Positions 1-64,000 are shown, counted from the stretch's first letter. The stretch: DNA of 64,000 nucleotides from Methanomassiliicoccus luminyensis B10 (GCF_000308215.1 NZ_CAJE01000014.1:1-64000), one strand, 5' to 3'. The notes: generated by a model from the sequence alone, not told the origin. Numbers and translations: made by a program.

Positions 1-144
1 CACCAGGTTCTTGGCGCCGAGGTCGTTCACGATGATCACGGCCTTTCCATATTTCTGATTGAAATATTCGGCGAACGCGATCATGCTCGTGGTCTTTCCA
101 GCGCCGAGGAAGCCGCTCACTACCATGAATTTGCGCGCTTTCAT
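1..144 (-). CDS. CobW/HypB/UreG-type GTPase, N-terminal fragment
   Basis: Only the first 48 residues are present; the gene runs off the left edge. The ATG lies at 144–142. The N-terminus carries a Walker A loop, GFLGAGKTT, directly after a short basic start (MKARKFMVVS), followed by VIIVNDLGA. This is the signature of the CobW/HypB/UreG subgroup of SIMIBI GTPases, which act as metal chaperones or metal-insertase helpers for cobalt, nickel or zinc. An AT-rich stretch at about 155–195 (TATA-like runs) probably holds its promoter. The metal and the client protein cannot be told from this fragment. Confidence 0.75.
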   Translation of the reverse strand, partial: MKARKFMVVSGFLGAGKTTSMIAFAEYFNQKYGKAVIIVNDLGAKNLV

Positions 145-321
145 TGTTTGACCTCTGAATATAATATTTGATATAGAAATCAAACTATATGTATATAGCC
201 ATAACGATTGATGACAAAGGGGAGCCCGCTCGCTTGCTCCGTTGATGATCTGCGAGTTGCAGTAAGAACCATCGCCGGCTCGATGGATGGGGCGGGCCCT
301 GTGATGTTGAAAAATGGCTGC

Positions 322-402
322 CCCGGCAGAGCATTGCGCAGAGCGCACCAGAGGTTGGCCGATACTGTTGGGACCTGCCTGCCGATCGAGCATGGCGCTC
401 TG
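322..402. ncRNA. Structured intergenic element, copy 1
   Basis: The 321-base gap between the surface-protein stop and the CobW start contains no convincing gene. It holds a stem of 8 pairs (CCCGGCAG 322–329 with CTGTTGGG 365–372, two of them G·U) that closes a 35-base loop containing TTGCGCAGAG. The stem is followed by ACCTGCCTGCCGATC. The loop segment CAGAGCGC (339–346) is complementary to GCGCTCTG (395–402), so a pseudoknot-like fold is possible. A related sequence with a different but still complementary stem lies at 46399–46465, and a looser relative lies at 4211–4270. Strand and function are unknown. Confidence 0.4.
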
Positions 403-465
403 GACTGATTGAGAGTTCTGGATGCTCCTTCCAGAAGTAAGGGGGGGGGAGGCCCCTCGTTAGAC

Positions 466-3400
466 TCACTTCTTCCGCAGTAACAGCACGCCGAGCAGCG
501 CGGCGATGGCTATTGCCACCCCGGCTCCGACGTACAGCAGGGTATTGTCCCCTGGCACATCATCCTTGTCGGTGGTGCCGTCTCCGCCGGGTGTGTCTGA
601 GGGGTCGTCATCTCCAGGATCGGTGGGATCGTCGGTTTCCACGGCCCCTAGGCTCATTGGGTCCAAGGTCTTGTCCTCTCCCGGCGCGAGGGTCACGCTT
701 TGCTCCATGGGGCGGTAGCCTTCCTTGGTCACGTTGAGCGAGTACGTTCCAACGATGACGTTATCGAACTCGAAATATCCGGTGGCGTTGGTCGTCGTTG
801 ACACGGTGCTGTTCAGCCTTACCGTGGCGCCGGAGATGGGGTTGCCGTCAGCGTCCTTGACCGTTCCAACGATGGAGCCGGGTTCGGCCTCCAAGCTCGC
901 CCCGAACACCGAGTACCCGCCCGGGAGGCTCGGCAGAGGGTACCATGAGATGGTCACGTAGCCCTCCTTCGCCATGGTGATGGTGTAGTCACCTGAGGGG
1001 ACCTTGTCGAACTCGAAGTAGCCAGTCTCGTTGGTCGTGGTGGTCATGCCGTTGCTGAGCGTGACGGTGACGCCTGGGAGGGGGTTATACTCATGATCTG
1101 TGATCTCGCCATAGATGAGGCCCTCGTCCTTCAGGGTGGTGAACTGCCAATCGGGCTCTGCGAGATCGTTGCCCGCCATGTCCTTCCCGGTCACCGTCAC
1201 CGTGTAGACGGTGTCGTAATCCAGTGCGGAGTCAGGGGTGAAGATCGCAGTGTTGCCGTTCCAAGAAATAACTCCGGGGATCGAGGTGGCCCCGTTGCTG
1301 ACGACGATGTTCACCGAGTTCTGGCTCATAGCTTCCGAGAAGGTGACGCTTATCACGTCCTCGATCCAGACATCATCCTCTACGGGGCAGCGGTCCGTCA
1401 CGGTCGGCGCGATGTCATCTACAGTGAACGATATTGTGTCCACCGCCCAGTTCCCCGCGGCGTCGGTAACGTTGATGTATACTGTGTTGAGGCCGTCAGG
1501 ATAGCTGGAGGTGTTGCTCGTTCCCGTTATCGGCGTCCAGTTCTCCCCGTCGGTGCTGATGCGGACGGCGGTGACGTCAGAGCTGCTGGCCCATGTCACC
1601 GTAACTGAGGAGATGGCGAACACGGTGCCGGGTCCCGGAGAGATTATGCTCACGCTGGGGGGCGCGGTGTCATGCAGCTCTGGGTTCACAATGTTGGCCC
1701 CCGAGGTCGCCTGCACGTTTTGCTCCCAGGGCGCATATCCATCTTTGCTGACCGCCATGGCGTACGTTCCAGGCGCGACGCCACTGATCGTGAAGGCCCC
1801 GTTCTCGTCCGTTGTATCGATCTGGCCGCCGAACGATATTGTGGCCCCGGCGATCGGGAGACCGGTGGCGTCGTCGGTGACCACGCCGGAGATGACGGCG
1901 CCATCAACAGTGGTGAAAGTCCAAGAGGTCGTTCCGAGAGGGTTCCCGGCGACGTCCTTCCCGGTCACGCTGATGGCATAAGCGGTGCCATATGCCAGCG
2001 CCGGGTTCGGAGTGTACGTCGCGGTATTGCCGTTCCAGGCGAGCTCGACCTCTTCACCGTTCAGGGTCATGACCACCGAGGTCTGGTTCATGGCCTCGTC
2101 AAATGTCACGCCTATCGTGCCGCCGACGGCAACTTCGGCTCCCTCGGGCGACCTGGCCGTCACCGTGGGAGCGACGGTGTCCACGGTGAAGGAGACCGTG
2201 TCCGTCCCGAAGTGATAATCGTTGTCGCGCACCCACACCTGCACCCTGTAGGTGCCGTCAGGGAGGTCATTGAAGGCATAGCTTGTAGTGGGCATCTCAC
2301 CCAGGTACACGCCGTCGCGAGACACCTGGTAAGCGAGCTCCCCGGCCGCCTCTACGCCCCAGTGGACGACGACGTCATTGGTTTTAACGCGCGAGCCGTC
2401 GGCGGGGGACGTGATCGTGAGGCCGAACAACCTGACCGACACGGTGGCGCCCTGGCCGTTGCTGTATTCATTGCAGGCCGTTACGCTAAAGGTGTAGATC
2501 GAACCATAGGCCAGGTCGGTCACGGCGTAGGTAGGGGGGCCGTCCGCGCTGACAGTGGCGATCGGCGCCCCGTTCTGAGAGATCGCATAGTGGGTGATGT
2601 CCGCGCCGCCGGTGTAGACCGGGGCGGACCAGTTCAGGACAACACTGGTGCCGTCGACGGTGGCCGTCAGGCCGTTGGGCGCGGTGGCCCCGACACCCAG
2701 CATGGTCGTGGGCGCTCCGCCATACGTGGCGCCGAAGCCGGTAGCGCCATCGTGGCAGAAGACCTTAAGATCTGGGCTAGTGCCGTAGAACTCCACATAA
2801 TCGTCCAAAAGCGACGGGGCGTTGCCCTCGAACACCATCGCGATGAGGGAAGAGCACCCATAGAACGTATAGTACAGCGAGGGCACGCCGCTGCCCACGA
2901 TCACACTGGTCAGGGCGGTGCATTCATAGAACGCTCCTTCTCCCAGGTGGGTGACGCTGTTCGGTATCACGATGGAGGTCAGAGCGTTGCACCCATAGAA
3001 CGCGTAGTCCTCGATCGTTACCACGCCCTCGGGAATAGTGATGGAGCTGAGGTCGCTGTCACTGAACGCAGTGGACGAGATCGTTCGGACATTCGGGGAG
3101 ATATCGTATGCACCGATCTTGCCCGAGGGGCACATCCAGAGAGTAAGGGTTCCTCCTGAACCGCGGATGTGCAGGACGCCATCGATGTCCACGTACTTTT
3201 CATTGCCATCATCGACGAAAATGTTGTCAAGAGAGGGGTTGGACCCAAACGCCGCTCTCGGGAGGGTGTCCACGCCGCTGCCCAGGGTCACGGACACCAG
3301 GGCGGTGCAGAAGGAAAAGGCGTTCACGCCGATGGTGATTACGCCGCTGCCCATGGAGATAGAAACAAGGGAAGCGCCCCTGAACGCGTCGGCATGGATA

Positions 3401-3864
3401 GTGGAAACACTGCCCGGCACCTCAAATGAAGCCCCCGCCCTCGCGAGGGGGTACTTCAATAGAACGGTCATGCCCTTGCTGTACAGGACGCCACCCTCGC
3501 TCTCGTAGACCATATTGCCGGCGGCGACATTGATCGCGGTCAGGGCGGTGCAGCCGTCGAACGCGTTGTCCCAGATGACGTTGACGCTGGCCGGTATGTC
3601 GACAGAGGTCAGGGCGGCATTCCCGTTGAACACATTCAAGAGGAGAGCGGTCACAGGCTTTCCGTCGATCTCACTGGGTATCTCCACGGCACCGCCCAGA
3701 CCGTTATATTTTGTTATCTGGACCTCGGCACCCCCATTGATGAGGACATACTCGAAGTCATCCTCCGGCGCGGCGGACGCCACGCCCACCGGCCCTACGG
3801 TCACTACGGTCGCGGACAATACCATCAGAACAGCTAGCATCAGGCCTGACAACTTTTGATCCAT
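466..3864 (-). CDS. Large cell-surface protein with BspA-type leucine-rich repeats, FN3/Ig-like and carboxypeptidase-regulatory-like domains
   Basis: The start is placed at the ATG that opens a clear signal peptide (MDQKLSGLMLAVLM..., residues 1–31) with GGTGCTGAG just upstream; the reading frame continues upstream but without signal character. The exported part has about 350 residues of BspA/LRR_5-like repeats (recurring 'AF.GC.ALTSI.IP.SV'), then a fibronectin III-like domain, Ig-like and Big_5-like modules ('VTFDEAM/VTFSEAM' pairs), and three CarboxypepD_reg-like beta-sandwiches ('G.V.D..G.P..GA.V'). A Thr/Asp/Pro-rich linker and one C-terminal membrane segment ending LLLRKK complete it. 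This is the layout of an anchored S-layer-associated or adhesin protein. Ligand unknown. Confidence 0.85.
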   Translation of the reverse strand: MDQKLSGLMLAVLMVLSATVVTVGPVGVASAAPEDDFEYVLINGGAEVQITKYNGLGGAVEIPSEIDGKPVTALLLNVFNGNAALTSVDIPASVNVIWDNAFDGCTALTAINVAAGNMVYESEGGVLYSKGMTVLLKYPLARAGASFEVPGSVSTIHADAFRGASLVSISMGSGVITIGVNAFSFCTALVSVTLGSGVDTLPRAAFGSNPSLDNIFVDDGNEKYVDIDGVLHIRGSGGTLTLWMCPSGKIGAYDISPNVRTISSTAFSDSDLSSITIPEGVVTIEDYAFYGCNALTSIVIPNSVTHLGEGAFYECTALTSVIVGSGVPSLYYTFYGCSSLIAMVFEGNAPSLLDDYVEFYGTSPDLKVFCHDGATGFGATYGGAPTTMLGVGATAPNGLTATVDGTSVVLNWSAPVYTGGADITHYAISQNGAPIATVSADGPPTYAVTDLAYGSIYTFSVTACNEYSNGQGATVSVRLFGLTITSPADGSRVKTNDVVVHWGVEAAGELAYQVSRDGVYLGEMPTTSYAFNDLPDGTYRVQVWVRDNDYHFGTDTVSFTVDTVAPTVTARSPEGAEVAVGGTIGVTFDEAMNQTSVVMTLNGEEVELAWNGNTATYTPNPALAYGTAYAISVTGKDVAGNPLGTTSWTFTTVDGAVISGVVTDDATGLPIAGATISFGGQIDTTDENGAFTISGVAPGTYAMAVSKDGYAPWEQNVQATSGANIVNPELHDTAPPSVSIISPGPGTVFAISSVTVTWASSSDVTAVRISTDGENWTPITGTSNTSSYPDGLNTVYINVTDAAGNWAVDTISFTVDDIAPTVTDRCPVEDDVWIEDVISVTFSEAMSQNSVNIVVSNGATSIPGVISWNGNTAIFTPDSALDYDTVYTVTVTGKDMAGNDLAEPDWQFTTLKDEGLIYGEITDHEYNPLPGVTVTLSNGMTTTTNETGYFEFDKVPSGDYTITMAKEGYVTISWYPLPSLPGGYSVFGASLEAEPGSIVGTVKDADGNPISGATVRLNSTVSTTTNATGYFEFDNVIVGTYSLNVTKEGYRPMEQSVTLAPGEDKTLDPMSLGAVETDDPTDPGDDDPSDTPGGDGTTDKDDVPGDNTLLYVGAGVAIAIAALLGVLLLRKK

Positions 3865-4319
3865 CTCAGCACCAACTTGACTCCTCGAAATCCCGAAAAG
3901 TGGGTTCGGATGTTCTCGCGGAATATTATACTTGATTATTCCATAGATATGACGGACACCGATACATCGGCCCTCAGAAATCGGACCTTCGGAGCTCAGG
4001 CCGCGGGTTTTTGTATATGCATTATCAAGAACAACATCATCCTTAAACAATACATTGGAAGAGCGGCGGCCCACGCTCCCGGGCATTACCTTCCCAGCAT
4101 GGCAGGTAAGTGAATGCTGATCAATATCTTCTGATAATTGAACAGTGCCCTTGCTCTGGGAGCAAGGTGGACCCCTGCAATAACAATGATGATCTTGTGG
4201 GCGGCCCCAGGGGGGGTCTTGCGGCGACCGTCACAGGCGGTCTGTACCTCCCATGAATACCTGCCGGATCCCACATTCAACTCGGGGCCATTGATCTTTC
4301 CGCCACCCTAAATTTGGCC
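3865..4319. other. Intergenic region with surface-protein leader
   Basis: There are 455 bases between trpS (stop at 4320) and the surface-protein start, both on the minus strand. No convincing gene is seen. The AT-rich parts near 3920–3960 and 4020–4050 may contain the surface-protein promoter. The trpS-proximal part contains an inverted repeat around GCCCTTGCTCTGGGAGCAAGG (about 4146–4166), a possible transcription-end hairpin, and the structured element at 4211–4270. Confidence 0.4.
4211..4270. ncRNA. Structured intergenic element, copy 3 (divergent)
   Basis: A 7-pair stem (GGGGGGT 4211–4217 with ACCTCCC 4246–4252, one G·U) closes a loop that holds TTGCG and an internal hairpin (GACCG 4226–4230 with CGGTC 4238–4242). 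After the stem comes ATGAATACCTGCCGGATC. Stem, TTGCG, inner hairpin and CCTGCCG follow in the same order as in the copy at 46399–46465, but the primary sequence is less conserved. I treat this as a probable relative, not a certain one. Confidence 0.3.
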
Positions 4320-5435
4320 TCAGTCCCGGAGCATGAACTCCTCGACCTTGTCCTTGGCCGCCTCCCTCTTGACCTGGTGGTCCTCGATGAAGGTGACCAT
4401 GCTGTCGGCCAGGGACTTCTTGCACTCCCCGCACAGGATCTCGCCCCTGCGGCACTTCTCGTACAGCTCGTCCAGCTTCTTGTCGTTCTTCTCGAAGAGG
4501 TAGAACTTGTACTTAAAGACGGAACAGACCTCCGGCTTCCCGCCGCACTTGCGCTGCTCCTCCACAGAGACGCAGCCCCCGGTGAAGGCGGACATGATCT
4601 TCTTCCTGACCAGCTTGGGGGGGTCGGTGGTGTAGATGGTGCTGTTCGGCTGCGACGAGGACATCTTGTCGGTGCCCTGCAACCCGGGGAACATCTTGTT
4701 GTGCAGCAGCGCCGGCTTATAGTAGCCGAGGACCGGGGCGATGTCGCGGGCGACCCTGAAGTGGGGGTCCTGGTCGATGCCGCAGGGGATGAGGCAGGGG
4801 ACGTTCTTCCCGGCCAGCTCGGAGCCCAGGAAGGCCGGGGCGGCCTGGACGCTGGTAAAGAAGATCGTGCCGATGTTATTGGAGTTCTCGAACCCGAACA
4901 CTGCCCGGGCGGTGGAGAAGGTGATCCTCTTGGCCACCTTCAGCGCGATGGGGTAGAGGTGGTGGATGTACTCGGTGTCCACCATGATCTTCGTCAGCTT
5001 GGGATCGAAGTCCAGGGCGATGACGTCCAGCAGGTTCTGGTACGCCATGTCGGTGGTGTCCTTCAGGGTGAGGTTCTCGTTGAACAGGAACTTCTCGTCG
5101 TTGGTAAGCTGGAAGTACAGAGGGACCTTGAAGGTGTCCTGCAGGTACTTGGTGAAGATCCAGGGCATCAGGTGGCCCAGATGGGTGTGGCCCGACGGCC
5201 CGCGCCCGGTGTACAGGTAGAACTTCTCCCCGGCGTCGTAGCGGTCCAGGATCCACTCCATGTCCCGGTGGGAGTACACCACCCCGCGCCTGAGGAGGGG
5301 GTGGAGCTCGCCGTACTTGGACATGCGCTCCAGCAAAGCGTTGTCGATCCTCTTGGTCCCGAACTTCTCCACCAGGAGGTCGTAGTCCACTTCGCCGCTG
5401 ACCTCCCATGGGGTGACCTTGAACTCCGCGTTCAT
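4320..5435 (-). CDS. trpS: Tryptophanyl-tRNA synthetase (class I, archaeal type)
   Basis: Charges tRNA-Trp with tryptophan using ATP in the cytosol. The 371-residue protein has the class I Rossmann signature: GRGPSGHTHLGH is the HIGH-type motif (about residues 78–89) and DKMSSSQ is the KMSKS motif, followed by a C-terminal helical part with a CGECKK segment. Length and motif spacing fit archaeal/eukaryotic TrpS, not the shorter bacterial form. It is transcribed divergently from the ubiquitin-like module, with 240 bases between the two starts. Confidence 0.95.
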   Translation of the reverse strand: MNAEFKVTPWEVSGEVDYDLLVEKFGTKRIDNALLERMSKYGELHPLLRRGVVYSHRDMEWILDRYDAGEKFYLYTGRGPSGHTHLGHLMPWIFTKYLQDTFKVPLYFQLTNDEKFLFNENLTLKDTTDMAYQNLLDVIALDFDPKLTKIMVDTEYIHHLYPIALKVAKRITFSTARAVFGFENSNNIGTIFFTSVQAAPAFLGSELAGKNVPCLIPCGIDQDPHFRVARDIAPVLGYYKPALLHNKMFPGLQGTDKMSSSQPNSTIYTTDPPKLVRKKIMSAFTGGCVSVEEQRKCGGKPEVCSVFKYKFYLFEKNDKKLDELYEKCRRGEILCGECKKSLADSMVTFIEDHQVKREAAKDKVEEFMLRD

Positions 5436-5576
5436 CTTACCGCGCCTAGAGTGCTTGAAGCGATTAATACCTTTTCACATCGTCCAGACGGTGCCGGCGC
5501 GGCCATGTGTGCAAACGCTTCCAGCTCAAAAAAGTCGACCGTTAACTTCTCCGCATCCCGCCAGGGCCCGATTTCG

Positions 5577-5610
5577 TTGTTGATATCAACAATGTCCGAT
5601 TATATATTGG
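5577..5610 (+). promoter_or_regulatory. Perfect 16-base palindrome next to a TATA box, upstream of the E1-like gene
   Basis: TTGTTGATATCAACAA (5577–5592) is a perfect palindrome. Eight bases later lies TTATATATTGG (5600–5610), a good archaeal TATA box pointing at the E1-like gene. The palindrome sits where a BRE or an operator would be expected, so a dimeric regulator could control the promoter. The regulator is unknown, and no second copy of the palindrome was noticed in the window. Confidence 0.5.
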
Positions 5611-5675
5611 ATAATTAATATCTTTCTCTTCCTGGACCGCCGCCTACCCGGCGGCCAGGCCGTGGGGGTCGGATC

Positions 5676-6455
5676 GTGCTGCGGGCCGGGCAAGTGGACG
5701 AGGACCGCTGGGAGCGGGAGAGGCGCATCAAGTGGCTGGACCTTGAGAAGCTGCGGGGTTCGCGAGTCCTGGTGATCGGCGCCGGGGCGCTGGGCAACGA
5801 GGCGGTGAAGGACCTGGTGCTGGCGGGCATCGGGCACATCACCCTCGTGGACATGGACCACGTGGTCCGCTCCAACCTGAGCCGGTGCGTGCTGTTCAGG
5901 GAGAGGGACCATGCGGAGAGGAGGCTCAAGGCCGAGGCGGTGGCGGAGCGGGCCGTCGACCTCGATCCCGGTGCGTCGGTGACCCCCGTGGCGGGGAGGG
6001 TGGAGGACCTCCCGCCCGAAGTATGGAAGGAGCACCGTCTGGTCCTGGGATGCCTGGACAACGTGGCCGCCCGCCTGCACGTGAACTCCCACGCCTACTT
6101 TCACGGCGTCCCTTACGTCGACGGCGGCACTGACGGGTTCTCCGGCCGGGTGCAGGTGGTGGTCCCCCCGGCCACGCCGTGCCTGCAGTGCGGGCTGAAC
6201 CGCACCCACTACAAGATACTGGAGAAGCGGTACTCCTGCACCGGCGCGGAGGTGGCGTTCTACCAGCCCAAGGTGGCCGCGGAGATAACCACCACCTCGA
6301 TCGTCGCGGCGGTGCAGGTGAGGGAGGCCATCAAGCTGCTGTGCGGCCTGGAGGACCGCACGATCAAGAACGTGCTGCACTACGACGGGCTGCGGGGAAG
6401 ATGGGACGAGCTGGAGCTCTCCTTCGACCCCGAGTGCCCCATGCATTCGCTCTGA
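5676..6455 (+). CDS. E1-like ubiquitin-activating enzyme (ThiF/MoeB/Uba fold)
   Basis: Predicted to adenylate the C-terminal glycine of the ubiquitin-like protein encoded next door and, if it has E1 activity, to carry it as a thioester. The 259 residues form a single ThiF-type Rossmann domain: GAGALGNE at 35–42, DMDHVVRSNLSR at 59–70 (ATP-binding 'D.D.V..SNL.R'), and LGCLDNVAAR near 125–133. CLQC (169–172) and a C-terminal CPMH (254–257) probably bind zinc. Cys188 in YSCTGAEV aligns with the catalytic-cysteine position of ThiF/E1 proteins. Start is GTG, downstream of a purine-rich GTGGGGGTC. A sulfur-carrier role (MoeB/ThiF-like) is the main alternative, but the E2 and JAMM neighbours favour conjugation. 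Confidence 0.85.
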   Translation: MLRAGQVDEDRWERERRIKWLDLEKLRGSRVLVIGAGALGNEAVKDLVLAGIGHITLVDMDHVVRSNLSRCVLFRERDHAERRLKAEAVAERAVDLDPGASVTPVAGRVEDLPPEVWKEHRLVLGCLDNVAARLHVNSHAYFHGVPYVDGGTDGFSGRVQVVVPPATPCLQCGLNRTHYKILEKRYSCTGAEVAFYQPKVAAEITTTSIVAAVQVREAIKLLCGLEDRTIKNVLHYDGLRGRWDELELSFDPECPMHSL

Positions 6456-6464
6456 TTACTGTAG

Positions 6465-6493
6465 CCTACATGTAGGCCCACAAGCTTTTTACG
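6465..6493 (+). promoter_or_regulatory. 14-base palindrome and promoter upstream of the Ubl–E2–JAMM genes
   Basis: GCCTACATGTAGGC (6465–6478) is a perfect palindrome. It is followed by CTTTTTACG (6485–6493), a weak TATA-like element about 30 bases before the ATG of the ubiquitin-like gene, which would give an almost leaderless transcript. The three downstream genes may thus be transcribed separately from the E1 gene, and the palindrome is a candidate operator. Confidence 0.4.
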
Positions 6494-6522
6494 TCACTGA
6501 ATAATTTTGACGACTGGATATT

Positions 6523-6780
6523 ATGCCTCTCAGAGTAAAGGTCAGGAACGCCGAGTCAGGCGCCAGCGTGGACATGGAGCTGGAGGCGGAGAACACCGTT
6601 GTGGAGATCATCGAGGGCGCCGCGGGGTACTGGGAGAAGGACGCCGGCGCGTACGTCCTCAGGAGGGGCAAGAAGCTGCTTCGGGGCCAGCAGACCGTGG
6701 CCGAGGCCATGCTCATGAACAACGATGAGCTGGAGCTTATCCCCGACCCCGAAGGCGGTGCCCATGCCCCTTCCCGCTGA
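6523..6780 (+). CDS. Ubiquitin-like beta-grasp protein with Gly-Gly and C-terminal tail
   Basis: An 85-residue protein that reads as a ubiquitin fold: strand 1 LRVKVRN, strand 2 ASVDMELEAENTV, helix VVEIIEGAAGYW, then YVLRRGKKLLRGQQTVAEAMLMNNDELELIP, which mirrors the 'f.GK.L.d..tl.dy.i....i.lv' half of ubiquitin. It has Gly78-Gly79 followed by a six-residue tail AHAPSR. The tail would have to be removed to expose the glycine for activation, and the JAMM protease two genes on is the obvious candidate. The 3' end overlaps the E2 start by 17 bases. Confidence 0.85.
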   Translation: MPLRVKVRNAESGASVDMELEAENTVVEIIEGAAGYWEKDAGAYVLRRGKKLLRGQQTVAEAMLMNNDELELIPDPEGGAHAPSR

Positions 6781-7270
6781 TATCCTCGTCATCAGGCTGA
6801 GGAACGAGCTGTCGGCCTGCCGCAGCTATATCAGGGACATGCCGGACCTGTCGGCGCCGTCCAGGGTGCGGTTCCCCGTGGAGGTGGAGGTCGAGCTCGC
6901 CAAGGTCCCCGGGCCCATTATCGAGGAGGGCAAGGTCGGGAGCACCTACCTGCACCGGTTCAGCATCAGCATCGGGAAGAACTACCCGTTCGAGAAACCG
7001 ACGGTGAGGTGGATGTCCCCCATCTTCCACCCCAACATCATGATGCCCGACGACGGCGGGCACGTCTGCACCAAGCTCCTGGAGGAGTGGGGGTTCAACT
7101 CCACCCTGATATCGTTCATTAAAGGGGTGGAGTCCCTGGTCATGAACCCCAACCCCGCCAGCCCGTTCGGCACCGACAGCTGCACCGCCGCGGCGGAGCA
7201 CTTCAACTGCGCCGAGGTCAAGCTGCCGCCGATGCTCAAGCCTCCCGCCCCCAGGGTGGTGAGGCCCTGA
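6764..7270 (+). CDS. E2-like ubiquitin-conjugating enzyme (UBC fold, HPN and catalytic Cys present)
   Basis: Predicted to accept the ubiquitin-like protein from the E1-like enzyme and pass it to substrates. The protein of 168 residues has the core E2 signature: HPN at 89–91 and catalytic Cys102 in GGHVCTKLL, with three more residues between them than is usual in eukaryotic E2s. The tail TLISFIKGVESLVMNPNPASPF matches the 'tl..vL.si..LL..PNP..P' helix of E2s. The ATG at 6764 is preferred because GGCGGTG lies 3 bases upstream and the UBC fold begins there; an upstream GTG would add 13 residues without similarity. It overlaps the Ubl gene, implying translational coupling. Confidence 0.88.
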   Translation: MPLPADILVIRLRNELSACRSYIRDMPDLSAPSRVRFPVEVEVELAKVPGPIIEEGKVGSTYLHRFSISIGKNYPFEKPTVRWMSPIFHPNIMMPDDGGHVCTKLLEEWGFNSTLISFIKGVESLVMNPNPASPFGTDSCTAAAEHFNCAEVKLPPMLKPPAPRVVRP

Positions 7271-7923
7271 GCGCCCCCACCATCACCGGCGTCCAGGATG
7301 TCGAGGTCAAGGAATCGCCGCCCCCGCCGACGGAGAGGACGAAAGCGCATGGGTGGCTGAACGCCAACCGCCTCAGCGCCTACGAGGAGGCGCGCAAGGA
7401 GGGGCTGGAACTGTACATATCCAAGGTGGCCGAAGAGAAGATGCGCAATCATGCCCTGGCGCACGTGAACGAGCGCAAGGAGGTCATGGGTCTCATGCTC
7501 GGAGGGGTGTACCGCCACAACGGGAGGGAGTACGCGCTGGTGCGCGACGTGGTCACCACTGACCTCGACGCCACCGAGGTGAGCGTGCGCTTCGACCGCG
7601 ACGCCTTCGAGAAGCTGTTCGCCTCGCTCGACGAATCGGGGTTCCGGTACATCATCGTGGGATGGTACCACTCCCACCCGTCCTATGGCTGCTTCCTCTC
7701 ATCCACCGACATCCAGACCCAGAGGGCCATGTTCAACCGGAGCTTCCACTCCGCCCTGGTCATCGACCCGGTGAACCGCGAGATCGACGTGTTCCGCCTC
7801 CGGGACGGGCGCGTCGAGTCGCGGCCGTTCGCAGTGTACTGGGACCCCTACCAGGAGCCCTATGCCAGCAAGGTGGTGCGCTTCAGAAAGCAGGTGAAGG
7901 GCCCGGAAACGGCGATCCCTTAG
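7267..7923 (+). CDS. JAMM/MPN+ metalloprotease, Rpn11/CSN5-like (start uncertain)
   Basis: Predicted zinc isopeptidase that trims the Ubl tail and/or removes it from conjugates. The catalytic set is complete: Glu in NERKEVMG, and HSHPSYGCFLSSTD, an exact H-x-H-x7-S-x2-D motif that also keeps the Tyr-Gly-Cys of Rpn11/CSN5. The first conserved strand (LYISKVAEEKM) lies upstream of the first available GTG (7426), and no ATG, GTG or TTG occurs in frame before it back to a stop at 7120. A CTG at 7267 overlaps the E2 stop as CTGA and has GGTGGTGAGG just upstream. I therefore give 7267 as the provisional start (218 residues); 7426 would give 165. It meets the next gene tail to tail, overlapping by 4 bases. 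Confidence 0.8.
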   Translation: MSAPTITGVQDVEVKESPPPPTERTKAHGWLNANRLSAYEEARKEGLELYISKVAEEKMRNHALAHVNERKEVMGLMLGGVYRHNGREYALVRDVVTTDLDATEVSVRFDRDAFEKLFASLDESGFRYIIVGWYHSHPSYGCFLSSTDIQTQRAMFNRSFHSALVIDPVNREIDVFRLRDGRVESRPFAVYWDPYQEPYASKVVRFRKQVKGPETAIP

Positions 7924-8459
7924 ACCCAGATAGCGTGCCGGCGCCGCAGGGAGGCTTCGTTCTGCGAGGTCCGCTCCATTATAATGGGGACGAGGGAATC
8001 GAACAGCACCAGCGCGGTGTCCTCGAAGATCGTCCCCAGCGGCGCGTACTTCCTCTTCTGCTCGTCTTTCACCAGGGGTATCTCCAGTATCAGATTGGAG
8101 GCGTGCCCCAGCTTGGAGTTGGGGTTCGACGTCACGGAGATTACGGTCGCGCCGACCCGGCGCACGATGTTGGCGGTCTGCACCGCCGACATGGTCTCCC
8201 CGGTGTTAGATACTATAATAACGAGGTCCTCCGCATCCACGATCGGCGTGGTCATGTCGCCGACGAAGTGCACGTTGAAGCCCAGCTGAACGAGGCGAAC
8301 GGCGAAGGCCTGCCCCACCAGCCCGGAGCGTCCGACGCCGTAGATGAAGATCTTCTTCGACCCCACTATGGCAGCGATGGCGCCGTCCAGGGCGGAGGGG
8401 TCCATCTTCTCCAATGCTTCCTGCATCTCCCGAAGGATGTAGCGGAGCGGCTCCTGCAT
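7920..8459 (-). CDS. hxlB: SIS-domain sugar isomerase, probable 6-phospho-3-hexuloisomerase
   Basis: The protein of 179 residues is a single SIS domain: FIYGVGRSGLVGQAFAVRL (phosphosugar-binding loop), VIIVSNTGET, and VISVTSNPNSKLGHASN. Length and the pattern FEDTALVLFDSLV near the C-terminus fit 6-phospho-3-hexuloisomerase, which interconverts hexulose-6-phosphate and fructose-6-phosphate. In archaea this enzyme makes pentoses by running the ribulose monophosphate route in reverse. It is encoded 7 bases after the endonuclease IV-like gene, probably as one unit. Confidence 0.8.
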   Translation of the reverse strand: MQEPLRYILREMQEALEKMDPSALDGAIAAIVGSKKIFIYGVGRSGLVGQAFAVRLVQLGFNVHFVGDMTTPIVDAEDLVIIVSNTGETMSAVQTANIVRRVGATVISVTSNPNSKLGHASNLILEIPLVKDEQKRKYAPLGTIFEDTALVLFDSLVPIIMERTSQNEASLRRRHAIWV

Positions 8460-8466
8460 TCCCGCC

Positions 8467-9678
8467 TCACTTCTTTTTCTTGGCCGGGGGTTTGGGGGTC
8501 GGCTTCTTCTCCGGCTTCTCCGCCTTGGGCCGGGGAGCGGGCTTGCGCTCCGGACGCTCCCTTGTGGTGATGGACTGGAATTCCTCGAGGTCGGGGGTCT
8601 CTATCTCCACCTCCTCCTCTTCGTCCTCCTCGTCCCCATCCTTGGCGCCCTTCTTGTCGCTCTTCTTGCCCTTGATCTCCTTGGCCACCCTCTTGGTCAG
8701 CACGCGCTCGTAGATGACCTTCATGTACATGGCGTCGTGCTCCAACAATGGAGAGGAGGAGATGACGGTGATATTGGGGTTCTCTTCCGCCAAGAACTCG
8801 GCCAGAGGCTCGAACTTGAGATCACCCTTCTTGATGGGGGTGATCCGTTTCTCGTTCCCGCCCTCGTGCTCCACGCCAGAGAAATGAGTATAGAAGTGCC
8901 CGTTGACGTAGTCCTTGACCTTGTCAAGCAAGGCGCCGAAGTCCTGCGGCTCCCTGAGCCCACCTGATTCTCGGGCATGCACGTGGGCGAAGTTGATCAC
9001 CGGCACGGTGCCCTTGACCTCGTCGCACAGCTCGAGAACTTCCTCCAGCGAGCCGAAGACCTCCTGGCGCCCCGACATCTCCAGCCCCAGCTTGGGCCTG
9101 AGCTTGTTGTCCTCCCACCATTCCATGACCGCGGCGATGTTGTCGGTGATGTTCTTCTTGGCCTGCTTCTTGCTGCCTTCGCCATACAGGCCGAGGTGCG
9201 TCACCACCATGGTACCGTCCATCTGGTCGGTCATCGTCCCCGCCCACCGGATGTTGTCGATGCACCGCTCGGTGAGCTCGGAATTGCTTGACAGGTCCAT
9301 GTAATAGGGGGTGTGCATGGACAGCTGGACGTCCATCTCCTTGCCCATCTCCCCCAGCTCCTGCAGCTCCAGGAAGTTCTGCGCGAGCCCTGAGGCCAAG
9401 GTGATGAGGGTGTCGTCCTCCTTGATCTTCTCGGTCGGCTTGGTCAGCCGGACCTCCTTCTTTCCTTTGACCCGGTTGATCTCCATGATGAGGTCGCTCT
9501 CCACCTCCAGGGGGGTGAGTCCTACCTCCTCCTCATCGGGGAAGCGGTCTATGACGTTGACGCGCACCATCTGGACCTCCATGGCGTTAAGGCCGAGGCT
9601 GTGCACGTCCTCTATGCCGTCGCGCAAGGTCCTGCCTTTGCATGAAAGTGGAATACCGGCCGGGCCAAATCTTATCAT
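8467..9678 (-). CDS. Endonuclease IV-like TIM-barrel protein with charged C-terminal tail
   Basis: About 310 residues form an AP endonuclease family 2/xylose isomerase-like barrel, starting MIRFGPAGIPLSCKG and including LSMHTPYYMDL, MVVTHLGLY, LGLEMSG, INFAHVHAR, YTHFSGVEH and ITVISSSP, which supply the His/Glu/Asp metal ligands of Nfo-type enzymes. Predicted to cut DNA at abasic sites. The last 90 residues are unusual: an acidic run (DGDEEDEEEEVEIE) followed by a Lys/Pro-rich tail ending PPAKKKK, which could mediate DNA or protein contacts. The next gene upstream is the mobile element at 9.8 kb, on the other strand. Confidence 0.8.
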   Translation of the reverse strand: MIRFGPAGIPLSCKGRTLRDGIEDVHSLGLNAMEVQMVRVNVIDRFPDEEEVGLTPLEVESDLIMEINRVKGKKEVRLTKPTEKIKEDDTLITLASGLAQNFLELQELGEMGKEMDVQLSMHTPYYMDLSSNSELTERCIDNIRWAGTMTDQMDGTMVVTHLGLYGEGSKKQAKKNITDNIAAVMEWWEDNKLRPKLGLEMSGRQEVFGSLEEVLELCDEVKGTVPVINFAHVHARESGGLREPQDFGALLDKVKDYVNGHFYTHFSGVEHEGGNEKRITPIKKGDLKFEPLAEFLAEENPNITVISSSPLLEHDAMYMKVIYERVLTKRVAKEIKGKKSDKKGAKDGDEEDEEEEVEIETPDLEEFQSITTRERPERKPAPRPKAEKPEKKPTPKPPAKKKK

Positions 9679-9812
9679 AACGACACCACCATAACAACCC
9701 CCCTAATCCATTTTTCCCCTAGGATATAGTGATTAAGCTATAGTGATAATAATATGTATCGCTGGAAAAAGTACCTTTTGAAGAAAAATATTACACGTAG
9801 CTAGATGTATCA

Positions 9813-9831
9813 AATCGCTAAATCAGCGATT
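9813..9831 (+). repeat. Left-end hairpin of the TnpB element
   Basis: AATCGCTAAATCAGCGATT: a 7-base perfect stem with a 5-base loop. Short subterminal hairpins of this type are recognised by TnpA in IS200/IS605 elements. It lies 9 bases before the preferred tnpB ATG at 9841, which argues that the upstream ATG at 9805 is not the real start. Confidence 0.55.
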
Positions 9832-9840
9832 CCTAATCCG

Positions 9841-10986
9841 ATGTTCCGCACCGTCAAGATACTATTGGAGCACACCGTCGAGCTCGTTGAGACGGTCAGC
9901 CTATTTAATCAGGCGTGCCAGCGTGTCTTGGATTGGGGCCAGGCAAACAAGCAGCATAATAAATACAAGCTGGACCGCGCGACATACTATGATGCGAGAG
10001 AAGAATTCCCCTCGCTACCTTCACCACTAGTGCAAACGGCCAGAGATCAGGCAAGCGACATGCTCAAGCGCGATAAGTTCAAGCATAAGATCAGGAAGAA
10101 ACCATCCAGTTCGATTCGTTACGATAAGAGAACGTTAAGGGTCTTCCTGCAATCCGGATACCTCAGCATAAGCACAGTATCCGGAAGAAAGCGGTACGAC
10201 TTCATTCTACCCGACTACTATCGGCAATACCAATCATGGATGGTGCAGAACGCACAGCTTATCATCGGTCGGTACGCTTGCTTCCTCAACGTCCAGGTAG
10301 AGGGCGAAACTCCGCCGTTCAACTGCGGGAATCGTCGCTTAGGAATCGATCTGGGCATCAACAACATCGCGGTGTGCTCAGACAACACTTTCTACAGCTC
10401 CAAACATCTCAAGAACGTCAAAGGCCAGTATCGCCATCTCAAGGCTGAACTGCAGTCCATAGGCACTCGCTCCGCTAGACGAAAACTTCGTGAAGTAAGC
10501 GGGCGAGAGAGACGGTTCGTTCGGGACTCGAACCATTGTGTGGCCAAAGAGGTAGTGAGCAAGCCGTATGACGTTTTCGTGTTCGAGGATTTGAAAAGTA
10601 CCAGGGAAATCAAGAGGAGCAGGGAGTTCAACCCCAAGCTGGGTAGCTGGTCGTTCGGCGAATTAATTCGGTTTGTTAGGTACAAAGCTGAAGCTCTGGG
10701 AAAACGAGTAGAGGTGATCGATCCTCACTATACTTCTCAAACCTGCTCTCGATGCGGTCACGTGTCCTCAAGTAACAGAACAGGAAGGCAGTTCGAATGC
10801 GTTCAGTGCAGGTTCACGCTGGACGCCGACTTGAACGCCAGCAGGAACATCGCCGCCTTCTCTACATGGGAAGGCGGCAGGCTGTCTGTCAGCCAGCCAA
10901 ATGCAGCGAGTGGTGAAGCCAAAGGCCATATGGCACTTGAGGCTGAGTTTAGCTGCAAGCCCGTGAGCATGCTCGTGGGCAGCTGA
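9841..10986 (+). CDS. tnpB: TnpB-type RNA-guided nuclease (OrfB)
   Basis: RuvC-like nuclease of the TnpB family, ancestor of Cas12. All RuvC residues are visible: Asp in GIDLGINN, Glu in VFEDLKS, Asp in LDADLNASRNI. The zinc ribbon is intact (CSRCGHVSSSNRTGRQFECVQC, ligands CxxC and CxxC). Length of 381 residues is typical. The ATG at 9841 (MFRTVKILLEHTVELVE) matches the usual TnpB beginning. Nothing suggests decay, so guided DNA cleavage that maintains the element is plausible; no tnpA is present, so transposition would need help in trans. Confidence 0.9.
   Translation: MFRTVKILLEHTVELVETVSLFNQACQRVLDWGQANKQHNKYKLDRATYYDAREEFPSLPSPLVQTARDQASDMLKRDKFKHKIRKKPSSSIRYDKRTLRVFLQSGYLSISTVSGRKRYDFILPDYYRQYQSWMVQNAQLIIGRYACFLNVQVEGETPPFNCGNRRLGIDLGINNIAVCSDNTFYSSKHLKNVKGQYRHLKAELQSIGTRSARRKLREVSGRERRFVRDSNHCVAKEVVSKPYDVFVFEDLKSTREIKRSREFNPKLGSWSFGELIRFVRYKAEALGKRVEVIDPHYTSQTCSRCGHVSSSNRTGRQFECVQCRFTLDADLNASRNIAAFSTWEGGRLSVSQPNAASGEAKGHMALEAEFSCKPVSMLVGS
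10951..10984 (+). ncRNA. Right-end hairpin / probable omegaRNA 3' structure
   Basis: Stem AGCT…AGCT with a GCAA bulge, then GCCC…GGGC and the perfect palindrome GAGCATGCTC at the tip. It spans the last codons of tnpB. In TnpB systems the omegaRNA is transcribed across the 3' end of tnpB and the right end, with the guide taken from the flanking DNA, so the bases just after about 10985 would be the guide. Confidence 0.45.
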
Positions 10987-11069
10987 CATAATTGCTGTCG
11001 CTGGTTTTCTTGTCTAGACTGACCGGGGTCGGGGCCCCGCCCGGCTTACTGTTATCGTTTCAGCGAGAA

Positions 11070-11095
11070 GAAAATCATATAGCAAACTATATCCC
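11070..11095 (+). promoter_or_regulatory. Probable promoter of the first giant helicase
   Basis: AAAATCATATAGCAAACTATAT (about 11071–11092) is an AT-rich TATA-like stretch containing an inverted repeat (ATATAG…CTATAT), 44 bases before the ATG. The rest of the 149-base gap after tnpB contains a GC-rich inverted repeat (GGGGCCCC, about 11032–11039) and no gene. Confidence 0.35.
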
Positions 11096-11135
11096 CCGTC
11101 CGACCCGTGTCTGACATATTCGGGTTGGGATAGGG

Positions 11136-14100
11136 ATGTTCACTCTAGACGACAAGACATTAGATGCCCGTATAGAGAGATGGAGAAAGAACCTCATCGA
11201 CACCAGCTTGAGGAACAGCCTGCTGAACCTCCGGGAGGGGAGGCAGGGCTGCCTGAAGCTGATGAGGCCCCATCCGCAAGCGATCTACGACCGCCTGGTC
11301 AAGAACAAGAGCGATTTTGAGCTGTACTTCGGCGCCGATGACGGGACCGAGCAGTACGAGAACAAGGTGCTACCAGATCTCGGACGCGACCGGGCGGAAC
11401 GCTCCCTGCTGAGCATGCGCACCAAGGCCCGCGCGGCGGTGAGGGAGCAGGGCACCAACATCTTGTTCCTTACGGTCGGCGCGCTGGAGTGGTCCCATGC
11501 CGTCACCGATGGAGAGCGCATCCGTTCCCCCCTGGTCCTGATCCCGGTGGAGCTGGTCAGGGAAGGTCCGCTCCGCCCCTACCGCCTGGTGCACACCGGC
11601 GACGACATCTCCGTCAACCCCACCCTCGCCCAGAAGCTCAAGCTGGAGCTGCGTCTGACGCTCCCCCAACTCCCCGAGGGGGACCTGGACATCCAGAAGT
11701 ACCTCGATGCGGTCGCCGATTCGGTCGCTCCGCTGAAGGACTGGAAGATCACCAGCGAGGTGCGCCTGGGGCTGTTCAACTTCCCCAAGATGTGCATGTA
11801 CGACGAGCTTGCCACTTACCGTTCCGTGGCCGCCGCCCATCCTGTCATCAGGTCCATGGCCGGCGACACCGGGGCGTCGCACGCCACCCTGCTGGAGGAA
11901 CCTACCTCCCCTCTGGACAGGGACCTGCCGGCTGGATCGTTCCAGATCCTGGACGCCGACTCCAGCCAGCAGGAGGCGGTCGCGCTCGCCGCCGAGGGAG
12001 CGAGCTTCGTGCTGCAGGGCCCCCCCGGGACGGGCAAGTCGCAGACCATCACCAACATAATATCCGAATCGCTGGCCAAGGGCCGCACCGTGCTGTTCGT
12101 CTCGGAGAAGATGGCCGCCCTGGAGGTGGTGAAGAGGCGCCTGGACGAGAACGGCTTGGGCGACTATTGCCTGGAGCTTCACAGCCACAAGGCCTCCCGT
12201 CAGACGGTGGCGAACGAGCTGTCCAAGTCCCTGACCCCGGTCCCGGTGCAGCCGCAGCAGGTGCAGGCACTTCACGAGCTCGAGGGGTCGAGGGCCCGCC
12301 TGGACAGCTATGTCGACGCCCTGCACCGGACCCGGGACGGCCTGGGCATGCCGGTGTTCCAGCTCCTGGAGGAACTGGTCCGCCTGAAGGACGCTCCCGA
12401 GCTGGTCATCTCGCTCCCCAACATCGAGAAGCTCAGCTGGAAGGAGCTGGAGGCCATGGCCCCGCTGGTCCGCGACCTTCAGAGATACGCGCCGGTGCTG
12501 GCGCAGAGGTCCGACCACCCCTGGACCGACTGCCTGGTGGACTCCTGGAAGCTGGGCGCCCAGTCGGAGATGGTGCACCGCCTGTCGGACCTCAAGTTCG
12601 CCCGCACCCGCCTGAACGAGACATCATCGCGGTTCGCCCAGGACCACGGGCTCCCCGAGCCGGCCGCCCTGGGGGACGTGGAGCAGATGGTGGGGCAGTT
12701 CAGGCACATCCTGCTGACCACCTACCCCCTCCCGAGATGGATCGAGAAGGACCCTGTCCCCCTGCTCAGGGCGATGGACAACATGAAGGAATCCTACTCC
12801 CAGCTCAATGAGAGGATGACCTGGCTCCGCGCCCGGTTCAACGAGGACGTCCTCGCCCTGGACCTGGCGTCCATGCAGGAGCGGTTCACCGAGAAGTACA
12901 GCTCATTCACCAGGTCATTCAACTCCCGCTACCGCCACGACCTGGACCTCCTGCGTTCGATGTGGCGCGGGGACCGGAAGCTCACCTACGACGAGGTCAT
13001 GGCCGAGCTGCCGGAAGTGATCAACATCGCGCACCTCGCCGACCGGGTCCGGTCGATGGAAGCGGAGTGCACCTACGCCTTCGGCAAGTACTTCCAGGGC
13101 CAGAGGACCGACTGGGAGGCGCTGCACCGCTCCGTGGAGTGGGCCAGGCAGTACTACGAGAAGTTCGGGGAGCCGGCCAGCGACGAAGTGCGCTCCCTGC
13201 TGTGCGACGGGCCGGAGAAGCTCATCGGCCTGAAGGGCCGAATCGACGAGCTGGAGACCTCCTGCCTCAGATTCCAGGAGGCCCTCTCGGCGCTGTCTCA
13301 GTATTTCACTCTCGACAAGCTCGCCGGCGGGCGGCCTCTCCACGAGGTGCCGTTCGAGGAGCTGGGGCAGTGGGCCCAGTACCACCTCGACACCGCCTCC
13401 TCCTTCCGGGAGTGGGCCGAGTCGAACCGCGTCAGGAGGCAGCTGGAGCAGGCCGGCCTGGGAGACCTCGTCATCCTGGCGGAGCGCTCCGCTCTGCCTG
13501 GGGACCTGTGGAACGGCATCCGCAAGCGGCACCTCACGCTGTGGTACGACCTGCTGGTGTCCCGCGACCGCCTGCTCCGCGACTTCAACCGCGAGGAGCA
13601 GGAGAGCGAGGTGGCGAGGTTCGAACGCCTGGACGGGGAGATGCTCCGCACCGCCGCCTCCAGGACCCGCGCCGTTCTCGACGAGAGGAGGAGGGAACTG
13701 TGCGAGGACGCCTCCCCCGCCCACGGCAGCGGCCTGTGGGTGCTGAAGCACGAGGTCAACCGTAAGAAGAACATCCGCCCCCTGAGGGAGCTGTTCCAGC
13801 AGGCCTGGGAGCCCATCCTGGCCCTGCGCCCCTGCCTGCTCATGAGCCCGCTGTCGGTCTCCATGTTCCTAGACCCGTCCAAGATCAAGTTCGACCTGGT
13901 CATCTTCGACGAGGCGTCGCAGATCCGCCCGGAGGACGCCATCGGCTCCATCATGAGGGGAAAGCAGGTCATCGTGGTGGGCGACGCCAAGCAGCTGCCC
14001 CCTACTGACTTCTTCCGCGAGGTCAGCTACGACGACGAGGACGACATCCCCGACCTGGAGAGCGTGCTGGACGAGTGCTCGTCCTCCATGCCCCAGAGGA

Positions 14101-15860
14101 TGCTGCGGTGGCACTACCGGAGCAGGCACGAGTCGCTCATCGCGTTCTCCAACCACTACTTCTACAACGATCGGCTGAGCACTTTCCCGTCATCGGTCAG
14201 CCATGAAGGCCTGGGCGTTTCGTTCGTCCATGTGCCCGAGGGCGAGTACGACCGCGGCAGGAGCCGCCGGAACCCCGTGGAAGCGGCCAAGGTCGTGGAG
14301 CTGGTGTTCCAGCACTTCCGGAGCGAGGCGCCCGGCTCCATTGGCGTGGTGGCGTTCTCGGAGGCCCAGCAGATGGCCATCCTGGAGGAGGTGGAGAAGC
14401 GGCTGAAGATCGAGCCGGACATGGCCCCGTTCTTCAACGAGGGGAAGGAAGAGGAGTTCTTCGTCAAGAACCTGGAGAACGTGCAAGGTGACGAGAGGGA
14501 CGTCATGATCTTCAGCGTCGGCTACGGCAAGGACGCCCAGGGCCGCATGCACCAGGGCTTCGGCCCCCTGAACCGCCCCGGCGGGGAGAGGAGGCTCAAC
14601 GTCGCCATCACCCGCGCCAGGAGGCAGGTGGTGCTGGTATCGTCCCTGCTTCCGGAGGATATCGAGGGCACCGCCCCCGGCGCGGAGATGCTGCGCAACT
14701 ACATTGAGTACGCCATGAAGGGCGGCGACAAGGGTTCGCTGCCCAACAGGGAGGACGCGTTCTCGTACCCCATCGAGGAGGATATCCGCAACGCCCTGGT
14801 GGCCAAGGGGCTGAAGGTCGACCGTAGGGTCGGCTGCTCGGAGTTCCGCATCGACCTGGCCGTCCAGGACGGCGACCGGGAGGGCAACTACCTCCTGGGG
14901 ATCATGTGCGACGGCGCTTCGTACCGCTCCGGCAAGACCACCAGGGACCGCGAGCGCCTCCGCCGGGAGGTGCTGGAGGGCCTGGGCTGGAACGTCATGA
15001 GGATGTGGTCGCAGGACTGGATCCACGACCCCGAGAAGGAGGTGGAGAGGGTCATGGAGGCCCTCAAGAAAGCGAGGGAGAATGCTGCCTGGGAGGAGGG
15101 CAAGAGGGCGCTGATCAAAGCGTCCAGGAGCCTGGAGGCCACCGCCCCCGCCGTCCCGCTTCCTGCAGCCCCCGAAGCGCCCGCTGCTCTTCCCGCCGCT
15201 GCCCCGGCCAAGGAGGTCATGGTGGCCGCCCTGTCCGACGGCCCCGCCGCCAGGAGCGCGGCGGACGCCTGCCCCCTGTACCAGGCGGTGGACTTCCGGG
15301 AAAGGGAGGACCTGTTGGAGAAGTATGCCGACGACCCGGCCGAGGGGCTGAGGGACGCGCTCCTGCTGGTGGTCAATGAGGAGGGGCCGGTCCACGCATC
15401 GGTGGCCAAGGCCCGCATCAAGGACTACATCCGCCTGGCCGGCGGGAAGATGGCCGCCCTGGACCGCCGCTTCGACGAGGCGGTCAAGTCCCTGGACGGC
15501 TACTCCGTCACCATGGACGGGGAGTTCCTGTGGCCGTGCGGCATGACCGCCCCGGCGGTGCGCCGGTTCCCCGACCGCCACAGCCTGGACCTCGTTTGCC
15601 CCCGAGAGCTGGAGGAGGCGGTCCTGTACTGCCTCAGGGAGGGAGCGTGCCCGGAGAAGGAGGTGGTCATGAGGACCTCCGCCCTGTACGGGTACAAGCG
15701 CCCCACCCCGGCCATGAAGGAGAGGATCCTCTCGGCCGCCTGCGATCTCGTGAACAGGGGCATGGCGTACAAGGACACCGAGGGGCTCCGCAGGGCCGAG
15801 GAGGAAAAGGCCGCCCCGGAGGAGGATGCTGGAGAGGCGCCCCTCGCCGGGACCCCCTGA
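11136..15860 (+). CDS. Giant DUF4011–SF1 helicase–Vsr-like–DUF3320 protein (Hhe-type), copy A
   Basis: A 1574-residue multidomain protein. Order: DUF4011 (about 1–250, starting DARIERWRKNLIDTSLRNSLLNL); a DNA2/NAM7-like SF1 helicase with GPPGTGKSQT (near 296), a long helical insert, FDEASQ (near 920), NVQGDERDV (near 1115) and NVAITRARRQ (near 1155); a Vsr/PD-(D/E)xK-like nuclease (about 1211–1310); an Ala/Pro linker; and a DUF3320 domain (about 1380–1475). This architecture is the published Hhe anti-phage type. The nuclease motif reads GIMCDGASYRS, with Met where copy B has Glu, so cleavage may be impaired. Anti-phage function is inferred from architecture. Confidence 0.85.
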   Translation: MFTLDDKTLDARIERWRKNLIDTSLRNSLLNLREGRQGCLKLMRPHPQAIYDRLVKNKSDFELYFGADDGTEQYENKVLPDLGRDRAERSLLSMRTKARAAVREQGTNILFLTVGALEWSHAVTDGERIRSPLVLIPVELVREGPLRPYRLVHTGDDISVNPTLAQKLKLELRLTLPQLPEGDLDIQKYLDAVADSVAPLKDWKITSEVRLGLFNFPKMCMYDELATYRSVAAAHPVIRSMAGDTGASHATLLEEPTSPLDRDLPAGSFQILDADSSQQEAVALAAEGASFVLQGPPGTGKSQTITNIISESLAKGRTVLFVSEKMAALEVVKRRLDENGLGDYCLELHSHKASRQTVANELSKSLTPVPVQPQQVQALHELEGSRARLDSYVDALHRTRDGLGMPVFQLLEELVRLKDAPELVISLPNIEKLSWKELEAMAPLVRDLQRYAPVLAQRSDHPWTDCLVDSWKLGAQSEMVHRLSDLKFARTRLNETSSRFAQDHGLPEPAALGDVEQMVGQFRHILLTTYPLPRWIEKDPVPLLRAMDNMKESYSQLNERMTWLRARFNEDVLALDLASMQERFTEKYSSFTRSFNSRYRHDLDLLRSMWRGDRKLTYDEVMAELPEVINIAHLADRVRSMEAECTYAFGKYFQGQRTDWEALHRSVEWARQYYEKFGEPASDEVRSLLCDGPEKLIGLKGRIDELETSCLRFQEALSALSQYFTLDKLAGGRPLHEVPFEELGQWAQYHLDTASSFREWAESNRVRRQLEQAGLGDLVILAERSALPGDLWNGIRKRHLTLWYDLLVSRDRLLRDFNREEQESEVARFERLDGEMLRTAASRTRAVLDERRRELCEDASPAHGSGLWVLKHEVNRKKNIRPLRELFQQAWEPILALRPCLLMSPLSVSMFLDPSKIKFDLVIFDEASQIRPEDAIGSIMRGKQVIVVGDAKQLPPTDFFREVSYDDEDDIPDLESVLDECSSSMPQRMLRWHYRSRHESLIAFSNHYFYNDRLSTFPSSVSHEGLGVSFVHVPEGEYDRGRSRRNPVEAAKVVELVFQHFRSEAPGSIGVVAFSEAQQMAILEEVEKRLKIEPDMAPFFNEGKEEEFFVKNLENVQGDERDVMIFSVGYGKDAQGRMHQGFGPLNRPGGERRLNVAITRARRQVVLVSSLLPEDIEGTAPGAEMLRNYIEYAMKGGDKGSLPNREDAFSYPIEEDIRNALVAKGLKVDRRVGCSEFRIDLAVQDGDREGNYLLGIMCDGASYRSGKTTRDRERLRREVLEGLGWNVMRMWSQDWIHDPEKEVERVMEALKKARENAAWEEGKRALIKASRSLEATAPAVPLPAAPEAPAALPAAAPAKEVMVAALSDGPAARSAADACPLYQAVDFREREDLLEKYADDPAEGLRDALLLVVNEEGPVHASVAKARIKDYIRLAGGKMAALDRRFDEAVKSLDGYSVTMDGEFLWPCGMTAPAVRRFPDRHSLDLVCPRELEEAVLYCLREGACPEKEVVMRTSALYGYKRPTPAMKERILSAACDLVNRGMAYKDTEGLRRAEEEKAAPEEDAGEAPLAGTP

Positions 15861-15924
15861 ACATTTTTCCCAAATCTCTTGAGACCAATCCCTTTTTGTG
15901 CTAGCTCGGCCCTTAGCTACCGAA

Positions 15925-18900
15925 ATGGGGACGAACGCTACCACGCTGGACGAGCGCATCGAACGCTGGCAGCAGAACCTTCTGGACCTTACTTTACGCA
16001 ACAGGCTGCTGAACTTCAAGCCCTCCTCGGCGATACGTGTGGCCGCTCCCGGTCCGCCGCGGGTCTTCGACATGATGACCGCCGACAACGCCACCCTAAC
16101 CATCAGGGAGCTGGGGCCGAAGGAGGACATCTCGGCGGCAGCGAAGGCCGTGGCCGGCAGCGAGGTGCTGGTGGAGCCGGACCCCACGTCGGGACGGCTG
16201 CGGCACATGCGGCTCAAGGCCCGCTCCGCGGTCCGCGAGCAGGGAGTGAACATCCTGTTCCTGTCGTTCGGCCTGCTGCGGTGGTCCGAGAAGGATGATC
16301 CCTCGACGGAGCTGCTCGCTCCCCTCATCCTCGTCCCGGTGGAACTGGTGAAGCAGGGGCCCATGCAGCCCTTCCAGCTCAGGATGGCGGAGGAGGATGT
16401 GGTCATCAACCCCACCCTGATACACAAGCTCTCCACCACCTTCGGGCTCAAGCTCCCGGAGTGGGCGGAGGGCGACGCTCCCGCCGGGTACCTGAGCAGG
16501 GCGAGGGACGCGATCGCGCCTAACGAGGGCTGGAAGATCGATGACTGGATGTACCTATCCCTGCTGTCGTTCTCCAAGCTCTCCATGTACCAGGAGATGC
16601 GCGCCTGCCGCGACGATATCGTCCGGCATCCTTTGCTGAGGGCCATCTCCGGCGACCCGTCCCTCCTCCCCCCGGTGCCGGACCATCCGGCCTCGGACAG
16701 GCTGGACAGCGAGGTTCGACCGGCCCAGTCGTTCCAGATCCTGGACGCCGACTCCAGCCAGCAGGAGGCGGTGGAGATGGCCAAGAGGGGCATGACCTTC
16801 GTTCTGCAAGGGCCGCCGGGCACGGGAAAATCGCAGACCATCGCCAACATCATCGCCGAGTCGCTGGCGTCCGGCAAGAAGGTCCTGTTCGTCTCGGAGA
16901 AGATGGCCGCCCTGGAGGTGGTGAAGAGGCGGCTGGACGAGAGCGGGCTGGGGACGTATCTCCTCGAGCTGCACAGCCACAAGACCGCCAGGTCCGAGGT
17001 CATCGAGGAGCTGCGCGAATGCATGGCCCCGTTGACGCTGGAAAAGGTCAGGGGGCACGACCTGGAGAAGCTGGAGGAGCTGAGGAACCGACTGAACGAG
17101 TACGTGCAGGCGCTGCACGCCGCCAGGGAGCCGCTGGGCCGGTCGGTGTTCTGCGTGCACGGGCGGCTGGCCGCGCTGGAGGACGCCCCTGTGCTGGCGG
17201 TCCCGGTGCAGGGCGCCTCGTCCATGACCATGGACGACCTGGAGACCCGGGCGCGGCTTGCCAAGCAGGTGCAGCTGCTGAAGGAGCCGGTGGGGCGGGT
17301 GGACGTCCACCCCTGGCGCGATCTCAGGATGGAGGGTTGGGAGCCGGAGCACCAGGTCATGGTGGAAGCCTCCCTTCGCGACCTGGAGGACGGCACCCGG
17401 AAGGTGAGGGAGCGGGTGGCCCGCCTCAGCTCGATGGCCGGACGGGAGGCGCCCTCGGACCTTCACGAGATAAGATCGCTGCTGGAGCAGATGGGGCGGT
17501 CCGTCTCCACGCCCCTGCCGCTGCGGGACTGGCTGGTGGCCGGTACGCCGGACCGCCTGCTGAAGGACCTGGAAGATGCTCGCACATACTACGAGCGGAG
17601 GGCGAAGAACGAGGCGTGGGCCCTGGAGAACTACGACCGCGGAGTGCTGGCCCTTGACCTGGAGGCAGTGCTGGAGCGAGTCAGGGGGGCGAAGTACCTG
17701 GGCCCCCTGAGCGAGAGGTACCGCATCGACCGGTCCATCCTCCGGGAGTTCGCCAGGGACAAGGGGAAGAGGCGGTACAGGGAGGTGGTCGGCGACCTGG
17801 AGCGGCTCATCGAGATCAAGAAGGACGATGCCCGGTTCGAGGAGTTGGCGAAGCTGTCAGCGGAGCGGTTCGGCCCCCGGTTCAAGGGGGACCGCACCGA
17901 CTGGGGAGAAGCGCGCACCGCCCTGATGTGGACCTCGTTCTACCTCAAGGACTTCGGCGAGCATATCACCCCGAAGCTGATGGACCTGCTGTGCGATCCC
18001 CGGGCAGCGGCCCGCCTCTCCGGGCCGGTCAGGGACGCCGAGGCGGAGGTGTCCCGCCTCAAGGACGTCCTGAGGAACCTGCAGGCCCGGTTCTGGTCCA
18101 AGGGGGCGGCGTCGCCGGCGCACGCCACCGACCTGGCGTTGCTGGAGAAGTTCGCCTCCGACCATCTGTCGGAGCTGCCGTCCCTGAAGGAGTGGGTGCG
18201 CATCTGCGCCCTGGAGCAGGACTGCCGGGAGAACGGGCTGGAGGCGCTGTTCGCGCTCGCCCGGAGGAAGGGCTTGCCAGAGGGGGACCTGGGGGATGCG
18301 TACCGCAAGAGGGCCCTGCAGGCCTGGCTTGAGACCATGCGGGCCACCGACGGGCGGCTCCGCTCGTTCCGCTCCGACGAGCACCGCCACGCCATAGAGC
18401 AGTTCCGGAAGCTGGACCAGGAGCAGATGGCCATCGCCCGCCGGAGGCTGGTAGGGCTGCTGAACGACGCCCGGGCCAGGAGCCTGGACCCCGATTCCGC
18501 CAACGCCGTCGAGATCGGCATCCTGAAGCGCGAGCTGGAGAGGAAGCGGCACAAGCAGGTGCGCCAGCTGTTCTCGGAGTGCCCCAACCTGATAACGCAG
18601 CTGAAGCCCTGCCTGCTGATGTCCCCGCTGTCGGTCTCCATGTTCCTAGACCCGTCCAAGATCAAGTTCGACCTGGTCATCTTCGACGAGGCGTCGCAGA
18701 TCCACCCAGAGGACGCGGTGGGCTCAATCATGAGGGGGACGCAGGCCATCATCGTGGGCGACTCGAGGCAGCTGCCCCCCGCCTCGTTCTTCCAGGCCGC
18801 GATGGGGGAGGAGGACGAGGACTACGGGCCCGAGGACCTGGAGAGCATCCTGGACGAGTGCTCCGCATCGGCGATCAAGCAGCACATGCTGCTGTGGCAC

Positions 18901-19977
18901 TACCGGAGCAGGCACGAGTCGCTCATCGCGTTCTCCAACCGGCACATCTACGGCAACCGCCTGTTCACCTTCCCCTCGGCCGCCCCGGGCGGGGGCGTGA
19001 GCCACGTCAGGGTCGACGGCGTCTACGACCGGGGAGGATCGAGGACCAACCCCGTGGAGGCGGAGAAGGTCGCCTCCCTCGTCTTCGACCACTTCGCCAA
19101 GAGCCCCCAGAGATCACTGGGCGTGATCGCGTTCTCCGAAGCGCAGCAGATGGCCATCCTGGACCGCATAGAGAAGCTGAGAATGAAGCACCCCGAGTTC
19201 GAGAGGTTCTTCGAGGAAGGGGCCTCGGACGAGTTCTTCGTGAAGAACCTGGAGAACGTGCAGGGGGACGAGAGGGACGTCATCATACTGGACGTGGGGT
19301 ACGCGAGGGACGCCCGGGGCCGCATGACCCAGAACTTCGGGCCGCTGAACCAGCTGGGCGGGGAGAGGAGGCTCAACGTCGCCATCACCAGGGCGAAGCA
19401 GCAGGTCATGGTGGTCTCTTCCATCGGCGCCGATGATGTGGAGGGAGGGTCGGCCGGTCCGAAACTCCTCAGGGACTACCTCGCCTACGCCGCCTCCGGC
19501 GGGGACGAGGGGATGCTGGCGGGCGCGAGGGAGCGCCGGGCCGAGGAGCCCCTGGACTTCCAGTTCGAGGAGGAGGTGTTCAAGGCCCTGACCGTCGAAG
19601 GCCTCATCCTGCGCAAGAGGGTGGGGTGTTCCGGCTACCGGGTCGACCTGGCGGTGGAGGACCCCAACGCCCCCGGCTCGTTCGTCCTGGGAATCGAATG
19701 CGACGGCGCTTCGTACCGCTCCGGGAAAACGGCCCGGGACCGGGACCGCACCAGGGAGCAGGTGCTGCGCGGACTGGGGTGGAGGCTGCACCGCATATGG
19801 TCCGCCGATTGGGTGGATGACCGGGACCGGGAGGTCGTGAAGGTGAGGCGCATCCTGAAGGAGGCGGGCTATCCCCTCGCGGCGGCGAAGAACGGCGGCA
19901 TGCGGGTCATCATCAGAGCGGCGAGGCCGCCGGTGAAGGCAGAAGAGCGTCCAGACAGGCCGGCGGAGAAAGCGTGA
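15925..19977 (+). CDS. Giant DUF4011–SF1 helicase–Vsr-like protein (Hhe-type), copy B, lacking DUF3320
   Basis: A tandem paralogue of the preceding gene, 1350 residues from the ATG at 15925 (an in-frame GTG lies 27 bases upstream; neither has a clear ribosome site). It has the same DUF4011 opening (LDERIERWQQNLLDLTLRNRLLNF), GPPGTGKSQT, FDEASQ, NVQGDERDV and NVAITRAK motifs. The nuclease domain keeps the acidic pair in GIECDGASYRS near residue 1255. It ends shortly after that domain and has no DUF3320. Several DNA stretches are identical to copy A, including one of 80 bases. The two proteins may act together, with copy B supplying the nuclease. Confidence 0.85.
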   Translation: MGTNATTLDERIERWQQNLLDLTLRNRLLNFKPSSAIRVAAPGPPRVFDMMTADNATLTIRELGPKEDISAAAKAVAGSEVLVEPDPTSGRLRHMRLKARSAVREQGVNILFLSFGLLRWSEKDDPSTELLAPLILVPVELVKQGPMQPFQLRMAEEDVVINPTLIHKLSTTFGLKLPEWAEGDAPAGYLSRARDAIAPNEGWKIDDWMYLSLLSFSKLSMYQEMRACRDDIVRHPLLRAISGDPSLLPPVPDHPASDRLDSEVRPAQSFQILDADSSQQEAVEMAKRGMTFVLQGPPGTGKSQTIANIIAESLASGKKVLFVSEKMAALEVVKRRLDESGLGTYLLELHSHKTARSEVIEELRECMAPLTLEKVRGHDLEKLEELRNRLNEYVQALHAAREPLGRSVFCVHGRLAALEDAPVLAVPVQGASSMTMDDLETRARLAKQVQLLKEPVGRVDVHPWRDLRMEGWEPEHQVMVEASLRDLEDGTRKVRERVARLSSMAGREAPSDLHEIRSLLEQMGRSVSTPLPLRDWLVAGTPDRLLKDLEDARTYYERRAKNEAWALENYDRGVLALDLEAVLERVRGAKYLGPLSERYRIDRSILREFARDKGKRRYREVVGDLERLIEIKKDDARFEELAKLSAERFGPRFKGDRTDWGEARTALMWTSFYLKDFGEHITPKLMDLLCDPRAAARLSGPVRDAEAEVSRLKDVLRNLQARFWSKGAASPAHATDLALLEKFASDHLSELPSLKEWVRICALEQDCRENGLEALFALARRKGLPEGDLGDAYRKRALQAWLETMRATDGRLRSFRSDEHRHAIEQFRKLDQEQMAIARRRLVGLLNDARARSLDPDSANAVEIGILKRELERKRHKQVRQLFSECPNLITQLKPCLLMSPLSVSMFLDPSKIKFDLVIFDEASQIHPEDAVGSIMRGTQAIIVGDSRQLPPASFFQAAMGEEDEDYGPEDLESILDECSASAIKQHMLLWHYRSRHESLIAFSNRHIYGNRLFTFPSAAPGGGVSHVRVDGVYDRGGSRTNPVEAEKVASLVFDHFAKSPQRSLGVIAFSEAQQMAILDRIEKLRMKHPEFERFFEEGASDEFFVKNLENVQGDERDVIILDVGYARDARGRMTQNFGPLNQLGGERRLNVAITRAKQQVMVVSSIGADDVEGGSAGPKLLRDYLAYAASGGDEGMLAGARERRAEEPLDFQFEEEVFKALTVEGLILRKRVGCSGYRVDLAVEDPNAPGSFVLGIECDGASYRSGKTARDRDRTREQVLRGLGWRLHRIWSADWVDDRDREVVKVRRILKEAGYPLAAAKNGGMRVIIRAARPPVKAEERPDRPAEKA

Positions 19978-20041
19978 GCTTGGGAAATGTTTATTAAAGA
20001 CATCTCCATTAGCGCATTTTACCAATGTCGAGGGAGTCAGT

Positions 20042-20404
20042 ATGAAGAATACACTCAAGACGGACCCCAACCTGGTCGCCCTCATCTCCGATCTGAAGAG
20101 GGAGACCCGGGATGGGAATGCCGCCATCTGGCGAGACATTGCTCTGAGACTGGAGAAGCCCAGCCGAAACTGGGCCGAGGTCAACCTGAGCAAGTTGGAA
20201 AGGAACTTGAAGGACGGGGACATCGTTATCGTCCCCGGCAAGGTGCTTGGCGCCGGCAGCCTGAACAAGAAGGTCACCGTCGCCGCGTTCCGCTTCTCGG
20301 AGAGCGCCGCCAAGGCCATCGAGGCTGCCGGCGGGAAGAAGCTGACCATCGCCGAGCTGGTGAAGGAGAACCCTTCCGGCAGCGGCGTGAAGATCATGGG
20401 GTGA
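20042..20404 (+). CDS. rpl18e: Large-subunit ribosomal protein L18e
   Basis: The 120-residue archaeal/eukaryotic-type L18e (eL18), starting MKNTLKTDPNLVALISDLKRE and containing VIVPGKVLGAGSL and VAAFRFSESA. It heads the conserved archaeal order L18e–L13–S9–RpoN with intervals of 4–7 bases, so it is surely an operon. A TATA-like TTTATTAAAG lies about 50 bases upstream of the ATG, and GAGGGAG lies just before it. Confidence 0.95.
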   Translation: MKNTLKTDPNLVALISDLKRETRDGNAAIWRDIALRLEKPSRNWAEVNLSKLERNLKDGDIVIVPGKVLGAGSLNKKVTVAAFRFSESAAKAIEAAGGKKLTIAELVKENPSGSGVKIMG

Positions 20405-20409
20405 ACTAG

Positions 20410-20829
20410 ATGGCTGTTGTTATCAATGCGGAAGGGCACATCCTGGGACGCCTCAGCACCAATGTCGCGAAGCGGCTCGTCAACGGGGAGCAGGTCATCG
20501 TTGTCAACGCCGAGAAGGCGATCATCACCGGCAACAGGGACGTCATCCTGGACCGGTACCACCAGAAGTACAAGAGAGGCAAGATCATCAACGGGCCGTT
20601 CTTCCCCAAGAGGGCCGACCTCATTCTGAAGAGGACCGTCCGGGGAATGATCCCGTTCAAGAACGCCCGCGGCCAGGACATCTACCGGAACCTGACCGTG
20701 TATGTCGGGGTCCCGAAGGAGCTGGCCTCCTCCCAGATGGAGAAGGTGGAGCACGCTACGAACCTGTGGACCAACAAGTACGTCACCCTCGGCGAGGTCG
20801 CGGAGTGGCTCGGAAGCAGGCTGAGGTGA
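20410..20829 (+). CDS. rpl13: Large-subunit ribosomal protein L13 (uL13)
   Basis: A 139-residue protein with the archaeal L13 pattern: AEGHILGRLSTNVAKRL at the start, VNAEKAIITGNRD, and TVRGMIPFKNARGQDIYRNLTVYVGVP. Structural protein of the 50S subunit; second gene of the operon. Confidence 0.95.
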   Translation: MAVVINAEGHILGRLSTNVAKRLVNGEQVIVVNAEKAIITGNRDVILDRYHQKYKRGKIINGPFFPKRADLILKRTVRGMIPFKNARGQDIYRNLTVYVGVPKELASSQMEKVEHATNLWTNKYVTLGEVAEWLGSRLR

Positions 20830-20833
20830 GCAA

Positions 20834-21235
20834 ATGGCAAACGTAGTCAACACCAGCGGCAAGAGGAAAGAGGCCGTGGCCAGGGCCGTCGTGAGCGAGG
20901 GTTCTGGCAAAGTCAGGGTGAACAATGTTCCTATCGAGATCTACAACCCTGAGCTCGCCCGCCTCAAGATGATGGAGCCAATGGCCCTGGCCGGCGACAA
21001 GGCCGCCAAGGTCGATGTCAGCGTGAACGTTGAAGGCGGCGGGTTCATGGGTCAGGCCGAGGCCACCAGGACCGCCATCGCCAAGGGTCTCGTGGAGTTC
21101 CTAAAGGACAACGAGCTTGAGGCAATGTTCAAGCAGTACGACCGCTCTCTGCTTATCAGCGACCCCCGCAGGAAGCTTCCCAAGAAGCCCCAGGGACGTG
21201 GCGCTCGCAAGAAGAGGCAGAAGTCCTACAGGTGA
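20834..21235 (+). CDS. rps9: Small-subunit ribosomal protein S9 (uS9)
   Basis: The 133-residue uS9: N-terminal [14 protein letters not shown], central [20 protein letters not shown], and the basic tail [24 protein letters not shown] that reaches the ribosomal P site. GAGGTGAGC lies just before the ATG. It lies 4 bases after L13. Confidence 0.96.
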
Positions 21236-21242
21236 TGCTGAA

Positions 21243-21434
21243 ATGATAATCCCAGTAAGATGCTTTACGTGCGGCAAGGTGATCGGTGGAGTTTACCAGA
21301 CGTACCTCAAGAGGGTGCAGCTGGGAGAGGACCCCCAGCAGGTCCTCGATGATCTCGGCCTGCAGCGCTACTGCTGCCGCCGCATGATCGTCGCGCACGC
21401 CGACCTGGTCGACGAAGTTATCCCTCTGGGATGA
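21243..21434 (+). CDS. rpoN: DNA-directed RNA polymerase subunit N (Rpb10 homologue)
   Basis: The 63-residue zinc-binding subunit: [12 protein letters not shown] with the first CxxC pair and RYCCRRM with the second Cys pair. It stabilises the Rpo3/Rpo11 platform of archaeal RNA polymerase. The start is the ATG at 21243, 7 bases after S9; a longer in-frame extension overlaps S9 and is not real. Confidence 0.95.
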
Positions 21435-21445
21435 AGGGCTAAACT

Positions 21446-21453
21446 CTTTAAAC
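21446..21453 (+). promoter_or_regulatory. TATA box of tRNA-Pro
   Basis: CTTTAAAC lies 29–36 bases before the first base of the tRNA, the normal position for an archaeal TATA box. Confidence 0.5.
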
Positions 21454-21481
21454 CCCTTCCTCAATCCCCCTTTTACCACAT

Positions 21482-21557
21482 GGGTCTGTGGGGTAGCTTG
21501 GTATCCTTCCAGCTTGGGGTGCTGGTGACTCCGATTCAAATTCGGACAGACCCACCA
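21482..21557 (+). tRNA. tRNA-Pro (anticodon GGG), CCA encoded
   Basis: A full cloverleaf is visible. Acceptor GGGTCTG pairs with CAGACCC; the D-stem is GGGT/ATCC; the anticodon stem CCAGC/GCTGG bears loop TTGGGGT (anticodon GGG at 21516–21518); the T-stem TCCGA/TCGGA bears loop TTCAAAT. The discriminator base is A at 21554 and CCA follows in the DNA (21555–21557). No intron. Confidence 0.95.
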
Positions 21558-21670
21558 TAATTCTCATAACTCCCCCATAATGCATTCATACGTTCTAATT
21601 ATCTCTGATATCAAATACGATTCTTCTAGCAAAAGCAATAAGTTGAGCGGGCACGTGAGAAAGCCCGTTC

Positions 21671-22087
21671 ATGGAAGAGAAGCCCCAGCGCAACGAGTTC
21701 GAGATCAGGATGTGCTTCGACTATGTCAACCAAATCAGGGACAGGGAGCAGAGGGCGAAGCAGCATAACGTCACCATCCTAGTGCTGTTCTTGGGTGCTA
21801 TCTCTTGGGCGCTGTTCTCCAGCGTCAACCTCGATCTTCCCCTCAGGCTGCTGCTGGTCGCCCTGCTCATCCTCCCCGTCGTCATCATTCTCTATACGAG
21901 CCTAAAGATGAGCAGGACCGACCTGCAATGCCAGACGCTGCAGGCCATGATACTCAACGGCACCATAACGAACGCCAAGGAGTTCATCGAGGCGTTCGAC
22001 CGGACGGTCGCGAAGGAGCGGACCAGAATCAACCAGTGGATCGAGTCGGCGGTCGAGCTCGTCGATGAACGGAAGACTGAGGAATGA
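21671..22087 (+). CDS. Small membrane protein of unknown family
   Basis: 138 residues. A charged, helical N-terminus (about 1–35), two closely spaced membrane segments (VTILVLFLGAISWALF and LLLVALLILPVVIILY, about 36–78), then a helical cytosolic tail with LQAMILNGTITNAKEFIEAF and INQWIESAVELVDERK. The short loop between the two segments suggests a hairpin with both ends inside. I do not recognise the family. The nearest neighbours are tRNA-Pro and an HNH protein. Confidence 0.6.
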   Translation: MEEKPQRNEFEIRMCFDYVNQIRDREQRAKQHNVTILVLFLGAISWALFSSVNLDLPLRLLLVALLILPVVIILYTSLKMSRTDLQCQTLQAMILNGTITNAKEFIEAFDRTVAKERTRINQWIESAVELVDERKTEE

Positions 22088-22252
22088 GCGAGGCGAGTCG
22101 ACCCTCAGTATCTCTCGACGGGGTCTCGCAAGGCCTGCCTGCATCCCTGAGTTGTACAATTCGATGAGATATATTATGAACTCCTCCCAGGCGATTTCTG
22201 GCATGAATCCCCCCATAATAACGATTATTGAACTCTACGTGGGTAGGCTCCA

Positions 22253-22873
22253 ATGAATGTTGGAACAGATAGGAATTATTGTATTACCAACCATGATTCC
22301 AATCATGGAAATGATAAGTATGCAGATATTTTTTCCATCAGCATGAAGCAGCTCTATCCATCGTACGAGCTTTCGTGGAGAACAGAGGAAGATGAAAAAT
22401 TCCGAGGGAGCGCTGCCTGGAAAAAGATACGCCTCCGCATCCTGGAGCGAGATGACTTCACCTGCGCATACTGTGGTTATCGCTCTGAGAAGAGACAGCA
22501 GGTCAATCATATCGATGGTGATCCAAAGAACAACGAAGATGAGAACCTCGAAACGATCTGTCCAGACTGCCACAGGGTAATGCATTCCGGGCTTTGGTGC
22601 ACCAAGATGCATACCATGAGGTTGTATAGCCGATCAAATTATTCTCAAAACGACATCATCAGGATAACCAGGGAAATGCGTTCCCAGGGGCACAGCGACG
22701 AGGGGATTGTCAAGCATCTTGGCCTCGAAGGACCATTGCCTTGGATGCAAGACCTGGAGTATCTAAGATCATTGTACGCGTTCAACGCCTCAGGTGTGCC
22801 GATGCCGACGCCCAAGCGGTTCTTGACCGAGGAAGAGCAGAAGGCCCGCCTGAAGAATCGCGATAAATGGTGA
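22253..22873 (+). CDS. HNH endonuclease domain protein
   Basis: 206 residues with an HNH/zinc-finger nuclease core: CAYCGYRSEKRQQVNHIDGDPKNN… then ENLETICPDCHRVMH. The two CxxC pairs bind zinc, and the NHIDGD and CHRVMH segments supply the HNH histidines and asparagine. The C-terminal part resembles an unclassified helical, HTH-like region (QNDIIRITREMRSQGHSDEGIVKHL), so it may bind DNA specifically. Its codon use is more AT-rich than its neighbours. Whether it belongs to a mobile element, a restriction function or repair is unclear. Confidence 0.75.
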   Translation: MNVGTDRNYCITNHDSNHGNDKYADIFSISMKQLYPSYELSWRTEEDEKFRGSAAWKKIRLRILERDDFTCAYCGYRSEKRQQVNHIDGDPKNNEDENLETICPDCHRVMHSGLWCTKMHTMRLYSRSNYSQNDIIRITREMRSQGHSDEGIVKHLGLEGPLPWMQDLEYLRSLYAFNASGVPMPTPKRFLTEEEQKARLKNRDKW

Positions 22874-23008
22874 TTTGAGCCCTCCGCCTCACGGTTAATC
22901 GGTTGATAGCGAGTGCATTCCTCCCAACCCCTCAACCGCCCCACCGATCGTCCCCGAACCATTTATAGCTATTCAGCGGCATAGGCCCTCCGGAGGGATA
23001 GTGGGGGC

Positions 23009-26000
23009 ATGCCGCGGCTCGCTAGCATACGTACCAATAGGGCTCTGAAGTTCGCGGCCCTGTCGCTGTTCTTCCTCGCCCTCACATTATTCCTGTTCCG
23101 CAACCTCATCGACGGCGAGTACATCACCGGCACCGATGCCATGTCCACGGTGCTGTGGCCAAAAATGCAGGCTGCCGGCGATTCCTTCTTCTCAACCTGG
23201 GACTACTTCGTTTCCGCCGGCATGCTCTCATACCAGTCGCCCGCCTACGCCGCCTCCAACGCCATAATGCTCGGCCTGCTACAGATCCCCGCTGTCGTCT
23301 ACGCCAAGCTCCAGTTCACGGTGTCATTCTGGCTCGCCGGCATGCTCTCGTTCTACGTCCTCCGCGCCATGACCTCCTCCGACAGGGCGGCCTTCCTAGG
23401 CTCGCTGGTCTATATCGGCAACGGCGCGTTCATAGGCCAGATCGTAGAAGGCCACCTGGGCTTCGTCACCGCCTATCCCTTCCTGATCCTCATCTTCTAC
23501 CTCTTCTACGACGCCTACATCAACGGCATATCGAAGAAGACCATCGCCCTGCCGGCCATCTTGCTGCTGTACGGAGGGTTCGCAGCGCCGCACATGGTCT
23601 TCCTGGCGGCGGTGATGATGATCGCCTACGCCGCGTCAGACCTGATATTCCGCTTCCTCGCCCGTCGGAGGGAACGGTTCATTTACAAGATCGCTCTCAC
23701 CGCCTCCCTCTCCTTTGTGCTGGTCCTCCCCGTCGCCTACGCCATCCTGGTGCTGGGCGGCTCCAGCGCCTACGGGGCCTCTTACACTATCGAGGATGCC
23801 GCCAACGGCTCCAACTGGCTCCTCGGCGCGCTGACATTGGGGGGCGCCGAGCTCACCAACACCTACGCTGTTTACGGGGTCCGCCCGGGAGCGGCCCTGA
23901 TGGGGGCGACCCAGCTCCTGGCGCTGCCGTTGTTCTTCCTGGCCCTCCTCAGCCTACTGGTCGAGAAGCGCAGGAAGCTTACCGTCCCCTTGTGGGTGGC
24001 CGCGGCGTTCACCATACTGCTGTCCATGGGGCCGAACTCGCCCCTGGGCTTCCTGTTCACTCTGGCATATGATAACATTCCCCTCATCGACTCGTTCCGC
24101 GCGCTGTCCCGCTTCTCCATGGTGACTGCGGTGTTCTACTCCGTGCTGATCGCCGTCCTGGTGGCCAACCTGGGCGAGGTATCGCAGAAGCTCCGCAGGA
24201 TGGCAGCGGGCCTGGCTCCCCGGTTCCAGATCTGGATCTGGAAAGTGTCGGGAAGGCCTCAGTCCATTCTGGTGGCGGTGCTGTTGATCTCCTCGCTCAG
24301 CGGGCTCGCCGTCCTCGCCGACGGCAATGCCGTCAGGGCGTTCCACATGCCTTCAGAGTACACGGAGCCGTTCGAGTACATCGAGACCGAGGACGGGAAC
24401 GGCTACTACAAGATATACACCCTGCCGATGCTCGGCGACCTCTACAACCACCCCGATCGGCCCAATCCAACCAGCTACGGCTATCCGAAAGGGACTACTC
24501 TAGATCCTGGCGCGTACCTGCCGGTGACCATCAACGAAAGGGGGATGTCCCATTTCGTCACGAGCTCCAACTATTGGGCAGGCATGCGCGATATCATGGA
24601 CGTCCGGCAGTTCGGTTACCAGTCCACTCTTCAGCTCCTCGGTTCCTCGGCGGCAGTGAAGTACGTGGTCGACCAGTGGTACGCTCCGGACGAGGAGAAG
24701 GGGTACTTCGCGAGCATGAACGGGGGAATCGTGGTTGCTGAGTTCGACAGCGGGGCCAGGGTCATCATGATCGACTCGTTCTCCTCGCCGCTCAAGGCCC
24801 AGAGCGGTCTGATCGTCGGTTCCGGAGGCATCGACACCATGTACCTGCTGATTGGTGCCGGCGTCTTTGATCCATCGAACGATGCGTACGCCTCGTTCCA
24901 GTGGGCCGATGGCTCCAATGTCGAGAACATCCTCGGTGCTAGTGAGCTGATCGTGCTCCGCAACGGGGACCTCCTCGAGCTCGGGTACGAGCTCGGGTAC
25001 ATGGACGATATTCTGTTCGATCTCCCTAGTGCGGTGAACGAGCACCGCAGCAACGATACGGTTAGGTGGGTGCAGTACGTCGATTCCGGCGCGGGAGAGG
25101 TGGGTGTCACCACCAATGGAACGAACTCTTTAACTGTTGAACCGAACAAGGACGTTGACTACGGATCGAACCTGAAGTTCAGGGCGCTGTTCGGCCCGGA
25201 CCAGGGCGTGCTTGAGGTGAGGATCAACGGGCAGGTGGTCAGCTACGTTGACACGAGCGCTCCGTTCACCGGGTGGGAGTGGTTCACCGTCGACGTGCCT
25301 AGCGACGTCGAGCGCATCGACTCCGTCACCTTCACCGGTTCGGACGACGGGAAGGCGGTAACGATCTCCGACGCGGCCATATTCGCCGGCGATACTGAGG
25401 AGGAATTGGGATCGAAGGTGAAGGAGCTCCTTTCACCGTACCGCTCCAAGATCGGTTACGTCTACACCCCGCTGTACCTGTACCTGCACGATCCGTCGAT
25501 CGAGGTAGGCAACTGGGATCAGGGGAACGGCGTGATGTCGTTCGGCAGCTCCCTCAACGTTCCGGTGAGCACCGTCTTCGACAGCGATCTCCGACTGTCG
25601 GTGTACGCCCCGGACTGGGGAGCGAGGAGCATAGAGTTCAACGGTGTTTCCAGTTCTGGCTCGTGGAACTCATCAGGCGCATATCACTACGAGCTAGGCA
25701 CCGTCGCCGCCGGAACTCATGATCTACGAGTGTTCGGCGACGGAACGTACGGTCTCACGTTGCTGCCGGAGTATGAGTCTGCCATGATCGCGCCGACCAT
25801 AAGTTATGAACAAGTTTCGTCGACGGAGTGGCGCGTGTCGGTCACGAACGCATCGGGGCCGTTCATCCTCAAGTTCTCCGAAGGAACGAGCGAGTTCTGG
25901 ACGATAGATGGTGCCGATGCCACGTGGTTCCGATCGGACTACCTGGCCAACGCGTTCATTGTTAACGGGTCTGGGGATCTGCAGCTTACATTGCTGTTCT

Positions 26001-26134
26001 CGAAGCAGGCCGGCTACGACGCGTTCCTGCAGCTGTACGTGCTGGCCATCATCGCTTCGACCGGAGTGGTGGCAGCGGCGTACGCCTATGCGCGGTGGGG
26101 GGCGCGGGAAGAGGAGAATAGAGCGTTAGGGTGA
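23009..26134 (+). CDS. Large polytopic membrane protein, YfhO-like, with big extracellular domain
   Basis: 1041 residues. About 430 N-terminal residues form some 12 membrane segments with GTDAMSTVLWPKMQAAGDSF in the first outer loop, similar in plan to GT-C/YfhO-type lipid-linked glycosyltransferases. Residues of about 430–1000 form a large beta-rich outside domain with repeated 'F.A.DSGARV' and 'S.D....F.G' patterns, and a last membrane helix (FLQLYVLAIIASTGVVAAAYAYARW) ends it. GGAGGGATAGTGGGGGC precedes the ATG. Probable role: cell-surface glycan assembly. A decayed fragment of a second copy of its 3' end lies at 32523–32670. Confidence 0.65.
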   Translation: MPRLASIRTNRALKFAALSLFFLALTLFLFRNLIDGEYITGTDAMSTVLWPKMQAAGDSFFSTWDYFVSAGMLSYQSPAYAASNAIMLGLLQIPAVVYAKLQFTVSFWLAGMLSFYVLRAMTSSDRAAFLGSLVYIGNGAFIGQIVEGHLGFVTAYPFLILIFYLFYDAYINGISKKTIALPAILLLYGGFAAPHMVFLAAVMMIAYAASDLIFRFLARRRERFIYKIALTASLSFVLVLPVAYAILVLGGSSAYGASYTIEDAANGSNWLLGALTLGGAELTNTYAVYGVRPGAALMGATQLLALPLFFLALLSLLVEKRRKLTVPLWVAAAFTILLSMGPNSPLGFLFTLAYDNIPLIDSFRALSRFSMVTAVFYSVLIAVLVANLGEVSQKLRRMAAGLAPRFQIWIWKVSGRPQSILVAVLLISSLSGLAVLADGNAVRAFHMPSEYTEPFEYIETEDGNGYYKIYTLPMLGDLYNHPDRPNPTSYGYPKGTTLDPGAYLPVTINERGMSHFVTSSNYWAGMRDIMDVRQFGYQSTLQLLGSSAAVKYVVDQWYAPDEEKGYFASMNGGIVVAEFDSGARVIMIDSFSSPLKAQSGLIVGSGGIDTMYLLIGAGVFDPSNDAYASFQWADGSNVENILGASELIVLRNGDLLELGYELGYMDDILFDLPSAVNEHRSNDTVRWVQYVDSGAGEVGVTTNGTNSLTVEPNKDVDYGSNLKFRALFGPDQGVLEVRINGQVVSYVDTSAPFTGWEWFTVDVPSDVERIDSVTFTGSDDGKAVTISDAAIFAGDTEEELGSKVKELLSPYRSKIGYVYTPLYLYLHDPSIEVGNWDQGNGVMSFGSSLNVPVSTVFDSDLRLSVYAPDWGARSIEFNGVSSSGSWNSSGAYHYELGTVAAGTHDLRVFGDGTYGLTLLPEYESAMIAPTISYEQVSSTEWRVSVTNASGPFILKFSEGTSEFWTIDGADATWFRSDYLANAFIVNGSGDLQLTLLFSKQAGYDAFLQLYVLAIIASTGVVAAAYAYARWGAREEENRALG

Positions 26135-26767
26135 AGTGAAATCAGTATCTGAGAGAAAGATAAAAGTGTACTCTCAGCAAGCTAAGCTAGGAAGGGCGCT
26201 AATAAAATCCTTATATGCACTATCTCAATATGCAAATTTCAGAGGGGGAAAGCGTCGGCCGAGTCCTCAGCAAACAAGGTTGACAATGCGCATATTAAGG
26301 GATTTGTATCTGATATGATTTTATATTAGTAAATATTGGCCACCCACCCCACTACCCCAGGGGAGGTTTGTGTAGGGACATATTCTAGGGGTGGGGGGGG
26401 GGGGTCGATATATCCTCCCCTCACAGGGTTAAAAAGTAATAGCAAGCAGGGGAATCAACAGACCCTTATTCCCTTCATGCAAAGGTCAAGAAAAGGGGGG
26501 GGGCGCCCCCTCATCCTTGCCGATCATCACATCGGACGATTTGATGCCATGACCTCATCACCAGGCTCATCCCAAGGTCCGCGATTGATTCCTTGGTAAT
26601 TTTAGAGATTTTTTTGCCGCTTCACGAGGGGCGTTGGCCCCCCCCCCTGAGGTGCTCTACTATAGGCAAATTTATCTTCTCCGATACTATCGATGTCCGA
26701 GCCTGGGGCCCATCATCGATCCGAAAGGTCGGCCGCAGGAACAAGAACAACAATCGGTGCGGACCAC
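26135..26767. other. Gene-free stretch with long G tracts
   Basis: 633 bases between the membrane protein and the phosphatase. The first 200 bases are AT-rich. There is a run of about 14 G near 26391–26404, a run of 9 G leading into GCGCCCCC near 26497–26511 (a strong hairpin), and a run of 9 C near 26639–26647. I see no coding pattern in any frame. The last 60 bases carry TATA-like AATTTATCTT and would hold the promoter for the next operon. Confidence 0.4.
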
Positions 26768-28138
26768 ATGGACAATCTGACCGTCGAGCTGCTGATCTCA
26801 CTTGCCGAGATAATGTGCGTAATCATCGTCATCGCGTACGTGGTCACCCGCACCAAGATGTTCAATGACGTCCTGGACGGCAAGCGCCGCTGGAAGAATC
26901 TGCTCTTCCTCATGGTGACGTTCGGCCTCCTCTCCATCTTCGGCACCTATGCCGGAACTGATGTAATGGGCGCCAAGGTCAACGTCCGCGACCTCGGCCC
27001 CATGATCGCCGGGCTGGTGGGCGGCCCGGTGGCGGGCATCGGGGCCGGGCTGATCGGAGGATTCCACAGGCTGCTCTTCGTGGGCGGGGACACCACCCTC
27101 TCCTGCTCCCTGGCCACCATGTTCGCCGGCCTCTTCGGGAGCATCATATGGTACCTGGCGGGCAAGAAGTTCCCCGGCATACTGGTAGCCGTCTCCTTCG
27201 CCGTTCTGCAGGAGTCGTTCCACATGGGTCTGACCCTGCTCATAGTAACGCCGTACCCCTACGCCGTGGAGGTGGTCCAGCAGGTCGGCCCGGCCATGAT
27301 CATCATCAACAGCCTGGGCATGCTGATATTTGCCTACATCATCAACAACCTCATACGGGAGAAGGCCACCAAGGAGGAGCGCGACCGCTTCCACGACACC
27401 CTGGAGAAGGAGAAGTTCGAGATGGAGGTGGCCAAGAGCATCCAGCAGGACTTCCTGCCCAAGAACGGACCGGCCGTCAGGGGGTTCGACACCTACGCCC
27501 TCAACGTCCCCGCCAAGGAGGTGGGCGGGGACTTCTACGACTTCATAGACCTGGGGGACGGGCGGTCCGGCCTGGTCATCGCCGACGTCTCCGGCAAGGG
27601 AGTTCCCGGCGCGATTTACATGGTGCTGTCCCGCACGGTCCTGAGGGCGACCTCCGTCAAGGCGTCCAGCCCCGCCCAGGCGGTGGCTGAGGCCAACCGC
27701 CTGATCTACGAGACCTCCGATTCAGGAATGTTCGTGACCCTGTTCTACGCCATCCTGGACCCGGCCACGGGGAAGCTGACCTACGCCAACGCCGGCCACA
27801 ACCCGCCCATGCTCCTCCGCGGCGGGGCCATTGCCGAGCTGGGAGGGAAGGGCATCGCCCTAGGGGCGACGGACGACACCACGCCGGAAGAGAAGGACCT
27901 GGTCCTGAACGCAGGGGACATCATACTGTTCTACACCGACGGGGTCACCGAGGCCAACGGCCTCGGCGGGGAGCTGTACGGGGAGGAGCGGCTCCGGACG
28001 ACCCTGAACCGGCTGGCGGGGTCGTCGGCCATGGAGATCGTGGAAGGGATCAAGAAGGACGTCCTGGAGTTCACCAAGGGCGAGGTCCAGTTCGACGACA
28101 TCACCCTCATGGTCCTGAAGGTGGGGGCGAGATCGTGA
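26768..28138 (+). CDS. RsbU/SpoIIE-type PP2C phosphatase with LytS-type 5TM receptor domain
   Basis: 456 residues. The N-terminal 200 residues hold five to six membrane segments with the 5TMR-LYT pattern (DLGPMIAGLVGGPVAGIGAGLIGGFHRL), a sensor type found in LytS-like kinases. A short coiled coil (EKEKFEMEVAKSIQQDFLP) leads to a PP2C phosphatase: GGDFYDFIDLGDGRSGLVIADVSGKGVPGA, ITYANAGHNPPML-type strand, and ILFYTDGVTEA, with the metal-binding aspartates. It should dephosphorylate the STAS protein encoded two genes on in response to an outside signal. Start is ATG at 26768. Confidence 0.88.
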   Translation: MDNLTVELLISLAEIMCVIIVIAYVVTRTKMFNDVLDGKRRWKNLLFLMVTFGLLSIFGTYAGTDVMGAKVNVRDLGPMIAGLVGGPVAGIGAGLIGGFHRLLFVGGDTTLSCSLATMFAGLFGSIIWYLAGKKFPGILVAVSFAVLQESFHMGLTLLIVTPYPYAVEVVQQVGPAMIIINSLGMLIFAYIINNLIREKATKEERDRFHDTLEKEKFEMEVAKSIQQDFLPKNGPAVRGFDTYALNVPAKEVGGDFYDFIDLGDGRSGLVIADVSGKGVPGAIYMVLSRTVLRATSVKASSPAQAVAEANRLIYETSDSGMFVTLFYAILDPATGKLTYANAGHNPPMLLRGGAIAELGGKGIALGATDDTTPEEKDLVLNAGDIILFYTDGVTEANGLGGELYGEERLRTTLNRLAGSSAMEIVEGIKKDVLEFTKGEVQFDDITLMVLKVGARS

Positions 28139-28575
28139 GCGTTCGTGAGCGGAAGCGCTTCGAGGCCGAGCTCGGCCGCCTGGACGAGATCCTGGAGTTC
28201 GTCGGGTCAGGGGCGGAACATTTGGAGGATACGGAGCGGAGGTCGGACCTGCTGGTGGCGGCGGAGGAAGCGTTCACCAATATCGCCAAGCACGCCTACG
28301 AGGATGGGGGCGAGGTCGAGATAGAGATGGAAGCAGGACCGAACGGCGTCCTCCTCACCTTCTGCGATGGGGGAAAACCGTTCGACCCCCGCAGCGTGCC
28401 CCCGCCGGACCTGGACATCGAAGCCGAGGAGCGGGCAGTAGGAGGCCTGGGGGTGCACCTCATGATGAATCTGGTGGACGAGGTCCGCTACCGGCGCGAG
28501 GAAGGGAGGAACGTGCTCACCCTGGTGGTGGGCACCGATAGTAACGATCCGAAGAGCAAGGGAGAGGAGAGCTGA
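28135..28575 (+). CDS. RsbW/SpoIIAB-like serine kinase (GHKL ATPase)
   Basis: 146 residues with the anti-sigma-type kinase fold: LLVAAEEAFTNIAKHAY (N box), VLLTFCDGGKPFDPR (G1 box, D-x-G) and GGLGVHLMMNLVDEVRYRRE (G2 box). It should phosphorylate the neighbouring STAS protein. The GTG start overlaps the phosphatase stop (GTGA). Archaea have no sigma factors, so its binding partner must be something else. Confidence 0.85.
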   Translation: MSVRERKRFEAELGRLDEILEFVGSGAEHLEDTERRSDLLVAAEEAFTNIAKHAYEDGGEVEIEMEAGPNGVLLTFCDGGKPFDPRSVPPPDLDIEAEERAVGGLGVHLMMNLVDEVRYRREEGRNVLTLVVGTDSNDPKSKGEES

Positions 28576-28580
28576 GCGCA

Positions 28581-28910
28581 ATGGAGATCACAGAGAGCTT
28601 GAGCAACGGGACCAAGATAATCCGCACCGCGGGGCGGATCGACGCCTACTCGGCCAAGACCCTGGAGGACTGCCTCAAGAAGGCTATCGACGGGGGCGAC
28701 CGCAGCATACTGGTGAGCCTGAAGGACACCGACTACATCAGCAGCGGGGGCCTGAGGGTGTTCCTGGCGACCCTGAAGGAGCTCCGCAAGAGCGGCGGCT
28801 CCCTCAAGCTGTGCTGCCTCTCCCCCGGCGTGCTGAAGATATTCAAGCTGGCCGGGTTCACCACCATATTCAGCATCTTCGGGACGGAGCAGGAAGCGCT
28901 GGCGGTCTGA
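28581..28910 (+). CDS. STAS-domain anti-sigma-factor-antagonist-like protein (RsbV/SpoIIAA)
   Basis: 109 residues, one STAS domain. TAGRIDAYSAKTLEDCL and the phosphorylatable serine region DYISSGGLRVFLATLKELRK are clear. Expected to be phosphorylated by the preceding kinase and dephosphorylated by the PP2C protein, the classic partner switch. Confidence 0.88.
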   Translation: MEITESLSNGTKIIRTAGRIDAYSAKTLEDCLKKAIDGGDRSILVSLKDTDYISSGGLRVFLATLKELRKSGGSLKLCCLSPGVLKIFKLAGFTTIFSIFGTEQEALAV

Positions 28911-28912
28911 CC

Positions 28913-30595
28913 ATGCCTTCGCTGGAGAACGGCAAGTGGCAGCCCATACCGGGGCTCCCCGGAGCGGAGATGTTCCCGTTCATCCGGAAGCCGGACATCG
29001 TGTCCTGCAACTCCTACCTCATCAGGACGCCGTCCGAGCTGGTGGTCATCGACCCGGGCGCCGACGCCGAGCAGATGGCCCGCATCCTGGACATGGTGCG
29101 CGAGGAGGCCGGCAACGGCCGGAGCATCACGTTCTACCTCACCCATTGCCACGTGGACCACTGCTTCCAGATCGCATCGGCCTACCGCGACGGCACCATC
29201 GGCCCCATAGATCTGGTGGTCCAGCAGGCCGGGGCGGAGGCCCTGAGGGAGCTGGACGCCGATCTCACCCAGGCCCGCATCATGGGCTGGACCTTCCCGC
29301 CGTCGTTCCTGGAGGTCCGCTACTCCTCGCTGCTATCAAAAAGCAGCCTCACCGGGGAGCTGTCCCTTGGGACCAGGATGGACGTGCTGCCGACCGAGGA
29401 GGGCATGACCGTGAACCGACAGGTCGTCCCGCTGGACGGCGGGGAGATGGAGGTGTTCCACACCCCCGGCCACAGCCCCGACAGCGTCTGCTACCTGGTC
29501 GGGAAATACCTGTTGTCCGGCGACCTTCTGTTCGCCGCTGAGCCGGGAGTGGCCGGCCAGGTTGGCTGGGACCGCGACGCCCTGGTGACCTCGGTGAGGA
29601 ACGCGCTGTGGCTGCTGAGGGCCAGGGACATCGAGCTGTGCTGCCCTGGCCACGGCCGCCCGGTGGACAAGAAGACCGCTCAGGCTATACTAGAGAGCAT
29701 GCTGAAGAGGGCGGGCGAGCTCGGCTCCATCCACACCTACGACCTGGACAGGGTCCGCTTCACCTCCGACTACGCGCTGGACATACTGATGGAGGCGAAC
29801 GAGGCGTTCACCGTCCTGGCGGGGCGGCTATACTACCTGTCGTACTACCTGGAGGAGCTGGAGGAGTCCGAGGAGGCCCGCCGGTGCATGGAGGCCATCC
29901 AGGCCGACAAGATCGACGAGCTGCTGGCCTCATTCCACAGCTTCGTGGAGGAGTTCAAGGAGGGCCGCAAGGTCCAGCTCCAGGTCGTCCTGAAGGCCGT
30001 CCAGACCATCCAGTCCATCGAGCGCCTGTTCACCGGCACCCATTTGGAGGAGCTCATGGAAGCGTCCCTGCTGCGGAAAACCTCCCGGCTCCTGGTCGAC
30101 TTCACCAACGCCATCAAGGGGGTGGAGTTCCAGACTGACCCCGTCCGCTCCAGCCTGGACGACCTGGTGGAGAGGACCGTGGAAGCATTGGCCTCTCCCC
30201 CGCCCCCAGAGGACGAGATACTGAACGCGGTGGGCGACGACCGGGCCTACCTGGCAGCGCTGGCGAAGAGGATAGCTCATCTACCAATCTACGATGACGT
30301 CAGCTTCGCCGTGGGGAGAGGAGACGCGAACGTCCTCGCCGACGAGGGGCGGTTCATCGACGCCCTGTGCAGCCTCCTCGAGGAGTACGTGGGAGTGGAG
30401 GCGAGGACCATATCGCTGGAGGTCCGAGACGGGGACAAGCCCGTACTGTTGGTCTCCAGCGAGAGAGACGTGAGCATGCTGAGCACGGAGAAGCGGAGGG
30501 CCCATCGCCGGCGCTTCGAGCTCGCCGGAGCGAAGATGTGGGAGGAGGACGAGCCCGCTTCCTTCGTCATCGAGTTCGAGAGGGCGGGATCTTAG
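28913..30595 (+). CDS. Metallo-beta-lactamase-fold protein fused to a kinase-like C-terminal region
   Basis: 560 residues starting at the ATG two bases after the STAS gene. Residues of about 20–260 form a metallo-beta-lactamase domain with HCHVDH, GHSPDS, LLSGDLLF and CCPGHGRP, supplying the two-metal ligands. The rest is helical (YYLSYYLEELEESEEARRCMEA; KVQLQVVLKAVQTIQSIERLF), like a dimerisation helix pair, followed by a region that could be a degenerate GHKL ATPase (VGDDRAYLAALAKRIAHLPIYDDVSFAVG). Position as last gene of the partner-switching operon suggests an effector or second input. Its substrate is not known; similar N-terminal folds occur in redox-sensing flavodiiron and hydrolase proteins. 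Confidence 0.7.
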   Translation: MPSLENGKWQPIPGLPGAEMFPFIRKPDIVSCNSYLIRTPSELVVIDPGADAEQMARILDMVREEAGNGRSITFYLTHCHVDHCFQIASAYRDGTIGPIDLVVQQAGAEALRELDADLTQARIMGWTFPPSFLEVRYSSLLSKSSLTGELSLGTRMDVLPTEEGMTVNRQVVPLDGGEMEVFHTPGHSPDSVCYLVGKYLLSGDLLFAAEPGVAGQVGWDRDALVTSVRNALWLLRARDIELCCPGHGRPVDKKTAQAILESMLKRAGELGSIHTYDLDRVRFTSDYALDILMEANEAFTVLAGRLYYLSYYLEELEESEEARRCMEAIQADKIDELLASFHSFVEEFKEGRKVQLQVVLKAVQTIQSIERLFTGTHLEELMEASLLRKTSRLLVDFTNAIKGVEFQTDPVRSSLDDLVERTVEALASPPPPEDEILNAVGDDRAYLAALAKRIAHLPIYDDVSFAVGRGDANVLADEGRFIDALCSLLEEYVGVEARTISLEVRDGDKPVLLVSSERDVSMLSTEKRRAHRRRFELAGAKMWEEDEPASFVIEFERAGS

Positions 30596-30632
30596 GCATG
30601 GCGGGGGGCCCGCCGCGCGGACCGACGGACCG

Positions 30633-31283
30633 TTACCGTCCCGCTAGTATCTCCGCCAGAAGGCGGCGCTCCCCTCGCCTTAGGTGCTCCACCACCGTGG
30701 CCTTGGTCAGCCCCATCTTCGCGGCCAGCTCGTTGGCGTTTATCTTCCGCGGATACTCATAATAGCCGCTGCGGTACGCCTCGCACAGCACCTCCCTCTG
30801 CCGCTTGGGCAGCGCGGACAGCAGGCTCTCGTCCTTGAAGTGGGGAACTACAAAATTAACGTCCTCTATTGTCCCGATGTCCTTGACCCGGTCGAGCACC
30901 GCCTTCAGGTCCTTCCCGTTCCCTATGCACCCGAAGACGATCCGCTCCCTCGACCGCGTCAGAGGGGTGGTCCACACCAGGTCCTGGCTTAGGGACAGTG
31001 TCGGCATTATGTCCTCGCTCCCGACCCTGAAGTCCCCCAGCACTAGGTAGGTGTTCCCGTCACTCCTGAGGACCTCGGCGATCTCCAGCTTGTCAGGGAA
31101 GCTCACGTCCTCGATGCGGGTCCCCGGCCGGAGGCGCAGCTCCATCAGGGCGAGGCGAAGCTCCATGCGGTGGCTGATGCCCAGGAACTCCAGCACCGCC
31201 ATGCTCTCGATGCTGCCGTAAAAATCCTCCATCAGCTCCTGAAGCTCGGGACCAGGCCTGAGCTGGACGATCATTTTTCTCAT
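30633..31283 (-). CDS. HTH_10 (bacterio-opsin activator-type) transcription regulator
   Basis: About 217 residues from ATG 31283 (another ATG follows at 31274). The C-terminus LLSALPKRQREVLCEAYRSGYYEYPRKINANELAAKMGLTKATVVEHLRRGERRLL is the HTH_10 domain of Bat-type archaeal regulators, found only in archaea and a few bacteria. The N-terminal 150 residues resemble the variable sensing part of this family. It is divergent from terC, with a palindrome between them that it may bind. Confidence 0.85.
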   Translation of the reverse strand: MRKMIVQLRPGPELQELMEDFYGSIESMAVLEFLGISHRMELRLALMELRLRPGTRIEDVSFPDKLEIAEVLRSDGNTYLVLGDFRVGSEDIMPTLSLSQDLVWTTPLTRSRERIVFGCIGNGKDLKAVLDRVKDIGTIEDVNFVVPHFKDESLLSALPKRQREVLCEAYRSGYYEYPRKINANELAAKMGLTKATVVEHLRRGERRLLAEILAGR

Positions 31284-31294
31284 GAAGACCCTCG

Positions 31295-31321
31295 ATGTAC
31301 AGTATATGTACTGTCGTACAT
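31295..31321. promoter_or_regulatory. Imperfect palindrome between the HTH_10 gene and terC
   Basis: ATGTACAGTA (31295–31304), four bases, then TACTGT-CG-TACAT (31309–31321): the halves are complementary apart from an extra CG in the right arm. Location in the divergent promoter region fits an operator, perhaps for the HTH_10 protein. Confidence 0.45.
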
Positions 31322-31381
31322 GAATGGGGCTTTTCTTGAATATATCCATCACCTTGACAGAAGGGTCGGAGAACTGGACTC

Positions 31382-32374
31382 ATGGAAGTTACGAGCACGG
31401 CATGGATCGTATTCATCATCACCATAGTAGCGCTCCTGGCGCTGGACTTGGGAGTCTTCAACCGCAAGGCTCACGTGATCAAGCCTAAAGAGGCCATGAT
31501 CCAGGTGGTCGTGTTCATCTCCGCCGCGGTGGTGTTCAACCTCGGCATATACTGGTTCATGGGTCCCCAGACTGGATTGGAGTTCACCACCGGCTACATC
31601 ATGGAGCTCATGCTGAGCGTCGACAATCTCTTCGTGTTCGTCCTGGTGTTCGCATCGTTCTGCGTACCGGAGAAGGACCAGCACAAGGTGCTGTTCTACG
31701 GCATCATAGGCGCTTTGGTGTTCCGGTTCGCGTTCATCCTCGCCGGCGTCACCCTGGTGGAAGCGTTCGACTGGGTCCTGTACATCTTCGGGGCCTTCCT
31801 GATCTTCACCGGCATAAGGATGGTGGTCAAGAAGGAGAAGGAGGTCGAACCGGACAAGAACTTCATGGTGCGGGCGTTCCGGAAGATCATGCCTGTAACC
31901 TCTGGCTACGAGGGCGACAAGTTCTTCGTGCGGAAGAGGGACGAGGCGGGGAACCTTGCCCTCTGGGCCACCCCCATGTTCGTAGCCTTGCTGGTGGTGG
32001 AGACGACCGATATCATGTTCGCCGTCGATTCCATCCCGGCGATCCTGGGCATCACCACGAACACCTTCATAGTGTTCAGCTCCAATGCGTTCGCCATCCT
32101 CGGCCTGAGGTCGATGTACTTCGCTCTGTCACACATCATGAACGCCTTCTGCTACCTGAAGTACGGGCTGGCCGGCATCCTCAGCTTCGTCGGCGTCAAG
32201 ATGCTGATCGCCGAGTTCTACCACGTTCCGGTGGAGATCTCGCTGCTCATCATCGTCCTGATACTAGGCGTGGCGATCATCGCGTCCTGGCTGAAGACCA
32301 GGAAGACCGGCACCTGCCCGGTGGTGGAAGAGATCGAGGAGGATACCTGCCCCGCCCTGAAGCGCAAGGAGTGA
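31382..32374 (+). CDS. TerC/Alx-family integral membrane protein
   Basis: 330 residues, 7–9 membrane helices. The TerC signatures are present: ELMLSVDNLFVFVLVFASF and VVETTDIMFAVDSIPAILGITTNTFIVFSSNAFAILGLRSMYF, each with the acidic residues thought to bind metal. Proteins of this family export manganese or are linked to tellurite resistance. The cytosolic C-terminus (TGTCPVVEEIEEDTCPALKRKE) contains two CP pairs, an unusual addition. No yybP-ykoY-like leader was seen upstream. Confidence 0.88.
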   Translation: MEVTSTAWIVFIITIVALLALDLGVFNRKAHVIKPKEAMIQVVVFISAAVVFNLGIYWFMGPQTGLEFTTGYIMELMLSVDNLFVFVLVFASFCVPEKDQHKVLFYGIIGALVFRFAFILAGVTLVEAFDWVLYIFGAFLIFTGIRMVVKKEKEVEPDKNFMVRAFRKIMPVTSGYEGDKFFVRKRDEAGNLALWATPMFVALLVVETTDIMFAVDSIPAILGITTNTFIVFSSNAFAILGLRSMYFALSHIMNAFCYLKYGLAGILSFVGVKMLIAEFYHVPVEISLLIIVLILGVAIIASWLKTRKTGTCPVVEEIEEDTCPALKRKE

Positions 32375-32385
32375 TGAGGGCAACG

Positions 32386-32518
32386 ATGGCCAGAGTGCTG
32401 CTGTCCATCAACGCGGAGCACCTCGAGAAGCTCTTCAATGGGGGCCAAAGGATATGAATTTAGAGTGATAAGATGCAAAAATGTGACCGGTCTCATCATC
32501 AGGAAGGCTTCAGCATAA
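32386..32518 (+). pseudogene. Truncated, frameshifted copy of an ASCH-domain gene
   Basis: ATG at 32386 opens ARVLLSINAEHLEKLFNGG, then after a frame change KGYEFRVIRCKNVTGLII. This matches the start of the intact gene at 33823 (ILISINPEHVEKILDGTKTYEFRKVRCK) residue for residue in most places. It ends in stop codons 11 residues later, where a second remnant begins. Clearly a decayed duplicate. Confidence 0.75.
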
Positions 32519-32522
32519 ATTA

Positions 32523-32670
32523 GTGTTCTCGGAGCAGGCTAGCTACAGCAATTTCCTGTGCCCGTACGTGCTCGCTATCGTCGCTTCCACGACATAGTCG
32601 CCACGGCGTACGTCTCCCTGTGGGAGGAGGAGACACGGGAAGAGAAGAAGAGAGCAGCAGAGGCGAAGTG
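32523..32670 (+). pseudogene. Remnant of the 3' end of a YfhO-like membrane-protein gene
   Basis: VFSEQASYSNFLCPYVLAIVAST and the following bases align with the last 45 codons of the large membrane protein at 23009–26134 (LFSKQAGYDAFLQLYVLAIIAST), with frame changes and an internal stop. The nucleotide similarity continues past the stop codon of the intact gene (GAAGTGAAATCA against GAAGTGAGATCA). Only the terminal fragment survives. Confidence 0.75.
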
Positions 32671-32747
32671 AGATCAATAAGTGTGTGAGAGCTTGTCGCA
32701 AGACTTTGACGGCGAGGCCAGGATAATTATTATATTTTAATATAACA

Positions 32748-33863
32748 ATGTCGAAATCAATCAGAGGAATGCTGGTGTCTATCTTCAAACTCCGTCCGTT
32801 CAATGAATGCGACATCAACGATCCTTTTTTTGACAGTCTGAGAGCGGACTATCATCCTGACTTTAACAATTGGTTTGAAAAGAAGTCCGAATCAAATGAA
32901 CAGGCATATGTGTATCTGGATGGTGGCATACAAGCGTTTCTTTACATTAAGGACGTGGATGATGAGGAGGTTCCAGATGCGCTCCCAAAAGCCCCAAGGA
33001 TTAAAATCGGGACTCTCAAAATATCAGAAGACTCACGAGGACAACGCATAGGGGAGGGTGCAATAGGTATCGCACTGTGGAAATGGCAACAATCCAATCT
33101 AAACGAGATTTATATTACGGCTTTTAAGAAACATGACAGGCTGATTGCTATCCTCGAGTCATTTGGTTTTGTTTATGCAGGGAAGAAGAGAGCGACTGGT
33201 GAAAATGTCTATGTCAAAGACAAACGCAAATTGCAATATGCAGATGCAAAACGTTCCTTCCCATACATTAATCCAGATTTTAAGCGTGGCAAGTACATCC
33301 CCATCAATGATGATTTTCACGACAGGCTATTTCAATACTCTGAATTAAAGGGCGTAAGGCGTAGTGATGACGACGCTACAGCCGCTTCCAACGGCATTAG
33401 TAAAGTATTTATTGCCACACCATTCAGCTATATCGACTACCGTCCAGGTGATGTTGCATTGATCTATCGCAGGCACACTGGAGATGGAGTAAGGAGATAT
33501 AAATCTGCAGTAACTTCATTTTGCACCATTATGAAGCAGACGCCAGTAAAGCAAAACGATAGGCATGTCAAGACCATGAGTGACTACATGAGTATCGTTG
33601 GAAACAAAAGCGTCTACAGCCCGGATGAGCTGAAAAACATTTATAAAAACAGTTATCACAAGAACATAATCATCATTGAGATGGCATATAATGGCTATTT
33701 CGGTGCTGGCAAGAATGTCAACTACGACACTCTAGAGACAGGCGGACTCTTCAATAGGCATCCTTATGAAGTCGTGCTAACAAGAGACGATGTGTTGAGA
33801 GTACTTAGGATGGGCGGTAAAGGTGAGCAAGATATTGATATCAATAAATCCAGAGCATGTTGA
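32748..33863 (+). CDS. GNAT acetyltransferase-like protein with C-terminal PUA-like region
   Basis: 371 residues. The first 160 look like a GNAT fold: IKIGTLKISEDSRGQRIGEGAIGIALWKW is the acetyl-CoA-binding segment, and IYITAFKKHDRLIAILESFGFVYAGKK the following strand-helix. The remainder (PFSYIDYRPGDVALIYRRHTGD and following) may be a PUA/EVE-like nucleic-acid-binding part. It is distinctly AT-rich compared with its neighbours and overlaps the downstream ASCH gene by 41 bases, so the two are co-translated. An RNA- or nucleotide-modifying role is possible but unproved. Confidence 0.65.
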   Translation: MSKSIRGMLVSIFKLRPFNECDINDPFFDSLRADYHPDFNNWFEKKSESNEQAYVYLDGGIQAFLYIKDVDDEEVPDALPKAPRIKIGTLKISEDSRGQRIGEGAIGIALWKWQQSNLNEIYITAFKKHDRLIAILESFGFVYAGKKRATGENVYVKDKRKLQYADAKRSFPYINPDFKRGKYIPINDDFHDRLFQYSELKGVRRSDDDATAASNGISKVFIATPFSYIDYRPGDVALIYRRHTGDGVRRYKSAVTSFCTIMKQTPVKQNDRHVKTMSDYMSIVGNKSVYSPDELKNIYKNSYHKNIIIIEMAYNGYFGAGKNVNYDTLETGGLFNRHPYEVVLTRDDVLRVLRMGGKGEQDIDINKSRAC

Positions 33864-34197
33864 GAAGATACTTGATGGGACGAAAACATATGAATTCAGG
33901 AAGGTAAGATGCAAAAAAGAAATCACTACAATCGTTATCTATTGCACGAGCCCGGTTATGAAGGTCGTGGGCGAAGCAGTCGTATTTGATGTGCTCGAGA
34001 GCACCCCCGATGAAATTTGGGAAATGACATGCGACACTGCTGGCATAGACAGGGAATTTTTTGACAGCTATTACTCTGGAAGAGATAGAGCAATAGCATT
34101 TAGGATTGGGCAGGCAGTTAGATTCGAAGAGCCAAAAGAGCTTTCGGACTATGGGCTGTCATGGGCCCCGCAATCCTTTGCATACCTGAGTGGCTGA
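33823..34197 (+). CDS. ASCH-domain (PUA-like) protein
   Basis: 124 residues with the ASCH pattern: ILISINPEHVEKILDGTKTYEFRKVRC at the start (the KxxEFR core), then VIYCTSPVMKVVGEAVVFDVLE. ASCH domains are PUA-like and are thought to bind RNA or modified nucleosides. It begins inside the preceding GNAT gene and its 3' end overlaps the convergent DUF3850 gene by 49 bases. Confidence 0.8.
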   Translation: MSKILISINPEHVEKILDGTKTYEFRKVRCKKEITTIVIYCTSPVMKVVGEAVVFDVLESTPDEIWEMTCDTAGIDREFFDSYYSGRDRAIAFRIGQAVRFEEPKELSDYGLSWAPQSFAYLSG

Positions 34198-34451
34198 TGA
34201 TAATCCTCCTCGTCAAGGGTGATGCCAAGAATCGCATAGTCCTCGTCAAGGCCTTGAAATCGCCTTAGAATATACGTAACATTACAGACTATGGACCTGC
34301 CGGAATAGGCTACGCCGTCCCACTCGCGAAGCCATAGCTTGTCTCCAATCTCATATCCTCTGTCATCCCTACGAAGCTCGAATGTTTTTTTCCTTTCGGA
34401 GACAGCCAGGAAGTACTCTGGTAGCACTTTCAGTTCGTGGACCTTTGTCAT
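34149..34451 (-). CDS. DUF3850 (ASCH-like) protein
   Basis: 100 residues: HELKVLPEYFLAVSERKKTFELRRDDRGYEIGDKLWLREW is the DUF3850 signature, a PUA-superfamily domain related to ASCH, followed by VTYILRRFQGLDEDYAILGI. DUF3850 proteins are common in phages and mobile DNA. The third PUA-like protein or remnant within 2 kb. Confidence 0.82.
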   Translation of the reverse strand: MTKVHELKVLPEYFLAVSERKKTFELRRDDRGYEIGDKLWLREWDGVAYSGRSIVCNVTYILRRFQGLDEDYAILGITLDEEDYHQPLRYAKDCGAHDSP

Positions 34452-34701
34452 CTTCTGCCTTCGTGGGGATGCCCATCAGACCTATAAAATCTGACTCTAC
34501 ACACCCAGCCTAACTATGATTTATGAGGGCCGCTTGCATTTTAATCAATCTATAAGCCTGGGTATCAAACAATGAGGGGATTCTTTTCAACATTCTTCAT
34601 TAGAAGCAATACTGCTTGATAGAATTCCTACTTAGTCTGAACCTACTTAACCGATCGGCCCATCATTAAATCCTCCTGGAACGTTTAATGAGAGAATTCC
34701 T

Positions 34702-34962
34702 ATGGTAGAAGCGAAGAAACCAAAGGCAAAAGCGCCGGTAATCAAGAAATCGACCAAGAGCACAACGTCCCGACTAGGCAGTTCCAAGGTCCGGAGCGTG
34801 GAGAAGCGGAACATGGTCGCGTTGAACGAGAAGGTGATTGCCCACATGAAGCTCAAGGTCGGCGACGTCGTCAGCTACGCCGCCAACGAGGACGGCACCG
34901 TCACCATCAGGAAGGCCGCCAAGGGAAAGAAGAAAAAGACCGTGACATTAAGCCTGCGGTGA
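34702..34962 (+). CDS. Small AbrB/SpoVT-like DNA-binding protein with basic arms
   Basis: 86 residues. A Lys/Pro/Ala-rich arm (AKKPKAKAPVIKKSTKS) precedes a short swapped-hairpin-like core, VRSVEKRNMVALNEKVIAHMKLKVGDVVSYAANEDGTVTIRKA, which matches the AbrB 'v.l...v...L.lk.GD.v.....dg.i.i..' pattern, and a KGKKKKTV tail follows. The basic arms suggest sequence-independent DNA contact, perhaps as a chromatin-like protein. The 250 bases upstream hold no gene. Confidence 0.65.
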   Translation: MVEAKKPKAKAPVIKKSTKSTTSRLGSSKVRSVEKRNMVALNEKVIAHMKLKVGDVVSYAANEDGTVTIRKAAKGKKKKTVTLSLR

Positions 34963-34974
34963 GGCCGGGGGCGC

Positions 34975-35349
34975 TCAGCACCCCTCCTCCCCGCCGGTGA
35001 GCTGCAGCCCCACGATACCGACCACTATCAGTAGCACGAAGCCCATGCGCAGCAGGTCGGAGGGCTCGTCGAACAGTATGATGCCGGCGATCAGGGAGCC
35101 GATGGCGCCGATGCCGACCCATATGGAGTAGGCGGTGCCGACCGGGATCTTGCACTTCATCGCCAGCGCCAGCAGGTACATGCTCAGCGCCAGGAAGATG
35201 ACGGTCACGACGGCCCAGAAGAGGTCAGTGAAGCCTTCCGACAGCTTCATCGCCACCACCCACAGGGGCTCCATGGTGCCGGCCACCGTCAGGAGGGCCC
35301 AGCCCTTTCCGGCGGAGGCGCCGTTCTTGTTCAAGTAGTCACCCCCCAT
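34975..35349 (-). CDS. Small multidrug resistance (SMR) family protein, subunit 2
   Basis: 124 residues, four membrane helices. GTMEPLWVVAMKLSEGFTDLFW carries the conserved membrane Glu of helix 1, and IPVGTAYSIWVGIGAIGSLIAGIILFDEP is the typical helix 3. Starts 2 bases after its partner gene. Paired SMR genes often encode antiparallel heterodimers. Confidence 0.85.
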   Translation of the reverse strand: MGGDYLNKNGASAGKGWALLTVAGTMEPLWVVAMKLSEGFTDLFWAVVTVIFLALSMYLLALAMKCKIPVGTAYSIWVGIGAIGSLIAGIILFDEPSDLLRMGFVLLIVVGIVGLQLTGGEEGC

Positions 35350-35351
35350 TC

Positions 35352-35684
35352 TCAGGCCCCCGCGGTCATCTGCACGCCCACGATGCCGGCGATGATCAGG
35401 CATATGAACAGTATCCTGACGGGGGACGCCTTCTCCTTGAACAGCACTATTCCCCCGACCAGCGCTCCCACCGCCCCGATGCCGGTCCACACCGCGTACG
35501 CCGTGCCGACCGGCAGGTCCATGTCGATGCCCAGGGCCAGCAGGTACGTGCTGAGTGAAAGGAAGATCACCGTGACCACGGTCCACCCGAGATTCCTGAA
35601 CCCATGGGACTTCTTCATCCCGATGACCCATATGGGCTCCATCAACCCCGCCACGAGAATGAGGACCCAGGCAATAGAAAGCAT
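35352..35684 (-). CDS. Small multidrug resistance (SMR) family protein, subunit 1, Gdx/SugE-like
   Basis: 110 residues, four helices. AGLMEPIWVIGMKKSHGFRN with membrane Glu, and LPVGTAYAVWTGIGAVGALVGGIVLFKE resemble the guanidinium-exporting Gdx subgroup more than EmrE. First gene of the pair. No guanidine riboswitch pattern was recognised in the short leader. Confidence 0.82.
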   Translation of the reverse strand: MLSIAWVLILVAGLMEPIWVIGMKKSHGFRNLGWTVVTVIFLSLSTYLLALGIDMDLPVGTAYAVWTGIGAVGALVGGIVLFKEKASPVRILFICLIIAGIVGVQMTAGA

Positions 35685-35968
35685 ATGGTCTGGGTGCTAT
35701 CCAGTAACGTGTTAAAAATCTATTGGCCAAGCATTAGCTGAACCAGAACGTCAGGAGCATTCAAGATGCCTTCGTAATGCGGGAGCTTTTGTTTTTCATT
35801 ATGGGTGTGCCACAAACGCTCAAACTTTCTTTTGCGGATCGGAGCGCTCACTGCGCCACGTTGGGGGACTGAAAAACAGAATAAAGATTATTTTATGCTC
35901 AAGTGAAAAAGCGACAATTTTTATTATCTATTCACAAATTATATGTATCAGATTGCATTCCGGGCGAC

Positions 35969-37170
35969 ATGAGCAGTGGGTTCAGGCCGACGAGGGCATC
36001 GCTGTTGTTAATCCTCGCGGCATCCATGCTCACGCTGATGGGGGGCGCGGCCGTCGCGCCCGCTCTTCCACTAATCAGCGAGGCGTTCCCGAGGGCATCG
36101 GATACGGACATCTCGCTCATCATCACCCTTCCCTCGCTCGCCATTGCGCTCACCGGATTCGCCATCGGGCACCTTGCCGACAAGTACGGCAAGGTGAAGG
36201 TGCTCATTCTGTCCCTCGCAATATTCACCGTCGCGGGCTCTTCAGGATACTACCTGGGGACCGTCCAGTCCATCCTCGCCGGCCGGTTCGTCCTGGGGAT
36301 GGGGATCGCGGGAATGAGCGCCGCCTCCACCGCCCTCGTCGCCGCGTACTACACGGGGGTGTCCAGGACCAGGGTGATAAGCTACCAGTCCGCGGCCATC
36401 GGCCTCGGCGTGCTGGTGCTGGAAACATCAGGGGGCGGCCTGGCCACTTTCGGGTGGAGGGAGCCGTTCCTCATTTACCTCATCGGGGCTGTCATCCTGG
36501 TCGGGGTGGTGCTCACCCTCAAGGAGCCGGCGCGCGAGGACCGGGCGGAAGCTCAGGAGAAGGAGGGGGCGCGGGCGCGGTCGGGAAGGTCATTGCGCTC
36601 AGCTACCTGACGGTCTTCCTGATGATGTTCATGGGGTTCCTGCTCCCCACCAAGCTTCCGTACTACCTGTCCGAGATGGGGGCGAGCGCGCTTGTCAGCG
36701 GCCTGATGCTGGGGTGGCACGGCATCTGCAACGCGGGGACCTGCCTCATGTACCGCCGCATAGCAAGCAGATGCGGTAGGAGCGCCATCCTCACCTTTTC
36801 CTTCCTGCTGATGGGCATCGGGTTCGGCATGCTCTACTTCACCGGCTCCTACCTGGTGGTATTTGTCAGCGTGGCCCTCGTCGGCGCGGGAATGGGGATG
36901 ATAATGCCGGCCATGATAAACTGGCTCGCCACGACCGCCACGTCGAGGAACTCCGGGAAGATCATGGGAGGGTTCTATGTGGCCAACAACATCGGGCAGT
37001 TCTCCTGCTCCATATTGGCGGCGCCTATCCTCCTGTACGTAGTTTCGTACAGCAACCTCTTCCTGGCGATAGGGCTCCTTGCTTTCGCGGCGTGCGCCCT
37101 GTGCCTTTTTGCCACAATGGTTTCGCGGAAGAACGCGGATGATCCCGTAGGCGGATCGTGCCATCTCTGA
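35969..37170 (+). pseudogene. MFS transporter interrupted by a frameshift
   Basis: Residues 1–200 (MSSGFRPTRASLLLILAAS…; GFAIGHLADKYGKVKVL is the MFS loop 2–3 motif) are read in one frame, which stops at about 36610. The second half (VIALSYLTVFLMMFMGFLLPTKLPYY… to the end) continues in the −1 frame. The switch falls near GAAGGAGGGGGCGCGG (about 36560–36575), in the central cytosolic loop, as if one G had been lost or gained. Both halves are otherwise intact, with about 12 helices. It is either a recent pseudogene or a sequencing error in a G run. Confidence 0.75.
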
Positions 37171-37589
37171 TCATTTCCCGAACTAAAGGGTCTGGACCCT
37201 AGACCGCTAACAGTATGCTGGTAAAGAAAGAGGCTAAAAGGTTTTCGGCCCCAGTCCAGATCGGGCCGGGCGGCATACGTTCTGATCTAGAGATTGAGGT
37301 CCCAATCCAGGGACGAAACGCTAGATTGTCGTCACCGACATTTGTAATTAAACAAATATAATTTGTTATTTTCTCCATAATATGGAATATTAATTTGAAT
37401 AATAAACAATTATTCATAATATTTTTTATATCAAGTGTAATTTACACGCCGATAACGGAATGGGACCGTCCTCCACCCGACGGGTGAAAAACAGGCAGTG
37501 GAGTCAGGCATTCGCGCTCAGGGCGCTGCGTCCTCTCATGGCTGGGACCGAATAATATTAAAAAGATTATGCTATTCACGTGAGTTATC
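37171..37589. other. Gene-free stretch with AT-rich core
   Basis: 419 bases. The first 150 are GC-rich with an inverted repeat (GGGTCTGGACCCTAGACC, about 37189–37206). About 37335–37445 are strongly AT-rich with many TATA-like runs. GCACCCGACGGGTG-like hairpin sequence follows near 37477, and AATAATATTAAAAAG (about 37550–37564) is the probable promoter of the next gene. No supported coding sequence. Confidence 0.4.
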
Positions 37590-38168
37590 ATGCCTCGGGT
37601 GTCTAAAAAGCAGAACAGGATGGATGTGGACAAGGTCACCAAGCTGTTGCTCTCCCATCCCGAGCTCGAAGTGGAGGCCATAGTTCAGCAGACCGGCCTG
37701 TCCAACCAGCAGGTGTACAAGATCCTGCGCGACCTGGAGAACGAAGGGATCATCTTCGGGAACACCCGGCTGCTGGACCTTTCGAAGATCAACAGGAAAA
37801 GGTTCCTGATCCTGGCCAAGAGGAGCGGGGTGATCCCCAACCCAAACACCGTGGAGATGGCGCTGTACGGCAAGGAGTTCATGAGCCGTTTGGCCGAAGA
37901 GAAGATCGACATCATCCCCGAGGACGATTTTACCTGCAACGGCGAATGGGACATGATAACCGTCATCGTCGCCGAGAACGCGCTCCAGGCGAACAAATAC
38001 GTTGATTTCCTGAGGGCCGTATCACAGGACCAGTTCTCGAAGTTCTCCATGGTCGAGGTCCTGTTCACGACGAAGAAGAACACCGTGGGGACGCCGGACA
38101 TCGAGGATTTCGCCCAATACATCTCCGAGGTATCGTCGTACCGGAAGAAGTATGGGCTGACCCCATGA
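37590..38168 (+). CDS. Winged-helix (Lrp/AsnC-like) transcription regulator
   Basis: 192 residues. N-terminal HTH: KVTKLLLSHPELEVEAIVQQTGLSNQQVYKILRDLENEGIIFGNTRLLD. The C-terminal part (DMITVIVAENALQANKYVDFLRAVSQDQFSKFSMVEVLFTTKK) resembles the RAM ligand-sensing ferredoxin-like fold of Lrp proteins. Its target is unknown; the next gene is a decayed transporter. Confidence 0.75.
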   Translation: MPRVSKKQNRMDVDKVTKLLLSHPELEVEAIVQQTGLSNQQVYKILRDLENEGIIFGNTRLLDLSKINRKRFLILAKRSGVIPNPNTVEMALYGKEFMSRLAEEKIDIIPEDDFTCNGEWDMITVIVAENALQANKYVDFLRAVSQDQFSKFSMVEVLFTTKKNTVGTPDIEDFAQYISEVSSYRKKYGLTP

Positions 38169-38192
38169 ACGCCTCTCGATGACGGATGACAA

Positions 38193-38628
38193 ATGCGCAG
38201 CCCCCTTATCCACAAAAGCCTAAGGGGCCGGTTCCTGCTGCTCCTGGCATGCGTCGTCAACGGCATCGATGCGCTGGGCATCCTTAGACTGGGAGGGGGC
38301 TTCTTTTCTGCACTGTCGGGGAACACGGTACTGCTCGGCATCACCGCAATCTAGGGTCGATACGAGGAACAATCCTGTGCCCCATGGTGTTCCTGGGCTT
38401 CGTCCCAGGGGCGGTGGCCGGAGCGCTTCTTCTCCGTCGAATCCCCCAGAAACTCACAGTGAGTCGGCCAGAATATCAGGCGACGACGAGCTCCCTGTTT
38501 ATCGTCGTGCATTCATGCTAGGGTGTTCATCCGGCACAGCGTTCGATAGCCAGCAAGCTCGATCCGTGAGATCCGCTCAGATAATAACCGGCGCCGCGGT
38601 CCTGATGCTTGCGTGTTACAATTCATAA
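38193..38628 (+). pseudogene. Decayed DUF1275 (YoaK-type) membrane protein
   Basis: ATG at 38193 opens LRGRFLLLLACVVNGIDALGILRLGGGFFSALSGNTVLLGI, a good match to the DUF1275 N-terminus (the 'G.vDa.gf..lg..F.s..TGN.v.lG' pattern), and then hits TAG at about 38352. Further recognisable pieces lie in other frames: MVFLGFVPGAVAGALLLRRIPQ and, near the end, IITGAAVLMLACYNS. At least two frame changes plus stops, so not functional. Confidence 0.65.
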
Positions 38629-38913
38629 ATTCTTAATACTCTGACCTCTCTCCCTGTGTCAGTCCCGATGAGATGATCCCCGGATGATCGTCAGCTCAGC
38701 GTCATTATTGGCAGGGCAAATCCATTCCGCGCACTGTCGGCCCACCGGGAGGCCAAGGGAGAAGACCCTCGCATACAAAGGACGCATATCATCCATGATC
38801 GAGCATCGTGCCGCTAGAGGGGCATTTCCGCCACGAACAGGGCGCGTCCGACTCGTGCCGCGTCATATGCCCGCGGCTACGCCGAGAAGGCCGGGAACTG
38901 AGAGGCAAACAAC
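38629..38913. other. Intergenic region before the ABC ATPase
   Basis: 285 bases after the decayed gene. No supported gene or clear palindrome was found. AAATTCTTAATACTC (about 38628–38642) is a possible TATA region, far from the ATPase start. Confidence 0.3.
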
Positions 38914-39783
38914 ATGTTAGAAGTAAGCGGCATCGAGTTCTCGTACGATGAAAGGAGGATAATCGAAGATGTCTCATTCCAGGCAAAGGGCAACCGGATC
39001 GTGTCCATACTTGGCCCGAACGGGGTGGGAAAAACAACGCTTCTCAAGTGCATATGCAATTTCCTGAAGCCTCAGAAAGGTAAGATCACCATCGACGGGA
39101 ATGATGTTTCCCAGCTATCGAGCAGGGACCTCGCGAAGTACATCGGGTACGTTCCTCAGAGGGTTTCCACCACGAAGTCCACGGTGTTCGACTCGGCGCT
39201 CATCGGGCGCAGACCATACATCGAGTGGTCCACCACGAAGCGCGATCTGGAGATCACGTGGAACGCCCTGGACGCATTAGGCGTCTCCGATCTGTCCCTG
39301 AGATATGTCGACGAGATCAGCGGAGGGGAGCTGCAGAAGGTGCAGATCGCACGGGCCATCGTCCAGGAGCCGGAGGTCCTGGTCCTCGACGAACCGACCA
39401 ACAACCTGGACATCGCCAACCAGCACATCATGATGCGCACGATCATCGGAGCGGTGCGTTCGAGAGGGATGTGCACCATCATGACCATGCACGACATCAA
39501 CCTGGCGGTCCACTATTCCAATGACCTCATGTTCATAAAGGATGGCAAGGTCCACGCCTACGGCGGCAGGGAGATTGTCACTGAGGACCTGATCCGCGAA
39601 GTGTACGGGATAGAGGCTGATGTCATCGTTCACAAGGGGGTCCCGTTCGTCATCCCTCACGCCATGGACCTCGATGCCCCCTGCGCCGGGGAGGATGGCC
39701 CGAGCCCCTTCGTCATGTCGGACCCCGCCCCCGAGGCATTGGAGCCGGCAGGGGAGATTGCCGGGGCTAGAGGTTCCAGGTGA
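38914..39783 (+). CDS. ABC transporter ATPase, iron-siderophore/cobalamin (FecE/BtuD) type
   Basis: 289 residues. Walker A GPNGVGKTT, Q-loop YVPQRV, signature EISGGELQKVQIARAI, Walker B VLVLDEPTNNLD and H-switch MTMHDIN are complete. A variable tail follows (about 245–289) with HAMDLDAPCAGED. It is encoded on the opposite strand to its likely permease and binding protein, which is an unusual split; its 3' end overlaps the methyltransferase gene by 17 bases. Confidence 0.88.
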   Translation: MLEVSGIEFSYDERRIIEDVSFQAKGNRIVSILGPNGVGKTTLLKCICNFLKPQKGKITIDGNDVSQLSSRDLAKYIGYVPQRVSTTKSTVFDSALIGRRPYIEWSTTKRDLEITWNALDALGVSDLSLRYVDEISGGELQKVQIARAIVQEPEVLVLDEPTNNLDIANQHIMMRTIIGAVRSRGMCTIMTMHDINLAVHYSNDLMFIKDGKVHAYGGREIVTEDLIREVYGIEADVIVHKGVPFVIPHAMDLDAPCAGEDGPSPFVMSDPAPEALEPAGEIAGARGSR

Positions 39784-40558
39784 CCAGCCTCAACCTGTTG
39801 GTCCGCGCGTAATGGACCGTACCGTCATCCGTCATTGGTTCGAGCACTTTCCGTATCGCCGGATCCAGCTCGGGCCCGAGACCGTAGGGTTGGAAATCGT
39901 TGGCAATTTTGAGCAGGGCCTCGTCGAATGACAGGCTCAGTTCGATCCTCGCGCTGAACTCCCGGGCCTGGGGGCTCCGGCCCATGGTCCTGAGGTTATC
40001 CAGCGTCGCGGTTGATCTCCGGGAATCGAACGAGTAGTTCCTCCCGAGCGCCTTCCATACTTCCGCGCAAAGATCGTCCCATCCGTTCTCGATCCACGAT
40101 ATGCTCGCGCATGAACGCTCGGCACATCGTTCCATCCTCCCGAGGAATTCCATGGACCCGGCGCCGGGGCACAGTGCCGACATGACAACGGAGTGCTTTT
40201 CCTTGGGCACATAGTCCTTGAAATCCATCTGGAGACGCTTCAGGTTGTGCAGTCCCAGTTCCCGCGCGGAGGAGAACAGCCGGTCTAGCATCTTCGGCGA
40301 CGTGTCGAGGCAGGTGACGGACCTCACCATCGGGGCGATCCTGAGGCTATACGTGCCCGGTCCGCTTCCCAGTTCCAGAACGGTCCTCCCGCGGTCCAGC
40401 GTCCCGTTGGCGCGGAGGTGCTCTACAATCTCGTCGACCATCGTCCCCTGCTGGACGCTGGAGTATGAATCCGCGATGCCGTCCCAGAACCGGAGGGTCT
40501 TCTCGTAGCTGAACCCTTCTCCCGAGAAGGGGTGGGAAGCGGGGGGCCGGCCGTTCAT
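39767..40558 (-). CDS. SAM-dependent methyltransferase associated with the ABC importer
   Basis: 263 residues with a class I Rossmann methyltransferase core: VLELGSGPGTYSLRIAPMVRSVTCLDTSPKML (SAM-binding motifs I and II), then HSVVMSALCPGAGS. The ATG overlaps the permease stop as ATGA, so it is translated with the importer. Methyltransferases of this kind occur beside metal/corrinoid uptake genes in several anaerobic archaea and may modify a chelator or a corrinoid, which is an inference. Confidence 0.8.
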   Translation of the reverse strand: MNGRPPASHPFSGEGFSYEKTLRFWDGIADSYSSVQQGTMVDEIVEHLRANGTLDRGRTVLELGSGPGTYSLRIAPMVRSVTCLDTSPKMLDRLFSSARELGLHNLKRLQMDFKDYVPKEKHSVVMSALCPGAGSMEFLGRMERCAERSCASISWIENGWDDLCAEVWKALGRNYSFDSRRSTATLDNLRTMGRSPQAREFSARIELSLSFDEALLKIANDFQPYGLGPELDPAIRKVLEPMTDDGTVHYARTNRLRLVTWNL

Positions 40559-41667
40559 GCTTCGACCTTCTTTCGCCTGTAGCCTCTGATAAGAAGGTAC
40601 AGGAACAGCGGGCCTCCCAGGAACGACGTGATGATGCCCACTGGCAGCGTGAAGGCCATCAGGTTCTGCCCGATGCAATCGGACAGCAGGAGGATCATGG
40701 CGCCAAGCATCATCGATCCCGGAAGGACGTACCGATGATCGTTGCCGAGGAACATCCTCACGATGTGCGGACCGAGCAGGCCTACGAACGCGATTATCCC
40801 CATGAACGAAACGACCACCGAGGTCAACAGCGCGGCCAGGAAGAGCGTGATTATCCTGAGCCAGTTGACGTCGATGCCCAGAGACCTTGCCACGTCATCC
40901 CCGGCGTCGAGCGCGTTGTAGTCCCACCTCTTCCAAAGAAAATACAAGATGGTCGCCGATGATACCACGGCGAGTATCGTGAGCTCATTCCATGGCGCCT
41001 TTCCGAGGGAGCCGAACTGCCAGAACACGATGGCCGAGAGCGCATAATCGTTGTAGATGTACTGGAGCATGCTGATCCCGGCAGAGAAGATCGAGCTCAG
41101 CGCGACCCCCGCGAGGACCATGGTCTCGGGGCTGACCTTTGTGATCTTAACGAGCAGGATGATTATCCCCGTCGCTATCAGCGACCAGGAGAACGCGCTT
41201 ATCGTGACCAGGTAGGGGTTGTTTATGACTATGGAGGCGTGGCTCTGGCCTACGATCATCCCACCGCCCAGAGCCACGATGCCCAGGGACGCGCCGAACG
41301 CGGCCGCGTTCGATATCCCGAGGGTGTACGGGGACCCCAGGGGGTTCCTCAGGACACATTGCATCACCGCTCCGGCGATGCCTAGCACGAAACCCGCGAG
41401 CAGGCCCGATATGATCCTGGGCAGGTACAGGTTCCAAACGAGGATGACGTCGACCTTTTCGTTCAGAGGGCTTTCCTTGTCAAACACTATCCTGGCCAAT
41501 TCGGAGAAGGTTATCGTCCCCACGTCGATCTTGAGGACCGCGATGGACGTTACGACCAGTAACACCAAGAGCACGGCTAGGAACAGGGACTTCCTCTTGG
41601 AGTGGGCGATATAGCCATCGATCCCGATCTTCGACCTGATCACGACTTTGTCCAGAACGTCGTTCAT
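40555..41667 (-). CDS. FecCD/BtuC-type ABC permease
   Basis: 370 residues, about 10 membrane helices after a 30-residue cytosolic start. LPRIISGLLAGFVLGIAGAVMQCVLRNPLGSPYTLGISNAAAFGA is the diagnostic FecCD segment; DDVARSLGIDVNWLR and GFIGLLGPH-like GIIAFVGLLGPHIVRM follow. Forms the channel for the binding protein encoded next. Confidence 0.92.
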   Translation of the reverse strand: MNDVLDKVVIRSKIGIDGYIAHSKRKSLFLAVLLVLLVVTSIAVLKIDVGTITFSELARIVFDKESPLNEKVDVILVWNLYLPRIISGLLAGFVLGIAGAVMQCVLRNPLGSPYTLGISNAAAFGASLGIVALGGGMIVGQSHASIVINNPYLVTISAFSWSLIATGIIILLVKITKVSPETMVLAGVALSSIFSAGISMLQYIYNDYALSAIVFWQFGSLGKAPWNELTILAVVSSATILYFLWKRWDYNALDAGDDVARSLGIDVNWLRIITLFLAALLTSVVVSFMGIIAFVGLLGPHIVRMFLGNDHRYVLPGSMMLGAMILLLSDCIGQNLMAFTLPVGIITSFLGGPLFLYLLIRGYRRKKVEA

Positions 41668-41716
41668 GTGGCATCCTCTTGGAAATAAGAACGCTGGCCG
41701 AAGCCAGCGAAAGGGT

Positions 41717-42988
41717 TTATGCAGGCACTCCGAAGGTCATGCTTCCGTCGCTACCGATGGTTATCTCCCCGTAGACAGGGTTCGCGCGCCGCCCCATGTA
41801 GGCATTGTTCATGTCCTCATAGATAGTGGTCGGCGTGGTAGGCGCAGGAACACCAGAAGAGGCCATGTCACGGTTGGACATGTGGCTTCCGAGGAAACCG
41901 TCCAGCACCGCATTGACCTTCGCTTCGAACTGTTCTTCGGTAAGCAGCCCGTACGCATCCTTGAGGATCTGGTAGGCCGAGATCAGGATGTTCTCGTAGT
42001 TGATGCCGGTCCAGATGTACGGGAACGCCACGTACGCATCGTGTTCCTCGAACAGCTGCAGGATGCCTTTGGAGGTCATGTCGCCGCACATGTACAGCCC
42101 GGTAGCATCAAGGAACAGCATCACTTCGGAGCCGGTTTTTTCGGCGGCATCTACCGATTCCTTGATCTTGGTGGCGGAGTACGTGCTGACCCCCGATCCC
42201 TCCATGTCCATCTCCTCGCCGGCCAGGATGTTGTTGACACCCGCTAGCGCGAATGGCATGTAGTAGGCGATGGAGGAGTCGGCACCGTGGGCCCCGTTGT
42301 ACGCTAGCGCGCCGATGTAGGCGCTCTTCTTTTCGGTCACCGTCGCCGCGATGCTCCTGATGTCTGCGACATAGAAGCTGATGGCGTCGAGCAGCTCCTC
42401 TCCCCTCTCCTCCATATTCAGCGCCTTGGAGATCAGGCTGATCTGGGCCTTGAGGGAGTCTACCACCTCGAAGGTCTCCGGTTCGAGGAAGGTGTAGATG
42501 TAGCCGATGGACAGGACGTTGAGGCCCCCGTCCACGAGCGACTTGTATTCATTGGGGTAGTCGGTGATGAACCCTTCTGGGACGATCACGATGGACGGCT
42601 GCGCCTTCAGTATGTTCGCCACGTCCGCGGGGGTGATCCCGCAGTTGGTGTGGGAGAAGTCATTTTCATCTGACTCGTCTACATCGGCAAGGGCGCGGCC
42701 GTAGTACATGAACGTTTTCCCCATGAAGTTGGTCCGGTCATTGATATCGATCATTATGCACTTGTCAGCAAGCCCAAAGTAGGTCATCCATCTGAACGAG
42801 TCTTGACCGATGGCCACTATGCCGTTGTCGAGATTCTCCACCACTTGGATCTCGCGCCCGACGAAATCGACGTTCTCGCCAACCACATCTTCGGCTTTCC
42901 CCCCATCCCCCAGCAAAGTTATCGCGGCAATCCCCGCGACCAGCAGGACCGCTACGACAATAACCGCAAAAATCTTTTTCTGCTCCAT
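41717..42988 (-). CDS. Periplasmic-type substrate-binding protein of the FecCD importer
   Basis: 423 residues from ATG 42988 (GGTGGGC upstream). A signal anchor (KKIFAVIVVAVLLVAGIAAITLL) without a lipobox cysteine, then a PBP2-like clamshell: VENLDNGIVAIGQDSFRWMTYFGLADKCIMID, ANILKAQPSIVIVPEGF and YENILISAYQILKDAYGLL. The C-terminus is longer than usual with PAPTTPTTIYEDMNNAYMG. Substrate could be iron chelate, cobalamin or haem. It is 49 bases upstream of the permease. Confidence 0.85.
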   Translation of the reverse strand: MEQKKIFAVIVVAVLLVAGIAAITLLGDGGKAEDVVGENVDFVGREIQVVENLDNGIVAIGQDSFRWMTYFGLADKCIMIDINDRTNFMGKTFMYYGRALADVDESDENDFSHTNCGITPADVANILKAQPSIVIVPEGFITDYPNEYKSLVDGGLNVLSIGYIYTFLEPETFEVVDSLKAQISLISKALNMEERGEELLDAISFYVADIRSIAATVTEKKSAYIGALAYNGAHGADSSIAYYMPFALAGVNNILAGEEMDMEGSGVSTYSATKIKESVDAAEKTGSEVMLFLDATGLYMCGDMTSKGILQLFEEHDAYVAFPYIWTGINYENILISAYQILKDAYGLLTEEQFEAKVNAVLDGFLGSHMSNRDMASSGVPAPTTPTTIYEDMNNAYMGRRANPVYGEITIGSDGSMTFGVPA

Positions 42989-43128
42989 GCCCACCGTTAA
43001 TGAATTGCCCTTGATAATACTTTTTGAAATTTCGTGTTACTGACATATCGGGCTTGATCGATACCCACGCCACGTTCCTTCGGCCACCCCACCGCAACAC
43101 TTTTCTAGCGTTCGAAAGTCGTTCGCAG

Positions 43129-44730
43129 GTGTTCGTAAATCATCCCCTGATCAAGCCGAACTCGGTGCGGGAAAGAAGCTACCAGAGAGAGCTGGCCGAC
43201 GCCTGCCTGCGCTCTTCCACTCTCGTCGTCCTGCCCACCGGGCTGGGGAAGACCGTCATCGCGCTCCTGGTCATTGCCGACGTACTCCGCGACAATGGCG
43301 GCAAGGTGCTGTTCCTCGCCCCGACCAAGCCGCTGGTGGAGCAGCATGCCTCGTTCCTCCGGGCCAACCTGATGAGCAGGGACGTCATTATGATGACCGG
43401 AGAGGTCGAGCCGGCGGGGAGGCGGGCGCTGTGGGACGAGAACGACGTCATCGTCTCCACCCCGCAGGTCATCGCCAACGACCTCCGGAACGGGCTGGAC
43501 CTGGGAAACGTCCGCCTGATCATATTCGATGAAGCGCACCGGGGCGTGGGCGACTACGCCTACGTGAAGGTCGCGGAGGCCTACAAGGCCTCCAAAGGAA
43601 GGACCATGGCCATCACCGCCTCCCCGGGAGTCACCAAGAAGAAGATCCTGGCGGTGTGCGAGAATTTGGGCCTCGATAACATCGAAGCGAGGTCAGAGGA
43701 GGATGACAACGTCTCCGACTACGTGTTCGACATCGGCCTGGAGCGGGTGGAGGTGGAAGTGCCCGAACGCCTGAAGGAGGTTATCGGAACGCTCCGCCCC
43801 CTGCACGAGTCGTACATCAAGCAGCTGGTGAAGATGAGGGCGATGAGTTCGAAGAGGCCCCCGACCACCATGTACCTGCTGGAGGTGAGCCGCTCGCTCC
43901 AAGCCAGGCTCCGCTCCGGCGGCAATAAGGGATACCTCTTCAGAGCGCTGAGCCTGCAGGCCATGGCCATAAAGGTAGGGCATGCCATCGAGCTTGCCGA
44001 GACCCAGGGGACCGATGCGGTCCGCGCGTACCTCGGCTCGGTCAAGAGGGAGGCGGGGTCATCGAAGGGGTCCAAAGCATCCCGGGCGGTGGCCACTTCC
44101 GATGAGTTTGCCAAGGCGTGGGAGCTGCTGGAGGGCATGGAGGACGAGCACCCCAAGATGCCCTTGCTCGCCGATCTCATCTCCCGTCAGATCGCTTCGA
44201 AACCGAGCTCGCGGATCATGGTCTTCACCAACTACCGCGGCAGCTGCGAGACGGTGGTGGGACGATTGTCCGAGCTAGATGGAGCAAAAGTGCATAAGCT
44301 GGTCGGGCAGACCGACAAGGGCGGGGACAAGGGCCTCCGCCAAAAGGAGCAGGTGGAGGTGCTCTCCCGCCTGCGCGGGGGAGAGATCAACGTCGTGGTC
44401 GCCACCTGCGTGGGGGAGGAAGGCCTCGACGTCGCCGACACCGACCTGGTGGTGTTCTACGAGCCGGTGCCGTCGGCCATCCGGAGCATACAGAGAAGGG
44501 GGAGGACCGGCCGCACCGCGCCGGGCAGGGTGGTCATCTTCATCACTAAAGGCACCAGGGACGAGATGTCCATGAGCACCAGCACGGCCAAGGAGGGCAC
44601 CATGAAGAGGAACCTCGCCAGGATCAAGAAGCAGATGGACGCCAGGAGGGCGATGGGGGAAGTGCCGATCGAGCGGGCGCTGGCCCGATGCGCCGCCAAT
44701 AGCCCCATCGACGAGGAGGTGGACTGCTAA
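43129..44730 (+). CDS. Hef-type SF2 helicase without nuclease domain
   Basis: About 533 residues from a GTG placed where the Hef family begins (VNHPLIKPNSVRERSYQ); an in-frame TTG at 43024 would add 35 residues without similarity. Helicase motifs: LPTGLGKTVIALLVIADVL, APTKPLVEQHA, FDEAHRGVG, ITASPG, VFTNYRGSC, and IQRRGRTGR. Hef/FANCM proteins remodel stalled forks. In many euryarchaea an XPF-like nuclease domain follows; here the protein ends just after the helicase with a basic tail, as in some Thermoplasmata. Confidence 0.88.
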   Translation: MFVNHPLIKPNSVRERSYQRELADACLRSSTLVVLPTGLGKTVIALLVIADVLRDNGGKVLFLAPTKPLVEQHASFLRANLMSRDVIMMTGEVEPAGRRALWDENDVIVSTPQVIANDLRNGLDLGNVRLIIFDEAHRGVGDYAYVKVAEAYKASKGRTMAITASPGVTKKKILAVCENLGLDNIEARSEEDDNVSDYVFDIGLERVEVEVPERLKEVIGTLRPLHESYIKQLVKMRAMSSKRPPTTMYLLEVSRSLQARLRSGGNKGYLFRALSLQAMAIKVGHAIELAETQGTDAVRAYLGSVKREAGSSKGSKASRAVATSDEFAKAWELLEGMEDEHPKMPLLADLISRQIASKPSSRIMVFTNYRGSCETVVGRLSELDGAKVHKLVGQTDKGGDKGLRQKEQVEVLSRLRGGEINVVVATCVGEEGLDVADTDLVVFYEPVPSAIRSIQRRGRTGRTAPGRVVIFITKGTRDEMSMSTSTAKEGTMKRNLARIKKQMDARRAMGEVPIERALARCAANSPIDEEVDC

Positions 44731-44831
44731 GAATGATGCATTGTGGAAAACATTATTTCATTAATTATTAGCTATTTTGCTTATATCTTAGAAAATAAGT
44801 TAATTTGATAATAAGACAATAGGGGGTCAAA

Positions 44832-45623
44832 TTGTATCGCCTCAGCGATACAGCCGTGATACAAATGGCGAAGCAGGAAATAATAGGCGTCATCACTGGC
44901 GATCTCATCCGCTATTCCCGATACCCCGCCGAGGCCCGCGAGTTCCTCGCGCAGGCGCTGGGATGCGTCAAGGAACACTACCACGCCGATTTCCAGGTGT
45001 ACCGGGGGGACAGTTTCCAGGGCATCGTGCCAGACCCCCAGGACGCGCTCAGGGTCACGCTGCTCATCCGCTCGTTCCTCATCGCCTCCCCCGTCATCCT
45101 GTACATATTGGAGAGAGAGGACGGCAAGAAAAGGATGAGCTCACCGGGCAGCTTCTTCAAGCTCAAGGAGGGGCAGGCTCCCGACCGGGATGTGGTGAGA
45201 TACCTGTCCAAGAGGCTCCGGCATCCCTATCGGATCGACGCCAGGGTGTCGGTCGGGATAGGAAAGGCGGACCACATCTCCGTGGCTATCGGGGACAGCG
45301 ATGGGGAGGCGTTCCGGCTTTCGGGCGAGCGCTTGGATGTCATGAAGAAGCTGAAGCAGGACCTCTCCGTCCTGACACCGTGGGATGATCTGAACAAGGA
45401 GATGGAGATCGAGACGGCGTTCCTGGATAGCCTCATGCTGCGGTGGACGCGAGCTCAAGCAATAGCCGTCTTCTTCGCGCTTCAAGGCAGGACCCAGGAC
45501 GAACTCGTGGAGATGCTCGGCATATCCCAGAGTGCGGTGTCCCAGAGCCTGGGGCGGTCGAACTACCGCACGCTCAACCTTATGCTGGAAAGGTTCGAAG
45601 GGATTGTCGCGCGAGGAGAATGA
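44832..45623 (+). CDS. SatD-like protein with C-terminal HTH
   Basis: 263 residues. GVITGDLIRYSRYPAEAREFL, VYRGDSFQGIVPDPQDALRVTLLIRSFL and DARVSVGIGKAD follow the SatD-family pattern (a nucleotidyl-cyclase-like fold by appearance). The C-terminus QAIAVFFALQGRTQDELVEMLGISQSAVSQSLGRSNYRTL is a sigma70-region-4-like HTH. The TTG start has AGGGGGT five bases upstream; an ATG at 44865 is the alternative. SatD-like genes are often next to DUF3307 genes, and one follows 1 kb downstream. Confidence 0.7.
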   Translation: MYRLSDTAVIQMAKQEIIGVITGDLIRYSRYPAEAREFLAQALGCVKEHYHADFQVYRGDSFQGIVPDPQDALRVTLLIRSFLIASPVILYILEREDGKKRMSSPGSFFKLKEGQAPDRDVVRYLSKRLRHPYRIDARVSVGIGKADHISVAIGDSDGEAFRLSGERLDVMKKLKQDLSVLTPWDDLNKEMEIETAFLDSLMLRWTRAQAIAVFFALQGRTQDELVEMLGISQSAVSQSLGRSNYRTLNLMLERFEGIVARGE

Positions 45624-45716
45624 GGGGATAACATCCTCCGACCAACCACCTGAGAATCTAGTAAGTCTGGATGTAGTGTCAAACCCCATAAGTTCCAACG
45701 CTCTCGCAACCTCGAC

Positions 45717-46403
45717 TTGAACGCAAACGAGGGCAGTAATGGTAACAATCATTCGTACAGCTCCGCGAATATCATGCTGGACGAGAGCGGGGACCTTGGG
45801 TTCTCCCCCCATAGCTCACGCCATTTCGTCGTCGCGGCCACGATCATTTATGATCCAGATGCCATCGGTCGTCTGGCTAAAAGGGTCCGAAATAAGTCGA
45901 TGAGAAGGGAATGGAGAGAAGAGCTAAAGTTCAACAATTCGGAGGAACCGACGAGGATCCTGATGCTCAATGGCGTGGCAAAGATGAATTGCCAGATCAT
46001 ATGGATCTCGTTCGACAAGGGCCGAATCTCACTGAGCTTGAGAGAGGATAAGTATCTCTTATACCGGATGGCCTGCGAGATAGTTCTTCGAGAGGCCGTT
46101 AGGCGCACACCGGCCAAGAAGGTCCACGTAATAATTGACAAGCGTTATTCGAAGAAAAGGGACCGTGATAGACTAGACCAACACTTAATGTCAATAATCA
46201 CAGAGAACCATGCCGGCAATTTTTTACCCAAGGTTCAGATGAGTCAGTACGACTCCTTCATGAGCAGCGAGCTGCAGGTTCACGATTTTGTTGTGGGGGC
46301 CATCTACCAGCATCTTGAAAGAGACGTGGACGAATACATGAACTTGATTAAGAGCAAAATTGTCTTCGGACAACGAGGTGGTAATAAAAACGGCAGCCCC
46401 TGA
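45717..46403 (+). CDS. DUF3800-domain protein
   Basis: Up to 228 residues. IMLDESGDLGF near the start and HVIIDKRYSKKRDRDRLDQHL, then MSQYDSFMSSELQVHDFVVGAIYQHLE are the hallmarks of DUF3800, an RNase H-like predicted nuclease often found in mobile or defence regions, with Asp/Glu/Asp positions visible. The first possible start is TTG (45717); ATG 45774, right before LDESGD, is the alternative. More AT-rich than its neighbours and placed between satD-like and DUF3307 genes, so probably an insertion. Confidence 0.75.
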   Translation: MNANEGSNGNNHSYSSANIMLDESGDLGFSPHSSRHFVVAATIIYDPDAIGRLAKRVRNKSMRREWREELKFNNSEEPTRILMLNGVAKMNCQIIWISFDKGRISLSLREDKYLLYRMACEIVLREAVRRTPAKKVHVIIDKRYSKKRDRDRLDQHLMSIITENHAGNFLPKVQMSQYDSFMSSELQVHDFVVGAIYQHLERDVDEYMNLIKSKIVFGQRGGNKNGSP

Positions 46404-46480
46404 CGGAGTGTTGCGCAGAGGTACCATGCGGTACCCAATACCGTCAGGACTTACCTGCCGACCTATCATGAGCGTTGAGG
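46399..46480. ncRNA. Structured intergenic element, copy 2
   Basis: A perfect 8-pair stem (CCTGACGG 46399–46406 with CCGTCAGG 46441–46448) closes a loop with TTGCGCAGAG and an inner hairpin (GGTACC-ATGC-GGTACC, 46420–46435). After the stem comes ACTTACCTGCCGACC and CATGAGCG. Relative to copy 1, both sides of the stem differ yet pair, while TTGCGCAGAG, ATAC.GT..GGAC and CCTGCCGA are kept. The stop codon of the DUF3800 gene lies in the 5' arm. The remaining bases to 46660 show no gene. Confidence 0.45.
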
Positions 46481-46660
46481 ATATTTTACTTTTTCTGCTA
46501 ACTACAGCTTACAGTACCAGTACCCCACTGGACGAAATGATGAGCGGACGTCGCCAGAGGAGGTTGTGCTCACGAACTCCCGCGGGAGCTACGCGGCCTA
46601 GACATTCAAGATGTCATTTTGAAACAAAGGTTCAAGAGCTGCCCGTTGGTTCCTAACCCG

Positions 46661-47378
46661 ATGGGAGCGGGGTATCCGGAGCTCGTGGTCCTGCTGCACC
46701 TGGTCATCGCCCACCTGCTGGTGGACTTCGTCCTCCAGCCGAAAAGCTGGGTGGAGGTCGAAGTATCTGCTGGCGCATGCCGCCCTGGCCGGCGCCATCT
46801 CCTACCTTTTCGTCATGGACTGGGGCGCGTGGTATGTCCCCGTCATCATCGGCGTCTCGCACTTCGCCATCGATGCTCTGAAGACCAACCACACCGACGG
46901 GGCGAGGACATTCACCCTCGACCAGCTGGCCCATTTCGCGGTCATCGTCCTGGTGTGGCTCGCCCTGATACAGCCGGTGGCGGATCTGGGGAGCGTGGCC
47001 GATCAGCTGCGGGGGATATGGGAGAGCAACAACGTCGCGCTGCTCATCACCGGCCTCATCTTTGTCATCTGGCCAGCCGGCATCCTCATCGGCAAGGTCA
47101 CCAAGGGGCTGAGGGACAAGATATCGGCGCTGGAGGGCAACGACCTCCTGGACCTCAACGGCAGGTACATCGGCTACGCCGAGCGCATCATGATCTTCCT
47201 GTTCGTCATGGTGGACCAGTACATCGCCATAGGGTTCATAGTGGCGACGAAGTCCATCTTCCGGCTGGACGAGAGGAGGAGCCCCGCATATATCGAATAC
47301 CACCTGCTCGGCTCGCTGCTGTCCTTTGCTGCCGCCATCGTGGTGGGCCTAATCGTCCGGTACCTCATGTTGGTTTAG
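46661..47378 (+). pseudogene. DUF3307 membrane protein with a frameshift
   Basis: The ATG at 46661 opens GYPELVVLLHLVIAHLLVDFVLQPKSWVE, the DUF3307 start ('HLLaDFvLQ..W'). After GTGGAGGTCGAAG (about 46752–46764) the family sequence continues in another frame: SKYLLAHAALAGAISYLFVMDWGAWYVPVIIGVSHFAIDALK…, to the end with four more helices. One base change would restore the protein, so this is a fresh pseudogene or a sequencing error. Its 3' end overlaps the next gene, on the other strand, by 30 bases. Confidence 0.75.
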
Positions 47379-47585
47379 GACCCCGATGATTATCACGAAC
47401 ACGCCGATCAGCACGAGCCCAGCTCCCACTATGGCGAACGCGATGTCCCAGTAGAAGTCCGTCGCGTACGTATTCGCCAGCTGTATGTCCCATGAGGTCC
47501 TGGAACCGATGAACAGCACCACGATCCCAATAAACGCGGTTACCAGGCCGGTCAGATTGTACCGTGTTCCACCAGTCAGTGCCAT
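47349..47585 (-). CDS. Small two-helix membrane protein
   Basis: 78 residues starting MALTGGTRYNLTGLVTAFIGIVVLF, with a second helix IAFAIVGAGLVLIGVFVIIIGVL. An outside loop RTSWDIQLANTYATDFYWD lies between them. Family not recognised. AATATTATATTCGC-like AT-rich sequence upstream (about 47610–47625) could be its promoter. Confidence 0.55.
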   Translation of the reverse strand: MALTGGTRYNLTGLVTAFIGIVVLFIGSRTSWDIQLANTYATDFYWDIAFAIVGAGLVLIGVFVIIIGVLNQHEVPDD

Positions 47586-47733
47586 GGGCGCGTGAGCACC
47601 ATATGCGAATATAATATTTTTGTAACAATAAATCGGCGAAGCGCAGCATATCTTTTTGGCGACGGCAATAGGTTCTTTACTGATTCGCACCCCTCTAAAC
47701 ATCGATCTCGGGGGCCATTGCATGAGGGGTCTG

Positions 47734-48123
47734 ATGAGCACAAAGGCATCTTTCGGGAGGTCGGAGCGGGTACTGGCGGCCTTGTTCGTACTGGGAGCCG
47801 TTCTGGGCTTCCTGCTGAGCCCGCTGGGTTTCGAGCCCCGAATGAACGAACTGCGGAGCCTGGCCTTTGCCGCATTCTTCATCATCGTGGGAATGCTGCT
47901 CCCGATCGCCGGGCTGGTACTGCTGTGGTCCCGAAGGCCCCAGATCGCTGGCATTCTGGCGGTGATCAACGCCGCTCTCTATTTCCTCATCGCGCCCGCC
48001 GACCAGGCGTTGTTCTTCTTCACGGTGCCCCCTCCGCTCGCCGTGACAGTGGGTGAGTACATCCTCATCCTGGTGGGGATCGGGTACATGCTGTACGGAC
48101 CCAGAGTATATTCAAGGGGCTGA
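47734..48123 (+). CDS. Small four-helix membrane protein
   Basis: 129 residues from ATG 47734, preferred because GAGGGG lies just upstream (an ATG at 47722 is in frame). Four hydrophobic segments: VLAALFVLGAVLGFLL, LAFAAFFIIVGMLLPIAGLVLLW, IAGILAVINAALYFLI and VGEYILILVGIGYML. Family not recognised. Confidence 0.55.
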   Translation: MSTKASFGRSERVLAALFVLGAVLGFLLSPLGFEPRMNELRSLAFAAFFIIVGMLLPIAGLVLLWSRRPQIAGILAVINAALYFLIAPADQALFFFTVPPPLAVTVGEYILILVGIGYMLYGPRVYSRG

Positions 48124-48184
48124 GCGGGGGAGCTGGACGGCGTCGAAGCGCTGGTAACGATCTAGAACGCCGTAAGACGCTTCT

Positions 48185-48844
48185 TCAACGCGCGGCCTCC
48201 GGCGTGGCCAGCCTCACCCCGAGATCGTACGCTTTCTGCAGGTCCTGCGGGAACACCTCGGCCCTGCGCTTCGCTTTTAGCTCTGGGTCCCACGCCGATG
48301 AGACGTACTTGGAGTAGTCATCGAACTGGTATGTGTCGGTGACCGCGAGGTATGGCTCCGACGGCCCGAGGGTCCGGGAGGCCATCCCCTCAAGGTTCCG
48401 GAAAAGCTTCATATAGCCCCACTTTTCCAGATTGGCCTCCGCTATGTTCATGGTGAATATCCACGCGGACCTCGTCCTCCCTGGATATATGGTGGAGTGC
48501 TCCTTGTCGTAGACCAGGAAGGGGAATATCAGACGCTCCCAGAACGACCTCATCTCCCCAGTGACATCGCTCAGGTAGATGGGCGAGCCGAATAAGATCG
48601 CGTCGGCCCCGGCTATCCGCTCCAGGACCGGCGTGAGATCATCCTTCACCGCGCACCGGCCGTAGCTCTTGCCACCCTTGAGCTTGCAGGCGAAGCAGCT
48701 GATGCACCCCTTGAAGTCCAGATCGTAGAGGTTCACCAGCTCCGTTTCCGCACCCTGAGAGGCGGCGCCCTCCAGGGCCTTGTTCAGCATGCTGGCGGTG
48801 TTCCACCGCTTTCGCGGACTGCCGTTGATGGCGATGACTTTCAT
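48185..48844 (-). CDS. NADPH-dependent FMN reductase-like / iron–sulfur flavoprotein-like protein
   Basis: 219 residues. MKVIAINGSPRKRWNTASML is the FMN-phosphate-binding loop of flavodoxin-like reductases; DFKGCISCFACKLKGGKSYGRCAVKDDL holds a cysteine cluster resembling iron–sulfur flavoproteins; ADAILFGSPIYLSDVTGEMRSFWER follows. Probably an electron carrier or reductase in an anaerobe. The flavodoxin gene upstream ends 12 bases before it, so the two are likely co-expressed. Confidence 0.82.
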   Translation of the reverse strand: MKVIAINGSPRKRWNTASMLNKALEGAASQGAETELVNLYDLDFKGCISCFACKLKGGKSYGRCAVKDDLTPVLERIAGADAILFGSPIYLSDVTGEMRSFWERLIFPFLVYDKEHSTIYPGRTRSAWIFTMNIAEANLEKWGYMKLFRNLEGMASRTLGPSEPYLAVTDTYQFDDYSKYVSSAWDPELKAKRRAEVFPQDLQKAYDLGVRLATPEAAR

Positions 48845-48855
48845 GACCTCACCGT

Positions 48856-49344
48856 TCAAGGAATGATGTTGGTCAGCCACCCGGATATCTCTTTCTGCGC
48901 GTTCCCGGCGTTCCCGCCCCGGACGGCCAGGCCGTGGAGGACCATCGACCGCGGGCACAGCTCCCTGACCTCTGCCACGCTCCGTCCCAGCCCGGTCCCC
49001 TCGTGCGTGCAGAACGGTGCGACCCTCTTTCCCGAAATGTCGTGCCGTGCCAGGAACGCTGCCACCGGCCTCGGCATGGCATCGCACCAGTTGGGGTAGC
49101 CGAGAAAGACCGTGCCGTAACGCGTCATGTCCTCGACCCCCTCCTTCAATTCAGGGAGGCGCTTCTCCGCGAGTTCCTTCTTCGCCCTCTCCACCACCGC
49201 GCCGTAATCTCTCGGGTAGCTCTCCGCGGCCACGATCTCGAAGAGGTCGCCGCCGGTCATCTCCTTCACCTGCTTGGCCGCCTCGCGCGTGGTCCCTGAG
49301 TGCGAAAAGTAGGCCACCAGTACGCTGCTGTTCGCGCTGCTCAT
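48856..49344 (-). CDS. Flavodoxin-like protein
   Basis: 162 residues. VLVAYFSHSGTTREAAKQV is the flavodoxin FMN-binding loop (T/S-x-T/S-G-T type), then YGTVFLGYPNWCDAMPRPVAAFL and VAPFCTHEGTGLGRSV. Belongs to the Flavodoxin_4 group. First gene of the pair with the reductase-like gene. The upstream gap to 49581 has GC-rich inverted repeats (for example GCCCGGG) and a weak TATA, and no gene. Confidence 0.85.
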   Translation of the reverse strand: MSSANSSVLVAYFSHSGTTREAAKQVKEMTGGDLFEIVAAESYPRDYGAVVERAKKELAEKRLPELKEGVEDMTRYGTVFLGYPNWCDAMPRPVAAFLARHDISGKRVAPFCTHEGTGLGRSVAEVRELCPRSMVLHGLAVRGGNAGNAQKEISGWLTNIIP

Positions 49345-49581
49345 TGAATCATCTTCCTTTTCCCGAGCATCTTGCGGGAACTCGGCCCCGCGGCCGCAAT
49401 GCCCGGGCGACCGCATGCGGTATGCACTCACGACTTTAATAGGCGGCATAGGCGCCCTGCCCGGGAGGCGCATCCGCATATGTCTCCTCTTGACCTGTCG
49501 CTCGAATGGAAAAGAGGAGGTCCCGGGCGTCCTCGCTCTACCTCCGGGACGACGTCCGGCCACTGGAGTTGCGATGCTACA

Positions 49582-50154
49582 TCATGGCACCTGCCGGGTC
49601 TGCCAGCGCAGCCACCACAGCCCCGCGATGAGCGCGGGGATGCCGAACACGATGAGCACCGACACGAGCACCCAGACGACCGAGTCGATCAGGTAGTCGA
49701 AGGTCCAGCCGGCCAGGGGCAGGCCCCAGTTCCCATCGAGGTACACTTTCAGGAGGAACACCAGGAACAGGAGGAACGAGAACCCGTTGCCCGCGTCGGA
49801 CCGGTGGTCCTTCTTCTTTTCTCCGCGCTCGTACTCCGCCCTCTCCGCGGCGGGCAGTCTCTTCCACCAGGCCCACCCGATCACCCCCAGCACGATCACC
49901 GGGATGCCGACGAGGACTGCCTCCCAGAACACCAGGCGCAGCAGGAAGTCGACCACGGTCCCTATCGACCACGCCCCCAGCCCCGCGGGGACTAGGCCGC
50001 TCGCCTGCGCCTCCCCGGCATACCACAGGAACACAAGGATGGACCATACGGCCACCCCCGCCACGGCGATGCCGGCCAGGGCCACAGCCCCCCAGTGCCG
50101 CTTCAGGAACATCTTCCACGCCATCGGATCTTCGACTGACACGCTCTCCGTCAT
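49582..50154 (-). CDS. Four-helix membrane protein of unknown family
   Basis: 190 residues: a short cytosolic start, helices near WGAVALAGIAVAGVAVWSILVFLWY, VVDFLLRLVFWEAVLVGIPVIVLGVIGWAWW, SFLLFLVFLLKVYL and VVWVLVSVLIVFGIPALIAGLWWLRW, with a charged loop RLPAAERAEYERGEKKKDHRSDAG. Not recognised. Separate from its neighbours by 240-base gaps. Confidence 0.6.
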   Translation of the reverse strand: MTESVSVEDPMAWKMFLKRHWGAVALAGIAVAGVAVWSILVFLWYAGEAQASGLVPAGLGAWSIGTVVDFLLRLVFWEAVLVGIPVIVLGVIGWAWWKRLPAAERAEYERGEKKKDHRSDAGNGFSFLLFLVFLLKVYLDGNWGLPLAGWTFDYLIDSVVWVLVSVLIVFGIPALIAGLWWLRWQTRQVP

Positions 50155-50394
50155 TTCTAACCCTCTTTGCCCTATTAGAAGTGAATAGTGTGGCCATGGT
50201 GCTTATGCAGTTTGAGCACAAGTGACCGCGAATGAGCGCGAAGCTCGGGACGCTCACCTCATCGTTCTGCTAGTCACTGATTTGTCAATAGGCGTTAAAA
50301 ATTTACAAAATAGTAGATGTAAATAGGAATATGATAAATTTTATAACCGTATTTGTGCATATACCCACCTACGTCTACAAGATTGGAGCTTAAT

Positions 50395-51189
50395 ATGGAG
50401 AATAAAAAAAGAAAGAGCGGCGGCCAAAAAGAAATCTACATATCTGCCCTGAAGAACAAAGTCATCACTGTAAGTGAGGCCAGGCAGATCGTTAAGAACG
50501 ACAACACCGCACGGATGGCCCTTTGGCGGCTCACCAAGGACGGCCATCTGGTGCGGGCCAAAGAGGGGGTGTACGCGGCGATTCCGCCAGAGGTGTCACC
50601 TGACGACTATGAAATCAACAGATATTTGCTGTTCGACAAGGTCATGAACTCCTCGGGCGCATTTGCGTTCCACAGCGCCCTGGAACTCCACGGTGCAGCA
50701 TATTCAGCTTTTTCGACGGTTTACTACATCACCGTGGCGAAGAAACCATCTTTCAAATTTCTCGAAGATGTATATCGCCCCGTATGGGTACCAACGTTGT
50801 TCGGCATCACCACCGCTCGAATCGATGAGTTCCGGATCCCTGTAACAGATAAGGAGAGGACGTTCCTGGATTGTCTCCGGAGACCGGACCTTAGCGGTGG
50901 GACCGAAGAGTATCTCAAAAGCGTAGAGGCGTTCACGCTGATGAGCTCCACGAAGCTATTGGATTACCTGCGTCGCTTCGGTGAACAGAGCTTGTACCAG
51001 AGGGCGGGGTTCGTGCTTTCCTATCTGCAAAGCAAAATCAGAGTCCCCGATGAGCTTCTGGACGTTCTGCGCTCGCACGTAGGGTCCAATGTCTACTATC
51101 TGACGCCAAAGAAGACAAATGGCAGATTGAACAAGGAGTGGAACATCATGGTCCCGCGTAACCTGGAGGAGCTGGTCAGATATGTCTGA
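50395..51189 (+). CDS. AbiEi-type antitoxin / transcription regulator
   Basis: 264 residues. N-terminal winged helix (VITVSEARQIVKNDNTARMALWRLTKDGHLVRAKEGVYAAIPPE) followed by the AbiEi_1 domain (SGAFAFHSALELHGAAYSAF; ERTFLDCLRRPDLSGGTEEYL). Antitoxin of the AbiE type IV toxin–antitoxin/abortive infection system, which also represses its own promoter. The upstream AT-rich gap (50270–50394) with ATAAATTTTATAACC holds the promoter. ATG 50395 is taken as start; an in-frame earlier ATG lacks similarity. Confidence 0.88.
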   Translation: MENKKRKSGGQKEIYISALKNKVITVSEARQIVKNDNTARMALWRLTKDGHLVRAKEGVYAAIPPEVSPDDYEINRYLLFDKVMNSSGAFAFHSALELHGAAYSAFSTVYYITVAKKPSFKFLEDVYRPVWVPTLFGITTARIDEFRIPVTDKERTFLDCLRRPDLSGGTEEYLKSVEAFTLMSSTKLLDYLRRFGEQSLYQRAGFVLSYLQSKIRVPDELLDVLRSHVGSNVYYLTPKKTNGRLNKEWNIMVPRNLEELVRYV

Positions 51190-52132
51190 AGTTCCGGGAA
51201 AGGCTTACTTCTCACGATCGTCTCGTCAAACTGGATTCAAATCGGATGTGCTGGAGAAGGTTTACCGCCTCGCCACCATTCTTGACCAAATGCAATCCAT
51301 CCCTGAACTTTCTGAAAAGCTTGCTCTCAAGGGAGGGACGGCCATCCAGGGCACAATCTTTGGATTTAAGCGACTGTCGATCGATATCGACCTTAACTAT
51401 GTTGGAAGCAGTGAGAAAGAGGTCATGCAGAAAGATAGATCCCAGCTCCGCAATTTGCTTACATTCATGTTCAAAGACCTTGGATACGATGTCGATCCTC
51501 CGTTTAAAGAGTATGCAGAGGAGCAATTCGACCTCCATTTCATCAACTGCCATGGAGGCCGAGATCACTTGAAGTTGGAGATCAATTACCTGGAGCGCCT
51601 TCCGGTAGCTGGAACCTTGAGAAGCGAGCTCAGGCACCCATTTGGGGAAGATATTGGCAGCGTGGAGGTCCTCTCATATAGGGCGGAGGAACTTTTCGCG
51701 GGGAAGATGCGTGCCTTGACGACCAGAGGTACTCCCAGGGATATCTACGATGCTTATCAGATAACGGACTATAAAAAGCTCGATCAACGCCTACTGAGGA
51801 AGGTCGCTCTGTTTTATATCTCACCGAAAGAAGATGCACGAAAAATGAATACAGGTTTTATCGAGGCCGTCACCAATAAGGAAATGCAAGACCACCTCGT
51901 TCCGATGTTATCCTCCAATGATGAGGTTGACACCGAACTGATGAAGAGGCGAGCGTTGATAGCTGCCCAGGAATTATTAGCATTGACCGATTCGGAGAGC
52001 AGGTACTTCGAGTCCATATATACCAAGCGCTCTCCCGATTTCACCCTCCTTTTCGAAGATCCATCATTGTATGAATCCCTGGCAAAACACCCAGGGATTC
52101 TTTGGAGACTGCAGCAACTCAAGAGGCAATAA
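51182..52132 (+). CDS. AbiEii-type nucleotidyltransferase toxin
   Basis: 316 residues. LALKGGTAIQGTIFGFKRLSIDIDLNYVG contains the nucleotidyltransferase motif (GG…, then D-x-D). HLKLEINYLER and VLSYRAEELFAGKMRALTTRGTPRDIYDAYQI are further AbiEii signatures. Relatives transfer nucleotides to tRNA or other targets and stop growth unless neutralised. Overlaps the antitoxin gene by 8 bases. Confidence 0.9.
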   Translation: MSEVPGKAYFSRSSRQTGFKSDVLEKVYRLATILDQMQSIPELSEKLALKGGTAIQGTIFGFKRLSIDIDLNYVGSSEKEVMQKDRSQLRNLLTFMFKDLGYDVDPPFKEYAEEQFDLHFINCHGGRDHLKLEINYLERLPVAGTLRSELRHPFGEDIGSVEVLSYRAEELFAGKMRALTTRGTPRDIYDAYQITDYKKLDQRLLRKVALFYISPKEDARKMNTGFIEAVTNKEMQDHLVPMLSSNDEVDTELMKRRALIAAQELLALTDSESRYFESIYTKRSPDFTLLFEDPSLYESLAKHPGILWRLQQLKRQ

Positions 52133-52184
52133 ACCAACCTCCCCTCACCATCTTTTATCGACCTATGCTCCGATATTCTTCCTC

Positions 52185-52772
52185 ATGAACTCTTCCAAGA
52201 CCGGGGCCAAGAATGCCGCGGCGAAGTTCACGGAGTTCCCGCTCTCCAGGGCGTTCCAGCTCCTGGAGCCGGGCCCGGCCGTGCTGGTGACGACGGAGCT
52301 GGAGGGAAAAAAGAACGTCATGACGATGTCGTGGCACATGCTGCTGGAGTTCACTCCCCTGATCGGGGTGTGCATAGGTCCCTGGGACCACAGCTACCAC
52401 GCTCTGAAGGAGACGAGGGAGTGCGTCATTGCCATTCCCACCGTCGACCTCGCCACGAAGGTAGTGGAGATCGGCAACACCTCTGGCCGCGACATCGACA
52501 AGTTCGAGAAGTTCGGCCTCACCCCGGTAAAAGCGGAGAAGGTCTCGCCGCCGCTCATAGCCGAGTGCCTCGCCCACATCGAGTGCAGGGTCTCCGACGA
52601 TACGCTCGTAGACAAGTACGGCATGTGGGTCCTGGAGGGGGTGAAGGCCTGGATCGATGATGATAGAAAGGAGCGGCGCACCATCCACCACGTGGGGGAC
52701 GGCACCTTCGTCGTCGACGGCAGGATTGTCGACCTAAAGAAGAAGATGACCAAGTGGTCGGAGTTCGCGTGA
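52185..52772 (+). CDS. Flavin reductase-like FMN-binding protein
   Basis: 195 residues from ATG 52185. LLEPGPAVLVTTELEGKKNVMTMSWHMLLEFTPLIGVCIGP and ECVIAIPTVDLATKVVEIGNTSGRDIDKF follow the flavin-reductase-like (FMN-binding split-barrel) pattern found in ferredoxin-linked flavoproteins of anaerobes. Convergent with the DtxR-type gene, stops two bases apart. Role unknown; might supply electrons to the haem-degrading radical SAM enzyme, which is speculative. Confidence 0.85.
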   Translation: MNSSKTGAKNAAAKFTEFPLSRAFQLLEPGPAVLVTTELEGKKNVMTMSWHMLLEFTPLIGVCIGPWDHSYHALKETRECVIAIPTVDLATKVVEIGNTSGRDIDKFEKFGLTPVKAEKVSPPLIAECLAHIECRVSDDTLVDKYGMWVLEGVKAWIDDDRKERRTIHHVGDGTFVVDGRIVDLKKKMTKWSEFA

Positions 52773-52774
52773 TC

Positions 52775-53512
52775 TCACTCGGGCACGCAGGTGCGTGCGC
52801 ACACCGGGTCCGAAGGGGTCACGAAGATACAGTCGGCGATGTCGCCGGAGATGGACAGCCGGTTCTTCGCCACCGACAGCTCCACCTCCCCGTCCTGGGA
52901 AGCCTTCCTTATGAGCTTTACTCTGGTATCCAGAGAGAGGCCTTTGTCCGACAGGGTCTGTACGACCTTCTCCCCTCCCCTGATGAACGCTATCTCCCCC
53001 TCCTGGTCCGGCTCCAGCTCGGTGATGGGGATTATGGGGTTCTCGCCGCAGTTCCTGGCGATGTCGATGAGATTGCTGCCCTCGCACTCCTCGCACGAGC
53101 CGATGGGCTTGTCGCAGGGGGTGATGAACTTGCCGTGGGGCGAGCGGGAAGGCGCCTCCAGCCACCGGCACAGCGCGTCGGCCGTCTCGTCGGAGAGGTA
53201 ATGCTCGATCCTGCAGGCCTCGGAATGTACCTTGTCCGGGTTGATCTTCAGAACGTCGGAAAGGAAGACCTCCAGAAGCCTATGGCGCCGCTTGAGCCGC
53301 TTGACGATCTCCAGGCCCGCGGGGGTGAGCTTCGCTCCCACGTACGGTTCGTACTTCACGTACTCCTTGTCCCCCAGGCTCCTGATGTATTCCGTAACGC
53401 TTGCCGGCGATACGCTGAGCTTGTTGGCGATCGCCGTGGTCTTGGCGAACCCATCCTTCCCGGCAAGGTCGAAGATGGTCTCCAAGTACATCTCTAGCTG
53501 TTCCCGCGCCAT
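52775..53512 (-). CDS. DtxR/IdeR-family metal-dependent repressor
   Basis: 245 residues. Winged helix (LEMYLETIFDLAGKDGFAKTTAIANKLSVSPASVTEYIRSLGDKEYVKYEPY), metal-binding and dimerisation domain (HRLLEVFLSDVLKINPDKVHSEACRIEHYLSDET, with the Cys/Glu/His cluster) and a C-terminal FeoA/SH3-like part. A CxxC-containing insertion (ITPCDKPIGSCEECEGSNLID) is notable. The start is 326 bases from the haem operon start, divergent. Palindromes resembling DtxR sites lie upstream of both neighbouring import operons, so it most likely represses them when iron is plentiful. Confidence 0.9.
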   Translation of the reverse strand: MAREQLEMYLETIFDLAGKDGFAKTTAIANKLSVSPASVTEYIRSLGDKEYVKYEPYVGAKLTPAGLEIVKRLKRRHRLLEVFLSDVLKINPDKVHSEACRIEHYLSDETADALCRWLEAPSRSPHGKFITPCDKPIGSCEECEGSNLIDIARNCGENPIIPITELEPDQEGEIAFIRGGEKVVQTLSDKGLSLDTRVKLIRKASQDGEVELSVAKNRLSISGDIADCIFVTPSDPVCARTCVPE

Positions 53513-53592
53513 CTGTTCTCAGCAGGTCTAGGTCCACTTTCATACTTTATGATTTCTGACGTAAGCTGTGTTTTTCTGAAGTTTTTTCCTCA

Positions 53593-53671
53593 CATATCAT
53601 GCCCGCAGAGGGGGCGGGACCCAGGCTGGCCTTGATGCGTACCCTGCCAGCACCCCGCCCTGGATGATATG
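53593..53671. repeat. Long inverted repeat in the dtxR / haem-operon divergent region
   Basis: CATATCAT (53593–53600) pairs with ATGATATG (53664–53671), then GGGGCGGG with CCCCGCCC and CTGG with CCAG further in: a long interrupted hairpin of 79 bases. It stands between divergent promoters, not after a gene, so a terminator is unlikely. Could be a regulatory RNA, an operator or a mobile-element remnant. Confidence 0.5.
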
Positions 53672-53767
53672 CTAGCGACCTCATTCCGCGCCCGCGGCGA
53701 CGGCGGCCGACCTTTTCGCCCCGTCGAGATGTCGTGGGCTGGGCGCATCAGCCAGGTATCAAGATTA

Positions 53768-53818
53768 TTTAGGATATCCTAAATTTTAAATATCGAGTAT
53801 CATTTAGGTCATCCTAAA
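53768..53818 (+). promoter_or_regulatory. Promoter with two DtxR-like palindromes upstream of the haem operon
   Basis: TTTAGGATATCCTAAA (53768–53783) and TTTAGGTCATCCTAAA (53803–53818) flank the AT-rich TTTTAAATATCG TATA region. The consensus TTTAGG-N4-CCTAAA resembles known DtxR/IdeR operators (TTAGGTTAGCCTAA core). Centres are 35 bases apart. Start codon follows 20 bases later. Repressor bound at both sites would mask the TATA box. Confidence 0.8.
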
Positions 53819-53838
53819 CCATTCGAGGAGACTTACGG

Positions 53839-55155
53839 ATGAACGCTTCAAAGACCAGAGCGCTTGCCTTGATGTGCCTGCTTGTGGCAGGCCTGTTTAT
53901 CGTGAACATCTGCCAGCCGGTTTCCGGCGCCCAGACCTCCGGCGATGCCGAGGGGGCGTGGGCCCCGGGAATGTATTGGACATTCGAGTACGCCGAGGGG
54001 ACGGCCACCGAAGAGGTGAACATGACCGTCCTGGGGACCCAGGTGCTCACCAACCTCACCGGGGTGCAGATCAACACGTACAAAATCAAGGAGGACCACT
54101 CCTCCGACCCTGAGGGGAGATACTATTCCTGGTACGACGTCGACAATCTGGACGTCATCGCCAAGTATCAGAGCAACGACGACGGCATAATGGCCGTGAA
54201 CAGCAGCTGGACCTATGATGGGGAACCGCGTCCCTACGAGGTCGGCAGCAGCATGTTCGTCGGCTACAAGCGGGTCAGCGACATAAGCGCCATGCCCATG
54301 CCGGTCACCCGAAGCTATCCTAGCACCTTCGAGGTCGCGGGCATGGAGTGGGTCACCGTTCCCGCCGGGACCTTCTACTGCTACAACATCACCATCACCG
54401 ACAACGGCAACGGGAACGTCAACTGGAACTACTACTACAATGACACCGTGAAGCACTGGGTGAAGTTCATCGACAACCGGCCCACGGCCATGGGCGTAAG
54501 CCAGGTGACGTACGATCTCACCTCGTACGGCGCGGCGGAAGAGCCAGTGTTCATCACTGAGAGCGGGGAGAGGAACATCAGGAGTTATGACATCGAGTGG
54601 GCCGACTATGCTGACACCGTCGAGTATGTCCTGTACGAGAACGGCGAGGAAGTGTACCGCGGCACCGCCACGTCGTATGCGGCCGGCTCAATGGAGGACG
54701 GCAGCTACGAGTATGTGGTGGAAGCGGTGCTGCCGGACGGACTGCGGATCTCCAGCGGGACCCTGACCATCGTCGTGGACTATGTCGTTCCGGTGCCCGG
54801 CTTCACTACCGAGGCGGGGACCGTGGACGGCGGCGAGCTGACCATCGAATGGACCGCCGTTGACGGAGCGGACCGCTATGTCCTCCTGGTGGAGAGCGAA
54901 GATGAATGGGAGGAGGCCTACAACGGAACGGAGACCTCGTTCACCTTCACCGACCTCTCCGACGGGACCTACCGCTATCGCGTGCAGGCCTGGGACGGGG
55001 ATAAGTCCTCGCAGCTCTCGTCATCCCTGGTCATGACCGTGGAAGGGACCGGCAAGAGCATTACCGGGGAAGAGGCCGGGGTGCTCGTACTCTCCATGGC
55101 GATCGGCATCGTGGTCATCGTCGGCCTGGTGTTCCTGCTCAAGAGAAGGTCCTGA
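53839..55155 (+). CDS. Iron-regulated cell-surface protein, possible haem receptor
   Basis: 438 residues. A signal peptide (ALALMCLLVAGLFIVNICQPVSG), an unrecognised aromatic-rich domain (about 40–235, e.g. GMYWTFEYAEGTATEEVNMTVLG and VPAGTFYCYNITI), two FN3-like domains (about 240–405), and a C-terminal membrane helix (VLVLSMAIGIVVIVGLVFLL) followed by KRRS. It anchors outside the cell. As first gene of a DtxR-type haem import operon it is a candidate receptor that captures haem or haemoproteins, but no known haem-binding domain is visible. Several Tyr/Trp clusters are present. Confidence 0.7.
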   Translation: MNASKTRALALMCLLVAGLFIVNICQPVSGAQTSGDAEGAWAPGMYWTFEYAEGTATEEVNMTVLGTQVLTNLTGVQINTYKIKEDHSSDPEGRYYSWYDVDNLDVIAKYQSNDDGIMAVNSSWTYDGEPRPYEVGSSMFVGYKRVSDISAMPMPVTRSYPSTFEVAGMEWVTVPAGTFYCYNITITDNGNGNVNWNYYYNDTVKHWVKFIDNRPTAMGVSQVTYDLTSYGAAEEPVFITESGERNIRSYDIEWADYADTVEYVLYENGEEVYRGTATSYAAGSMEDGSYEYVVEAVLPDGLRISSGTLTIVVDYVVPVPGFTTEAGTVDGGELTIEWTAVDGADRYVLLVESEDEWEEAYNGTETSFTFTDLSDGTYRYRVQAWDGDKSSQLSSSLVMTVEGTGKSITGEEAGVLVLSMAIGIVVIVGLVFLLKRRS

Positions 55156-55164
55156 GGTGGGGAT

Positions 55165-56250
55165 GTGAAGCGGGCTCATCTCGCATTGATCACGGTCGCG
55201 GTGGCCGCGGTAGTGCTCCTTCCCACGGCTTACAATATTCTGCAGGCGGGCGGGAAGGATGGCGGCAACGGCTACGTGACCATCACAGACTCGGCCGGGA
55301 GGACCGTGAACGTCCCCGAGAGCCCCACCCGCATCGCGGTGGTCAATACCTACACCGCCGAGGTGCTGAGGGCGCTGGGGGTCGATCCCTCGATCATCGT
55401 GGGGATCTCCGAGGACTTCGCCGATGAGGCACTGTGGTCCGACATGGCCGGAAAGAGGGTGGTCCAGACCTCCGCCCACGGGGAGCCGGACGTGGAGGCC
55501 ATGCTGGACATGAAGATCCAGGTCCTGTTCACCTTCGGAACGCATCAGTTCGTGAACATCAAGACCCTGGAGAGCTCGCTCGCTCCCGCGGGCATTGCGG
55601 TGGTGGGCCTGGACTTCTTCCGGTACGGGACCCTGTACTCGGACATCGCCACCATGGGCAAGATATTCAACAAGGAGGAGCGGGCCGCCGAGCTTATTGA
55701 GGGAATGCGGGAGGTGGAGCAGACCATCGAGACCAGGATCGGGACCGTTCCGGAGAGCGAGCGGCCTACCGTGGTCATAGAGCACCACAGTTCCTCGGCC
55801 AGGGAGCCGGTGGTGCAGAGCTCCACATCCCAGTGGGGCCAGCTCGTCGAGCTCGCCGGAGGGGTCAACATCTTCGGCGACCTTATCGGCACCACCGCCC
55901 GCGTGGACCCCGTGGACATCCTGAGGGCCAACCCGGACTACTATTTCCTGGACGGGATGGCCGTGGACATAGGGTACGGGAGGAGCAATGTCGGGCAGTA
56001 CGAGGCGGCCATATCCGCCCTCGGGAACAGGGACGGCTTCTCGGACATCCAGGCGGTAACCGAGGAACACGTCTACATCTTCGCCGGGGAGTTCGCCGGC
56101 CCCATGATGATCTACGGGGCCGGGGTGATCGCCAGCATCCTCTATCCCGACCTCTTCGACGACGTGGGGGCGGACTGGTTCATCACCACGTACTTCAGCA
56201 CCTTCCACGGGGTGGAGGTACAGGGCGTCATGTACTACCCGGAGAGCTGA
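55165..56250 (+). CDS. Substrate-binding protein of haem/iron-chelate ABC importer
   Basis: 361 residues, GTG start (the overlapping ATG reads straight into TGA). Signal anchor HLALITVAVAAVVLLPTAYNIL, then YVTITDSAGRTVNVPESPTRIAVVN, the common opening of FepB/HmuT-type proteins, and later VIEHHSSSAREPVVQSSTSQWGQLVELAGGVNIF. Delivers ligand to the permease encoded 7 bases on. Ligand identity (haem) is inferred from HutW and HutX in the operon. Confidence 0.88.
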   Translation: MKRAHLALITVAVAAVVLLPTAYNILQAGGKDGGNGYVTITDSAGRTVNVPESPTRIAVVNTYTAEVLRALGVDPSIIVGISEDFADEALWSDMAGKRVVQTSAHGEPDVEAMLDMKIQVLFTFGTHQFVNIKTLESSLAPAGIAVVGLDFFRYGTLYSDIATMGKIFNKEERAAELIEGMREVEQTIETRIGTVPESERPTVVIEHHSSSAREPVVQSSTSQWGQLVELAGGVNIFGDLIGTTARVDPVDILRANPDYYFLDGMAVDIGYGRSNVGQYEAAISALGNRDGFSDIQAVTEEHVYIFAGEFAGPMMIYGAGVIASILYPDLFDDVGADWFITTYFSTFHGVEVQGVMYYPES

Positions 56251-56257
56251 GCGGCCC

Positions 56258-57316
56258 ATGACCACTGAGAGCGCGAGCGGGCAGCTTCGGTCGAGGTACG
56301 ATCTCCTCCACGGCAGGCGGGTGCTGTTCATCCTGGCCCTGGTGCTGGGATGCCTGGTCCTGTCGGTGGTCTCCATCGGCGTGGGGTCAGTGGGGATAGG
56401 GTACGGCGACGTGATAAGGACGCTTTTCGGCGACGCGCCGGACGTCTTCGTCAACAGCATCATCTGGAACTATCGCTTCCCCAGGGTGCTGATGGCCCTG
56501 GTGGCCGGGGTGGGCCTGGCGGTGGCGGGGGCGTCCATGCAGGGCGTCCTGAGGAACCCCCTGGTGGACCCGTTCACCCTGGGCATCGCCAGCGGGGCCT
56601 CCCTGGGCGCTTCCATGGCCATAGTGCTCCACTTCACCCTGCCGGGGCTGGAGGACTACATGATCATCGGGAATGCCTTCGTGTTCTCCCTGATGTCGTC
56701 GTTCCTGATACTGGGCCTCGGAAGGATGCGGGGGGTGTCCCCGGAAACGTTCATCCTGGTGGGGATAGCGCTCACCTTCGTGTTCAGCGCGCTGACCGGG
56801 GTGCTGCAGTACATCGCCTCGGACGCCCAGATCGCCGAACTGGTCAGCTGGAGCTTCGGCTCGCTGTCCCGTCCGACCACCTACCAGACCATCATCTCCC
56901 TGGTAGTGGTGGGGGTGTGCGTCCCCCTCCTGCTGTCATGGTCGTGGAGGCTCAACGCCGTCTCCCTCAGCGGGGACGAGGTCGCCCAGAGCCTTGGGGT
57001 GAACCCCGGCCGGCTGAGGGTGCAGGTGATGGTGGTGTCCTCGATAATAACCGCCTCCATCATCGCGTTCACCGGGGTCCTGGGATTCGTGGGGCTGGTG
57101 GCCCCTCATATCGCCCGCCTGCTGGTGGGAGGGGACCACCGCTATATGATGGCGGTATCGGGACTGCTGGGAGCGGTGCTCCTGCTGGTCTCCGACATAG
57201 TCGGCCGGACCGTGATCGCGCCCACCATCATACCGGTGGGCATCATGCTCTCCCTCATGGGCGGCCCGTTCTTCCTTTACATCCTCATGCGCAAAAGGGG
57301 TGAGTTCTGGAAATGA
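56258..57316 (+). CDS. FecCD/HmuU-type ABC permease
   Basis: 352 residues with about 9 helices: FPRVLMALVAGVGLAVAGASMQGVLRNPLVDPFTLGIASGASLGA (family signature), DEVAQSLGVNPGRLRVQVMVV and GFVGLVAPHIARLLVGGDHR. Overlaps the next gene by 4 bases (ATGA). Confidence 0.93.
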   Translation: MTTESASGQLRSRYDLLHGRRVLFILALVLGCLVLSVVSIGVGSVGIGYGDVIRTLFGDAPDVFVNSIIWNYRFPRVLMALVAGVGLAVAGASMQGVLRNPLVDPFTLGIASGASLGASMAIVLHFTLPGLEDYMIIGNAFVFSLMSSFLILGLGRMRGVSPETFILVGIALTFVFSALTGVLQYIASDAQIAELVSWSFGSLSRPTTYQTIISLVVVGVCVPLLLSWSWRLNAVSLSGDEVAQSLGVNPGRLRVQVMVVSSIITASIIAFTGVLGFVGLVAPHIARLLVGGDHRYMMAVSGLLGAVLLLVSDIVGRTVIAPTIIPVGIMLSLMGGPFFLYILMRKRGEFWK

Positions 57317-58689
57317 TGCACGCTAGTTCCGATAAGAACGACTGGATGTTCGGCAACGATACCGATGACCCGCTCAGGCACGCCTTCGACAGGAAAGTCA
57401 CCGTCCACCCCGGCGCGATGGGGCGGCCGGTCCCTCCCGAGGATTGGCAGACCGTCCTGCAGGACCGCCTGGATAGGAGGCCGGGGCCGGAGCAGAGGGC
57501 CGTATACATCAACATACCGTTCTGCCGGAGACGGTGCAAGTTCTGCAATTTCTACAAGTACCCGGCCGACAAGGAGACGGTCCGCCGGTACCTGGACTTC
57601 CTGGTGAGGGAGATAGAGATGAGCGCCGACAGCGAGCGGGTGTCCTCCCGCCCGTTCAACGCGGTGTACATCGGGGGCGGCACTCCGACCGAACTTACGC
57701 CCAAGGAGATAGGGAAGCTGCTCGAAGCGGTGAACGAGCACCTGCCCCTCACCAACGATTGCGAGATCACCTTCGAGACCAGGACCAGCGGGCTGGACGA
57801 CAACAGGGCGCGCGCCTGCCTGGAGTGGGGGGTGAACCGCTTCTCCGTGGGAGTGCAGTCCTTCAACACCGAGGTCAGGCGGAGCCTCGGCCGGATCGAC
57901 GAGCGCGAGGTCGTGATCAGGAAGCTGAATCGCCTCCAGGATTTCGGGCTGGCCGCGGTGGTCATCGACCTCATGTTCGGCCTTCCCGGTCAATCGATGG
58001 AGATCTGGGAGGACGATGTGCGGACCTGGCTGGACCTGGACCTCGACGGCGGGGACCTCTACCAGCTAATGGTCCTCCGGGGGAGCGAGATGGAGACTAT
58101 GGCCTCCGGCGAACGGGGACCGGCCGACCTGCCCCAGCAGGCCGCCATGTTCGGAAGGGCCCTGGACATCATGGAGGACAGCGGCTACCGCCGCCTGAGC
58201 GTGTGTCACTGGGGCAACGGCCACCGGGAGCGCAGCCTGTACAACGGCCTGACCCTGGCCGGCGCCGAGGTCATGCCCTTCGGGGCCGGCGCCGGAGGGA
58301 ACGTCGCCGACGTGTCGTTCATGGTGGAGAGCGACCTGCGAAAGTACGAGGACGGAGTGATGAGGGGCGAGAAGCCGCTGAAGTTCCTGGCCAGGCATCA
58401 CCCCATGAGGGGGCTGTTCTCCGACCTCAGCGGGCAGATCGACTCCGGCAGGGTGGACATGAGCTCGCTGCGGAAGCATGGCGTGGACCTCGAGGCGGCG
58501 GCGGGGCCGCTTCTGCAGAGGTGGTCGGAGATCGGCCTCATCTCCAGGAGGGGAAGGTTCCTGGAGCTCAGCGTGGCCGGGCAGTTCTGGAACGTGAACC
58601 TGGCCCAGGGCATGATCGACTGGTGCATGGGGAGCGGCCAGGGGACGGCGGGGCATCCGCCCCAGGGCGCCGGGGCGGTGATGGGATGA
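57313..58689 (+). CDS. hutW: HutW/ChuW-like radical SAM haem-degrading enzyme
   Basis: 458 residues. CRRRCKFCNF is the C-x3-C-x2-C [4Fe-4S] motif; YIGGGTPTEL, FSVGVQSFNTEVRRSLGRIDER and MFGLPGQSMEIWEDDV are the HemN-type core. It is not plain HemN: the N-terminal DDPLRHAFDRKVTVHPGAMGRPV and C-terminal extension fit the HutW/ChuW group, which opens haem anaerobically to anaerobilin and releases iron. It lies between importer permease and ATPase genes, which strongly supports a haem role. A coproporphyrinogen dehydrogenase role is the alternative. Confidence 0.82.
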   Translation: MMHASSDKNDWMFGNDTDDPLRHAFDRKVTVHPGAMGRPVPPEDWQTVLQDRLDRRPGPEQRAVYINIPFCRRRCKFCNFYKYPADKETVRRYLDFLVREIEMSADSERVSSRPFNAVYIGGGTPTELTPKEIGKLLEAVNEHLPLTNDCEITFETRTSGLDDNRARACLEWGVNRFSVGVQSFNTEVRRSLGRIDEREVVIRKLNRLQDFGLAAVVIDLMFGLPGQSMEIWEDDVRTWLDLDLDGGDLYQLMVLRGSEMETMASGERGPADLPQQAAMFGRALDIMEDSGYRRLSVCHWGNGHRERSLYNGLTLAGAEVMPFGAGAGGNVADVSFMVESDLRKYEDGVMRGEKPLKFLARHHPMRGLFSDLSGQIDSGRVDMSSLRKHGVDLEAAAGPLLQRWSEIGLISRRGRFLELSVAGQFWNVNLAQGMIDWCMGSGQGTAGHPPQGAGAVMG

Positions 58690-59486
58690 CGTTCCTGTCC
58701 GTTTCCGGCCTGCGCTTCTCCTACGGCCACCATGCCGTCCTCGACGGTATCGACCTGGAGATCGAGAGAGGGCAGGTGGTCAGCCTGATCGGAAGGAACG
58801 GCTCGGGCAAGACCACCTTCCTGAGGTGCCTCAACCGCATCGGGAAGTACCAGCAAGGGCGGATAAGCATCGAAGGGGAGGACGTCGCGGCGATGGGCGC
58901 CGCGGAGCTGGCGACGCGATTCGGCTATGTTCCTCAGAGCGCTCCTGCCAACTTCCCGGCCACCGTGGTCGACGTGGTGATGCTGGGACGCCTGCCCCAC
59001 CTGATGTGGAGGGTGGGGGACAAGGACATGGAGCTGGTCATGGGCATCATACGCCGGCTGAACCTAGAGCACCTGGCCTTCCGGCAGTTCAACGAGTTGT
59101 CGGGTGGGGAGAGGCAGAAGGTGCTCATAGCCAGGGCGCTGGCCCAGGAACCCCGGGTCCTCCTCCTGGACGAGCCGACCAGCAATCTGGACATCCTGCA
59201 CCAACTGGAGGTCATGGAGGCAGTCAGGGATGAGGTGAAGAAGAGGGGCGAGATGACCGCGATCATCTCCATCCACGACCTCAATCTGGCCGCCCGCTAT
59301 TCGGACGCCATCGCGGTGATCCAGGGCGGCAGGATGAGGGGGTACGGGCCGCCCGAGGAGATCCTGACCGGGGAGCTGGTCTCGGAGATCTACGGGGTGA
59401 GGTCAAGGATCGGCCGGGACGAGGAGAGCGGCTGCCTGACGGTGCTGCCGATCGGCATCTCCGCGGGGGCGCTCGGGACCGTTTGA
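58686..59486 (+). CDS. ABC ATPase of the haem/iron-chelate importer
   Basis: 266 residues: GRNGSGKTTFLRC (Walker A), YVPQSAPANFPATVVDVVMLG (Q-loop), ELSGGERQKVLIARALAQ (signature), VLLLDEPTSNLD (Walker B) and ISIHDLN (switch). ATG overlaps the radical SAM stop (ATGA). Completes the importer together with the binding protein and permease upstream. Confidence 0.92.
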   Translation: MTFLSVSGLRFSYGHHAVLDGIDLEIERGQVVSLIGRNGSGKTTFLRCLNRIGKYQQGRISIEGEDVAAMGAAELATRFGYVPQSAPANFPATVVDVVMLGRLPHLMWRVGDKDMELVMGIIRRLNLEHLAFRQFNELSGGERQKVLIARALAQEPRVLLLDEPTSNLDILHQLEVMEAVRDEVKKRGEMTAIISIHDLNLAARYSDAIAVIQGGRMRGYGPPEEILTGELVSEIYGVRSRIGRDEESGCLTVLPIGISAGALGTV

Positions 59487-59505
59487 GATGGAAGAAGGTG
59501 GGAAC

Positions 59506-60027
59506 ATGGAAGATGTCAAGGACAAGGTACGCCAGATGATAGAGGGAAGGAGAATGGAGTCGAACCTGGGCCTGGCAGCGCAGCTGGGGCTGAGCGAGGA
59601 AGCCTTCGTGAGGAACCTCCCCGCAGGCATGGCCTCGGAAGTCCCCCGGGATATGTTCGAGGAAGTGGTCGAGCAGATGGTGGGGTGGGGCAGGCTGAGA
59701 GTGGTGGTGGGAAGCGAGAACGTCATCATGGAGGTCCTGACCCGGTTCCCCCGCGGGCGCCGCGGCCACGGGTTCTTCAACCTGCATGACGAGGGGTGCT
59801 GCCTGGGAGGGCATCTCCGTGTCTCGGAACTGTCGTCCATCCACCTGGTGAGCCAGCCCTTCATGGGCCTGGAGACCCGGTCCGTTCAGTTCTTCGACCT
59901 CAGCGGGCGCTGCATGTTCAAGGTCTATCTCGACCGGGACGAGCAGAGGAACATCCTCCGCGACCAGCTGCAGATGTTCAATTCCCTGAGGTCCCGGATA
60001 GGCAGGCAGGTCGGCAGTTCAAGCTAG
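59506..60027 (+). CDS. hutX: HutX/ChuX-like cytosolic haem utilisation protein
   Basis: 173 residues from ATG 59506, which has GGTGGGA upstream (an ATG at 59488 is in frame). The pattern FFNLHDEGCCLGGHLRVSELSSIHLVSQPFMGLETRSVQFFDLSGRCMFKVYLDRDEQRNILRDQL is that of HutX/ChuX: 'GHl…I.lv..pFmG.es..v.F.d..G..mFKvy..RD'. Relatives bind haem or anaerobilin and serve the radical SAM enzyme. The N-terminal helical domain carries LP.GMA.EVP as in the family. Confidence 0.82.
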   Translation: MEDVKDKVRQMIEGRRMESNLGLAAQLGLSEEAFVRNLPAGMASEVPRDMFEEVVEQMVGWGRLRVVVGSENVIMEVLTRFPRGRRGHGFFNLHDEGCCLGGHLRVSELSSIHLVSQPFMGLETRSVQFFDLSGRCMFKVYLDRDEQRNILRDQLQMFNSLRSRIGRQVGSSS

Positions 60028-60155
60028 TCACCGGTCAGCTCGCTCGACGGGGGTTCGACCAAAATCGGCACACGGGCACAACTGAAACGCGCTCAGAATG
60101 CCGAAGTCCCTTCTTTTCCAGGCGGGCTCGGATGCAACCCCCCGATCGCGTAATA

Positions 60156-60215
60156 TTTAGGATATCCTAAATCATATATATTGGGCGGCCATATCCCTAT
60201 TTAGGAATGCCTAAA
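60156..60215 (+). promoter_or_regulatory. Promoter with two DtxR-like palindromes upstream of the second importer
   Basis: TTTAGGATATCCTAAA (60156–60171) is identical to the first site of the haem operon; TTTAGGAATGCCTAAA (60200–60215) is the second. The TATA region TCATATATATTGG (60172–60184) lies between them, so architecture is the same as at 53768–53818. A leader of about 120 bases follows, with a hairpin CCTGTT-GCG-AACAGG (about 60236–60250). The bases from 60028 to 60155 hold no gene. Confidence 0.8.
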
Positions 60216-60337
60216 TTGTTGGGTGGTCGGCCTGTTGCGAACAGGCGGGCCGGAGCGGCATCATTTGGGCAAGATGGCGGAGCGTCCGAACGGGACAACT
60301 GCCGAACCGATCATCTGAACAAAGGGAGGGATGAGGA

Positions 60338-61489
60338 ACGAAGAACGGAGCGAAGATAGCGATAGCTGTGCTGATCGTGGCGATAGTGATCAGCGCCGCG
60401 TGGGCGGTGTGGCCCAAGTCGGAAGGGGCCAGTGAAAGGAATGGTACAGTAACGGACCTGGCGGGAAGGAGCGTAGCGGTCAAGCTGCCGGTGGAGAAGG
60501 TTGTGCTGGGAGATACTGACTCCATCAATGCCTTCGCCGCAGTGGCCGGAGAGGACTTCCTAGATTACATAGTCGGCGGGCTCGGGGACTTCCAGGGCAA
60601 CTACCCCGATCTCTACCAGGCATATCTCGAGGCTTATCCCGAGATGGCGAGCGTGCCTTCCGTGGGAGGCCTCTACGAACCCAATACCGAGAAGATCATA
60701 AGCCTCCAGCCGGATGTTTTCATCCTTCCCCTGTGGACGGTGTCACAGCAGACCACCCCGGACATAGACAAACTGGAGGAAGCAGGCATACCGACGGTGT
60801 TCATCGATTTCACCATTGACCCGTACGGCGGCAACCAGATCAAGAGCTTGAGCCTGCTGGGAAAGCTGCTCGGCATGGAGGAGCGGGCCGACGAGGTCAT
60901 CGAGTTCTATGACGGGGAGATAAAGAAGGTCATCGATGTTGTGGCCGCCCTCGACGAAGAAAAGCCGAAGGTATACCTTGAGATCGGGATGTACGGCGCC
61001 AGCGATTGGGGGGCCAGCGGCGTGAGCATGGGAGCTTCCTCGATCGACTATGCCGGCGGGGACAATATCGCCAAAGGGGCCCTGAGCGAGCAGGGGATGC
61101 TGAGCAAGGAATATGTCCTGAGGACGAACCCCCCGGATGTAATCGTGATCTGCCTGTCGCCCTTCTTTGGCGCGAGCGCCGATGGCGACAAGTTCGGCTT
61201 TGGGACCTCGACGACCAAGGCACAACTGGCAGCAATGGCCCAAGGATATCTGGATCGCGACGGCTGGAGCGGGCTTGATGCGGTAAAGGAGGGCAGGGTG
61301 CACTTCTACTACAGCGGCCTGACCTTCAGCATAGATAACTTCGCCATACTGCAGTTCATGGCTACCTGGCTGTATCCGGACACCTTCGCCGACCTCGATC
61401 CGATGGCCAACCTGGAAGAGTTCTACGAGCTGTACATGCCCATCGACCTCGACGGTACCTGGTACTACGATATCTCGGAAACGGACTGA
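60338..61489 (+). CDS. Substrate-binding protein of the second iron-regulated ABC importer (start unusual)
   Basis: The frame supports a normal signal anchor, KNGAKIAIAVLIVAIVISAAWAVW, but the codon in start position is ACG (60338), with GATGAGG just upstream; the first standard start is GTG at 60368, which would remove the basic residues. Then VTDLAGRSVAVKLPVEKVVLGD, EKIISLQPDVFILPLWTV and VKEGRVHFYYSGLTFSID, a PBP2-like fold with 373–383 residues. Substrate probably an iron chelate or haem. Stop overlaps the permease start (TGATG). Confidence 0.8.
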   Translation, partial: TKNGAKIAIAVLIVAIVISAAWAVWPKSEGASERNGTVTDLAGRSVAVKLPVEKVVLGDTDSINAFAAVAGEDFLDYIVGGLGDFQGNYPDLYQAYLEAYPEMASVPSVGGLYEPNTEKIISLQPDVFILPLWTVSQQTTPDIDKLEEAGIPTVFIDFTIDPYGGNQIKSLSLLGKLLGMEERADEVIEFYDGEIKKVIDVVAALDEEKPKVYLEIGMYGASDWGASGVSMGASSIDYAGGDNIAKGALSEQGMLSKEYVLRTNPPDVIVICLSPFFGASADGDKFGFGTSTTKAQLAAMAQGYLDRDGWSGLDAVKEGRVHFYYSGLTFSIDNFAILQFMATWLYPDTFADLDPMANLEEFYELYMPIDLDGTWYYDISETD

Positions 61490-62532
61490 TGCCGATGGAG
61501 TACTCCGGCCAAGAGGTATACAGGAAGCTGACGGGCAGAAAATGGATGATGGTCGTAGCCAGCGTCATCGTCCTGATCTTCTTCTTCATATTGGACCTGA
61601 TGACCGGGGCGTCGATGATGTCGATGGGGGAGGTCATAAACGCGCTGATAGCTCCTGATTCGGTAAGCGCAGGAACGAGGGTCATCGTCTGGTCGATCCG
61701 CCTCCCCGTGGCCATCATGGCCGTGGTGGTAGGCGCTTCCCTGGGCGTTGCCGGCGCGGAGATGCAGGCCATCCTTGACAACCCCCTGGCCGACCCCTAC
61801 ACCCTTGGGATATCCACCGCCGCGGCCTTCGGTGCCGGACTGGCGGTATTGGGCATAGGCCTGGTCGGCACGGGCGAGTACTTCAAGCCCATCAACGCGT
61901 TCGCCTTCTCCCTTCTCTCTTGCGCGATCATATACGGGGTCGCGAGGAAGAGATCGTCGGACAAGAACACCATCGTCCTCACCGGCATAGCGATGCTGTT
62001 CCTATTCCAATCGTTGGTGTCGCTGCTGCAATACCTTGCGTCGAGCCAGCAGATGTCCGCCATACTGTTCTGGCTGTTCGGCAGCCTATCCCGCGCCGAC
62101 TGGACCAACGTCACCATCATCGGCGTCGTGCTACTGGTCATCTCGCTGGTCTTTGTCATGGACGCCTGGAAGCTGACCGCCCTCAAGCTCGGCGACAGCA
62201 AGGCCATGAGCCTCGGCGTCAACGTGAAGCGCCTGAGGCAGAAGGTGCTCATCGGCGTCTCCCTCCTGACCGCCACCGCGGTCAGCTTTGCCGGCACCAT
62301 AGGGTTCATCGGACTGGTCGGCCCGCACATATCCAGGATGCTGGTGGGGGACGATCAGCGCTACTACCTGCCGATGTCCGCGCTGATGGGGGCTGCACTG
62401 CTGTCCCTGTCATCCACGGTGAGCAAGCTGGTCTCGCCGGGCGTGATCTTTCCGATAGGCATAATCACCTCGTTCATCGGGGTGCCGTTCTTCATCATGC
62501 TGATCCTGAGAAGAAGGAAGGTGAGCTATTGA
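61489..62532 (+). CDS. FecCD-type ABC permease of the second importer
   Basis: 347 residues. IRLPVAIMAVVVGASLGVAGAEMQAILDNPLADPYTLGISTAAAFGA is the family signature, and DSKAMSLGVNVKRLRQKVLIGVSLLTATAVSFAGTIGFIGLVGPHISRMLVGDDQR closes the core. An ATG at 61495 is an equally good start. Overlaps the ATPase gene by 4 bases (TTGA). Confidence 0.92.
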   Translation: MPMEYSGQEVYRKLTGRKWMMVVASVIVLIFFFILDLMTGASMMSMGEVINALIAPDSVSAGTRVIVWSIRLPVAIMAVVVGASLGVAGAEMQAILDNPLADPYTLGISTAAAFGAGLAVLGIGLVGTGEYFKPINAFAFSLLSCAIIYGVARKRSSDKNTIVLTGIAMLFLFQSLVSLLQYLASSQQMSAILFWLFGSLSRADWTNVTIIGVVLLVISLVFVMDAWKLTALKLGDSKAMSLGVNVKRLRQKVLIGVSLLTATAVSFAGTIGFIGLVGPHISRMLVGDDQRYYLPMSALMGAALLSLSSTVSKLVSPGVIFPIGIITSFIGVPFFIMLILRRRKVSY

Positions 62533-63428
62533 AGCTGGAGATCGCAGAGCTTAGATGCTCCTACGGAGAGAAGGAGGTCCTCAAGGGAGTCGGGATGACG
62601 GCGGGACCGTGCATTACCGCGCTGATCGGGCCGAACGCCGCCGGGAAATCGACCCTGATGAAGTGCATCGCGGGCATACTGCAGTCGTCGGGAAGGATGA
62701 CCCTGGACGGCATCGACATTACCGACGGCAGGAACAGGGAGGTACGGGAGATGATGAGCTACCTGCCCCAGGAGGCCCCTGACCGCACCTCCCTGACCGT
62801 CATGGAGATCGTGCTGCTGGGCCGCCTCGATTCCCTGAACTGGAAGGTCAGCGAGGAGGACCTGTCTATCGCCTACGGCATGCTGGTGGAACTGGCCATC
62901 GAGGACCTTGCCGTGAGGCCCATGAACGAGCTGAGCGGGGGGCAGCAGCAGATGATCATGATCGCCCAGTGCCTGGTCAGGGACCCTCGGGTCCTGCTCA
63001 TGGACGAGCCGACCAACAGCCTGGACCTCCAGAAGCAGCTGGAGATGTTCGACCTGATCCGACAGGTGACCGACGAGAGGAAGATGACCACGCTGATGGT
63101 CCTGCACGACATCAATTTCGCCGCCAGGTACGCCGACCGAGTGATAGTGGTTTCCAATGGGATGGTGCACAGCGCGGGCCCCCCGAGCGAGGTCATCAAT
63201 GAGGCGATGATCCAGGAGGTCTACGGGGTCGAAGCGACGGTGCACGTCGGGCCGGACATGGTCCCCCACGTCCACCCTCTCCGCTCGGTGCGGCGAACTG
63301 CCTTGAAGCACCGGCGTGCCGCCCGGGAGGGGCGGGAAGCGAACGCTCCAGTCCCAGACGGCAAGGGCGCGGGCTCGCTGATCAGCATGCCGGAGCTGGT
63401 CCAGGACGCCGCATCAGAGCGCAAATGA
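62529..63428 (+). CDS. ABC ATPase of the second importer
   Basis: 299 residues from a TTG start that overlaps the permease stop (a long in-frame extension upstream overlaps the permease and is not real). GPNAAGKSTLMKC, YLPQEAPDRTSLTVMEIVLLGR, ELSGGQQQMIMIAQCLVRD, VLLMDEPTNSLD and LMVLHDIN supply all ATPase motifs. The last 60 residues are a variable, His/Arg-rich tail. Confidence 0.9.
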   Translation: MKLEIAELRCSYGEKEVLKGVGMTAGPCITALIGPNAAGKSTLMKCIAGILQSSGRMTLDGIDITDGRNREVREMMSYLPQEAPDRTSLTVMEIVLLGRLDSLNWKVSEEDLSIAYGMLVELAIEDLAVRPMNELSGGQQQMIMIAQCLVRDPRVLLMDEPTNSLDLQKQLEMFDLIRQVTDERKMTTLMVLHDINFAARYADRVIVVSNGMVHSAGPPSEVINEAMIQEVYGVEATVHVGPDMVPHVHPLRSVRRTALKHRRAAREGREANAPVPDGKGAGSLISMPELVQDAASERK

Positions 63429-63524
63429 CCGTCGAGTCTGAGGCAGCGCCCGGCCTATTGCGGGCGGCATCACGTTCCAGGGGCCCGAGGGCCCACATCA
63501 TCAGTGGATATCTGAAGTGATAAG

Positions 63525-64000
63525 TTGTCACAGAGCAAGGAAGAACAACAAGGTAAGAGAAAAAGCGATGACGGGCTGCGCAAGCTCCTGCGGTTGGCAG
63601 GCCAGAAGCGAAGCTGGCTGACGGCTTCGGCCATATTGGGGGTGCTCAGCGAGGTCTTTGGGCTCATCCCGTTCGTGGTCATCTACCTGGTGGCCGTGGA
63701 CCTCCTGAACCCTCCCATTGATGGAGCGTACGTATGGGGCCTTGCCACGGCGGCGCTCGCAGCCCTCGTCCTGAAGGCCATCACGATGTACGCGTCCGCC
63801 ATGCTGTCCCATGTCGCCGCGTTCAATATCCTGTACGGGCTGAGGACCAGGCTCGCCAAGCACCTGGGGACGCTGCCCATGGGATATTTTACCGACCGGA
63901 GCACCGGCTCCATAAAGAAGGTTGTAGGAGAGGACGTGGAGCGCATCGAGCTGTTCATCGCCCACCACATCCCTGACCTGGTCTCGTCTATCGCGCTGCC
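63525..64000 (+). CDS. ABC exporter (membrane–ATPase type), N-terminal fragment
   Basis: Starts at a TTG with AAGTGATAAG upstream and runs off the right edge. LLRLAGQKRSWLTASAILGVLSEVFGLIPFVVIYLVAVDLL and the following helices with YGLRTRLAKHLGTLPMGYFTDRSTGSIKKVVGEDVERIELFIAHHIPDLVSSI are typical of the membrane domain of type I ABC exporters, including YbtP/YbtQ-like siderophore uptake proteins. Position after an iron-regulated importer suggests a metal-linked role; the ATPase domain is outside the window. Confidence 0.75.
   Translation, partial: MSQSKEEQQGKRKSDDGLRKLLRLAGQKRSWLTASAILGVLSEVFGLIPFVVIYLVAVDLLNPPIDGAYVWGLATAALAALVLKAITMYASAMLSHVAAFNILYGLRTRLAKHLGTLPMGYFTDRSTGSIKKVVGEDVERIELFIAHHIPDLVSSIAL

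Follow-up and report, generated by a model that had tools for sequence, protein, structure and literature searches.

Four genes on the plus strand, in the order E1-Ubl-E2-JAMM, lie within positions 5676-7923 of the window, the 64,000-nucleotide stretch of DNA analysed here, as judged from the sequence and a Pfam search. Together they probably specify a complete pathway for the conjugation and deconjugation of a ubiquitin-like protein (Ubl) that would run E1-E2-(RING E3). Neighbouring genes overlap, by 17 nt between Ubl and E2 and by 4 nt between E2 and JAMM. The host is very probably the cultured human-gut methanogen Methanomassiliicoccus luminyensis B10, of the order Methanomassiliicoccales, in agreement with the Thermoplasmatota origin proposed in the first-pass annotation, and its genome comprises 26 contigs and 2,620,233 bases at 99.7% completeness. 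That annotation had also placed all four genes correctly, although the start of the JAMM gene needed correction (most likely to CTG 7267), and its description of the module as eukaryote-like is apt for the Ubl, E2 and JAMM but less so for the minimal ThiF-type E1. The pathway reading draws on the intact motifs, the Ubl and E2 folds, the joint absence of E1 and E2 from 11/61 relatives, the contrast in Gly-Gly retention (77/77 vs 0/16), the co-occurrence of a RING protein and low dN/dS, with the absences clustering phylogenetically into about three Gly-Gly losses and four or five RING/E2 co-losses.

The E1-like activating enzyme (positions 5676-6455, plus strand; 259 aa, GTG start) has a ThiF fold that Pfam assigns to residues 22-255 (5e-53). 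A test for the ATP loop and the catalytic Cys found both. The nucleotide-binding loop GAGALG (residues 35-40; positions 5778-5795) has G35, G37, A38 and G40 invariant, and the predicted catalytic Cys188 (RYSCTG; positions 6237-6239) is invariant in 22 aligned sequences, so that the E1 hallmarks named at first pass are conserved as well as present. The same alignment of 22 relatives also shows invariant GxGAxGN and zinc ligands C169/C172/C254/H257. No extra Cys or ubiquitin-fold domain of the UBA1/Caldiarchaeum style was found in the E1, and no domain known for E2 recruitment; since ThiF spans nearly the entire protein (22-255 of 259 residues), neither a second catalytic-cysteine domain nor a ubiquitin-fold domain could fit. 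Such extra domains are not universal among E1s, as UBA5 and MoeB are without them. From its domain content, the E1 is classed as a minimal ThiF/MoeB-type enzyme.

The Ubl modifier is encoded as an 85 aa precursor (positions 6523-6780, plus strand). Its ColabFold model (pLDDT 88) finds SUMO, ISG15, ubiquitin and Caldiarchaeum ubiquitin as best Foldseek matches (TM about 0.8); MoaD and ThiS are missing from the top 50. No Pfam family exceeds the cut-off for this protein, ThiS does not match it, and NCBIfam gives no match to either the Ubl or the E2. As modelled, the Ubl has a ubiquitin fold with a conserved C-terminal Gly-Gly. The protein ends in IPDPEGG followed by the six-residue tail AHAPSR; the codons of the conjugating Gly-Gly occupy positions 6754-6759 and those of the tail, whose removal by the JAMM protein is predicted, positions 6760-6777. 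IPDPEGG also closes the Ubls of most relatives, where 0 to 15 variable residues follow. The predicted tryptic remnant is 25 residues long (GQQTVAEAMLMNNDELELIPDPEGG), but Glu precedes the Gly-Gly, so digestion with Glu-C should leave GG.

The E2 conjugating enzyme (positions 6764-7270, plus strand; 168 aa) starts at an ATG inside the Ubl gene and matches UQ_con (4e-14). Its HPN motif (H89-P90-N91; positions 7028-7036) and catalytic Cys102 (positions 7067-7069), both reported at first pass, are invariant in 34 sequences, as is Arg11 in the N-terminal helix. The published account of the Caldiarchaeum system marks an invariant arginine in the E1-binding helix of its E2. The ColabFold model (pLDDT 89) matches E2s in Foldseek (best E 4e-6, TM 0.5-0.6), and the modelled protein is a UBC fold with HPN and a catalytic Cys.

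The fourth gene (positions 7267-7923, plus strand) encodes an Rpn11/CSN5-like JAMM (MPN+) protease of 218 aa (JAB 1e-15), with a probable CTG start and a TAG stop. In most relatives the JAMM gene starts at an ATG, GTG or TTG overlapping the E2 stop (NTGA), where the window reads CTGA, and the first ATG/GTG/TTG in the frame (GTG 7426) falls within the conserved part of the protein. From the orthologous NTGA start position in relatives, CTG 7267 is the most likely start. At its N-terminus the protein carries a conserved extension, about 45 residues long. Its zinc motif HSHPSYGCFLSSTD (positions 7669-7710) follows the pattern E-xn-HSHPxxxCxxSxxD in a GWYHSHP context, and the motif residues (both His, Ser and Asp) are invariant in 20 sequences, which upholds the Rpn11/CSN5-type motif described at first pass. 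The best solved match is yeast Rpn11 (2.7e-18), with Caldiarchaeum Rpn11 at 2e-13, and by motif and closest similarity the enzyme is assigned to the Rpn11/CSN5 type. As a separate observation, its stop codon (positions 7921-7923) is TAG, which is able to encode pyrrolysine in this order; it is probably a plain stop, and read-through would run antisense into the neighbouring SIS gene.

Far from being a single oddity, the module is conserved in many Thermoplasmatota. A search for the E2 finds it in 50/61 relatives, 97/300 genomes of the class and 80/390 of the phylum, and the named relatives of the locus belong to Methanomassiliicoccales and other Thermoplasmata. Chance is excluded, because E1, Ubl and E2 occur together in all of the first 30 order loci fetched (JAMM was missed in one, at a contig end) and dN/dS is at most 0.21. 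Across 80 named loci the order E1-Ubl-E2-JAMM prevails; a few lack one gene, some of them at contig ends, and two loci with long fused proteins (L108 and L112) have the order Ubl-E2-JAMM-E1 instead. The module is flanked, as in the window, by an SIS-domain gene (positions 7920-8459, minus strand; 70/80 relative loci) and an AP-endonuclease-like gene (positions 8467-9678, minus strand; 65/80), conserved neighbours that serve as synteny markers, the SIS gene standing outside the pathway. By eye, ribosomal protein genes come next in many loci. In pairwise comparisons the module genes diverge in step with the AP-endonuclease gene beside them (r 0.79-0.84), and near relatives give dN/dS values of 0.00-0.09 (Ubl), 0.02-0.17 (E2), 0.05-0.21 (E1) and up to 0.19 (JAMM), which indicates that inheritance of the module is old and mostly vertical, under strong purifying selection. 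Several loci depart from the common form. In L108 and L112 (L108:4846-5979, L112:4915-5982; Thermoplasmata) the Ubl frame runs on without a break from a zinc ribbon and DUF835 upstream of it, suggesting a DUF835-Ubl fusion, and the JAMM protein has a long, coiled-coil-like C-terminal extension. Another Thermoplasmata locus (L100:6131-7189) has Ubl and E2 and nothing that matches JAMM; in place of the module E1, a MoeB-like E1 paralog lies nearby.

The fate of the Gly-Gly follows that of the enzymes. The same 11/61 relatives lack both the E2 and the E1 ortholog (counted at over 320 bits), and several genomes without E1 and E2 retain a Ubl, mostly at the old site beside the SIS and AP-endonuclease genes. 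The Gly-Gly noted at first pass is kept in 77/77 Ubls of E2-bearing loci vs 0/16 orphan Ubls from relatives that have neither E1 nor E2 (Fisher 3e-18, uncorrected for kinship), where 14/16 orphans come from one genus (g17) and independent losses number about three (g4, g10, g17). Selection on the Gly-Gly and co-loss of the parts are evident at sequence level, as are the gene set itself and its intact active sites. Decay is under way in one genome (G051), whose E1 is without the ATP loop or Cys and whose MPN protein is without HxH. In the g10 gut lineage (G020, G029, G261, L128-L130), the E2 is kept, the Ubl ends exactly at Gly-Gly, and the MPN protein, where seen, has lost its zinc motif (HxH), as expected in this one lineage if JAMM maturation is needed only where there is a tail. 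An intact JAMM is retained in many species whose Ubls have no tail, which suggests a role for it in deconjugation too. In two loci (L140:1941-2357, L141:1843-2211), an orphan Ubl is followed by a degenerate MPN-like protein (identified by eye) without zinc ligands; such Ubl and MPN proteins in genomes without E1/E2 may persist as a non-covalent binding pair.

The first-pass annotation was right that no E3 is encoded beside the module, and no RING occurs within about 6 kb of it in 80 loci; a RING candidate does, though, sit elsewhere in the genome. Searching the host genome with zf-RING_2 gives a single match (3.4e-5, slightly short of the curated cut-off), while 14 control genomes give none. 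The matching protein has 254 residues, with a RING of the form CQIC..C..FH..C..CPFC and zinc ribbons. Its relatives are mostly C4HC3 with eight zinc ligands, whereas the window's family is without the fourth and so has 7/8; zf-RING_2 matches 34/35 family members, the host copy falling below the curated cut-off. A strongly hydrophobic N-terminal stretch is found in many relatives and is weak in the host copy. Against solved structures, the RING profile scores best with RNF165, Arkadia, RNF4 and RLIM (2e-6 to 3e-5), mostly E3 ligases. Within the order (class set), the RING is present in 42/42 E2-positive members, and among the E2-negative members (at least 22) it is missing in at least 20 and present in G292 (strong) and G210 (weak); the co-occurrence (Fisher 1e-14) is uncorrected for kinship and corresponds to about four or five RING/E2 co-losses. 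The link between RING and E2 is claimed within the order only. For the class as a whole such a link was rejected, as E2-negative families outside the order commonly give RING-like matches. In the host genome the RING gene lies just upstream of Pop5, followed by psmA and, by eye, SBDS, Rrp4, Rrp41 and Rrp42. RING-Pop5-psmA recurs in that order on one strand in 16/19 fetched loci, with RING and Pop5 in one more and contig ends cutting off two. This unlinked RING protein is a likely E3 candidate on the strength of its profile and its distribution.

In the proposed pathway, JAMM would trim the AHAPSR tail and expose the Gly-Gly, which E1 would adenylate and then bind as a thioester at Cys188 before the Ubl is handed on to Cys102 of E2. 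Aided by the unlinked RING protein, whose gene heads the proteasome-alpha cluster, E2 would attach the Ubl to lysines, from which JAMM would later take it off. We infer the thioester chemistry, the role of the RING as E3 and the coupling to the proteasome. The pathway possibly feeds the proteasome, and for the fate of the conjugates the leading guess is quality control or turnover by the proteasome. In a fuller version of this scheme, offered as a tentative possibility, ubiquitin conjugation would depend on the RING as an E3 expressed together with proteasome alpha, and the conjugates would go to the archaeal proteasome; such a pathway would be old in Thermoplasmatota, and gut specialists would have dismantled it repeatedly. 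It is unlikely, but worth weighing, that the E1-E2-Ubl-JAMM cascade works with single Ubl units and without E3 or proteasome, for example in enzyme regulation or stress, and that the RING has another role, such as in RNA or proteasome biogenesis. The RING and the module are indeed unlinked in most genomes, the RING sits in an RNA-processing/proteasome cluster, and SAMP conjugation in Haloferax works without E2 and E3, according to PMC6043591. However, through several losses the presence of the RING keeps step with that of E2, and the RING profile resembles E3 ligases, both of which favor the RING-assisted pathway.

Inactive sites, or membership of sulfur-carrier or bacterial families, had been raised at first pass as grounds for doubt. 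Active-site residues are intact in the aligned relatives, and profile and fold searches place the module in neither sulfur-carrier nor bacterial defence families. The minimal ThiF/MoeB-type E1 would suit a sulfur carrier of the MoaD/ThiS/Urm1 type, serving cofactor or tRNA thiolation, but this function is very improbable, given the ubiquitin-, SUMO- and ISG15-like fold of the Ubl, the absence of MoaD/ThiS from its top 50 matches, a separate MoeB/ThiF-ThiS pair in the host genome (G000:C24:125804-126801), and a conserved E2 and JAMM that sulfur transfer does not need. The bacterial systems Bil, CBASS Cap2/Cap3 and 6A-6E share the logic of E1, E2, Ubl and JAB, and stand in a defence context, with E1 and E2 often fused and a patchy distribution. 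That the module is such an anti-phage Ubl system (Bil, type II CBASS Cap2, 6A-6E) gained by transfer is the least credible reading, since the E1 and JAMM matches to the PADLOC E1-E2, JAB and BilD models are partial and weak only, the module has no CD-NTase or defence partner, its housekeeping synteny is conserved, its distances track the AP-endonuclease gene (r 0.79-0.84), its E2 has no match in 72,556 plasmids, and its distribution within the order resembles scattered loss.

The module is real, conserved and probably functional, a variant among the known archaeal ubiquitin systems. The operon of Caldiarchaeum subterraneum (PMC5654768, PMC6043591) likewise holds Ub, E1, E2 and an Rpn11-like JAMM close together; its pro-ubiquitin has a short tail after Gly-Gly that JAMM removes there, a removal that is predicted here, and its genome encodes a RING E3 whose RING, like the one here, deviates around the third and fourth zinc ligands. 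The Caldiarchaeum E1 has further domains, one of them ubiquitin-like, its RING lies in the operon and its JAMM is on the other strand, whereas here the E1 is minimal, the RING is unlinked and E1-Ubl-E2-JAMM share one strand. The Ubl ending IPDPEGG, and a RING protein with zinc ribbons, often a hydrophobic N-terminal helix in relatives, and a place adjoining the proteasome alpha gene, also set the present system apart from that of Caldiarchaeum. The Asgard system (PMC9192718) shares Ub, E1, E2 and RING in an archaeon but is linked to ESCRT genes, of which there are none in the module neighbourhood. PSMD14/Rpn11, CSN5 and the 'JAMM-3' group of PMC6043591 share GWYHSHPxxxCxxSxxD with the JAMM protein, whose best solved match is yeast Rpn11. 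Unlike PSMD14/Rpn11 and CSN5, it is encoded with Ubl, E1 and E2 and has an extended N-terminus, and its likeness to Rpn11 is one of sequence. The Haloferax SAMP and archaeal Urm1 systems also have an archaeal Gly-Gly Ubl, a MoeB-like E1 and a JAMM, but they have no E2 or E3 and their Ubls are MoaD/ThiS/Urm1-like.

Parts of this system have surfaced before. The M. luminyensis protein WP_019177758 was named an Rpn11 ortholog in a published JAMM phylogeny (Fort et al., 2015; PMC4453063), and it is almost surely the JAMM of the window, since this family has a single JAMM in the genome. Hennell James et al. (2017; PMC5654768) scanned every archaeal assembly available in February 2017 for such clusters and distinguish three cluster types, and the Methanomassiliicoccales cluster may be among those of their supplementary figure. 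The CsRpn11 paper of 2018 (PMC6043591) defines the JAMM-3 group and mentions prokaryotic JAMMs nearer to Rpn11 whose operons also hold Ub, E1 and E2 homologs, and its text gives no taxa for them. The word ubiquitin is absent from the main text of Borrel et al. (PMC4153887), where the M. luminyensis B10 genome is listed. Searches of the open literature, which takes in few subscription papers, found no description of the Methanomassiliicoccales module as such, its RING or its loss pattern.

Elsewhere in the window, an IS605-type TnpB (OrfB_IS605, Cas12f1-like zinc domain) lies just past the SIS/AP-endonuclease block (positions 9805-10986), and positions 11136-15860 encode a DUF4011 helicase of 1574 aa with an MTES_1575 nuclease domain, a possible defence gene. 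On the minus strand, positions 466-4086 encode a secreted-looking protein of 1206 aa in which leucine-rich repeats, Ig-like domains and a C-terminal membrane anchor are seen by eye; it is possibly a surface adhesin.

Complete ubiquitin cascades outside eukaryotes have been described mainly from uncultured Aigarchaeota and Asgard archaea. If the pathway proposed here is true, a ubiquitin cascade would be open to study in a growing organism, with close relatives as natural loss mutants and controls. If it works, the deep history of ubiquitin (one archaeal origin vs several transfers) and a primitive link between ubiquitin tagging and the proteasome would become directly testable. If the RING-proteasome reading also holds, this gut methanogen would have a full ubiquitin-proteasome pathway outside eukaryotes, Asgard archaea and Aigarchaeota.
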